From positions 11,289,403-11,353,402 of the forward strand of contig OY855914.1 of the NCBI GenBank assembly GCA_963693305.1: a DNA stretch of 64,000 nt. Direction: 5' to 3'. Source of the stretch: Meandrina meandrites. Taxonomy: Eukaryota; Cnidaria; Anthozoa; Scleractinia; Meandrinidae. Below are positions 1-64,000 of this stretch, piece by piece. The stretch's first letter is position 1; every line of letters begins with the position of its first letter. The notes beneath the pieces were generated by a model, which searched no databases, was not told the DNA's origin, and saw only the letters and a list, made by a program, of their open reading frames with translations. Made by a program: the position numbers and the translations under genes.

Positions 1-230
1 GCTCAAAACTGAGCTCGAAAAATTTCGCTTGAAAAAATGCTGAATAAATCAAATGAATATTAAATTTGGATAATACATTTGGATATTACATCGAAAAATG
101 AGCTCTAAAAAATTTAGACTGAAAATTTAGCTTAAAAGCTTGCGCTAAAAATTTAGCTCTAAAAATTTAGCCTGAAAAATATGCTGGATAAAAGTGTTGA
201 AAAATATGTTGAATGAAAGTATTGAAGCCA
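1..230. repeat. Degenerate AT-rich tandem repeat
   Basis: The first 230 bases are built of loosely repeated phrases of the type GCTCTAAAAATTTAGC and CTGAAAAATATGCTG, each varying slightly. No reading frame is present. Such arrays occur in intergenic or terminal parts of AT-rich viral elements, but the role here is unknown. Confidence 0.5.
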
Positions 231-248
231 AAGCGTAGCTAGATTTTA

Positions 249-415
249 GGCCATTCGGCACTGGAAGATAAGTTAAACTTAGTTTAACTTTCTGAAGCGG
301 GGGATGGAATGGCCGTTAAGAAATCACAGACCCGACTGGTGGGTAAGTTTGCTTTTATAAAATTTTCACTTTATTAAAAGTGAAAAGATTAAAAAAGTAA
401 ACCGGAAGGGTCTGT
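249..415. other. Strongly structured non-coding segment (candidate structured RNA)
   Basis: Four complementary pairings are stacked in 167 bases. GGCCATTC (249-256) pairs with GAATGGCC (307-314) and encloses a 9-bp hairpin (270-278 with 282-290). ACAGACCC (326-333) pairs with GGGTCTGT (408-415) and encloses a perfect 10-bp hairpin, TTTTCACTTT (363-372) with AAAGTGAAAA (377-386), loop ATTA. Perfect nested stems in such AT-rich sequence are unlikely to be chance, and the segment is locally more GC-rich than its surroundings. The strand is undetermined. The layout (long-range pairing closing a hairpin, next to a second such domain) would suit a ribozyme, intron core or viral non-coding RNA, but I could not match it to a named class. 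Confidence 0.45.
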
Positions 416-520
416 TATTTACTGTATTACAAAAATGTTTTCAAAAAATTGTATTGTAAAATATTTTTCTATACTATTTTTTAAAAAAATTATGAATAAA
501 AATGTTATTAAAACTTTGTT

Positions 521-1144
521 ACAATAATATCATACTAATCAAATATATGCTATTGTAGAAGCCGTTGAATAGCAATAATATCATCATTCAAAGCATGAAC
601 ACAACGATTAAATTTAAAGCTGTATTACCCCCTGGAATATAAGTATTGTAATATTAAATATCAACTAAAAATTGATACTAAATATTATTACCAAAAATTA
701 TATCATCTAATTTTTACAATAATATAATACTAATATCATACTAATCAAATATATGCTATTGCAGGAGTCTAACAATAGCAATAATATCATCATTCAAAGC
801 ATGAACACAACGATTAAATTTAAAGCTGTATTACCCCCTTAAAATCAAGAATGAAAAAAATAATATTTACAATATTAATAACTCTGGCCTGGAAAAAGTA
901 ATAATAGTAACGACTTAGGAAAGGATATAATTAGTAAAAAGGGTTAAATCTAAAAAATGATAATCAGGCCTAAATAAAATACGAAGTTAAATGATGTTTG
1001 AATTTATAATTCAAACACAAATAAACTAATAATATAATAATATCAAACTTATCAAATATATGCAATTGTACAAGCTTTACAATAGCATAAAGATGGTTAT
1101 TATAAGCATGAGTAAGATCATAAATTTTAAAGCAAGGTTACCCC
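521..1144. repeat. Three dispersed ~110-bp repeats, each with a small hairpin
   Basis: Copies lie at about 521-632, 732-838 and 1036-1144. The first two are nearly identical (shared phrases CATACTAATCAAATATATGC, CAAAGCATGAACACAACG and a terminal TATTACCCC); the third is diverged but keeps ATCAAATATATGCAATTG and GGTTACCCC. Each holds an inverted repeat around the same spot: in copy 2, TGCTATTG (754-761) pairs with CAATAGCA (773-780); copy 1 pairs GCTATT with AATAGC. The spacing sequence between the arms differs between copies while arms are kept, which suggests selection on the stem. They precede the 3' ends of the minus-strand genes, so they could be terminators, small RNAs or replication-origin repeats. 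Confidence 0.6.
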
Positions 1145-1159
1145 TTGAATACAAGTTTT

Positions 1160-1708
1160 TTAATCAGAATAATTATTAGAATCATTATCAGAATCAGAAT
1201 CAGAATCAGAGCTATCATCACATCGTTCATAATTTAAAATATCATGAATATGTTGATTATATTTTTTTATATCATCTTTTATTTTTGTTTGTTCATAAGC
1301 TTCATCTTCTTCAATATGGATTGCTTCTTCATAGTCATTTTTAAAATTATGTTTTATAATATCTGACTTATAAAGCTTTAAAGATTCCAATATAAATTTT
1401 GAATAACTATATTGAATTGGATATTCATCTTCATTATTCAAATTAATATAAAGAGTCATCATATTTTGAAATGGATATATACGAGGTTGATTAAGTTGAA
1501 CAATATCATATACATCACAGTTGATATCACACGCATATCTGTTAAAAAAGGGATGCATGAAGAATATATGTTGATTGTTATATCTAATTAATGGAGTTCT
1601 AGATATAACCAATTCAATAAGATCACTATCATCTTTAATAATGTTATATTTTAAATCTTTTATTGATGTGAATTTATATAATTTTGTTGGTTTTATTTTT
1701 TTAGTCAT
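1160..1708 (-). CDS. Unknown protein with acidic Asp/Ser-rich tail (virus-like element)
   Basis: A 182-residue intronless ORF that I do not recognise. The N terminus is basic (MTKKIKPTK). The central part is mixed, with aromatic-rich stretches and no membrane segment. The last 25 residues are almost wholly Asp, Ser and Asn (SSDSDSDSDNDSNN), made by a GATTCT-like repeat, giving a flexible, strongly acidic tail of the kind seen in DNA-mimic, histone-binding or polymerase-associated proteins; that functional reading is inference only. The ATG at 1706-1708 follows an AT-rich leader (coding strand ATATAAATATAT directly before it), and the gene lies 28 bases downstream of the GTPase gene on the same strand. 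Base use matches the neighbouring viral genes. Confidence 0.6.
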   Translation of the reverse strand: MTKKIKPTKLYKFTSIKDLKYNIIKDDSDLIELVISRTPLIRYNNQHIFFMHPFFNRYACDINCDVYDIVQLNQPRIYPFQNMMTLYINLNNEDEYPIQYSYSKFILESLKLYKSDIIKHNFKNDYEEAIHIEEDEAYEQTKIKDDIKKYNQHIHDILNYERCDDSSDSDSDSDNDSNNYSD

Positions 1709-1736
1709 ATATATTTATATTAGAAAATATTTTTTA

Positions 1737-2639
1737 TTAAAATAATAAACCATATGCTAAAATATTATTACCATCTAGTAATATTACAGACTGATTTAAA
1801 TGATCAGTTGTATTTATATTAATGACACAATTTATGAATGTATCAGTTGCATTTTTTTTTGTAATGAAATTGTAATTTCCATTTTTCACATCAATAAATT
1901 CAATATCATATGTTTTATTTAGTGAACATAATATGCATTTATAACCAGTTGTGACTAAATTTGTTATATTATAAAAAGATAATTTGATGTTTGATATATT
2001 ATTTAATGGTTTAATTGATGTTGTTTCTCTTCTATGAATTTTTATGTTTTTTATTACATCAAACAATGAGTAATTTACTATATTGCTGTCATTTTTAGAT
2101 ATATTTAGGTTACATTTTGCTGATATTGGAATGAATATTATTTTTTCGAAATGTTGATTATTTAATGATTTTTTTACTTTATTGACGATATTATCATAGG
2201 TATTATTATGATTGATATACTCTGATTTATTTATACAAACAATTAACTGTTTTATTCCATTTACACGTGCTAATAATGTATAATCATAACCTTTTTTAAT
2301 GTTTTTATCAGTTTCATAAGGTTTAGCTGATATTAAAAGCAATGCTATATCAGCTATTGAAGAATTTATTATTATTTCTTTTAATAAATCTTTATGACCA
2401 GGATTATTGAATATTATGTATTCATTATTGTCTATATTGAATTTTTCTTGTGTAGAATTAATTGTTATTCCTTTTGATTGTTCATTATAATCAGTATCAA
2501 CAATATTTGATAGCCAATTTTTTGATTTATTAATAGATTGATTTATTTCTCTATTACATATAACACCAGTATTTATTAAAATGCGTGATATTAAACAGCT
2601 TTTACCTACATCAACGTCTCCTATGCATGTTATAATCAT
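1737..2639 (-). CDS. eEF1A/EF-Tu-like GTPase lacking domain II (virus-like element)
   Basis: The 300-residue product begins at once with a translation-factor G domain: G1 GDVDVGKSCL (7-16), G2 GITI (57-60), G3 NNPGH (78-82), G4 NKSE (137-140) and G5 SAK (173-175). Family members carry DxPGH and NKxD, so the G3 Asp is Asn and the G4 Asp is Glu; the catalytic-type His (82) is kept. After the G domain (about 1-205) the chain passes directly to a segment like eEF1A domain III (about 218-300: TTGYKCIL, the FINCVINI strand, final NNILAYGLLF matching the usual tVAvGvi ending). Normal eEF1A has about 460 residues, and domain II, which holds the aminoacyl end of tRNA, seems absent. Coding-strand TATATATAAG lies one base before the ATG. 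It may bind but hydrolyse GTP poorly; whether it acts in translation or as a decoy is unknown. Confidence 0.75.
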   Translation of the reverse strand: MIITCIGDVDVGKSCLISRILINTGVICNREINQSINKSKNWLSNIVDTDYNEQSKGITINSTQEKFNIDNNEYIIFNNPGHKDLLKEIIINSSIADIALLLISAKPYETDKNIKKGYDYTLLARVNGIKQLIVCINKSEYINHNNTYDNIVNKVKKSLNNQHFEKIIFIPISAKCNLNISKNDSNIVNYSLFDVIKNIKIHRRETTSIKPLNNISNIKLSFYNITNLVTTGYKCILCSLNKTYDIEFIDVKNGNYNFITKKNATDTFINCVININTTDHLNQSVILLDGNNILAYGLLF

Positions 2640-2717
2640 TCTTATATATAATATATGATATATTTTATTTTTTATTTATTTTGTGATGACCATAAGCATA
2701 GCTTGTTATACCATCAT

Positions 2718-5700
2718 TTAACGTTTGTCATCATAGCATGATAATGACACTTTGTTTATTTCATAGCTACCTAATTGATGATTAATGCTTCTGATAGTTT
2801 TCATTTTATGATGTAATTGTTGATTATTAAATAATGTTTCTTTATAATTACGATGATTGAGGTCGTTTTTAATTACGTTTTTCTTTATACCCTTTGCTGT
2901 TTTATTTTCATTATCATCATCTTTAATGTATGAGTACATTTTTGATCTTAAGCCAATGAATTCAGTTATTGGAATACCATGAGTTTCATCTTTAAATTTA
3001 CCAATAACTTTTTTATTAAAATCATCAAAATATTTGGAGTTTTTATCATATTCACTAAAATCAAATTTATCCCTATCATTAAAAAAGTCTTTATATACAT
3101 CATTAGCTTCTATCTCATAACAGAGGCTATCAGTATCAGTGAATAATAATTTAGATTTATTTCTATACTTGTTCTTAATGTAGTTATAATGGAAATCATA
3201 CATCAGAGTCTTACTTAAATCAAGGATAGACATTCCTACATATGATGGTTTATTTAATGTTAGTGTTTCTTTTATTTTATGAACAGCAACTAGATTTTCA
3301 TTGAATATTTTACTACTTACATATGTTGGTTTAGAAGTCATCTTCAATAATTTTTTTTCATCTGTAATCAATCTAACATCAACTCTTTTTCGAAGATTTT
3401 CCATTGTTTTACTATATACTGAATTATTCATTAATTTGAAAAAATCTTTTTCAAAACTATTTTTTGCTTGAGTCCTTTTCTGAGTATTGAAGTCAATATA
3501 CTGTTTTAACCATGGAGATTGATTGAACTCAAGTGCTCTATAAACTTTTATTATTTTTAAACCGAGATCAAGGTATAATTGTAAATTTCTATAGTGTAGG
3601 ACATACTTTTCTTTGTTATTTAATGTAGGTATTAATTTATGAACTAACCCTGTGGATATATTGTATTTATCTGCGATAGATTTGCAATAATTAGATAGCA
3701 TGTCTCTTGATACTTTTACCTTTTCAGATGCTAAAGGATAATCATTATGAATGTTATGCAACTCTTTTGGGTATTCTAAATCAACTTCTAGTATCAAACC
3801 TTTTTTTACTTTTTTCATCATACTTTGCTAAATTGGTTTCATCAATTTGCTTCTGTGTTAACCATTTAAATTTTCCAGTAGGTAAGTACTGACTCATAGC
3901 CCATCCATATAAATTATTTGCATCAAGATAAATGATATACTTTGATGATAATGTTTCATCATAATCTTTCATGTATTTATTATTTGCTTTACTATGACGA
4001 TTTGCAATATAAGATATGCCTCCTCTCATTCCTTTTTCAATAAATTGGTACATATCTATATCAGTAATTAGTTCGAGTTTAATATTAGACATTTTTAGCA
4101 TACTATCCCATGATAATCCAGGACTGCTAAAATAGTGACATGGATCTAGTTTATAATAATGTATGCATGTTTTTCTAAAGTTTTCAAATACATCAGCTAA
4201 TAGAAGTATATCAGACTTTAAATAAAGATCATGATATTCACCCATTGATGAAATATTGAATGTTTTCCAAACATTTTTAGCATGTTTATAATCTTCATTA
4301 CTGATATGTTCATTATTCAATGTACTGTAAAAATCATCTTTTGTTGGTAATTTTAAATCATCGAATTTATCAAAGCTGTCCATATAATCATATGGATATA
4401 TGCCTTTTTTTTTTCATTAATTCAAATTTTTTATTTTTGAATTCTTTGTTTGTATATTTAAAAGCTTCATTAGGTAAATTACTGACTAATTTATTCAAAC
4501 TAGAGTTCATAAATTGAAAACTATCAATAAAAGTTAAATGATTACCTAGCATGAAAGCCATATATTTTTCCATATTATTAGGTATAGCATTAATAGTCAT
4601 TTTTTTAACATCACCTTTATTATTTTTGTATGTATAGTTATTAACAATAGCACCAATCTCTTGCATAATGAAATGGCTATCATACCCTCGAAGATTATGA
4701 AATATTACAGGAATTTTTATTTTATCAGGATCTACTTGTAGTTTCAATTTGCATTCTTGATGTGTTGAGCCAATGTATTTAGTAGTAATAGGACAATGAT
4801 ATCTTACTTTAATATCTTTCTCAGTATATTGTTTATTACATATATGACATACTGTCGTATTTTTGAATTCATTTTTATCATCATCAGTCATCTCTAATTC
4901 TTTATTCAAATTCATTTTAATAATTTTTTTGCAATAATCTACTTCTTCAAGCATCTTTTCCATAAATTTATAAACAGCTTTTTCACCTCTATATATTTTT
5001 ATTGGTTTTGAATAATTATCATCATAACAACAGACAACTTTATATCCATAACCACAGTCTGTATGCTTTTGATATGCTTCAGTATATGATTTTTCATCAT
5101 AAGGTTTGCAGCCTTGAACTTTTTCTAAAATGCTTTCAAAATCTGCATATATAACGAACGGAACTTTTTGTTGTTTATAAAAATTTTCAAATTTCAATGT
5201 GTTGTTGTCTTTTGTTGGCATTTTAATAGCTTGTACTCCATTTACTTGTATGCAGTTTAATTTGTGATCATTTAGCACTCTTTCTGAGCTGAAACATTGA
5301 ATACAATGCATGCAAAAATACTTTCTTTCCTTATGTTTTGTTTGATTATACATGAACTTATTGAAATCTTTTATTAGTACGTAATGCTTGTTTTCATCTT
5401 TTGTTATTAATAATAAATTCATGCAATTATCATATTTTTCTTTCGATACATAGATTGGGTATGTTTGCATTTTTTCATAACTGAAAACGTTGATATTGAT
5501 CTCATTTTGCTTTTCAATCTTATTATAATGTTTATTAGAAACAGGAAATTCAATATTATTATAATTTAATTTGTTAATATATTCTTTGTCTGATTTTTTT
5601 ATTCTTTCTTGATTTTTAATTGTTGGATTTAAGTGTCTGATATGACACCATAAAAACACTTATTATCATTATTTTTAAGGTTAATTAAACCTTTTACACT

Positions 5701-6480
5701 ATTTTGAAGTTCCTTAGGTAGTTTTATATATGAAGATCCATTCATCGGTTTATATTTAACAATATTTAAATAATGATTATCAACTGATTTTATAGTCCAA
5801 CCTGATCCTTCAGATACCCATGAAGCTATAAAATTTAATATTTGTTGTTCAGATAAATTTAATGATTCAGGAATATCAAGATCATTTATTATTGTTTGAG
5901 CTTTGCTATTGAAATATGCAGTTTTATCAATTATCTTATTATTAGTGACTTTTCTAAATGTTACTTTTAAAGTCATGAAGAATTTTAACCCTTTCATTTT
6001 ATTTAATAATGTATTGATGTGATGCTTGACAGCTAATTTTGTGTTTTGTAATTGCTCAAGTGGGTTTTTGTTATTATTTATAATAATTTCATAGGATTTT
6101 GTATAACCTTTCAAAGCTTTATCAGTTTCTTTTATTTGAGTTGAATTTATGTCATCTTCTACGACGTCTTTTTTGGGTTTATCTTCTACGACGTCTTTTT
6201 TGGGTTTATCTTCTATGACGTCTTTTTTGGGTTTATCTTCTACGACGTCTTTTTTTGGTTCATCAATTATTTCCATGACTTCATCATGTGATTTATTTTG
6301 TAACAATATTATTTCAATTAGTTCATTTTGAGTTAAATCTTGTAAATTCAATTGATTCATTTCAAAGAAATCATCTTTTGTTTTGATTAAATCAATTAGT
6401 TCCTGTTTTGTCTTTTTTTTCAAAATGAAAATTCGGATTAATTCTTTTTGTGACAAATTTTTCAAATTCACTTGATTCAT
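2718..6480 (-). pseudogene. Protein-primed-type family B DNA polymerase, frameshifted (Polinton/adintovirus type)
   Basis: The gene is spread over four same-strand ORFs in different frames: 6480-5629, 5659-4388, 4383-3781 and 3821-2718. In order it shows two SAP-like helix repeats at the N terminus, four copies of a KPKKDVVED linker repeat (6156-6262), a C-x2-C zinc-like cluster, exonuclease motifs YADFES (near 5140), FHNLRGYDSHF (near 4690) and FIDSFQF (near 4530), polymerase motif A DANNLYGWAMSQ (near 3910), motif B NNSVYSKTMEN (near 3410) and motif C FTDTDSL (near 3130). The total of about 1250 codons fits full length for the family. Breaks: one base lost at the 5-base run 5652-5656, one gained at the 10-base run 4405-4414, one gained at the 7-base run 3801-3807, and a shift near 2722 that removes the last residues. 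Motif B has Ser where the family has an almost invariant Gly. It would replicate the element; as read it is inactive. Confidence 0.85.
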
Positions 6481-6580
6481 AATAATATTACTATAGATAA
6501 TATTTTATATCTTTATATATTTTTAAAAATAGTATAAAAATATTTTTAAAAATATTTATATACTTGAATTTTATATTATA

Positions 6581-6793
6581 CTATATGTATTTATTTGAAT
6601 TTAAAATAATTTTTTCATGATTACGCTGGTGTTTTTTAGTTTTCAAATGAGACCATTTACCAGCTAATTTATAATCCTTTTCATTGGCACAAATGTTACA
6701 ATACCATGGTTTATTCAACATATACTTCGTTTTACTAATTTTTATTGCTATTTGTCTCTCTTCATCACTTGAATGTTTCTGATATCTTGACAT
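6581..6793 (-). CDS. Small single C2H2 zinc-finger protein (virus-like element)
   Basis: A 70-residue basic protein with one zinc finger of the spacing C-x2-C (WYCNICANE) then H-x5-H (WSHLKTKKH), close to the matrin/U1-type C2H2 pattern used for RNA or DNA binding. The remainder is Lys-rich. It starts at 6791-6793 and is divergent from the VLTF3-like gene, sharing a 53-base AT-rich intergenic space; it sits just upstream of the polymerase gene on the same strand. Small finger proteins of this sort are common in large and mid-size DNA viruses of eukaryotes; a role in transcription or genome binding is inference. Confidence 0.65.
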   Translation of the reverse strand: MSRYQKHSSDEERQIAIKISKTKYMLNKPWYCNICANEKDYKLAGKWSHLKTKKHQRNHEKIILNSNKYI

Positions 6794-6846
6794 TTGATTA
6801 TATAATATTATTTAAGATAATATTTTCTTATGTATTTTATATAAAG
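6794..6846. promoter_or_regulatory. Divergent AT-rich promoter region
   Basis: Only 53 bases separate the start codons of the zinc-finger gene (minus) and the VLTF3-like gene (plus), so both promoters must lie here or in the coding sequence. The plus-strand start is directly preceded by TTTTATATAAAG; the minus-strand start by ATTATATAATC. Similar TATATAAG or ATATAAG strings sit within about 15 bases of the starts of the GTPase gene (2639) and the membrane-protein gene (7867). Confidence 0.4.
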
Positions 6847-7407
6847 ATGGTTTGTGATTCACAAATTCATAATGAATTAAAAATTTTAAAAGAACCTATA
6901 TGCCCTTTCTGCGAGAATATTTTAATAGAAGGTGATAAAATGGTCGAGCTATGCTGTAGTAATCAGAATATGGCGAATAAAAACGGTATGAATGTTTGTC
7001 TAAATTGCGGTTTAGTTCATGGTTGTGAATATGTTATAGGTTACCTTGATTTTTATGAGAATATGTATAAAATACATAAAAAATCAATATATAAACGTAA
7101 ATATCATATCGATAATACGTTGAATTCTATTTGCTATGAGAATAAAATCACATTGACTTATAAACAAAGGGATAAAATTTATAAGACATTCGAAATAATT
7201 GGATCTGTTATTCCTTCAGTTAATAAACTCCGAAGACGAATTATCAGCACTAAATATATCCTCAGGCAGTTATTTAAATTGCTTGATATTCCATTTGAAT
7301 GTATAAAGATTACTAAATCGAGAAAAACGCTTGAATTTTATAATCGATATTGGGCGAAGATTTTAGAATTGAAATTTGATAGTATCATACACATTATCAG
7401 ACAGTGA
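6847..7407 (+). CDS. VLTF3-like late transcription factor (zinc ribbon)
   Basis: The ATG at 6847 is chosen because it directly follows TTTTATATAAAG and because the upstream in-frame extension runs back over the neighbouring divergent gene. The product is 186 residues. It shows a cysteine-rich N terminus (CPFC, ELCCS, then VCLNCGLVHG), a typical zinc-ribbon/VLTF3 pattern, followed by IYKRKYH, which matches the family's conserved Y-x-R-x-x-H block, and a helical C-terminal part ending in a Trp-containing segment (YNRYWAKILEL). In poxviruses and other nucleocytoviruses VLTF3 activates late-gene promoters. It is the main plus-strand gene of the element and overlaps the 3' end of the convergent membrane-protein gene by 11 bases. 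Identification rests on motif pattern only, but the cysteine and RKYH blocks together are distinctive. Confidence 0.7.
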   Translation: MVCDSQIHNELKILKEPICPFCENILIEGDKMVELCCSNQNMANKNGMNVCLNCGLVHGCEYVIGYLDFYENMYKIHKKSIYKRKYHIDNTLNSICYENKITLTYKQRDKIYKTFEIIGSVIPSVNKLRRRIISTKYILRQLFKLLDIPFECIKITKSRKTLEFYNRYWAKILELKFDSIIHIIRQ

Positions 7408-7867
7408 ATTGTTTGTTATATCTGTTAACATATTCATCTATAGTTGGACATTGATCAATAACAATATCGTCAAGCACTTTTAGATCGGTTAGAAAAGAAT
7501 TTTCATCAGATTGTAAGCCTCTCAAGAAGCATTTTATCTGTATACAAACTTTCTCATAACTTGTGTATGCAAATTTGCATTTATTAACTTTGTCAGAAAT
7601 GTTACTCTTTGTTATATAACCATGAATCAAAACACCCAATCCTGTTAAACAACCTATAACAATAGGATTAAGAGTAATACTACCAACAACAGAACCTATA
7701 ACAGTCAAGCTAATGGAGGACATCTGCAGAGATAGATAAATACGTTTCAATTTCTTATACTTCCATTTATAACATGTTTGTAATCGGTGGTAATTATTAT
7801 ACAATTCCTTCAATTCTTTTACTCTATCTTCTGATAATTTGTTGGATATATGATTAAAATTCATCAT
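7397..7867 (-). CDS. Two-helix membrane protein, SLATT-like (virus-like element)
   Basis: The 156-residue product has an N-terminal amphipathic, basic coiled helix (about 10-45, with YKWKYKKLKRIY just before the membrane), two adjacent hydrophobic helices (about 48-66, SSISLTVIGSVVGSITL, and 69-86, IVIGCLTGLGVLIHG) joined by a short NP turn, then a cytosolic helical tail (about 95-156). Helix, two close membrane spans, helix is the architecture of the SLATT family, whose bacterial members are pore-forming effectors in nucleotide-signalling defence. The match is one of layout, not of a diagnostic motif, so holin-like or viral membrane roles are equally open. Coding-strand ATATAAGAAG lies just upstream of the start. 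It ends 11 bases inside the convergent VLTF3-like gene. Confidence 0.6.
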   Translation of the reverse strand: MMNFNHISNKLSEDRVKELKELYNNYHRLQTCYKWKYKKLKRIYLSLQMSSISLTVIGSVVGSITLNPIVIGCLTGLGVLIHGYITKSNISDKVNKCKFAYTSYEKVCIQIKCFLRGLQSDENSFLTDLKVLDDIVIDQCPTIDEYVNRYNKQFTV

Positions 7868-7956
7868 ATGTCTTCTTATATGTTATATAATTATACAATG
7901 TTTTATTTCTATTTTTAAATCTGCAGTTTTCATATATATATTGTTTATACAGTAAA

Positions 7957-9102
7957 TTATATAAAATACACTCCATTTCCTTTTTCAAGAAAACAAATTT
8001 TATTAAATTCCTTTGAAGAAAAACTGTAAGCATTGGTTGATACTCCTATTCGTTTTATTTTATAAGGCAATTCTAGTATTATGTTTCTTGTTGTAACATC
8101 TCTTATATTGACGGTTTTATCTAAATAAGCTCCATTTACCAAACCATATCTTACATTGTTGTTATTTTTCATGATCCACATAAAAAGGTTTTTATTTTGA
8201 TATTGACTTAACACACTTAATTGATGATTATTATCGTTTTGATTGTCGATGATGAGTTTTTGGTTATTTATGCTATAACGAGGATCACTATAAATGAATT
8301 TTTTGTCATTAGTAATTCCTCCGAAACCAACAAGATTTTTTGTTGCATCTGTAAATGTTGTGTTGTGTTTAAAGCTGATAAAAATTGTATATTTATTTGT
8401 ACTAATTGTTTTTCTTAATGAAATCACAGATCCATTTAAAACAGTTCCTAACTGTTTATCAAACAATGATAAATCGAAATCATCTTTCATATATTCAGTT
8501 GTAATATAACCATTATCGTTTTGACATTTTACATATTTTACTTCAGCACCGAATGTATCATCTACTATAAAATTATTTGCATCAGTTATATCAAAAAAAG
8601 TTTCAAATATTTCTGTGTAATAACTTTTTGGTTGTAATGGCTTTATTAAAATTCCGATAGAATCATTAATATCTTTTTTTGAAGTTGATATAGCTGTATT
8701 CAATTGTTTCAAATTTATAGCCCCATAGTCATCATTTGTGTTATCTCCTAATCCAACGATTTTATTTCCCTGCATGTTAATTTCTTCATTAAAATAGACG
8801 AATCCATTTTCAGTAAAATATAAAGCATCATATAAAGCAGGATTAATATCTGATTGAATACTTACAACACCATAAATGATGAAATAAGTTTGAAATTTGG
8901 ATGGATATGATACATCAGCATTTAATTTGATTTCAATATCTAGGAATAAGTAATTGTTATAAGCATTTTGACTTTTGGTGAACTGACAAATCAATCTTGA
9001 ATACTTACGTGAAAATAATGTTTTTTTCTTAACGTTATGAATTGTTTCAATGGAAGAAACACCATTCAAGAATATGCTTTCTACATCGGAGCTTATCCAC
9101 AT
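7957..9102 (-). CDS. Tail-fibre/attachment-like protein, probably truncated at its 5' end
   Basis: The first ATG gives 381 residues. About one third in, NMQGNKIVGLGDNTNDDYGA followed by INLKQLN matches the D-M-x-G-x-K-I-x-x-L module of phage and viral fibre proteins, in which short beta units lead into a trimeric shaft. After it comes a coil-like stretch and a beta-rich C-terminal half with a jelly-roll or LamG-like feel, the likely receptor-binding head. The reading frame stays open for about 85 bases upstream of this ATG until a stop near 9190, encoding plausible protein, and no TATATAAG motif precedes the ATG; this suggests that the true N terminus was lost where the element meets host-like DNA. 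Function in surface attachment is inferred from the fibre module. Confidence 0.65.
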   Translation of the reverse strand: MWISSDVESIFLNGVSSIETIHNVKKKTLFSRKYSRLICQFTKSQNAYNNYLFLDIEIKLNADVSYPSKFQTYFIIYGVVSIQSDINPALYDALYFTENGFVYFNEEINMQGNKIVGLGDNTNDDYGAINLKQLNTAISTSKKDINDSIGILIKPLQPKSYYTEIFETFFDITDANNFIVDDTFGAEVKYVKCQNDNGYITTEYMKDDFDLSLFDKQLGTVLNGSVISLRKTISTNKYTIFISFKHNTTFTDATKNLVGFGGITNDKKFIYSDPRYSINNQKLIIDNQNDNNHQLSVLSQYQNKNLFMWIMKNNNNVRYGLVNGAYLDKTVNIRDVTTRNIILELPYKIKRIGVSTNAYSFSSKEFNKICFLEKGNGVYFI

Positions 9103-9387
9103 CAATTCAAAACATAAAGTATAATCATCAAAGCCCCCTGTGAATTGGATTAATCCAGATTCGATGCATAAATTAATTGTTAACAGGAATCAATGAATTG
9201 GGTGAATTTTAGGTCACCCGCTAAACCTCCTGGAATGACTACGTCATCACCATGAGCTAAAAAGGAAAAAACTTTTCTAAAGAGTCGGCCAGGCTAACTA
9301 CCTGTGTACGATCATTAATATAAAATCATTTCAACAAATATATATTTACATAACTTGGCTGTTTAGAAAAAAAACTTTACTTTTCAG

Positions 9388-9525
9388 GCTGCTGTGGAAA
9401 CGGAAACCCTGAAATATCCCCCCGCTGTGGAGCAGCATGTCGCTGTTTCGGAGGATGGGAGGGTGACTATTGTGAAAGAATATCTGCAAATGGCGGAGGT
9501 GACCCTCACCTGGAGACTTTAGATG
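9388..9525 (+). CDS. Exon: EGF-like module and start of VWD domain
   Basis: The acceptor CTTTTCAG ends at 9387 and the donor GTAAG starts at 9526. The translation has [13 protein letters not shown], the end of an EGF module, then [12 protein letters not shown], the signature opening of a VWD domain (G-D-P-H-x-x-T-x-D-G). It enters in phase 1, so at least one coding exon lies upstream. Confidence 0.8.
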
Positions 9526-12500
9526 GTAAGTAGATCTGATTGCTTTATTCTCGCAACATTTTAAAGCAACATATCACAAAAATGACGCACACTGAACATG
9601 TTGCACACACTGCGTGTTGTTGGCTTAAGTTTTAAAATGGTCAAATGTTTCTCGCAATAGTTTTGGATGCTGCATGGTGTTGTACTCGTTTGGCCACGTT
9701 CGTGCAACATTGTTGCGCCGAAGCATGCACACTTGTTTGATTTTCCGTCATCCAACATGTTCTAACATGTTGTAACAGGGTGGCCAAACGTGTGCCTTTG
9801 GTCAGCCCCTTCACAACATGACCCAACAATCACAGGACGAAATCACATGTTTCCGTATTTCTGAAACATGACGGAAACATGCAACTCCATGTTTCCGTTA
9901 CGTTTCGGTCTTGCGGAAACGTGCAAATTCAAGTCTACGTGATTCCGTCACGTTTCCGGAACGGAAATGCCAAAAAGTGGTACGGTTCCGGTGTGACCGC
10001 AGCAACGGAGACGTGAGTAAACGTCACGAAACCGCTAACGGAAACACAGGTTATCCGTCGTGTTTCCGGATCGGTTTCACATGTTTCTGTGACGTTTCCG
10101 TTTACGGATTCTTAGAATTTCGTCCTGTGAATGTTGCGTTGACATGTTGCGTCCGTTTGGCTGGGGCTTTAAACCTCTTAGACTTCTATGAATGATTGAC
10201 ATTTTTATATGCCGCCGACTGTTGAGAGCCAATCAGAATCCTTGCTTGAAGATAAAATACTTTCGAAACTCCTTGCAAAATGTAGGTAAGGGAAATATTA
10301 TGTTATTTGCCGGCTTTTGGCCGGTCCTTATAGTGAAAAACTGTGACCGAGGTCTTGAAAATGCTGCCCGAGGCCGCAGGCCGAGGGCAGCATTATTTTT
10401 TCCTACTTTAATGTGTTTGGTTAAAAAAAACCTACAAAGATTATCTTGCAAAATGTGTTTGTATTATACGTGCACATCCAATGTTGAGTCGATCGCTAAG
10501 TTACCGCAAGAGTGAAGAATGATCTCTTTACCACCAAGAATCGCTAAAGTGAACAGTACTCACGGAAAAGGTCATCAGAAAAAGAGAAAAGCATCCGAAA
10601 TAATAAAAAAAAACACAATGCAGTACCAAAACAGAGCATAAAAAACAGCGAGTCACGAAACACTTTTAACTCCATTTCGGCTTGTGGGTTTTTGCAGTTA
10701 GCATTTAACCGCAATGGCGTGAAAATAAGTGCGAATGCACAAACAACGATCGACAAACTACGGCCATAAAACTATAACTTGATTTTGTCAATAAAGAGAA
10801 TGAATACTCGCCTTTTGGAGAACTAAACCCCTAAGGCCTTTAATTCCACTGCCTACTTTTCCTTTCATTTTTAAAACGGTTGGTGAACAACTACATTGAT
10901 TTTGGCGAGCAAAACCTTCATGGGTTCGTTCGTGTCGCCTCGAAATGAAACACAGCGAGCTAGCCGGGCGGAATCGCTCCGTGAGCGGGCAAGATCGAAA
11001 ATTTCTGCCCGCTCCCGGAACCAATCAGATTGCAGGATTTGGAGAATTCCGCCCGCTCTCAAGCCAAGGAAAAAATAATTAGCTCTTATTAACCGAGCAG
11101 GGGATGTGTATGGGAGAATCTTCACCGATGTCGTGAGTACAGACCGAGCCCAGTGAGGTCTGTACTCGCGACCGAAACAAAATTCTCGCATACAGACCGA
11201 CTAAGCTCGGTTAATAAGATGTTTATTAAATAGCCAAATTGAAAACGTTTCAGTTTAAATATTCGCTTCTGTTCGCCGTACTCGCTGACATTAGGCACTT
11301 TAAGATACAGTACAGCGAGGTGCTACTACGGCTACCATGACCGGAAAGGTCTGGGTGACAGTACCGTACGTCTCAGCAGTCTGCCAAATTCAATGTAATA
11401 AGCAAAACAATATACAAAGAAGCACAGTCTAAGGAATAGAAGGTCGATTTTATTTAGTTTCTCACAGCCGAATGGCTTCGCTTTAAGAAAGATTGGTTTT
11501 GTTTGCTTTGGTAGGTCCAACAGATTAGTTCTGAACGAAAGCTTGTGCTTTATACTTTCTAGAACGATAACAATTTCAGAAGTTGGTCAATTAAATGTAT
11601 ATAATTTGAAAGAGACGAACATCTCAAAGAATATCAAGTTAAAGGTGAAAGATACCAGTACTCAGAGAACCAAAATATAATTGTCGGATACTTATCCAAA
11701 TATAGTGCATCTTCACTGAGCTCTCAAAGCAAGCTTTTAACTTTAAGCAACTCGCGCTGGACAAGAATGTTTATCTTCACCATGCCGACACTTTCATCAA
11801 ACGAATTCAATTGAAAATTTACAAGCGTATAAGCAACAAACGCAACAAATATTCGACTGAAATTGACTTCAAAGGATACATTTTGCTTTGGAACTCTGAA
11901 AATGCTGAGAAATTCGTACAGAAAGGACAGAGCAGCGAATTAAACCCACGTACTAGCCACTACGGTAAAACCTCCCAGCTAAGGTGGTCAGATTTCACGC
12001 TATGGCCGGACTCAACCGACTGACATGCGCCTTCACCTTCACCTGTCCCCTGGCGCCAAGTTGGCGCATAGGGAATGACATGCGCAGTGTCTTATTTTGT
12101 GTGAAATTTTACTTCCGGCGGCCGTAGTAGCGCCCAGCCGTAGTGTATCTTAAAGTCCCTATTTTGATAGTGAAAGACGATCACGGAAAAAGTTGAACAA
12201 GAGAGGTCGATATCATCGGCAGGTATGTTTTCAATTTCTCTAGCCTCTTTAATCGACTGATAGAATTTTCTTACAGATATTTTAGTCGCTTTAATCGTGT
12301 TCAGTGCTTGTAACCTCTGGCCTTGCAATTACTTCGCAAATTTACCTCTAGCTGTTGTTTTGATTTCGTGCCTGTGAACTAAACGAAAATTTGCCAAAGT
12401 TTGCTCGTTCTTTTTACCCTTCTACGCGCTAAGCTTTTTAGTTCTTCCATTTATTACTTTTTAGCAGAAACAAGTCAACGTTTTTTTGTTGTTTTACTTT

Positions 12501-15500
12501 GCAAATTTCTCAGCGTAAGTGCAACCGGCCTAGATGCCGGTCTAGTTGGGAAAATCTAGACCGCGGTCAATGTCAAGTTTAGCCGATCAAATTTGCGAAT
12601 TTGGTAGTTCCCAGTCCTTGTGAGACACGGCCATATAATAATATACGTTACAATATAGTTGTAAGTAACTTTTTAAAATATATTTATAAGTTGTAATCGT
12701 TGACGTCATAAGTTGTAACATTGTTAAGACAAAGAATTAATGCTTTGAATTCCACTGTTTTCTTTCTTCCTAGGTGTGAATTTCGACTTTTTCGGTATTG
12801 GAGAATTTTGGGGTTGTAAAAGTGTCCATAATGACTTTGGCCTTCAGTTTCGCTTTTATTATTACGAACGAGCCTCGCTTATTGGAGGAGTTGCGCTGAA
12901 AGCAGGACGGAGCGTAGTGACAGTTATGACAATCAAGACTGAAAACGTTCAAGATTCTCCCATCGTCAGGTGCGTTTGTTAAACCGATCTTTGCTTGTCT
13001 TACAATTGTTTTAAACACTGTTTTATAATATGTCGTTTAAACTTGATCGCTTGCTTTCTTTCATTTGTACAAGTTCGTGGGTTAGCTAATTATTGATTAA
13101 CTCAGTAAGCCATGCAGAGAACTTCTTGTTTCAGATAAAATCACTTTTCCCGACGTAAGCCAAAGTTGTCTGTCCAGGTATTTAGCATCAAGTACTTCAA
13201 AGCTTGTTTGTTTGGACAATGCTTTCTGGTCTAAGTTGATGTTTTAAGATTGGTGTTCACTAGCGACGGAGTCGAAGTCGTAGTCGTAATCAGAAGCACA
13301 GAGCGTTACGAGCATTAGACTCTATCTAGTAGAAAAATGCTGTTAGCAATCCTAAGGGAATGGTTCGGGATCGATAATCGTTGGGTCGCCCACTACCTCT
13401 CGGGACGAGTTACTTCATTGGTTCTTAAAACAATAGATAACAGGTCATAACAATGCCCCTAGCCCTGAATAACAATAGAGGTAGTGTTTACAGCGGACGA
13501 ATGAAAATAGAGGTTCCAGAGAGGTATGCCTTACTGTAATCGTTCGGTGTAATTGTGCTTAAACAATAGCCCTCCTCATGGCGGGCTTGGTGCGGTGATC
13601 GTAATGCAATCAAGAATCAAGGATGTTGTTAACGAAGCAACGGTCGAACGGAGCTCGAGCACGACACGCACTTGTAAAAGAAACTGTCATGTATGTAATT
13701 GGAATAAATGTTTTTTCAGTGCAAAATAATATGAATCCTCGTTTTCAAGTGTGAAGCCACTGAAAATGTTCTCCTTCCAGCTGCATGTGTTTTTTATAAT
13801 CCCTGGGAAACGCAACGTGAAATCGACATCTTTTGATGAAAAAAATCCGGAACTGAAATTTGTGTTCATAAACAAAACATAACTTTGAAAAGTTATGTTG
13901 AATTAAATAAGATTGTAGTCAGCAATTGATTGTTCAATTCAACTTATATGGGATTTCATTCACAGGATCCAACTTTCATTCAAAAAAAAAGAGTTTTGTT
14001 TTCATCATTCAAGATTCAATCCAGAGCATGATCACAAGACAGTGTAATCAAATTACATTTCGCACGAAATTTGCATAAATATTGAAACTTGCCAAAAAGT
14101 AGTTAAGACAGAATGAAAACTTGCTTTAATAGTTATTGAATTCTGATCTGATTGTTATTTCCATGTATTGACTATTTGAAAGCTGTTCTCAGTCATGAAA
14201 ACAAAACTCTTTCATTCAACTGCTTGCAGTGTTTAATAGCGTGAAAATATTTCGCTTAATTAAATTACATTCTGCACGCAATGTTTTCTTTGCTCTCCTA
14301 TGTCGAAACGTTTAAGGAAATTGAAATCTTTGTTGAGCAGTATTGCAAAGGAATTGAAAATATATATATTTTGGCTTATTTTGATGGGATTTAGGATATT
14401 TAGAATACTGAATAAGCGTCTGTATCTTGTCTATCTATGGGGCGGACCATTATTTCTAGAACAAATATTATCGACTTCTTCCTAACCACTCTTACTACCA
14501 AACCTCTACTACACCTCTTGCTCTATGCCGTAAATACCGAAACTACTTCAACACATTTCAACCGCACTAACAATCCATGACGCATTAGACTCATGTACCC
14601 ACTGGGTACTATTTTTTAACTAGTTGCCACACAAACATTGCTTACAACACTAACATTACTTACAGTAATTAACAGTAACATTACTTACAATACTAAAAAA
14701 AAGAAAAAAATACTTACTATCATACTAGCATTACTTACAGTATTTAATTACTAATTGACAATACATGTTACATAATACAACTATATAGACATTACTTCTA
14801 ATTAACTATCTCAACATTATTTACAGTTATAATATCATTACTCACGGAACTGACGAAAGCTGTAGTATGAAGTTTGTTGAGCAGTGCAAAAGATACTAAA
14901 AAGTACTATATAGGTGATTCAGGAAAGGGAAACGATAGCCTCAGCGTTTTTTTTTTTTTTTTTTTTTTTGGGGGGGGGGGGGTTGGGTAATATGTGGAAG
15001 ATAATACGATAATACGACATGGCTAGGTTTAGTTAAGGATGGGGATTAGAGGATCCCATTTCTTCGAGTTGGATTTGGGTTTATAGGCCTCAATGTTAAA
15101 TTGTGATTTAAGAATTACCAGAAATGTTTTTAGGTGTGGATTTTTTCAGTGGACCTGCAGTACCATATGTGGTGTCTAGCTAGCGTGTTTCCTATTAGCG
15201 AGCGTTGCGATGTAGTGAAAATCAAACCGACGAAGTCATAAGCAGAGTTCCTATTCCGCCTATGACTCCGTCGCTTATGATCTAGTGAAACTCGAGATTG
15301 TCGGAGTCGTAATATGGAAACGTTCTGGGCCTGGTTGCATAAATCAACTTAAGTTTAAGTGGGATTTTGTGCAACTTTTCTCTGTGTCCCAAAGGATTTT
15401 TTCACACCCCTATTGTACTTGCCCTCCACTATTATCCACCTTCTGCTGATTTATCAATAATAGCGTTCAAGGAGAACTTCCAGAACGCAGGGAATGGTTG

Positions 15501-18500
15501 TAGAAAATCCCACGTAATCTTGAGTTACTTTATGCAACCGGGCCCTGAGTCGTACGACTCCACTTACCACTCCGACTCCATTGTTAAGTGTTTATTTCAT
15601 ACTTGTACTGATTATTTTATTGTTTTAAGGCCTGTTTATAAAGAGCATATAAAGAGCACGATCAACCACGAACACAAACGAGACCACGAACGCAAACGCG
15701 GCGTTTGCATTGGATTGCGTATAAGCAATTTGTATGAATCCGTTTATACCAAAGGCTACTATGAACGCGGCTGGAAATTGGCTCGTGCGAAAAGTCGCAG
15801 AGAGAACCTCTAGTGCGCATTTTTAGGTGATGGCCGTACGAACTATTATTTTCTTGTGAAACAATGAGTTCTTCTGTTTTCGTGTAACTCTACCGAGGTG
15901 ACAGGTGGTGTGCGTAAAAAAATTGACTTTGTAGTGACTGACACAGCCCGAATTACTGCGTTGTGTATGAATGATGGGTTGTACGAACTTTTCGGGGAAA
16001 ATCGCAATGGCTGTGGTCTCGTTCATGGTTTTGCTCTGTATAAACAGGCCTTTATACATGGAAAGTGCGGACCGATTTTACTGAACTTACAAATAAAACA
16101 GATATTATCAATTTTGTTAATTTCTAAACTTTTCTTTTAAACAGAATCGATGGAATTTCGTTGAATATTACCAGAAACTATTCAAAACCTATTGATGTTA
16201 ACAATGGCACAGTTTTGTTAGATCGTCAGAGACATTTTACCTTTGAAGGTGAAGAGAACAGTGTCGTTCTGATTTCATTGCAGTACGATTCAGGCGAGTA
16301 TGTAGCATGCACACGTGTTTCTTTTTCAATTAGAACAATGAACTGCTAGCGAATAGTCGGAGATCTTCGCAGCTTAATCAGAACGTTTTGATTATAAATT
16401 GCATCAAAACAGCAATCAGTTACAGCTGTCCGACATCCTAGCTCCCCTCGTGCGCAGACTCCGTTGTACTCCACCGACAAAGATCAAAGAAAAGAAAAAA
16501 CATACAGGGAGCCCGACCATCGGCCTGGGGCTTGATTGCATGGAGAACTTCCTTCCAAATTAAGAGACCAAAACATATTTTCAATCCTCAAAATGCCCTT
16601 CTCCGTAAGTGAAGACAAGTATTAGTTGTTTACAGGAAAAAGAAACATTGCGTTACTATTTGCTTCGGGACAAGCACGCGAGGTTCTGTTTTCATTTAAT
16701 TAGTGTATGGCTTAAATATTCTTCACAGGTGTCACAGTGACCATTGACGTTCGACATAGTCGCGTGATGAAGAGGCAGTATTTGAATGTTCTCTATTCAC
16801 CCACTGCTGCATACAAAGGTCATACTGAGGGACTGTGTGGCTTCATGGATAACAATGCAACAAATGACTTCATGGGACCAGATGGCACTCTTTACAACGG
16901 CGCGGTACAGTTTGCCGAATCATGTAAGCAACGCTTTTATAAAAACAGTCTGCTTTACTAGAGGAGTTAAGTTCGTCAAAAAGGCGGTTTTGTATATTGA
17001 TCCCACTATCTGTCTGTCTGTCTGTCTGTCCCAATGACCATGGCAGCAAAAACTTGATCGGTCAATAATATCCCAACAAGCTTTACAGCAGGCTCGTTTT
17101 TCGCCGCTTTTTCGAGTCCGGTCTTTGTCTCGAACAGCGGCTGGTAATCGAGCCTAGCTAAAAATCGATCAGAATTTATTTGCATCTCCCAAACCACCAA
17201 TGCCAAAAGAGACACTTCCTTTTCCATCAAGGGACTTTAGAAGACCATATTTTGGCGCCTACTACAGCTCAATCATTTGATCTATTTTTAGCTAAATGGC
17301 ACAGTCACTTTAGCTGCACATACACAAAGAAGTGCTTTTCTCCAATGTAGATACATTGGGTGACTAGTCTTAACGTGCCTATAATCACAGCTTCGGCATA
17401 ATATACATAGAAGCAACACAACACTGTATGCTAATCGATGTGCTGCTGTCTAGGGAGAATCAAGGAATGTCATAATGGATCAGGCACATTCGATTCTTGG
17501 TCTTGGAACTCATCAAACTTTTACCATGAAGACACCATGGACCTGACATATACAGATCCATCCTATCTTCCTATGTACTCACTGGACGGAATTTCACAGT
17601 CTCTGTTAGAGGTAAGAGCAATTAAGCATCAGATGCGGCACAAACTCGCAAAACGAGAAATCGATGTATAATATATTCATATAATTAAGGTTACGAGTGC
17701 TACGTGACCTTCTTAAGTAAAGGCTTTCCCTGGGTCTTCCTATGTAAAGGATGTAAAATAACTATTTATCAAATCAAAATCGTCCGTCCGCAGATTGTAT
17801 TTTTAATGTCCCAAAAGTTACTATTCCTTTCTCCTATTTTGTTAATTATTTTATGACAAAAATCTCAAGTTGAAAATATTCTCTTGTGTGATAAAATTAT
17901 TATTTACGTCTCATTAGATCGCAACAAGCATGTGCAAATTGCTGAACATTTCTGATAACGATTTGCACAGCTGTATATTTGATGTCGCTGTAACAAACGA
18001 CACAACTTTTACTGATCAAGAAACCTTCAAACAAGGTAAGTCATGACTTACGATGTAACTCCCTAGCACTAGCTACTAGTTTTTATGATGTCTGTCCGTG
18101 AAGGACGTAGCATAAACTGGACCTAACAGTGATAGTTGGTAAAACAACTGTTGTACGCACCCGACGAAGTAATGATCGACGTTCAGTGAGAACATAACTT
18201 ACACGGACGTTTTCAGAAATAACTTAAGACAAAAGAGACAAAAACAATTCAACTTTGCATGATTCAAGACTTGTTTTTGTAGCTCAGACACAATCCATGT
18301 TTGGCAGAGTGAAAAGATTTCTTCCCTCGTATTGAGATTTCGATTCCATAAAAGCTAAACTCTCCATATATTTTGCTTCTTATATCTGTTGTTAAGTGCT
18401 TCCCACTGCTCTTGATGCCAGAGAGATAATTTAAAGCTAATATTTCACTCTTAGGCGATTTGGTCAATACGTAACATGTTAACCATTCGCTAATTATCCA

Positions 18501-21500
18501 GTTAAAATTTCGTTCTTATTTAGACTGTCCAGCTCAATGTTCAGGTAAAGGCAGGTGTGTCAATGGGACATGTAGATGCATCGAAGGATGGACAGGAGAT
18601 AGTTGCGATAAAGGTATCATTAAGATAACTTTAAGTAACCTTCATATATTATGTACACGAACAGATGTTGTACTTATTGAGTCCTCGTAAGCATTAAGAA
18701 ATCAAATTGCTATCGCGTAATGACGATGAAACAGTCAAAATCCAAAATGGCGGCGCGCTGGAAATTTAAAAGCTATAAACTTTTCCATTTATTGTTGCTA
18801 TTAAATGTCATTTCTCCCTTGACCTGTAAAATTTGGAATTTTGGCATCATTTCAAACAATTCAACGTCAAGAGTGGAGGTTTCCTTTAAGGGGACGATAC
18901 TCCAAGAAAGTTGGAAATTCAAAATCCAAAATTTAAAGAAGCATGCCTGCCACAATAGCTGTTTTTGCAGTTGAATCTGCAGTCAACAATTCTTTCGTTT
19001 AACGAGAGGAAAGGTTAATGCAACGCTGCCTTAAGCCTTTCGCGTCGTTTGTATGCCAAACCGCTAATAATTGCAATAGCTATTATATAGAACGTTTACA
19101 AATAGACTGTGATTCCTATGACAATAAAATGCAGTCTGGCGCCCATTGGGTGTAAAAACTTCAACACAACTTGGAGATCACTCGATGCTTCAGAAGCACC
19201 TGTTGTTTATGATTTCATTGTAACCGTTTGCTTGATAGGCTCTTGTCTAAACTGTTCGACCGTCCATGGAGAGGGCGTCAAAGGATTCTGTGTATGCGAC
19301 TTGGGATGGGAAGGAAGAAGCTGCGAGCTTAAAGGTTAGAAATTCCCGACGTACACTGTTTCACATTATGTCAGCACTTGACTCTCCTAGTTGCCCGTTA
19401 CGTCGGCAAACCTCAGCAAATTCTTAGTATTCAGAATTCCTTGCGTCCAATTAATTTTAAATGGCGGAAATCCATCTTTCTTTCCAGGGTTAACTAACAC
19501 AGGGAATTATCTGGATGGCAAGTTGTCTGTTAACGCTTGTAATACATTTATTTAAGGTGGCTCGTAATGGTTTAGATATTCCCGTGTTTGGCATTCTATT
19601 GCAGCTACACCAATAATTTTGACGCTAAACTTAATAAGTTACACTGGAGATGCTGGAGAAAAGAAGCAATAAATACAGCGAAATATCAAAGCTTTTGTTT
19701 ATTATTGTCATAGCTACATGCCACAGCGTTAACAACTGTACAAGTCCTGTCCACGGATTGTGTAAGACGACGGACATTTGTCAGTGCAACCCTGGATACA
19801 TAGGTCAGTAATAAGCCGCGTTGACAACAATGCGCAATTTAGCATAGGTAAAGATAATCGATGATAAGATCGATCTCCGGGACCAGCGGGAGCAGTTTTC
19901 ATGAATAGTGGCGATCAAGCCTAAGGTAACGGTAAAGGTAAGGACAAAAAATAAAGATATGTCCGTTTCCTTTCTAGGGCTCGGAGGTGCCAAATGACTC
20001 ACTAGATACGATACTTATCTTTTGTTTCTGTGCCAGAAAGCAATTAGGGGTATTACTAGCAATCCCCTGGCCTGGAGGCCAGCCATTGTGGGTTTTCCCT
20101 ACCCAACCTCTCCTAAGCAGCTCTTTGTCAGGTTGCCCCATGCACCCATTTATGCTTGTTAGTGGAAGTCATTAATTGCGATAACATTTTTCGTACATTC
20201 TTGTCTAAAGATATTTATCTATCACAACGGCTTGGTGTGTCCGATAGTTACTATATAGATGATTTTTATTCACACCTGTAGGTCATGACTGCAGTGTTAT
20301 TCCTACGTGTTTCAATGTATCAAACTGCACTGGCAATGGAATTTGCGTGGATTTTGATGTTTGCAAATGCAATGTAGGCTGGACAGGAACCAACTGTACA
20401 CAGTATTCATGTGAAAACTTGAATTATTGCTCAGGTAAAATATTCTTCTCGATTGGTGGACTTGACATTCAATGAGTTCCTACTATTTCCTTCCTTCCTT
20501 CCTTCCTTCCTTCCTTCCTTCCTTCCTTCCTTCCTTCCTTCCTTCCTTCCTTCCTTCCTTCCTTCCTTCCTTCCTTCCTTCCTTCCTTCCTTCCTTCCTT
20601 CCTTTGTTTCCCTAGCTTTCCCTCTTTGCATATTAGGCTTATAATTTTTGCTATATTTCGTCCAGAGCATGGACGCTGTGTGTCACTCGACGAATGCGCC
20701 TGCAATTATGGCTGGGCAGGAGCAAGCTGCGCCCTCCCTGACTGTCCAGCTGTCAATCAATGTTCCGGGAAAGGAGAGTGTGTTGCCAGCAACTTTTGCC
20801 GCTGTTTTACGGGGTTTCTAGGAACAAACTGCAGTGAGGTGGCTGATTGTAGTGAGTTAGCAAACTGCAGCGGGCGTGGTGTTTGTGTTTTAACAGAGTT
20901 ACTGAATGTGTCATGCAGGTAATAAGACAAACATGCAACAACTGGTAATTAAAAAGATCTTAGAAATGAACAGATAAAAGGGTGAGGACCCGGAAGTGAG
21001 GGATTGCATGATGAAACTGCGAGAGAATTCTTGTATATTATAGCACTTTTAGCGTTCAGCAACCCATATGTTTCTAAGCGAACCATTTAGGAATCCAGAG
21101 GGTCTGTATACCTTACTGCACAAGCATTTAAACCCACACCATAAGCTAGTCTCAAACTTGGTTACTGATGAACCTTCTTGTACATAATCTCTAATTCATG
21201 ACCCAAAGCAATATTCAGATTTTGTAGTCTAATGCAGATCTAGGGTTGGGACCCCTCCCTTTTCGTTTTGCTGAGAACTACAACGAAATTCTCCTCTTTA
21301 AGCCCTTATTGGAGCAAAAAAAGGTCCACCAATCCGGCCCTCCCCCCTTTTTACGAGCGGTAATGGAGTCATCCTCACTTCGAGTACCCCCATCCTTTCA
21401 TGCCTCTGGAAGAAGATTGGATAAAAAATCTTTATATATTAGATTGGTTGCTCCACCGAAGTCATACTGGATCCAAGCGAATGTTTTTGTTTTTGTTTTT

Positions 21501-30449: not shown

Positions 30450-31741
30450 CTTATTTATTTTTTTCTGACTTGGTTAAAAAAAATCGAAAAAGATTGTCTT
30501 GCAAAATGTAATTGTATTATACGCACGCATCCAATGTGCATGTTGAATCGATCGCTAAAAGCTGCGGCTAAAGTGAAGAATGATTTGTTTTCCGCCAAAC
30601 AAAATAAATTCGCTAAACTGAACAATACTCACGGAAAAGGTCATCAGAAAAAAAGAGAAAAGTAACTTTAATAATAGAAAAGAAGCTCAATGTAGCAGCA
30701 AAAAGAGAACAAAAAAAAAATCTCGAGTCACGAAAGTGAAATTGAATGAAATTTGTTTGTGTAGTTTGGTCGCCTGTACACGGCACAATTTTGCGAGAAT
30801 TAATTTAATTGTTTTTAATCAAAACATCTCATTTTCTTGAATGGTGATAAGCAGTATTCGGTTTGGGGGAAAAGTAGCAGAAAGGCAAAGCGTTTAAAAG
30901 GATAAATCGAGTCTGTAAACCAGCGACTTGCAGTAAACCGCATTACGGCGTGAAAATCAGTGCGAATGCATAAACAACGATCGACAAACTATAACTTGAT
31001 TTTGTCAATAAATACAAAAAATACCCGCCTATTGGAGAACTTCAAAGCCTTTAATTCCGTTACTAAGTTAGCTTTTGAAAGAATCAATCGGGTATGTAAG
31101 TAATAAGCCGGCGACTTGCAGGTAAGTGCAATGGCGTGAAAATCAGTGTAAATAATGCACAAACAACGATCGACAAACTACGGCCATAAAACTTGTACAA
31201 CTTGATTTTGTCAATAAAGAGAATCAATACTCGCCTTTTGGAGAACTTCAAGGCCTTTAATTCCACTGCTTACTTTTCCTTTCATATTTACAACGGTTGG
31301 TGAGCAATTACATTAACTTTGGAGAGCAAAACTTTCGAGGGCTCGTTCGCCTCGCCGCCAAATCAAACTGACGAAAGCGTTTCCGTTGCCCGTGGGCAGA
31401 TATAGGAGAATTTTGCCCGCGCTAAGAACCAATCAGATTGCAGGATTCGTTACCGTGCCCTCTTGGAAAAAAATAATGATAAATATTTAACTGGTGTTGA
31501 GTTTTATTCACGGTTGCGAATTTGTTTGCTTTGCCCTACAAGCTCATGGCAAAGCCACGTGAGTCAAATTATGACTTTTCTTGCTTGTGTTTCTACAAAA
31601 ATTCCACTCGGAATTTATACCCTGTGAATGAAAATAGTGCTATCTAGGTCCGGACATTAGGCTGGCAGCGGCAAATGCTTTTCTTTGATTCCCATGTTTT
31701 GTACTAAGAAGCAGTTGTAATTTGTTTTTTTACAGCTCAAA

Positions 31742-32401
31742 ATGGAGTGGAAGGAAGAACACGACATTCTTCTTTGTGGTGAAATTCTCGTGTCTCAGCC
31801 CTTTCAGTTCAAAGAAAGAGCAGTCGAAAGAGGAAAAATTTTGGACGAGATCGCCAATCGATTGAACAATTGTGAGACCGTGAAGTTCCGCGTGACCAAG
31901 CGATCAGTGCGAGAAAGATTCAAAATCATCAAAGAGAAGTTCAAGCGTAAAATTCACGAGGAAGAAAATGCGTCAGGAATTGATGAAGAGCCCGCTTCCG
32001 AACTTGAGCAAGCTCTGGAAAACATTTGCTCATTGGAAGATTCTTTCCCGACAGAAGGAACAGAATGCAAGCAAGCCAAAGCTGTAGAAAATAAAGTCAA
32101 AGCAGAGGAGATACGAAAGAAAGCAATGGAAAGTTTCAGTGAAACCAAAGCAAGAACGGCCAGTGACAAAACCATGGCGGAACCGAAGAAGAAAAAGAGA
32201 AGTGGAAGCAACGAATCCATTGACTTCCTGAAAGAGAAATCTGAGCAAGACTTAGAAGTCAGGAAAGCAGAGCTTAAGTTCAAAGAAAAGGAACAAGATC
32301 GTTTATTTGCGCAGCAAAGAAAGACGATGCAACTGATGCAAAATCAACAACAAAGCGTGGTTGAGCTATTCAGCAAATTGGTAAACAAGTTAGATAAATA
32401 G
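31742..32401 (+). CDS. Myb/SANT-like DNA-binding coiled-coil protein (transposon-associated)
   Basis: A 219-residue intronless ORF. The N-terminal 75 residues (MEWKEEHDILLCGEIL, then RGKILDEIANRLN and VTKRSVRERFKIIKEKFKRK) form a three-helix Myb/SANT-like domain with the usual Trp near the start. The middle is acidic (about 78-105). PKKKKRS (about 147-153) is a likely nuclear signal, and residues 160-219 form a charged coiled coil ending in Gln-rich QQRKTMQLMQNQQQ. Such genes are dispersed in coral genomes and look transposon-borne; the flanking inverted repeats here support this. Function is presumably binding of transposon ends. It is also possible that it is a domesticated host gene. Confidence 0.7.
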   Translation: MEWKEEHDILLCGEILVSQPFQFKERAVERGKILDEIANRLNNCETVKFRVTKRSVRERFKIIKEKFKRKIHEEENASGIDEEPASELEQALENICSLEDSFPTEGTECKQAKAVENKVKAEEIRKKAMESFSETKARTASDKTMAEPKKKKRSGSNESIDFLKEKSEQDLEVRKAELKFKEKEQDRLFAQQRKTMQLMQNQQQSVVELFSKLVNKLDK

Positions 32402-32857
32402 CTCAGTATTTTCTTGCTGTTTTATTGCGTTTGAAACTTTTCTCGGGTTTCCTGGCTTAAGTACTAGACTAATCACAACTATAACAAAATTCTCGAATCT
32501 GATTGGTTCTTAGCACGCCCTATTTTTTACCTATTTTTTAGTAGATTTTCTGCATAAGCAATAACAATCATTTCGCGAGCCTTTTTAAAAGATGCCATGA
32601 CACTCTTAAGAAGCCGTCCTCCGTTTACACACGCCGGCTCTTAACGTTAAAAGTTTCCCGCCAAGGACGTCGGCATCGGCCTCGCGGTCGGCCGTCCAGG
32701 TATCTAGTATGAACACAGCATTAGTTTTCCCAGAATTACACGGCACGATGCCATGATGTCACGGCAGTGACCTCAGCTCTTGCACAGGGGTGGACCATTG
32801 TAAAGTCTTGTTTCTTTCATGAGGGAACGCAGAAGGCGTAAACTGTAAGTACTTAAA

Positions 32858-32886
32858 GGAATGCTAGGATATTATCCTAGCATTCC
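32858..32886. repeat. Perfect 29-bp palindrome
   Basis: GGAATGCTAGGATA and its exact reverse complement flank a single central T. Confidence 0.85.
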
Positions 32887-33787
32887 TAACATTCCTAACA
32901 CCACGCTCCTTCGCTTTGAGCTGCGAAAGGTGTCATAATTCGTTCCGCTGTCAAAAATATTATTAATCTGATGAAGACCAGAAAAGAGTTGATCATAACA
33001 CTGTCGACTAAATAATTTTGTAATGTTGCCGGCGATTATATAAAGCGCGCTGTGGTAAACGTCTGTGATTTCGGTTTATTAAAATGTTGTCGATGTACGC
33101 CAGCAAGGAATTCGAGCCCACAAGGAACCCGCTTATAGATAATTGCCGAAGAAAGCGTGAGGAGAAATGAATTCTAAAACCATACACAGCGAATTACTCC
33201 GGAGGCCGAAAAAAAAAAACAACCGGACTGCTGTATCGGTAGTCCGATAACCGAGCCTATCAGAAAAAAAGCGATAGAATTATGGAATGGACGAACGCGT
33301 ATTATAACGGCAAATATCTTACCAAACAAATAGTTGCATGATGAGCGGCCTGCAATAATATAAAGGAATTTTCCTATGAAACATTTTTTAAAGGCCAGAA
33401 CAGTTCAAGTCTTATACTGCGAGCGTAGCGGCCTTTTGCGAACTGGTGCGTAGAGAAATGATAACTGCGAGCGTACCAAACTTACTAAATAAAAACGAAT
33501 TCCACGTACCCCTGCGCTAAGCTGCACTCTGACTGAAGCTCGTCGTTCCAGTCTTCAGGGCTTTAGGGAAGAATGTACTGAGAAATACTATACATCTTGC
33601 TGTAGCAAACCACGAACAAGCCGTAGCGACACACTAACAGGCTCGTACAGTCATGAAACTGATTTTTAGATCAGTATCAAAGCAAGGCCTTCTAGCTCGA
33701 TATTTAAATAAATTTTATGGGCGCAGAAGGCCGTAATGTTTCTATCTTCAGCATATTGTACAATGTACAAGTGTACCCACAAGCATG

Positions 33788-33895
33788 TAGCCTGCGTGCA
33801 GCCGTCTTCTATTTCCTTTATACGGCGAAAACGGGACCCTTTTTCGCCGTATGAAAAAAGTAGGAGACGACTACACGCAGGCTAGCAAGCATGCA
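33788..33895. repeat. Imperfect long hairpin (~45-bp arms)
   Basis: TAGCCTGCGTG at the left is mirrored by CACGCAGGCTA at the right; inner CATACGGCGAAAA-type arms (TATACGGCGAAAA against TTTTCGCCGTAT) continue the pairing around ACGGGACCC. Probably a small MITE. Confidence 0.65.
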
Positions 33896-34136
33896 CATAG
33901 TATTAATATTTTTAGCTTATTCAATGACGCTGTACCACCTTACGGACAAATAAAAACACGTGGCCACTAATGATTGGTATCTTTGAATTAATGAAATTCA
34001 TAGCGCTGGGCGTGCCACCTTGCAGTACGGACTAAAACAATTATATCGTGCCTCTGATGAGTATCTCCGGGTTGCAGACTGAAAAAAAATCCACCAAGTG
34101 AAGGACAAAATATCCGTATCATTAAAATTACAATTA

Positions 34137-34847
34137 CAGTTCCGATGCAGAAAATATTAAGCGCAGATCTACTATTAGAATTGCAGGTTACATCGAACTG
34201 TATGAGGTGTGCTACCCGCCAGTTCCGATGGAGAAAATATTAAGCGCTGCTGTATCATTAGAATTGCAGGTTACATCGAACTATATGAGGTGTGCCACCC
34301 GCCAGTTTCGATGGAGAAAATATTAAGCGCTGCTGTATCATAAAAATCGCAGGTTACATCGAACTGTATGAGGTGTGCCACCCGCCAGCTCAGATGGAGA
34401 AAATATTAAGCGCAGCTCTACTATTAGAATTGCAGGTTACATCGAACTGTATGAGGTGTGCCACCCGCCAGTTCAGATGGAGAAAATATTAAGCGCTGCT
34501 GTATCATTAGAATTGCAGGTTACATCGAACTGTATGAGGTGTGCCACCCGCCAGCTCAGATGGAGAAAATATTAAGCGCTGCTGTATCATTAGAATTGCA
34601 GGTTACATCGAACTGTATGAGGTGTGCCACCCGCCAGCTCAGATGGAGAAAATATTAAGCGCAGCTCTACTATTAGAATTGCAGGTTACATCGAACTGTA
34701 TGAGGTGTGCCACCCGCCAGTTTCGATGGAGAAAATATTAAGCGCTGCTGTATCATTAGAATTGCAGGTTACATCGAACTGTATGAGGTGTGCTACCCGC
34801 CAGCTCAGATGGAGAAAATATTAAGCGCTGCTGTGTCATTAGAATTG
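34137..34847. repeat. 83-bp minisatellite, about 8.6 copies
   Basis: Units start at 34137 and every 83 bases after that to 34801. Each reads CAG-y-y-C-x-GATGGAGAAAATATTAAGCGC..., then GAATTGCAGGTTACATCGAA and GAGGTGTGCCACCCGC. Two variants of the middle occur: GCAGCTCTACTATT (units 1, 4, 7) and GCTGCTGTATCATT (the others), so variant units recur every third copy. Since 83 is not a multiple of three, the short ORFs across it are not real genes. Confidence 0.95.
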
Positions 34848-37800
34848 CGCTGCGCTCACTCGTGAAATAGTTTTCAACACTCGAAGAGAAATTTCGTATC
34901 TCCGCGCGGCCATGTAATATCCTCTATGCATGTAAACGGATTTATACATTGGAACCTTTAAATAACGCTACGGCACGTCACTGTTTCTTGGCTTTCAAAC
35001 TAAGACCGGGTTCTTCGTTAATAGAGGGAATATAATTCTCAAAACAGAGATCAACATATTAAATTTGTCTGCAAATTGGCGGGCTAAACAAGTGTTGAGA
35101 ACAACAGATTCTAAAAGTTTACCCCCTCATTAGCTCTCATTTCTACTTTATTTAAAAAACAACCCCCCCTTTTTTCATTGATCTAAACGCCCCCCCCCCC
35201 CCCCCCCCCATCCCCTTAGCCATAAATAACGAACAGTGCCTTACAGAACACGAATAGAAAGTAAATATAGCGAAATATTCTGTTTCGCAAATTTTACTGG
35301 CGCGCTCCGCGTATTAAAAACCATTAACTTAAAGGCGAAAGCTGTGTTTTTGCACAAAGATGGGACCAAATGTTAGAACCGGATGGAGCAATCACACACA
35401 CGAATTATAAATTCACTGACCTAAAATAAAGTTTGATAGACTGACTTACCTGGCGACCTCCTTATATGACTATTTAATGAATGATCCATGATGTGATAGC
35501 CCGGGCATTATTATACATGCGTTTCTTGAGTACGACTTTAAAACTGAACTAAAACAAACACAGCATTTCGACGGATTGCGCGCAGTTGAGCGCTTGCTTA
35601 GTGCTGCAGAACGAGTGTCCTCGCATCGGACAACAAAACAATTCATCTTCCCTGTACAAATGAAAGGTACGAACCATCTGTAATATGTCGAAACATTTTT
35701 AGCATTTTGAACGGCTTTCTGTATTGAAGGCGCCGGTGTCGCCGCAACTCTCGGCTGTAACTCACCATAATTTCCACTCTGCAAATCCACATGATCGTTC
35801 GATAGAACCAAGAAATGATCACCTTGCATAAAGCGAAAACTGTTGCTTAGAGCATCTTCTATCTTAAAAGGTCGAAATGCTTATGCGACATCAAAATGGC
35901 TAGAAATGATTCCTTACTAGATGAGCTTCTTCTGTCTCTCCTGAATTGCCGCTGAAGCGAATTCGCCGCGAACATTGTAATTTATTCTGCCGCCAGAATG
36001 GAAATTGATCCGCGTAACACCCTGCGTGACACTGGTGATGACAAGATGACCCAAATGCTATTGACAGATTATAACACTTTCGGTAACCACAACCTAATCT
36101 TCTTAAGAATTCAGGAACTTACAGTTGACGCCGCTTGCGTCCCCTCATGTTCGTCAATAACAAAACGTTTCAGAAAACAGCAAGGCTGGCCATTAGCTGC
36201 GATGAGGCGTTATTGTGACTCTTGAGTTTGCAGAAGACCAGGGATTGCTCTAGTGAGTATTTTTACATCCATCAATGTTGCTTGCATTCACATTTGCTTC
36301 TGACTAGTTATGGGTTCCTAGAATTGAAGAAGGCAAAACATAGTCCAGGTCAAATCTAAAATACTTTCCTACCTCTGGCAGGCTACGGAAACACTGCCAC
36401 TTGTAGGCAAGCAAAAAGTTGATATACACTTTTAGTTACTAGATTCTGTCTTATTGAAGCACTGCATACATTAATGTTTGTTATAAAGAGCTTTTTAGTT
36501 CAGCCTTTGCTATGATGATAAAAGAATCTGCGAAAATTGGACAGATATTTTAAAGGCTCGAGGAGACGCCATCGCTTTTACATAAGTTGAGTGATATGTC
36601 ATTGACTTATGATTATACGCAAAGTAGAAAGTGTATTATAATCGACGAAGACTTCCCACAATAATATACTAGTTTGCTAAGACAATACAACCTCCAAGGA
36701 TATTGAGAGTGGTTAAGATCTGGGATAAATCACGATCAACAAAATAGTCCGTTGTCACCCTTAAAGGTCCTTGTGAAGTTGTTGCGAGACTGTGACTGAT
36801 TATGAATTGTGTATGGATATTTTACGATATTGTGCGAACTTATTGATAGATTGCTATTTTCCTTGGTCATTAAATAACCTTCAATAAGGAAATTAGTAAA
36901 TTGAAGGAATCAACGTCAGTTCGTGTCGGAGGAAAATACATGCAGAACCTGCATGGTAAACAACATACATTCAGAGGGGCTATGAACATTTTAAGTTCAG
37001 ATTTGCAGTGAAATCTACCCCAATACGACTTTCTGAATTCAACTCATGCTCGTTTGTGTAAAATATTGTTTTTTTTTCTGTAATCATTGATCCGGAGCAC
37101 TTAAACTAAGACTCGGGTTTCTTGGAATCTTCAAGAGCGGTTCTCCATTTCTCCATTTCTCCATTCTGCTTTTAATGCTCTGTTTTCAAATCTCTGAAAT
37201 TCGCTGTTAGACGTTAAAACGACTGTTGCCTTAGTTTAGCTAATTTTATGCTTTGATTTTTGTAAGTACAAGGGAAAAAGCAAGAAAATATCAAACAGAC
37301 AAAATAAAAGGGCAAAGGGTACTTAGATACTTGCCATACGCAAACGCGGATTGAGACACGTTCATAGCATACGTCCTGAAGCAAGTTGATAAATGTATTT
37401 TTCGTTTCTGTTTGAATCTCGGTAGTCGTTTTTAGCAATTTGCCACTGTTGAGCGTAAAACATTGAAGCCACTCTTAGTCCTTGAACAGAAAGCTGTGAT
37501 GACAATTAAAGCGAGTTAAGATAAGATAATGATTTGTGATTCCAAGTGGATTCCCTTTTGGATGACAGTTCCTGCCATTCAAAGCAAATATGTCGGCATG
37601 CTCTACATTAATATTTTGTTTACTAGATACTCATTAATTCTCCTGTATTTCTTAAATTTAATTTAATTTGTTTCTGTTGCCATACGTTAGATTCTGTTTA
37701 CAAGAAACCCATTAATTCCCCTGTATTTTTTGACAAATATTCTATTCTAATTCTTCAGCGCAGACCATGGAAGGGTAAAGGACAAAGGCCTGTTTTCACC

Positions 37801-40037
37801 ACTTTGCATTCTATCGAAGATATCTTGGATATTCAGTGCACTGAAAGTATTTGCCAGATTTTTTCTGTTTATGTTTTATTATGTATACAATGGAACTGTA
37901 ATTTCTCGAACCTCTGGTCGGAAACCAAGATTTGTTTGAGAAATAGGAATTTCGAAAAATCGGGATTAAAATTGCAGTGTTCGACTTAGTAAAGGAAAAC
38001 CTACGAAAACGACTTTTGAGTCGAACTTATCGGGAGGCCAGAGTTTCCCCATCTGTATGTTTTTTTTTTTTCGTTTAAGCGCTGCTGGGTCTCAGAAGAC
38101 TCATCGAACATGTCAAAGAAAAACCTCATTCACAGATAAATCACTAAATAACAAAATGGCATTAGTTAGTGACTACAATAACATTTTTGGCAAGATTGGT
38201 TTATTTATACAAAAAGCTTAAGAATCGGAAACTACTATTTCATGTTATGAAGGAACGCGACTAAACTTTTCGTTTGTATCGAAAAGGAACATATGGAATA
38301 AGTTTGAAGACGTACAACTTTGAAAGCCAAATGTTAACTGTTGCTACGATTCATAGAAAATCATGATACATTTCTCGGAATTAGGTAGTTTACATATTAC
38401 TCTCGGTAATGTCACTAGAGAAAAATACGAAATAAAAAGAATCATCCTGTCCTGATGGAGTGAGAACTATCTTCCTCCTATTCTCGCTGGTTCTTTCCGC
38501 TTGCATTGCTTCTCGTTCGTCCAGCGATAAAAACATTATTGGAATATGAACGACTTCATAAAGACATTGAAATCGACCTTCAGTTGAGACCTTTGCACAA
38601 TCTACAGAACACCTTGGTTGTGAGTGATTGCACGTTACGCAGAAAATTAAACAACAGAGCCATACATACAGGGAATTTGATTCTAAAACGTTTGCCTTTG
38701 CAGAATAGTAGCTGGCTAGTTCTTGTAAGTATTTTTGCATCTATCCTTCCTTATTTTAGCTGGATATTTACGTGTTGTGCTAAATTGAATAGACGCCAGA
38801 AAAAAAACATCAAGGTCAGATTTTAGTGCTAAAGCATTTTTGTCCAGCTTTTGGGCTACTAAAAAACCGCAAACAAGCCATATGTAAACCTTTTTTTTAT
38901 AAGTGCAAGCTTCAGTTTGTCGGTTCCAGATATATATTGTCCGTTTACGACGCGATGATTTGAGACCCAACAAAATGAACGTTTAATTCTTAATTTTGAT
39001 GTGTGAAATATGTATCTTCCAAAAGCTAATATCGAAGTCCTTTATACACGGAGCTCATAATTTGGGTAATAAAACATGGTACATAGTAAAGAGAGTTTGT
39101 TTCGACGCTGGTGATAAAAACAATGGGAAATGAAAATGAGACTGATGCTCATGCAAATTGCGTGCTCAGTAAATACGACGCCAAATAACATTCCACTGTA
39201 GACTAGTATTCCACGCAAGTAGAAAAATGTATTTCAATTGACACGAAGCGCGGGAAACTCGAAAGGGGTAAATTTACCTTGACTATTTATAAACTTTAGC
39301 TGCCGAATTTTTCACACAATTATGATCTACTTTCAACTCATTTTTATGGCTAAAGAAGCTTCCCTTTTGTGTAAACAACTCGTAACACTATACACAACGC
39401 TAATGGAATCTGCAGGATTTTGTTACGTGCAAACTTCCTCTCTTTTCTGCAATAATTAAAAAAAAATCGATCTCAAATGTACTTCTGAGCAGAACTTTTG
39501 ATTTATCTTTTGTTCACATTAACATTTTCAGTGCAAGCGACACATTTTGACACTTCTGAAACAAAATGTTGAGAAAAGAGAGATGACTGTTTACAAGTTT
39601 TGTGACGGACGAACTGGCGCACCCGAAAACAATCACACAATACAGAAATTTATATAAACTTATTCCAAGTTGTCTTTCGCCACTTTAAAACTTGATACAG
39701 AAGCTCCTTCATCTTCATCAAGAGTAATCTGTAATGACTACGTTTTCAAACAAACTTGAATTCAGAGAAACAGATTTTAATATTTACTCAATGCAGAGTC
39801 CCTTTGGTAAGACAATTTAAGGATTCTGAGAAATTAAAATGACCTCTGCCATCTATTGTGATAGGGTCTCCACACGGAGGGCTTGAAATATCTTAATCCC
39901 TCAGTAGCTTTAAATTTACCTTTAAATCTTAATTCTCTATCGAAAATCAAGTAAAAAGCAGGAGAGTATATACAAGTGCGGAACTGAAGGTGTCACTGAC
40001 TCTACATATAGGACTCAACTGAAAGACCGAGTTACGT

Positions 40038-40310
40038 ACCTACAATTGTGGACAAAAGTAGTTGAAACAAACGGATATCACACATTTTTCGCGAATGTCT
40101 TGACTTACAAGCGGGTAAAGAATATTTAATCCCCCTCTCCCCCCGCTGAATGTTGTTTCCTGGGGTTTGCAACGCCACCCGACTTTGTTTTGACCACATA
40201 GTAACATTGACAACATTGAAATGGGGGAGGGGGGGTGTTAGGTACCCTGAATAAGTGGAAATTTGGTAAAGTGTCTCAAGAGTTTTGTCCATGATTGTCT
40301 GAGGAAAGAA
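40038..40310. repeat. Small MITE with TGGACAAAA ends; related end at 41213
   Basis: The left end ACAATTGTGGACAAAAG is matched by the right end, read in reverse, ACAATCATGGACAAAACTC. A second left end, ACAATCATGGACAAAAGTAG then TTGAAACAAACGAATATCAC, lies at 41215 and shares about 45 bases with the first before diverging, so it is another member of the family. Confidence 0.55.
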
Positions 40311-42045
40311 GTGTTTAAAAATAATTAACACATTGTCCGGCTCAACTGTATTTCGTACTCAAGAGAAACAGAAGGATAGTATATGTTATAAACACCGCCT
40401 TTTGTTGCGCGGATTCAAGTATAACAACGGTGTCACGCGATTACGTCCCGAGCGTGACAAATCGGATAGCGCGTGACAAACAGACTGTTACTACCAAGCA
40501 GTTGTCGTTGACGGTTCACACGTGCTGAATCAGAGCTTTCTGTCTCAGATAGCATAAGTTAACCCTAATTATCTGCTAGAACGCTAGATAACTGCAAATA
40601 CTGTGATTTTGAACGGTTAACATGAGGTTTGGTGACAATTTTAACGGTTCACAACGGTTCACAGCAATTTCTAAATGATCTATTCTTTTACCCTGTGAAC
40701 CGTTGAAAAGCTCTCTTAACCGTCGCTTTTGGCATTCGTTGTGTTCAACCTACAAGGTTAATCGACTTTTACTAAGATTCATTTAGTGCTTGACGTTTTA
40801 AAAAGGAGGAAAGAACATTTCGAAAATCTCAGGATTTCCCGCGGGATAGCACGAGGCATCGTAACATGCCTAAGGGAATTGGGCTGTTTTTAGCGATCTA
40901 TTACCACACAGTACTCTCTATCTATTTCAGTTGAGATGGAGTCTTCGAGTAAATGACTTAATAATAAAAATAGCATTGGCACTCCTCTAGGAACAAGCTT
41001 TTCTAGCAACAATATCATCTATAGTCTCTTACACAGGTCTTATGGCTATAGCCACGCAATAAGTTTCTTTTTTGCTAATAAAAATTGAGTGTAGCGTATT
41101 GTGAAGACAAAAAGTCATTTTGTAAACGCAATTCACAGAGTATTTTAAGATTTTTGGCTTCTTAGGTTATAAAAAGAACGCAAATTCTAAAAATTCCATG
41201 AAACATACTTCAGACAATCATGGACAAAAGTAGTTGAAACAAACGAATATCACACATTTTTCGCTAAGGTGGCCCGCGGCTATTTTTTGGGAACGGAGGT
41301 GCTCTTTTCTAAATCGAGTTTTGGGCATGTAAACCTCAACCGATTTTTCTGATTTTTTGCAATCGAAATAACAAATGTTCAAATTTTTTAAAGCTTTAAA
41401 TTGTAGGGCAAACAAGGCAAACGATCACGAGATATTAGCGCTTTTGAAAAAATATATTTATGAAAAAAACGCGAATATTTTCCAAACGCGACGATAGATT
41501 TTTTTCTAATTAATGTCAACAAGTTCAAATTATCCAAGTTTTAATGTGAGCAAGTTTCAACGAAATCGGCTGGGTAGAAATTGCTGCACAGTTGACTGTT
41601 GAATTTTTGCTTCAAAATATTCTGCTTGTGTATAATTGGGAGCTGTTACAACAACGTTTAAGTAATGCTCAGATCCAATGGATTATTTGAAAGCTTAATG
41701 CCAGCTAAAACGTTGCTGAAAAGTATGGAAAGATCGGAAACTCCTAGAAAAAGTTGTAAAAGAATGAAGAGGAAGAGGTTTACGATGCGTAAATTGTGAA
41801 TTTTAAAATATTCATTTTTTTCGAATTAAAAAAAATCTACCGATTTTTTTTCTTTTATTTTTAAGTATGAGAAAATACAGCATATATGCAAACGGCTTTA
41901 TCTAGTTTCGTGTGTCTAATCTCGATGAAACGCGTCGAATTTTGTTCGCCAAGATGGTTAGTTCGCGTGTTCCATTTTGAAGCGCTTTGGAAACCCTCGC
42001 GCAACAGTAAATTATCCAATCTTGCGGCCTTCTCAAGATTATTGA

Positions 42046-42175
42046 AGTGGCTTTTGTTTGTCAAAATGCCTGTCTGAAAGGAAAGAAAAGGTGAAAGGTT
42101 TTTTTGTATCTCTTGGAGCTCTGTTTGAGAAACATGGAGCTGCACAAACAGGCATTTTGACAAACAAAAGCCACT
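42046..42175. repeat. Perfect 28-bp inverted repeat around a 74-bp spacer
   Basis: AGTGGCTTTTGTTTGTCAAA plus ATGCCTGT (42046-42073) is mirrored exactly at 42148-42175. The arms show no substitution, suggesting a young fold-back or gene conversion. Confidence 0.85.
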
Positions 42176-45100
42176 ACAAAGAAACAAGGAGTTTCGAGTA
42201 TTTAAATTTTCCCGCTTAACTTCAGGCTGAGCTCTTTGACGTCACGCATACATTACTAGCTCCAAGATGGCGGCGTTCAGTTGTCGAATTTTGGACTACT
42301 TTAGAGAAAGATTTCGTAGGGATTTAGCGCTCGCTGGAAGCTGAAATTTTGGTGAATAACATATTTTTGTATAAACTTTTTATTGGCGTAAAGAAAATAA
42401 ATGGCCATTTTGGAGTGAACTTCTCCTTTAAGAAGGTATACGAACAAGGTGGAAGTGTCAACACATCGGTTAAAACAACTGCCTCGTTTGTATGTCAAGC
42501 AGCTTAGAACGGTAATAGCAGCTACTGATAAGTGCATTACATTTGAATGCCAATTTCTCGAACTTCTCTTCAACCAATTTTCGTTCCATTTGGAGGCTCG
42601 ACAAATCGAGATTTCACTGTATGTTGCCCTGTCAGTTTACCTGTTATTCAGCATGTGCACTGATCATTTGTTAAAAAAAAAAGAAAAACGCGCATAGGGA
42701 CGTGACTTAATCGCGGCCATGATATGTCAAAGAAAATAAAGTGGTGAACCTGGTTACTCGAGTGGCACGGGAAATAATCAATGATCAGTTTATTTATAAT
42801 TTATCATGTTATGAGTGACACGCAAAATGTTATCAGGGGCGTTACATAGCCAGCTTTTTCAAGAGTTGTAGGCCTGTTTAACCGAGCTCCTTTCGGGATC
42901 CGGAAGTATGCTTCCTCCGGGAAGTTTTTTTTTTTCTTCAGATAAAGACCAAGAAAACGTGACTCGAGTTTTCACCTTGGAGATAAGCCTTTATCTCATC
43001 ATGAAAGGGTAGTTGCGAGATATATTACCCGTAAGTGATAACTGAATTGGTTTCCATTTCATCTTTCTTAAAAGTGCTCAACCTCAATTGTTTAACTTGC
43101 ACATTTTAAAAATACGATGCTGAAAATATTGCCGGCCAGCCCTGGCTTATTTTTGTACTGGCCTGTACGTTAGCTACGCCGTTACGCCGCAAGCGAGCCT
43201 TTGTTTAAAAACAGTCTACTATGTATTCTATGTCCACGTATCATAATGGATGTGAAGGTTGGACAAGCAGCTCCCCCATGGCCACTCATGCTCATATGTA
43301 TTTAAAATGGCAATTCAGTTGCACATTAGAAGTAGATGTCAATGGTTTGCTTTAGGCTTCTCTTCGTTACTCTTCAAAACTTGTCCTTCAGTAAATTTGT
43401 TGCATTGGTTGCGCGATATCCAAAACAGTGGAATCAACTCGAGATACATTCGAGTCACGCTTTGCTTTTTGTGTTTTCTTTGATGCGAAAAAGAGTCGAA
43501 TACAGGTAAATGTTGAGGTAATTCTGTCATTTTTGTTGAAAATAAATACAAATAACGTCAGTAAAACTTCTTTGCAAGCGGACTATAATTATGCTGTATC
43601 ATTCTGCAGACCGAACCTTTTCAGGCAGTGCTCTGAAAGAGTAATTTTCTTTACTTTACACAAAACTTATCTGATCTGAGGGAAAAATTGTGTCTTGTTT
43701 CCGTGTTCTGAAAGCACCTAGTCTAGCAAGCTAAGCATGAGTTCACTTTCCGTGGTATAATATTTCAGAAGAAAACGACCCGCCGGAACAGTGATTCGAA
43801 ATATCCTTTGTCAATTGCGCAAAGTAATTAAAGACTCTAGCTTTTATCTTACCTATTAAACGAACAATCTGTTTTCATTATACTCTGAAAAGAGCACAAT
43901 AACCCCATTGCAGTCATTACAGAGCGCGTGAGATATGCGGCAAGGCCGTAGGAAAATCCAAAAATCAGGAAGGAAACTTGTTTACAATTAGCAACCATAA
44001 CAACGAGGACAAGTTGTTCATTTTTAGTAATAAATATATATTGGGAACTAGGAACTAGAATTAACTACTTTCTAAAATAAGCGATAGCATTTACTTATTA
44101 CCTCACAAAGGCATCCACATAACACAACATCCAAGTGAAAGAAATGATATAAACTGGGTACACTTTTTTTACAAAAAAGTTAATGAATGGCAAATTCATG
44201 CAGAGCAATGAGATATATTTATTTTTATGGAGTTAATAGGGCTAAAATATTTGAAAATCGCAATTGCGACCTCTGTCACGATCTGTCACGCAATCTCTTA
44301 TTTGCTTGATTTTTATGATTTTTAGCGCTTTCTCAGAGAGGACGATTTAATTTTCCCAGACAAAAAGTGACATCAATTGAAAGGCCATTTCTTCCTGACT
44401 TTATTTTCAAAATACCAGTTTATTTGAGATAAAGGTAGTATGGCAAATAATTTCTTAAATTTACCTTGTCATTTCCATAGAGAAAAAGTGGGATTTCTTT
44501 GAGATCTGTCTTGGTGTCATGAATTTTTTTAAACTTCTTAGAAATTATAGAATGAAATCTGAAAAAGATGTAGAATAAGCTGATAACAAGTGGATGTCTT
44601 CAGGCTTTAGAGTAAGGGCAGGTGGTTTGCTTAAAAAACACTAATTTTTAACTCGATTTTTTTCGAGTCTGGCCTTGAAAATTATGATTGTCATTTTCTG
44701 CCGAAAGAAAAAGTTTTTTGACAAATGAATTACATAGTGACAGATAACTCGATATGGACTACTGTCAACCAAAGTTTGAGCGATTTTGAAATTTTGAAGT
44801 TTGCCACTCAATGTTTGATTTTTGTGGACACGTGCTCTTAAGAGTCAAAGTGGGGCTCGAAAATTTAGTACGTATATTATATCTGTTATTAATTAATTTC
44901 AGAATACTTTTATGGATCTCGAAGGGTTTTGGACCTCAAACAATAATTATGGACAAAAAGCAATCCTTTGCGATCACTGTAAGGAAAACAAAATCCTGCT
45001 TATAGGTTAGCCTGACAGGAAATACCGATAATATTGTCATTGAATACAATACGGCATTATAATATCGATGCGACTGACCGCGACTCTCGGACCCTTGCCT

Positions 45101-46177
45101 TCAAAGGAGACCTTCTCGAAATACTTTGGTATGCTTGTGTGTTTCAGAGTAAACAGCACCAAGAATTTCAAAGAAACAAAAAGAAACTGGATATTTAGAT
45201 TTGTTGTAGTAAAAAAACGCAACCAGGTGAAAATTTTCCCACCAAGTGTACTGACCAAATGCACAGCCTCGTCACTGAAAGCTCGAGTTCGTTTTGTTTT
45301 GTTTTGGTTTGTTTTGTTTGATTATTCGCGAAGATGTTCAGCAGCTGCCGGGTTTTAAAACTTTTCATAAAATTATTTTCTTGACCTTGAAACTGTCAAA
45401 TAGCATCAAATGAGTTATATATACTTTTGAGCTGTGCAAGGGACGTGATTTTTCAATATTCGGACAAAGATACAAACTCGTACCCCAGTTAGCCTTCACA
45501 GCGATGTGTTTGAGTGTAAAGCCCGGGACATATCGAGAATGAGAGTTTACTCTCATGGGAGTTTGCGTCAACTTTCATCAACTATCATCATCTCGGGCCA
45601 AACGAGAGTGAACTAGATTTTCAGGCCAAACGAAAGCGAGAGCTTGAACTCTCATCAATTCTTATCCGCGTTTGATCCGGCCTAATCGCCACGCTGGGAA
45701 TTTGTTCTAGTCGACAACCCATAACTTACCTACTGATTTTTGTGTTTTTCGTGACGCAAAAATTATTCAAAATTATAAACTTTATTTGAAAAGCATTATT
45801 ATTGTACTGTTATCGTTGAAAATGTTAAAAAAATGTGTTGGCCATGGCGACACCAAGTACTATGCAAAAGCATTGGCTACTGAGAATTCGACATTCAGAT
45901 GTATTGTAAACCACGTTTCATTATTGCAAAGAAAGAAGAAAGGAGTGGGTGGGAGAGTGAGTTCACATTACGTTTCTTACATGAAGTGCAGATGAAGTAA
46001 AGGATCGATATCAAACACGGGTAACGTTACATTAATTGCACAATTTCACGTTTACATGGTGTTCGGATTCTAATAGGCCTCTCTTACCAGCTTCGGATTT
46101 TTTTAGTCTAACTCCCTGAATGTGTTAGTGTCAAGCATCTTCGTTATAAGAAGTTCAATAACAACTGTTGCTTTCCT

Positions 46178-46205
46178 CCCCCCCCCCCCCCCCCCCCCCC
46201 CCCCC
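46178..46205. repeat. Poly-C run of 28
   Basis: A pure C run. Comparable G/C runs occur at 14970-14982, 35190-35209, 49650-49673 and 62073-62092. Lengths are likely uncertain in the assembly. Confidence 0.9.
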
Positions 46206-47418
46206 ACTCCTCCGATTCTCTCTCCTCTCAGTTTCTCCAAAGAGGTCCCAGACTAAGTACGATTAAAGTAATAGCAGAAGTTCCGCGCAAGCAGAGCTCG
46301 ATATCTAAGAGAATATGGTAAACCAATCCAGCTTAAAAAGATACCGTCACGTGATTGTACGTACGTCCGTATGCATGGTACATTTGCTATTGTTCAAACA
46401 ATAAAAAGTTTCATATCCCAGAAAATGACATCATCGAAGAAGGTTTTAATCTTGTACAATAAACATTGGAATTATAAAACCCGGTATTTCAATAGCACTT
46501 TAATATTTCCTTGGTGCAGACAATTCGAGATGATAAAATTCTTTTACGAATCACGTTGGCGTGAATGAGCGTGAAGCACTAAAATGGCAGAGGCCTATGA
46601 TTTCCAATAATTTATTTTCAATATCTATAAAAATAAAGTACTCTGTTGTACTCTGTAAAGTGGCGACATAATTTTAGAATCAAAGCGGTAAAAGAAACAA
46701 CTCAGACGAAATCGACTACAGTCATTCCTTTACTCGTTGGCTTACCCAATCTCTCTAAAATTCCATCCGAATTCGAAACGGTGTCTCGAAGCGATCTATC
46801 AATGCTGTGCTGTGCTTTACTATTTCGTTCTGTGAAGTCTTCATAAGCCGCATTTTAGTCCGCGATTTTAAGTTCTTACGATATAAAGTTGTTGTTGTTG
46901 AAGCTACGTTTTTGTACTGTTGTGATTGACACATTTTTCGCACGCTAATCATTCTTGGTGGAAAAACAATTTTTCAAATTCCGTTTATAAACGTGGCGCA
47001 CACGCCTGGTACCCAATCCGCTGGTCGATGTCAAGATAAGTGTCGCGGGCCCCTCTTGGGCCTGCAATAACTGTAAACTGAAGTAGTTTACCGTGTCGGG
47101 TTTACCTGTTTACGGCTTATCGAGCTGAAATCATTAAGACTACAGTCAAATGTAAGTTTAAAGAACTATGCTAAAATACAAAACCTAATTTTATATCGGT
47201 CAATTTTCGGATCTTCCCGTGATTTCTTTGATGTCGCGCGTTTTTCCAGCCGTGTACATACCAAGGCTTTTTCCATTACAGCCCAATAAAGCCGTGAATA
47301 GCTGGTCTTGTTTTGTCGTGTTGATTTCTTTTGCCTTGAGTTTCTGCTTGTGTATGGGCCACCGTACCCCTAATATTCTTGCTGCTTATTTACCGGAATG
47401 GAGATTTTGTATTCTTAA

Positions 47419-47893
47419 TTAAGGTGCCCCAATGATCAAATTTCCATTAGAAATATCAGATTTATTTCCGAGATTTTACGGACGGCAATATCACCCTTGT
47501 TCAAAGGCTTGGTTGCGAATGAGAGAAAGTGACGTCAAAAACTCAAACATACCTCACTGGTTTAAATTAGAATAACAATCAGCATTGAAAATTGCACGAA
47601 AAGCAAGTTCAAAGTTTTGTTGCTTTCTCGTGATTTTCAATACTGGCTATTATAATTTCAATCCGTGACGTATTCTTGACCCATTGAGGCCACTTTCTTC
47701 CATTCTCAGCCAAGCCATGGAACAAGTTTGATTAAGCATAAAAAATAGCTTCCGTAAATTCTAGGAAAAAATGTTAAAATAAAATAACTACTGATGTTCT
47801 AAATGGATTGAAATTTGGCAAGATGAGTAAGAAAGTCTAATAGTACACGAAAATATTAAAAGACAAACATTAGGTATGCAGCTCCACTTTTAG
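47419..47893. repeat. TTAA-flanked fold-back MITE (copy 2, diverged)
   Basis: TTAA-GGTGCCCCAATGATCAAATT at the left and internal GAGAGAAAGTGACGTCAAA match the element at 22927-23488; the right end (CTCCACTTTTA) is eroded. It ends about 80 bases before the start codon of the bark beetle-like gene, so it may form part of that gene's promoter or 5' leader. Confidence 0.65.
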
Positions 47894-47974
47894 GCTTTCG
47901 AAAATCTATAAATTTTATCACTTTTCATTTCAGGCATTTGACTACTTACATCTACTGGTCTAAGCAAATCCACG

Positions 47975-48578
47975 ATGCTTGCGAAGTTGTGGATGTTATC
48001 GATTTTCTGCTTTGCGTGCGGAAGCCTTGATAACGTAAACAAAGCCTTTCAAGAACTTAACGGAACTGTCAACGGTACCCAGACCCTCAGTCGGGCAGAT
48101 GGTCCATACTTGGTCACGAGTGACTTGGTTGTTCCCCACAACACAACTCTAACTATAGAGGCCGGTACTGAAATGTTTTTCGTTCCCAACGTAGGGATTC
48201 GCGTCCACGGATCTTTGCATTCAAAAGGGACGACTTCAGAAAGAATAACTTTTCAAGCGATTTCTTGTAACGAAACCATTCATTGCGACAGCACCAACAC
48301 AAGTAGATTTTACAATCCTGGGATACGACTTGTGGATGGCACGTCTTGGAACAACGGTCGTTTGGAGTTACAGTGGAACGGACAGTGGGGAACTATCTGT
48401 GACTACTGGAATAACTGGGATTCCAGAGAAATGGATGTGGTTTGTAGACAACTTGGCTTTCTTGGAGCAAAAAGGTATTACAAGTATCCTGGAAGCGGCC
48501 GAGTCTATATGAAGGATGTGTCCTGCAAGGGGAGCGAAGCGAGTCTTTGGGATTGTAGCTACCGTTGGCGTTCTTGTT
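47975..48578 (+). CDS. Exon 1 (coding): signal peptide and first SRCR domain
   Basis: The ATG at 47975 is followed by a hydrophobic signal peptide. SRCR landmarks: [41 protein letters not shown] and the closing SLWDCSY. The donor GTGAGT follows 48578; reading on would meet a stop at once. The joined next exon supplies the final HDYDVGIEC of the domain. Confidence 0.85.
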
Positions 48579-51500
48579 GTGAGTAAGCTTTCTTCTTGAT
48601 GGAGTAAATGGTGTTTAGATTTAATTGCTATTATAACAGTAAATTACCTTCGAACCAACATTCTCTTCTTTGAGTAACTATGAAAAGGTAGTGAACTATT
48701 TCCTCGATCAGTTAGTTGGCGCGTGTTTGAACCTTGCAAAGTTAACGTGAAGGAAAAATAGTCTCCTCTTGTACGATGAATGAATAGGACCCAACAGCAT
48801 CTACCAAACTGATAGTTGCTGTTTAGAAGTTAATGGCAAAATGCGTTATTTCCTTTTTGTACGCTTCTCCAAGGAACTGACAAAACAAGGACAGATATCA
48901 ACATTTTTGTCACTAATACGTTGTGTAGATTCTCCCCTAAAACTTCTGCATTATAAACATTGTGCGTGATACAGATTCGTTTGAAGAGTCACGGCCTCCA
49001 CATACTAGACATTTAGTTGTCGACAACTATTTGTTATCGATAACCGGCTAATTGTCATCGACAACTAGCAAAGTTGGTGTGTGAGATGAGCTGTCGACAA
49101 CAAAAACGCAGAGTGTTAGTGGTCGATAACTAAGTAAGACAAGCAGGAGCTTGGGAACTAACGTCCACTACGCATGCTCTACACCTACTCACTGACAACG
49201 CAGCTACGACAGTTGTCGATAACTAAACCACTTATTCCCACACACGGGAAAAACGTTGAAAACATTGTTTTCGACAACTATAAGTTGCCTTGTAGTGAAA
49301 GTAGTGTGTGAGACGAGTTGCCGACAACAAAACGCCAAATTTTTAAAGTTGTCTGCAACTAGGCAATTTCCCTTTTCGAACAGGGAAACTGCTTTGGTTG
49401 TCGACAACTAATAATTATCGATAACAACCGTTTCACTGCTTTTCCACACATTCGACACTCGCAGTTACAGTAGTTCTCGATAACCAAACCACTCACTCCC
49501 ACATACGAAAAAAAGGAGTTCTCGACAATTATCGAAAAAAGGAAAAAAGGAAACTGCCTAATTGTTGACAACTGAAAATCCAGCGCTTTGTTGTCCAATA
49601 CTTGTCTGATGATGAAATGTTTACCGACCAAGGAAGCCGGAGGAAAGGTGGGGGGGGGGGGGGGGGGGGGGGGATGCGAGGAGGGGGGCATTTGATACTC
49701 TATTCAGTCAATTTTTTTTTCCGTTCAGCCTTCCCACGCAACCTCCCGCTCAGTAATAAAAAACTAAGTAATTCAGATTTAATAATGATGGTAATTAACG
49801 AAAAAGGAAAACTCCATTTACAATTATCACTCATCGAAATTATATTTTATTTTTATCTAATTTGCGACAGATCATGACTATGACGTTGGTATTGAGTGTG
49901 ACACCCTGATTCCTTTATTGGTTGAGAGGGTTTTCTGGAAAGGTATTTACTTCGCTGCAAAGAATTCCTCCGAAAGACAAGGCAACTCATCCTTGGAATA
50001 CGCAGACATAATAAATGCTTTTGAAGGCATAAAAGCACTGAAGAAGGGGCCTGATTTGATTAATGTGACAGTTAGAGATGGTGCTTCGGGATTGCTGGTG
50101 AAAGAACTCGAAAATCACCTGGCAATAACTGATTCCAACATCTTGCGATCGAGGTTGGCTGGTATAAACATCGAAAGCTCCAGAGGCGGTGTTGTAATTG
50201 AAAATGTCACTGTCCAGAATACAACGTTTGGAGATGGTCTTGTTTACAAGCGGACTAAAGAAGTGGTGGATTTTTGTTCCGTCATTCCAAGAGAAGCCTC
50301 TTTTCCTATTGTTCTAAACGTAACTGGGAAGGCTTTGCCGGTTAATTGTAGCCAGGTAAGAGTGATAGTTGTGAACAACATGAGTGTAATTAGACTTGTG
50401 AGAGGGAAACTTGAATACAAACCAGACGTTTAGAAGCTAGAAGTCTACATTATCGATTACAGCACGTCATATATCTTTCGCGAGTAGGGTACTTTTAGAA
50501 GAAACCTTGCGCGCGAGAAAATGACGTAGTTTATGGCGTGCACGTGCACGTGCAACGATGGGGTGCATTCGCAATGGGATTGTTGCAAATTGTTTCAAGT
50601 AAAATTATGACTTTTGATCGCGGTTTTAATTGGTTCTTGAGGGTCCTTCATTTTGGCTTTCTATGAAAAGAAATATAGAAAAAAAAATAGGCGATTTTGT
50701 TTTTCAGCATGGGCCCGAAGAAGATGTTTGTCGGTAGCGACGCTTCAAAAGGCAGTCAAGACGAAGGGGCTAGTTAGGCAAATAAACTCTTCTAACCGGA
50801 AGGCAAGCTTGTCTTGCAATACTTGGGAGCGAGTCAACCAAAATCCGCGAACGGAAACTGCCTCAATGCGGTTCGAGGCGAAGCCGTTATAAAATTTGCC
50901 TACTTGCGGGAGACATATTTCAAGGCCCCTTACTCTACATTTACACTTCTTGCTTATGAACTTCTGTGCAAGCCTTGAACGTTTTGTCGTATTGGAATGG
51001 AACCTCTAATGAAATGGCTTGTAGTCCTTTCAAAAGTGAAGCTTATTTATATCTAAGTTAATTCTTCGATCTCGTATTTTTGTAGTTCTGGGTAATGTTC
51101 GTTGTTTTGAGGGCGTAAAAGTTTCAGCTGATTAATGCTAATGCGCTGTTAAAAACTCTGCTTAACTTCTCCCTGTTCATCTACTCTAGATAGCGCCATA
51201 GTTCGCATAGTTTCGCTCTATTGTTGTTATTTCCACTTCGTCCATAATTAGGTCGTTACCTTAGTTACACGCTGGCTCAGCGTCGTTGTTAGTTGTACAC
51301 CGGCTCTCGGTTAGTAAAGTGTTTTTGCGTACGGAGTTTCGTCTCAACTTACTGGCGTGGTGGCAGCGTTGCGGTTCCAAAAGAACTCACAAAGGACGTC
51401 TCAGTGTTCCTACTTGCTGTTGGTCGTCTCTCCGAAAAGCCTAGCCTGATTTTTGAGTTTAACCGAAGCTATGACTTCCCACAGAGCGCCGAAGCAATGG

Positions 51501-54500
51501 TCGCTTACTTCAAACGAGACTATCACTTCGATCGAAGCTTGGGAGAACAACTTGAAGTATATCCTGTCTCTCGATGCTAACTTTGCCGACTTTCTTACCG
51601 ATGGCTCGTCGTGGGGAAAGAAAACGAATGCTTCACCTCTTCGTGGTTTCTCCAATGATCCCGAATCTGTTACCGCGGCGCGAAGGAGAACAGCTGCTCA
51701 AAAGACAGCTCACTTGGAAATGATGCTCGGCCAAATAGCAAATTACGCTCCAATCGTTTCCAGGAACTCTATCGTAAAGAATTCTACTTCTATTAACAGC
51801 GTTTGGCAGACTATCCGTCAGCACTATGGCTTACAATCGACGGGTTCCCGTTTTTTTGGACCTTGCTTACATTGCTTTGAAGCCCGAACAACGTCCCGAG
51901 GACTTATTCCAATGTTTGATGGCCTTTATTGATGAAAATCTCCTCTCCGCGTCTAGCGGTATCACTCATCATGGCGAGGCTCCCGTTTCTGATGAAGAGC
52001 TCTCTCCATCTCTCGAGAATTTCATCGTCTTAACATGGCTGCGTTTGCTACATCCCAGTCCACCTCGGCTCGTAAAACAGCGTTATGGAACTGAATTGCG
52101 GAGAAGAACTCTAGCCTCTGCCAATCCCGAGATTTCTCAGGCACTCGAGTCTCTTGCCAGTGACGAGTCAAAGGTCCTACGCTCTGCACCGCCGGAACAT
52201 CGCCCGCCCATCCCTGCCCGTCGCAGACCTCCACCTAAACCGCGCGTCGTTAGGTCTTGCTGGTCGCCAGGATTTCCATTCTCATTTCCTGAGCAATTGC
52301 AAGTTTTTGCCTGAATCTGACCGCCTTTTCATGTCTCGGGCCCGTCAAGTCGCTGGTCTTGACAGTGATGAAACCTCCTATGGCTACCATGGCTACTGCT
52401 TCGACCAGTCGGACTCTCCAGCCCTTCAAGATTTCTCTGGCGTGCAGAGCTGTCCTGCTAGCATTCTCCCACCTTGGAGCATCCTGTTTCTCGTCGTGTT
52501 GACGTCTCTCAGTCTCCGTTTCTTCATGCCTTTTATCATCACCATCCTTTACGTCTCACTATTGACACTGGCGCTGAGACTGACATGATGAGAGCTTCCC
52601 TTGCTAAGCATATTGCTGCCAAGATCTCTAAAAGCTCCCAGTCCGCTTTGCAAGCTGACGGTCGTACTCCATTGTCTGTGATCGGTGAAACTCGCCTTCC
52701 CTTGGTTCGCCACGGCAGATCTCTCGCACTGGAAGCTCTCGTGGTTGAAGATCTTGATGTGCATATACTTGCCGGGACTCCCTTCATGGCTGCCAACGAC
52801 ATTGCTGTCCGTCCCGCCAAACGTGAGATCATTATTGCTGGAACTGACGTGGCTTCATATGGTTGTGTTCAAAGCCCCCAGACCCATCATGCCGTCAGGG
52901 CCTGCTATCTCATTCGTGCTCCAAGTGTGAACTGTACCGTTTGGCCTGGTGAATTTCTTGAAGTCGATGCCCCTGCGGAGTAACTTAAGGATTCTCTACT
53001 TGCCATCGAACCCCGTGTAGACTCTGTCTCCTCTGGCCACTCAAGCACGCCCACGCCTGGCCCCACCCAGACATCGTCCGTACCGTCGGTGGTAAGTTGA
53101 GGCACCTCAACGACACTGAGGAGCCCCTTCTTATACGCAAGAATGACTATTTCTGCCAGGCTCGTCTGACTGTTTCTGATCCAATCCCGGAGCCCTCTCT
53201 AGTAAATTCGTCCACGTCCCCTCACAAGACACCAGTTTCACTCCATTTCCCTGCAGAGTCCGTCCGTGTTGATCCTGATGGCCTGTTGTCGTCTTCTGAA
53301 AAAGCCTCTTTCATCTCTCTCCTGAAAGAGTTCGAGGTTGTCTTCAACCCTCGCATCCCGGGTTACAATGGAGCTGCCGGTCCGATTGAAGGTGTTGTGA
53401 ACATGGGTCCCGTCGAGCCTCCGCAGCGCAAGGGCCGTGTTCCGCAGTACTCGCGCGACCAACTCGATCTGCTCCAAAGCAAATTCGACGAGCTCGAGGC
53501 CCAGGGCATCTTCCGTCGCGTTAAGGATATAAAGGTTGTCGTTGAGTACTTAAACCATTCATTCCTGGTGAAAAAGATGAATGGCGGCTTTCGTCTGGTA
53601 ACAGCCTTTACTGACGTAGGTCGGTATAGTAAGCCTCAACCCTCGCTAATGCCGGATGTCGACTCTACTCTCCTCAAGATTGCCTGCTGGAAGTACATCA
53701 TTGTTTCCGACCTGTCTCAAGCCTTCTACCAGATCCCCCTTGCAAGGTGCTCCATGAAATATTGTGGCGTGGTAACCCTCTTCAAAGGGGTTCGCTTCTA
53801 TACCCGTTGTGCCATGGGTATCCCTGGTTCGGAGACAGCCCTGGAAGAGTTAATGTGCCGTGTCCTCGGTGACCTCCTCCAGGAAGGATGCATCGCTAAG
53901 ATAGCTGATGATCTATACTGTGGTGGGAACACTCCTCAAGAGCTCCTTTTGAACTGGCGGAGGACCCTCTCCGCTCTAGACCGTTGCAACCTTCGCCTTT
54001 CAGCCGAGAAAACCATCGTCTGTCCAGCATCCACCACTATCCTCGGCTGGATATGGTCCCAAGGTTCTATCCGCGCTTCTCCACACCGAATAGCAGCTTT
54101 GGCGTCCTGTGAGCCCCCCAAGAATGTTCGCGGTCTCCGCACTTTTATTGGTTCCTACAAAATGCTTGGCCGGGTCCTAGACGGTTGCGCCAAACTCCTT
54201 GCCCCGCTCGAGTTGCTTACAGCAGGCCGTCAATCTCAAGACTCAGTCGTTTGGTCTGATGAACTGCTCATATGTTTTCACTCTTGCCAAGAGGCCCTCG
54301 CTTCTAACAGATCCATTGTTCTCCCCAAGCCCGAGAACCAACTCTGGATCGTGACCGATGGTTCCGTCAAGATGAGCGGCCTCGGTGTCACCCTTTATGT
54401 TCTTCGTAACCAGAAACTCTACCTCGCTGGGTTGTTTAGTGCAAAGTTCAAAGAGCATCAAGCTTCCTGGTTGCCGTGTGAAATAGAGGCGTTATCCATT

Positions 54501-57500
54501 GCGGCTGCTGTTAAGAACTTTGCTCCCTATATAATACAAGCCAAGTCTAAACCTTATGTTCTGACTGATAGCAAGCCTTGCGTCCAGGCTTTTGAGAAAC
54601 TATGCCGCGGCCAGTTTTCCTCCAGCCCCCGCGTAACATCATTCCTGTCCACTGTCCACTGTCAGTCGGTACCAGGTCTCGTTGCTCCACTTAGCTGGCT
54701 CTGCTAACCTGCCATCTGATTTTGCTAGCCGAAACGCCCCAGTATGTGAAGACCCCCGCTGCCAAGTCTGCTCATTTGTCTCCGAGGCTGAAAACTTTTT
54801 TTTAAATTGTTTTTTTATTGATTTGAGTTACAAAATACAAATATTACGGTGTGGTAGGTGCTAGTGTATTAATAACAATGTGCTAAGACTTAGCTGTGCG
54901 TCCTATTTCCGTTGACGATGTACTGTCTGGTCAAGCCTCCCTGCCTTTCACAAGCCGCTCTGCCTGGCTCCAAACGCAGTTGGAATGTCCTGATCTTAGG
55001 CGAGTCCACTCTCATCTTAAGCAAGGTACACGCCCGTCGAAGAAGTTGACGAATATCAAAGACGTCAAGTGTTACCTGAACTTGGTTTCCATCTCTCGCG
55101 ACGGTCTCCTCGTCGTGAAGCGTGATGAACCTTTTGCCAAGCCCCCGCGAGTGTATTGTAATCCCTCGCCCTGTCCTAGATGGCTTCCTTTCTGCCTTAC
55201 ACGTAAAGCTCAACCATCCTTCCCGCCACCAAATGAACCTGGTTATACAGCGTTACTTCTTCGCGTTAGACCTCGACAAATCCCTGGATCGGTGCTCCCA
55301 GTGTTGCCACCTTTGCTCTTCCCTGAAGAAGTTCCCTACCAGCCTTGTCGAGCAGTCTACCTCTGACCCTCCAGATGACATCGGTATTTCCTTCGCCGCA
55401 GATATCTTAAAGCGCTACCGCCAGCTGATACTCGTCGTCCGCGAGACAGCAACTTCTTTCACTGCTTCGTGCCTCCTGGATGACGAGCGCCGTGAATCTA
55501 TCCGCTCCGGTCTCCTCCGACTGTGCCTTGAACTACGACCTCTAGCTGCCCCTCCTTCTGTCATAAGAGTGGATCCCGCTCCTGGCTTCGCTTCCCTGGC
55601 CAACGACGCAACTCTTCGGCAGTACGGCTTTGTTGTAGAGGTTGGTCGCGTTAAAAATCCTAACAAGAACCCCGTAGCAGAGAAATGCGTCGCCAAACTT
55701 GGCGATGAGCTTCTCCGCATTTGTCCTGAAGGTGGTCCGATTTCCCTACTTACCTTGGCTGTGGCGACTGCCAATCTCAATACCCGTATCCGTAACAGAG
55801 GATTGTCCGCCCGGGAGATATGGCTCCAACGTGACCAGTTCACTAACTCGCAGATTCCTTTGTCCGACCTACTTCTTCTCCAACAGCAACACTCCTTACG
55901 TCTTGAGAACCATCCTGTCAGCGAAAGATCGAAAGTCCCCGGCTGCAGTTCCCGCTCACCCACGCCTGTGCAGGTCGGCGATCTGGTATACATCACTTCC
56001 GACGCCTCTAAGACCCGCGCGCGTGATCGTTATCTCGTGGTCTCTGTTGACGGCCTCTGGTGCAACTTCCGTAAGTTTGTCGGTTCCCAGTTACGTTCCA
56101 CCTCATACTGCATCAAAATATCAGAGTGCTATCGTGTTCTGGTCCTAGCTGGTCCCTCGTGTAAATTGCCATGTCGTTACAGTGCTGTTCCCTACCCTAA
56201 CGGCCACGACGCTGAGGAGGAGCTAGCCCCTACACCAGCCTCTCAAAGTCCTCCCACAGTTTCCTCGCCTGCTCCTGAAGTGCTTTCAGCTCCACCAGTT
56301 TCTTCCCTCGTTCCTGAAGAGCTTTCCGTGCCCCCAGCTCCTCGAGCTGACACCTGCCCAGCCTCTTCGCCTGTTCCTGATGTGCATACCACTACACCTG
56401 ACCCTCAAGATAATACCGCTGACCTTGATCCGTTCGCTGATACAACTGTCTCTGAACCGTTTCCAGTTGACCCTGAACCGTTTGTGAGCCCTAGGCCACG
56501 TCGGTCTGGCCGACCATCCCGCCGCCCAGCTTATCTTCAAGACTATGTCACTTAGCTTAGCCCATTTTGTAATTATAATTCTATTAGCTCGAGGCTCATG
56601 CACCTAGTTTAATTCGCGTAATATAGCTTTGCCTCGCCCTTCGCTCGTTGTTTTCCTTATGTTGGCGGAAGGAAGAAGAAATCACGCCATAGTTCGAATA
56701 GTTTCGCTCTATTGTTGTTATTCCCACTTCGCCCATAATTAGGTCGTTACCTTAGTTACACGCTGGCTTAGCGTCGTTGTTAGTTGTACACCGGCTCTCG
56801 GTTAGTAAAGTGTTTTTGCGTACGGAGTTTCGTCTCAACTTACTGGCGTAGGGTAGAGCAAGCTTTATTCTCCTTAGAAAACAAGCAAACAAACAAAAAC
56901 TTCATCTACACAGGATAAACATGTAGCAAGTTGGATTGATAATTACTTTCTTGAATGGCCCGGTGGGGTAATTATCTGGTGGTACGCTTGGAATGGTTGT
57001 AAATTAGTAAAAAATAAGCCTGCGTGAGCATGCAAAGTTTGAGAAACGTCTTCACGTGCTGACGTAATCGCCCATAAAGCCTTAGAGAGAGAAAACGGCT
57101 CACATTATTATTTACGTTAAATTATAGGTCCTCAGAGCTCCATTTGGAAGAAAACTCTCCGTGCATTTTCGGGTGATTTCGGGAAGTGAATTTGAGCTCA
57201 ACGTTACAGATGGAAGTACACAGAACAAAACTCTACTCAGTACGATCACAGATTCCTACAATGGGAAGACAACCAAAACTGGTTCTAGTTCTGTTTTGGA
57301 ACTTTCTTTCTATACAAAAGGCAATTCCAGAGTTCCTGCTAACTTGGAGATGATTATAGTGGAAGATCAAGGTAATGGTTACCCTATACCGTCTTTAAAA
57401 GCAGGTCAAAGTTTTCAGTTACGGAAATAACTGGTCAATATAAACGTTTCTCTACTTTCCTCCAATCCAGGGATAAGAAGAAGAAGCCTGGAAAAGTCTG

Positions 57501-60500
57501 GACTATTATATTTATTAGGCCCTTTGATTAATCATTTCGTTAAGCAACTAAAAACAAAAAAATAACGTTGGCTTAAGCAAATTGCAGGTATATTAATAAA
57601 AATGGCTACGTGTACCAATAGTTAGACGCATGGCCTTCTTATTCTCTTATTCATCACGCTTGAATTGTGCTTGAAAAAATTTAGATTCATTTTATTTTTA
57701 TTAAATTTCATAGGTGACGACTATTACGTTTTTTTTTTTATCGTTGGGTTGGTCTTATTATGAATATTTGTTGTTTTCGTTTTTTTGTTTTTTCACCTAG
57801 GTTCGCTCCCATCACTTATAATATCAAACAGCACATTTTCCAACAACTTTAAGTCGGGGATTACAATCTACGATCTGATTGGCCATTCTCAAATTTCTGG
57901 GAGTATGGTTACAAGAAACGGAGATGTCGGTGTACTCATCAATCAAGCAAACGGACAACTCTTTGTCACTTCGTCGGTGTTTGAAAATAACCAAAAAGGT
58001 GGCGTCCACATGGAGAAGATGACCGGATCTGTTGTCCTTCAATCCGTCCACTCCTTGAAAAACCAAGAATCAGGAGTCATAATCAAAACAGGAACTATAA
58101 CTCTCGAAATATCTGACAGCCACGTTGATGAGAATTCGGGTCAAGGCTTATACATATCAAATCAGCTCGACTCCGTTATAAATATTTTCAGCAGTCAGTT
58201 CACTCTTAACAGCGGAGGCGGAGGAATATATTTACAGGACTTCAGTGGACGTTGTAAAGTTCGTATTTCAAACGTATCGTCGCTTCGAAATTCGCAGAAC
58301 GGGGCTTTGTTTGAAAAAGTAAAGGCCATCAGTTTGAATGTTACATCCTCTTCGTTTGACGGGAACACCTTATATGGAGTTTATGTGAATCAAGTTTTGA
58401 CAAGTAACCTGAATTTGCAGAAAATTTCCACGTCAAACAATTTTAAACATGGTGTATATGTTTTGAACGGAGGCACCAGTGTAAATGTAGAGTCTTTGTC
58501 TTCTATCAGTAACCAATATGATGGATTTACCGTGGATCGTCAAGAGGGACAGCTTAGGTTAAAGGACTGCTTCATTAAAGGAAACAAACGGCACGGAATA
58601 TGGCTCTATGATAATTATTACGGTCGTCTTCAATCAGCTCATCTTGAAAACTGCAGTGTTTTGGAAAGCAGCAGATATGGTGTCCTATTTCGTCTGAGCC
58701 TTGAATTTTGGCAAAGCGCTAAGAACTATACTGTTACTGTGGCAAACTCTACAATTGCCAATAATGCTCTTGGTGGATGTCGGTTTTACCCTTCGCATTG
58801 CAGCTACCGTAGAGCACGTCATAGACGCGTTCAACTCTTATTTGATGGAAACAAAGTGACGCAAAACAAGAAATTCGGTTTGCACATCTACGGTCCGGAA
58901 TGGTATGAGCTGCGTGCTGTCTTCGCAAACAACGAAATTAAGAACAATAGCGGATATGCGATGAAGGTAGCTCACTACGACTATAGCTGTCCGGACTATC
59001 GTTCCTTTCCTGTCAATGTAAAAGTTATATCGAACACGTTCATCCACAATGACGGCGACTATACTGTTTTTGTTGACTACAATACCTTACCAAAAATGCG
59101 TTACATTGTCATCAAGAACAACACCTTTTTCGAGAACCGAGTTGTCCGGTCGTTTTTCAGTGACTATGTCCGTACTCGAACACAAGCTGCTTTAGTTGTG
59201 AAGGAAGGGACGGCCATCGTGAAGCATAATTCGTTTAGCAACCCTTTGTTACCTCACGAAATGGCAACTCTGCTTAAAGATCACGAAAGATTTATTCAAG
59301 CAAGTGAAAATTGGTGGGGCTCAAGAGATGAATGCAAAATAAAGGAGAGGATTTTTGACTTTGCCGATCGAGTCGAACTTGCACAGATTAAGTACTACCC
59401 ATTTCTGGATTCCGATAACTCTACCAACGTTAAAGTCCATGGTGGCAGCAGGCCTTTCTGTTTTCTTCAAGGAAACAGATTAGGTGGAACACTAAACGAG
59501 GCATTTACTTTGCCAAAAGATGGTGCCACTTATCAAGTAATCGGGGACGTCATAGTTCTACCTAAAGGCGTTTTAACCATCGAAGCAAACGTCACACTGG
59601 AATTCCCGTTGCAGGCCGTTTTGATGATTTTTGGACAAGTTATTGTCAAAGGTGCAGACAGAGAAAGAGTCAGGTTCATCCCAAAGACACCTTTGGAGAA
59701 GGAGCTCAGACTTGTTGGTGGCCCTGGTCCATGGGATGGAAGACTTGAAATATGGTTCAATAACACATGGATGCCGGTGTGTATAAACTACTACGAACAT
59801 GAGGTTGGAGTTGTATGCAGGCAGTTAGGATATGAAGCTAATACTTACAGTTATCGAAGTTCCAGCGGAAAAGAAAAGACTTTTATCCATTATGTTCGCT
59901 GTGATACAGATGACAATGACAATATCATGCACTGCAACAGGATCAACTGGATCTCTTTGCCATCATGCTCAAATAACGTTGCATATATACGCTGCAAAAC
60001 CCCTTACTGGGCTGGCGTTCACTTGACAATAACACCAAAGATAAGTAGCATCAAGGATCTCGACATAAGCTACGCCGGCTTTGCTTACAGAAACGACCTT
60101 AGCATTCCTGGTATTGCCTTAAGGGTGGACCTCAATCAACACAACCTTAGCGGAGTCTCCGTGGATAATTCTGCCGCTGTCGGCTTACAAATGATGTATC
60201 CAGATCCCTTTAAAATTTCACACGACATGATGAATTCCACAATAACCAATATAGAATCCGATGGAATTAGACTGGAAACTCCATTTCTTAACCTTTTAAC
60301 AACTGACGTTGTAAACACGAAAGGCTATGGGTTTTTGTATTATTATAACTGGAAATCCCTAAACGCCCATGTTAACAAAATTGCGGACATGAGTGTGAAG
60401 AAACATATCCACTTGTGCTCTGCGAATAATACTTTTATCGATGATTCTAGTCTGGTGTATTATCTGGTTGTAACAACAAAAAGCAGTCGTGCCTGCGAGA

Positions 60501-63500
60501 AGGTGGTCACAGTTCCACAGGGTTATAGCATTGGCATGCAACTCATCCATCATAATATAAGTTCATATGTAGTATTCCACGTCTATAGTGGAATAAACAA
60601 GACATCAAGCACTCTATGGGATATCCACTCATTAAGCTGGTCAAGCCGCCCTGCTTGGAAGTCAAACGCAAGCTCAGTCCTTTTCGAAAGTTCATATAAT
60701 TACTGGAATTACTGGAGCACAGTGCATTTTGTGCTGTTCCTCATCAAAGGTAAGCCTTTCTCTGAACAGTTGCATTTTGTAAATAACGCTTTTAATTAGA
60801 ATGCACAGCGACGCGACCAGAATGCATTGCGCTATGATGGAGCCTCGCTTTGTGCTGAAGTCACAAAAAACGCAAGGACTAATTTTAGTTTGAATACATG
60901 GAAGTCTGTCAAAGCCGCCGAATTGCCGCGAAAAACGGTGCAAAATGCAGCAACAGCACATGGCAGCGACTGCACAACAACAAAACGGAAAAATATTTGT
61001 AAAGGCACCATAAAGCTTCCAGTATAACTTGTATATGCTTTAATTTGAGCTGATCAATCCATTTGCTGCCATGACGTGTAAACTATTTACGATACAATGC
61101 CGAATTTTGTTGCAAGAAAGAACTTCCTCACCTCGCTAGATGGTTGAACTACTTTCTAAGCTTAAACCTTGCTAGATCTATGATCTTTCTGTTTGCCAAA
61201 AATTGCCAAAATAACCGCAGCAAATTCATATACTTGGGCTACACTAGTTTTTGGTTTTTATTGCCGCATCCTTGCAGTTTTAAAATGTAATTTACTGAAA
61301 CTATCTGCTGTCTCAGTTTTGAACTACAAAAAGTTGGTAATAATTACAATAGATTTAAGCAGGCCTAATAGCAGAGCTCCCATTTATTATTTTTTATTTG
61401 ACTTTCCCTTGTTCCCAAATAGGTAGCCACATCATTAACTTTTTTTTTTTTTTAAAGAAGATTTTTTATTTCAAACACAGACACTAGTTACAGATTACAA
61501 ATTATATAAGTACAGTTTATGATTATTACAATTATATAGTTAGAGTTTACATATTTTCAACTTGTATAGATTACGCATATAGAGTAATTAGAGTGATTAA
61601 AGATAATTAAAGTACAGCAGCCCAAGTGCGAAAAAATTTTGGTAGTGCTTTTTTCGCAGTCGCGATCTCTTTAATAGTGGCCCATATGAGTACAAGATAA
61701 AAGACGCACACATCAAATTTTAGTAAATTTTTTATAACGTTTACTGTAGAGTAACACCTCTAAGATTTATTCATTGTAAATAGGACTTTATGAAGGCGGA
61801 TAAAATTGTTTCGATTTGCTAAAAACATTCAGGGCCAAAACAACTCATAGAAAAAAAAATATAAAATCATTTCTGGTAAGCAAATTATTCTGCGGTAGGA
61901 AAAGTCTGAACTCACTCAATCATTGAAGCAGAGGTAACTCGCAACTGGAACAGGGTACCTTTTTTGCAATTTTTCTCTGGAACAGGGTCGCAAATTCATC
62001 ATTTTTACTCTGGAACAGGTCAAGAGTCTCAGAGAGTCAGCGGCTCACCCCCGTAGTAAAATTAAAGGAGTACCCCCCCCCCCCCCCCCCCCTCCCCCGG
62101 GCTCGCAACGAGACCGGCGTAAACATTCGTTTACGCATCTGAAATCACGCCTACGAGATTTCGACACACTCACTAACAAGAGAAATAAAAAACAATGTAA
62201 CCGAGTAAAATAGAGCAGTTGGACAAGAGATCGGTGAAATAAATTTTGGTTTGTGCAGTTTCGCTGAGTAGTTTTACTCGTTTTTGACTTACATTAATTG
62301 GTTGCGGCGTATTTCTGTACGTGTAGTTTGTAATTTGCAAGTTGAAATCGTGCAACTTACTAATTTAATATTCTCAAAATCCGAAAATGAACATCACAGT
62401 TAACTCCACCAACTTAAACGCAAAATTTGAAACAAAAACTTAATAGACGATGACTGAATAAAATGTACAAACGTGAACGGAAAGCAGCCTTATTGAATTT
62501 ATAATTTACGGGATCGTAACACAACTTCCAATTCGTTCATAAATGTAGTATAAACAAATTTTCGCAATAAAATTAGACTTATACTCTGTTTATACATTTA
62601 GGTTTGTTACCCCATATTTGGAGAAGGCTTGTTTTAAAATTCTGCAGGGCAAAGCTGTCAAACCAGCCAATGAAAAGTATCGAAGACGAACACGGAAGTT
62701 TCGTTATAGGCTTACTCCAGCACCACCGACATCCGTACATAATATGAATATTTATCAGCAAAGATTAATCTCTTTCTTTCTATCGGTGTAACCTTTTACG
62801 GTCTTTTATCCTTCAGTTCAGTGAACTTGATCGGCTCTGAGCTCAGCCTTCATGGTCAGCCGCGGCAACCGTAAACACTACTTCAACTCTCTATTTTTGA
62901 CTAGTAGTCGATGTTAAGGTCAGCAAATATTTCGGATCTTCCCATTTAATAAGAGCGGAGTATCCTAAATAATTTGGCATAATTTATCCTAATGTGGATG
63001 AGTAAACAGAGCGAGAAATATTAACGAAGAACTGTATTTTCCACCACGCTCAGTCTACCTTTCTTTCATTCAGCTTAAAAAGTGAACAACGTACCAACTA
63101 TTTTGCCGCCTTTCATATAATTTCTTCATTTAAGTTGAAATGGAATGTCCAGATCATTTGTTTTTAACATGAGAAAAATTTCTAAACTAATGTAGTGTTC
63201 TTCCAAATCTCTACGACAAGTAAGTTAACACTCAACGAACCGAAAATGTTTGTACATCACTTTTGCGTAAGAAGGACTCCAAATAAACATTAATTTTATC
63301 CACGAATCAGGGTATAGTGGCAACGCTGTATTGTAAAAGTTATGTATAACATCATTTGTTTAATCTTGTATAGCTTAACCGACAGTACCTTTTGCTGACT
63401 CTTGTGCGCTAAACTATCTTTCTTTCAAATCACAGACACGAACAAAATGGACCTGAAATCGGCGAACCTGATCATTTCTAAAAGCAATTTTATCAATAAC

Positions 63501-63924
63501 GCCCGTGGAGGAATCTATTTAGGTGGTGAAGACTGCGGAAACATTCAAATCCTAAACTCAGTCGTACAAGACTCCCTGGGTGATAATGGCCTGACGACGG
63601 GATTTTCAAACGTGAAGAGCCTGAACCTTCTGAACTGTTCCTTTATTGGAAACAAGGTTGGAATCAAGCTTACTTCGTTTTCAGGCAACGTTAAAATCGA
63701 AGATACCAAAGTTTCAAACTCAACGTCTTATGCACTTTTCATAGCTTCTGATGGTCAGAAAACAGTCCATCTTCAAAGCAGCAGTGTTACTCACAGCAAT
63801 GGATATGGCATTTATCTCTATGGTTACTATGAAGACGTAAGACTTCTTGTAACCAAAACCTTTTTTGGATGGAACAAAGCTACTTCCGTATACTCAAACA
63901 TCCGTTACAGCCGAAGCAGACCTG
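47975..63924 (+). CDS. Bark beetle/anakonda-like protein (SRCR, CUB-like, parallel beta-helix), 5' part
   Basis: Exons by frame and splice sites: 47975-48578, 49871-50355, 57128-57371, 57801-60749, 63436-63924, the last with a donor (GTATGT), so the gene continues beyond the window. The product starts with a signal peptide ([16 protein letters not shown]), then a beta-helix cap, an SRCR domain, a beta-helix segment, a CUB-like segment, many parallel beta-helix repeats, a second SRCR domain and more beta-helix. This order is that of Drosophila Bark beetle/Anakonda, a large single-pass membrane protein that organises tricellular septate junctions. Cnidarians have septate junctions, so a junctional or adhesive role is plausible but inferred. 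An acceptor-like TTTCAG at 47933 suggests a 5' UTR exon joins just before the ATG. The second intron holds an LTR retrotransposon. Confidence 0.8.
48579..49870 (+). other. Intron 1 of the bark beetle-like gene with clustered palindromes
   Basis: Apart from the palindromic motif cluster (49010-49580) and the G24 run (49650-49673), nothing coding is seen. Confidence 0.6.
49010..49580. repeat. Cluster of GTTGTCGACAAC / GTTATCGATAAC palindromes
   Basis: At least fourteen copies or near copies of palindromic words such as TAGTTGTCGACAACTA, GTTATCGATAAC and GTTGTCGATAAC occur on both strands, 15-60 bases apart, across 570 bases. Dense short palindromes are typical of subterminal transposase-binding repeats of a MITE (hAT-like) or of satellite-like arrays. 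Confidence 0.7.
49871..50355 (+). CDS. Exon 2: end of SRCR and beta-helix segment
   Basis: The acceptor GCGACAG ends at 49870 and the donor GTAAGA starts at 50356 (phase 0). After [10 protein letters not shown] comes [15 protein letters not shown] and repeated short strands with Asn/Ser turns ([20 protein letters not shown]), a beta-helix pattern. Confidence 0.8.
51194..51357 (+). repeat. 5' LTR
   Basis: Begins CGCCATAG and ends ACTGGCG; the 5-bp termini CGCCA/TGGCG are complementary instead of the usual TG...CA. The primer-binding-like TGGTGGCAGCG follows at once. Confidence 0.85.
51471..52314 (+). pseudogene. gag-like gene, frameshifted
   Basis: Starts at ATG 51471 ([18 protein letters not shown]). 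The first frame carries [20 protein letters not shown], a capsid-like helical segment, and runs to about 51850, where a T7 run shifts it; the frame at 51826-52314 carries on with [20 protein letters not shown]. It would form the particle core. The later part (52154-52470) changes frame again. Confidence 0.7.
52474..52983 (+). pseudogene. Retroviral-type aspartic protease remnant
   Basis: [12 protein letters not shown] is the catalytic D-T-G motif; [14 protein letters not shown] matches the I-(I/L)-G-x-x-F flap-to-C-terminal block of retropepsins. The frame ends in a TAA at 52981 in the middle of the polyprotein and a change of frame follows, so it is cut off from the reverse transcriptase. 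Confidence 0.75.
53097..54790 (+). pseudogene. Reverse transcriptase and RNase H
   Basis: A 536-codon open frame (to 54707) includes [46 protein letters not shown] and the catalytic IADDLYCGG, with ADD in place of the usual Y-x-D-D. RNase H motifs follow: [22 protein letters not shown] and VLTDSKPC. Near 54670 the frame shifts and [14 protein letters not shown], typical of the RNase H end, goes on in another frame. A roughly 90-bp T-rich insert (54797-54890) separates it from the integrase. Confidence 0.85.
54896..56555 (+). pseudogene. Integrase, frameshifted near its start
   Basis: The N-terminal part is in the frame of 54896-55140 and the rest in the frame of 55122-56555. The zinc-binding H-H-C-C domain ([12 protein letters not shown] ... 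CSQCCHLC) is followed by the D,D-E core: [19 protein letters not shown] and KNPVAEK. A C-terminal Pro-rich tail with [17 protein letters not shown], an SH3-like GPF-type end, closes the polyprotein at TAG 56553. It would insert the cDNA. Confidence 0.8.
56685..56848 (+). repeat. 3' LTR
   Basis: Differs from the 5' LTR at four of 164 bases (C/A, T/C, T/C, C/T). The polypurine tract GGAAGGAAGAAGAAA lies directly upstream. Confidence 0.85.
57128..57371 (+). CDS. Exon 3: CUB-like segment
   Basis: The acceptor ATTATAG ends at 57127, the donor GTAATG follows 57371 (phase 1). [37 protein letters not shown] and [11 protein letters not shown] have the spacing of a CUB domain without the usual cysteines, as found in Bark/Anakonda repeats. 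Confidence 0.75.
57801..60749 (+). CDS. Exon 4 (2.9 kb): parallel beta-helix repeats and second SRCR domain
   Basis: A single 983-codon open exon between acceptor TTCACCTAG (57800) and donor GTAAGC (60750). The first two thirds are parallel beta-helix repeats of about 22-25 residues ([41 protein letters not shown]). The second SRCR domain starts near 59695 ([52 protein letters not shown]), and another beta-helix segment follows. Many N-x-S/T sites fit a secreted or surface protein. Confidence 0.85.
60750..63435 (+). other. Intron 4 of the bark beetle-like gene
   Basis: No exon seen in 2.7 kb. A T-headed AT-rich block (about 61439-61625) reads on the minus strand as the 3' end of a poly-A-tailed retroposon. 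A C20 run lies at 62073-62092, preceded by repeated CTGGAACAGG phrases (61945-62020) of a dispersed repeat. Confidence 0.55.
61439..61625 (-). repeat. Poly-A-tailed retroposon 3' remnant, minus orientation
   Basis: A T14 run followed by AAAGAAGATTTTTTATTTCA and short AT-rich phrases (ACAGTTTATGATTATTACAA) is what a reversed LINE/SINE tail looks like, with AATAAA on the minus strand close to the tail. A similar T-rich insert lies at 54797-54890 inside the LTR element. Confidence 0.4.
63436..63924 (+). CDS. Exon 5: further beta-helix repeats; gene runs off the window
   Basis: The acceptor ATCACAG ends at 63435 and the donor GTATGT starts at 63925. [33 protein letters not shown] and [16 protein letters not shown] continue the beta-helix pattern of exon 4 in the same phase, confirming that the gene goes on to the right. 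Confidence 0.8.
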
Positions 63925-64000
63925 GTATGTCAAAAGCAGTCTTTCTGTACTTTTTTAATGAACCAGGGCCCCGTAATAAACATTGACGAATCCCCGCAGT

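Follow-up and report, generated by a model that had tools for sequence, protein, structure and literature searches.

The stretch of DNA analysed here, called the window below, covers 64,000 nucleotides of the Meandrina meandrites genome (contig OY855914.1, positions 11,289,403 to 11,353,402). Its left end holds an AT-rich element remnant that carries an intact open reading frame (ORF) for an EF1-family (eEF1A, eRF3, Hbs1) GTPase, in which domain II has been lost and the G domain is packed on domain III. The features are given in window coordinates, with the evidence in brackets.

1–9200, no strand: AT-rich element remnant (GC 0.24–0.25 up to 8 kb, 0.34–0.53 in the rest of the window; right edge approximate)
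1160–1708, minus strand: 182-aa ORF just downstream of the GTPase (ORF list)
1737–2639, minus strand: two-domain EF1-family GTPase, intact ORF of 300 aa (ATG ending at 2639, stop at 1737–1739)
1740–1997, minus strand: domain III, about residues 215–300 (structure model and profiles of relatives)
1998–2045, minus strand: linker, about residues 199–214, the site where domain II (about 90 residues) would lie
2046–2639, minus strand: G domain, about residues 1–198 (Pfam GTP_EFTU and structure model)
2118–2126, minus strand: G5, residues 172–174 (ISA)
2220–2231, minus strand: G4, residues 137–140, NKSE, Asp to Glu
2394–2408, minus strand: G3, residues 78–82, NNPGH, Asp to Asn at 78, catalytic His kept
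2463–2471, minus strand: switch I, residues 57–59, Mg-binding Thr59 kept (alignment of relatives)
2598–2621, minus strand: G1 P-loop, residues 7–14, GDVDVGKS (motif reading and alignment)
2718–5659, minus strand: PolB-like stretch, three ORFs in different frames at 2718–3821, 3781–4383 and 4388–5659 (motif reading)
5629–6480, minus strand: 283-aa ORF, by reading apparently the beginning of the PolB stretch (ORF list)
6844–7407, plus strand: VLTF3-like late transcription factor, 187 aa (homologues with PF04947)
7397–7867, minus strand: ORF of 156 aa, weakly matching SLATT_4 (E 1.6e-5; 24.8 bits against a cut-off of 55)
7957–9105, minus strand: C-terminal 382 residues of a larger element protein, truncated here (comparison with other copies)

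The GTPase frame is not due to chance: the probability of 300 open codons at this composition was 1.6e-13, and when bases 1–9100 were shuffled 200 times the longest stretch without a stop was 147 codons. The protein has the GTP_EFTU-type G domain of the translational GTPase (trGTPase) superfamily, with a Pfam match (PF00009) above cut-off over residues 2–191 (E 4.4e-25). Among the PDB sequence matches listed, the best were to archaeal EF1A (3e-21), then eRF3 (7e-18) and eEF1A (2e-14), and all but one of the 60 listed alignments ended at or before residue 190. An earlier, sequence-only reading of this DNA had reported five G boxes, and all five, including switch I with Thr59, were located in the ORF; the two substitutions it had described are likewise present, as Asn78 in G3 and NKSE instead of NKxD in G4, and so is the retained His of the PGH motif (residues 80–82). 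The canonical G3 Asp and G4 NKxD of trGTPases are absent from the window GTPase. The former Asp is a ligand of Mg2+ and water, and the latter provides guanine specificity.

The element around the GTPase

A total of 112 matches to the GTPase were found in the 551-Mb assembly; 66 of these covered at least 855 bases, and 56 of the 66 were free of stops. The GTPase gene belongs to a DNA-virus-like element of which the genome holds dozens of copies. Of the 66 full-length GTPases, 44 had a match to the 382-aa ORF within 12 kb. In all 44 the match was upstream and on the same strand, at a distance of 4.0–11.3 kb (mostly 5.1–7.0 kb); random placement gave a mean of 0.34 and a maximum of three in 1000 trials. 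This linkage test used one partner gene, with 97 of 112 GTPase and 103 of 108 partner matches entered, the rest being small extra pieces. The frame of the larger protein to which the 382 residues belong is open over 755–805 aa in many other copies and, in copy L095, begins with a collagen-like stretch recognised by reading, without a database match. Copy L087 shows the same order as the window, namely the end of PolB, the GTPase and a 225-aa ORF, the last being in the same place as the window's 182-aa ORF and related to it as judged by eye.

The sequence-only reading had proposed a virus-like element with PolB and VLTF3 genes. The VLTF3 part is borne out through homologues, 11 of the 76 found carrying the Pox_VLTF3 domain (PF04947), and the window ORF itself gave no Pfam VLTF3 match; in the ten homologues that were scanned, PF04947 was listed in seven, six of them above cut-off, and was absent from P0149, the closest one scanned. 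Ten of 28 GTPases of the window clade were on contigs of exactly the same size as a contig with a VLTF3 homologue, equal size standing here for identity, and three of these ten contigs measured only 20, 38 and 83 kb. The PolB part is a reading of motifs by eye, the PolB-like ORFs having given no match in the database searches. SLATT proteins, to which the 156-aa ORF is weakly similar, are known from prokaryotic defence. Weak Pfam, PDB and NCBIfam matches of other element ORFs (E 0.01–1) were set aside.

A PolB-like gene (by motif reading), a VLTF3-like gene and many genomic copies are shared with Polinton/adintovirus-like elements, but the window copy has no identified capsid or integrase. By reading, no double jelly-roll capsid was seen among the element ORFs of the window or those of the 8 kb to its left (L150), a flank that is not AT-rich. 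According to the accessible part of one report, cnidarian capsid genes occur outside the main Maverick-Polinton cluster (PMC10120064), and a 2017 survey, also available in part, lists isolated VLTF3 copies among animal genes of the anemone Exaiptasia (PMC5294986); the Exaiptasia VLTF3 copies may represent the same kind of element as the one here.

Some minor features of the locus were also recorded. The 283-aa ORF contains an in-frame 27-base tandem repeat in four copies at 6154–6264. Three copies of a non-coding repeat of about 125–150 bases lie at 500–660, 706–860 and 1013–1160, each with a run of C and a short hairpin; the hairpin is formed by inverted TGCTATT/AATAGCA in two copies and contains a single mismatch in the remaining one. 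The repeats had no Rfam match, and neither Rfam nor tRNA searches gave a match anywhere in the window. Next to the left end of the element, positions 3679–7949 of the flank are GC-richer, with ORFs that by reading resemble a DIRS-type retroelement (reverse transcriptase, recombinase).

Domain architecture

The absence of domain II, as claimed in the sequence-only reading, is supported by structure and profile comparisons. In the superposition of the predicted structure on EF1A that had been proposed as a check, 292 of the 299 window GTPase residues aligned to EF1A residues 8..425, with the G domain and domain III aligned and no normal domain II, and the top 13 Foldseek matches required 421–438 alignment columns for 299 query residues because a domain's worth of the target was skipped. 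A domain II HMM, which as a control recovered domain II at 37–40 bits in two eRF3s left out of its building, found nothing convincing when run against the window's 1169 six-frame segments, the top score being 4.4 bits (E 2.3). A nearby frame supplying the missing part, one of the findings that the earlier reading had named as speaking against it, was therefore rejected. The best of 110 matches of the same HMM to the two-domain proteins (E up to 50) reached 4.3 bits and fell inside the G domain. The window GTPase thus lacks the beta-barrel domain II that stands beside the G domain in trGTPases and, with it, the aminoacyl-tRNA pocket of eEF1A.

The C-terminal profile of the environmental family matched domain III with an hhalign probability of 92.7 (E 4.3e-7), as against 0.3 for domain II. 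The profile of the window lineage's own C-terminal part reached a probability of only 40, over 35 columns, and a domain III HMM built from five three-domain proteins did not pick out the window ORF; the domain III call, also made by the sequence-only reading, consequently rests on the relatives and the structure model. With these, the protein has the C-terminal domain III barrel of the EF1 family, less firmly so when the window lineage is taken by itself.

The family domain III profile gave matches above 5 bits only to the eRF3-like P0146 (29.9), to P0143 (20.6) and to two eRF3s (17.7 and 16.3), and none above 5 bits to the sole eEF1A compared (P0144) or to three proteins that we take to be Hbs1-like. 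The G domain profile scored 232 bits for P0146, 217–225 for the Hbs1-like proteins, 221 for P0143, 207–212 for eRF3 and 197 for eEF1A, and is less telling than domain III as regards affinity to eRF3 or Hbs1, the Hbs1-like scores being equal to or above those of eRF3. An affinity to eRF3 thus appears clear for domain III only. The name eEF1A-like used earlier agrees with a G domain nearest to archaeal EF1A in the PDB but is too narrow for a protein whose domain III profile favours the eRF3 type, and EF1-family or eRF3-like is the safer label.

Relatives, genome copies and active-site changes

A protein search returned 37 relatives, and a second search with a profile of seven of these relatives, in which the 7998 best candidates were scored, gave 607 matches. 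The best 120 of the 607 consisted of 114 short proteins (181–355 aa type, P0029–P0142) followed by six of at least 411 aa that carry domain II or III Pfam matches; no protein of P0001–P0142 exceeds 360 aa (for the second search, among the best 120 of 607). For residue counts we used 135 sequences of 290–360 aa, the window included. Eight shorter than 290 aa were left out (P0016, P0018, P0021, P0025, P0027, P0028, P0071 and P0141), among which P0021 reads NNSGH at G3 and P0027 NKSK at G4. All 135 have 27–39 residues between the last G-domain helix and the first domain III strand. The P-loop Lys, the switch I Thr and the PGH His are each kept in 135 of 135, and the G5 Ser in 134. In the window clade, G3 has Asn and G4 has Glu in 23 of 23 sequences, and the more distant relatives have Asp at both sites (112 of 112); on this alignment the acid changes appear confined to one lineage, the window clade.

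The top viral structure matches were the giant-virus proteins A0A3G4ZN03 (Terrestrivirus, 333 aa), A0A1V0SA87 (Catovirus CTV1, 345 aa) and A0A3G5A9G5 (Hyperionvirus, 333 aa). Their models matched that of the window GTPase at E 1.1e-24 to 1.4e-21 (TMq 0.81–0.85, TMt 0.71–0.77, rmsd 4.2–5.5), and the same three were the best for the P0110 model (pLDDT 87.9) at E 2.0e-30 to 6.0e-26. They resemble the window GTPase in size and, as predicted models, in end-to-end fold, but their identity to it is 19–24%, they come from much larger viruses and the comparison is one of fold only. In Brazilian cedratvirus, A0A2R8FFC5 (109 aa, BFVD) matches domain III of P0110 at 41% identity and A0A2R8FFA6 (259 aa, BFVD), likewise named EF-1 alpha, matches the G-domain part of the family more weakly; the two are perhaps a split gene. 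P0143 (411 aa) combines a G domain near that of the two-domain family with a domain III at its C terminus. In the roughly 100 residues between them the domain II HMM found nothing, and this protein is perhaps an intermediate whose domain II has decayed. Scans of IMG/VR, each using between two and six short peptide patterns, turned up bacterial CysN-type loci only (L001–L005, of which L001 and L004 are one contig); with patterns of this kind the absence of other loci says little. A scan of prokaryote genomes yielded at least 594 pattern matches and 513 relatives, of which 80 were kept; these were archaeal and bacterial, and among the matches listed the matched segments end by query residue 234.

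Selection was assessed on 55 of the 56 stop-free genome copies. The ten copies with stops and C5:487133 were left out, a choice that favours constraint. In these 55, G3 has Asn in 49 and Asp in six, G4 has Glu in 50 and Asp in five, the PGH His is present in 54 (one has Gln), and the P-loop Lys is missing in one. The dN/dS ratio was 0.05–0.37 with a median of 0.26 (155 copy pairs with dS 0.1–1.0, the pairs not being independent), and was below 0.5 in 157 of 160 pairs for the G domain and 158 of 201 for domain III, which is less constrained. The gene is under purifying selection across element copies. Comparison of the window copy with the three copies nearest to it showed 9–11 nonsynonymous and 2 synonymous codon differences, with seven shared changes at residues 252–288. 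In view of this excess, and likewise of its broken PolB and shortened 382-aa ORF, the window copy itself is probably decaying under relaxed constraint and may do nothing.

In a G-domain tree of 61 two-domain rows thinned at 80% identity and nine references, the eight three-domain references split from the two-domain clade at 100/96, and P0143 joined them at 95/64 on a long branch. A second tree was built from 32 genome copies, 16 further two-domain proteins and an outgroup of three, P0143 not being included. Here the 26 rows with Asn/Glu group together (100/99), and copy L144, with Asp at G3 and Glu at G4, is their sister; the two groups combined have 100/100 support, and all remaining rows carry Asp/Asp. 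In the trees, unnamed environmental relatives lie on the window clade's side of a branch. The simplest reading of these data would be a change of G4 from Asp to Glu in an Asp/Asp ancestor, followed by a change of G3 from Asp to Asn. The M. meandrites genome holds, besides the Asp/Glu intermediate L144, a separate Asp/Asp lineage (L145–L149), of which L145 groups near P0115, P0121, P0123 and P0128, proteins on long contigs.

Possible function

A 2015 survey describes the G domain and domain II as common to all trGTPases, and the word virus does not occur in its accessible text (PMC4342817). Viral eRF3-like and GTPBP1-like GTPases of Marseilleviridae and Mimiviridae resemble the present protein in being virus-borne, of the EF1 family and active in translation; they differ from it in that a 2019 study, in the portion available, gives them typical trGTPase domains, without the wording 'domain II' or 'domain 2' (PMC6582330). 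We found no description of the two-domain form in the open-access literature searched. The sequence-only reading knew of no viral or transposon family with this layout, and this agrees with the open-access literature searched but does not hold for the proteins, the three giant-virus sequences of the same fold (333–345 aa) having been deposited as EF-1 alpha or GTP-binding elongation factor. The family thus seems to be known in databases as an elongation factor, with its layout, spread, selection and stepwise active-site change untold.

Structural papers, as far as their text was available, show that tRNA binds with A76 and its aminoacyl group in and next to domain 2. They put the M domain of eRF1, and likewise that of Pelota, in the space between domains G and 2 and describe a contact of His95 with the sarcin-ricin loop (PMC5119991); they further describe binding of the eRF1 C domain to domain 3 of eRF3 and a turn of domain 2 that touches helix 5 of the small subunit (PMC3950680). 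It follows from these structures that a protein with G and III but no II would have no pocket to take up an aminoacylated CCA end, would be missing one side of the cleft for the eRF1/Pelota M domain as well as the helix 5 contact, and would retain a domain III able to bind the C domain of eRF1-type factors and a catalytic His that can meet the sarcin-ricin loop. Our leading interpretation, held tentatively and with slightly less than even confidence, is that the GTPase is a partial eRF3/Hbs1 mimic whose domain III would hold an eRF1- or Pelota-type partner and which would dock at the GTPase centre; termination or ribosome rescue would then be slowed or redirected during infection. In the window lineage, loss of the G3 and G4 Asp suggests weak or slow hydrolysis, and the protein would act as a binding decoy rather than a cycling enzyme. 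Against this interpretation stand the G domain profile, with Hbs1-like scores no lower than those of eRF3, the archaeal EF1A proteins as best PDB matches of the window GTPase, the weaker constraint on domain III and the single copies among the 55 that lack the His or the P-loop Lys; AlphaFold models carry no nucleotide, and their GTP-like arrangement may be a default. Likeness to eRF3 (Sup35), the termination GTPase, is limited to domain III, the window GTPase having no domain II, no N-terminal extension and altered G3/G4 acids. From eEF1A and aEF1A it differs by the absence of domain II and hence of the aminoacyl pocket. Hbs1 and Ski7 both keep domain II, unlike the window GTPase. Ski7 is a known case of an altered active site within a three-domain protein.

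The protein could instead be a nucleotide-dependent switch that acts off the ribosome in replication, transcription or assembly of the element, with domain III holding a viral partner. We regard this as rather unlikely: the GTPase lies between PolB and a small ORF in both the window and L087, it is tied to element genes, the small-subunit contact is gone together with domain II and both active-site acids are changed in 49 of 55 genome copies, but the catalytic His, whose known role is the sarcin-ricin loop contact, is kept in all 135 relatives and 54 of 55 copies, and relatives occur in giant viruses, a group that encodes translation factors (PMC6582330, partial text). Competition with eEF1A for eEF1B, the tRNA T stem and chaperones, lowering host elongation, is improbable for a protein without domain 2, where the aminoacyl pocket lies (PMC5119991, partial text), and the family domain III profile did not exceed 5 bits against the only eEF1A compared.

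Domestication of the copies as a family of host genes, which might for instance serve in defence against related viruses, would agree with the 56 of 66 full-length copies that are stop-free and constrained and with an open GTPase frame beside a broken PolB in the window. This seems quite improbable given that 44 of 66 copies lie 4–11 kb from another element gene in fixed order and strand, that relatives occur in giant viruses and metagenomes, and that constraint is relaxed in the window copy. A frameshifted, misassembled or decayed fragment of eEF1A or eRF3, as the broken PolB and the truncated 382-aa ORF next to it might suggest for the window copy, is refuted for the family and has almost no probability left: the layout is common to 135 of 135 aligned sequences, no frame holds a domain II, the two-domain clade stands apart from the eight three-domain references at 100/96, and the dN/dS values speak against it as well. 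The tree, the shared layout and dN/dS also led us to reject a lone eEF1A fragment.

Beyond the partial eRF3/Hbs1 mimicry preferred for the window GTPase, it is possible, though we would not call it probable, that the family is a widespread viral trGTPase class without domain II serving as a minimal eRF1-/Pelota-binding module, and that one lineage of animal-genome elements turned stepwise, with G4 changing from Asp to Glu before G3 changed from Asp to Asn, into a probably hydrolysis-poor decoy under purifying selection. Domain II has so far been treated as part of the minimal translational GTPase, and a selected, widespread family that lacks it is a naturally occurring system for testing how much domains G and III can do at the ribosome without it. 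It may also represent a new route by which a DNA virus meddles with termination or rescue. Since Asp/Asp, Asp/Glu and Asn/Glu versions stand side by side in one genome, natural proteins are available for measuring in what order the active-site changes arose and what effect they have.

Elsewhere in the window, a minisatellite of 83-base units (8.6 copies) was noted at 34137–34848, and long ORFs at 24967–28569 and 53097–56555 read as a LINE-type and an LTR-type retroelement, respectively.
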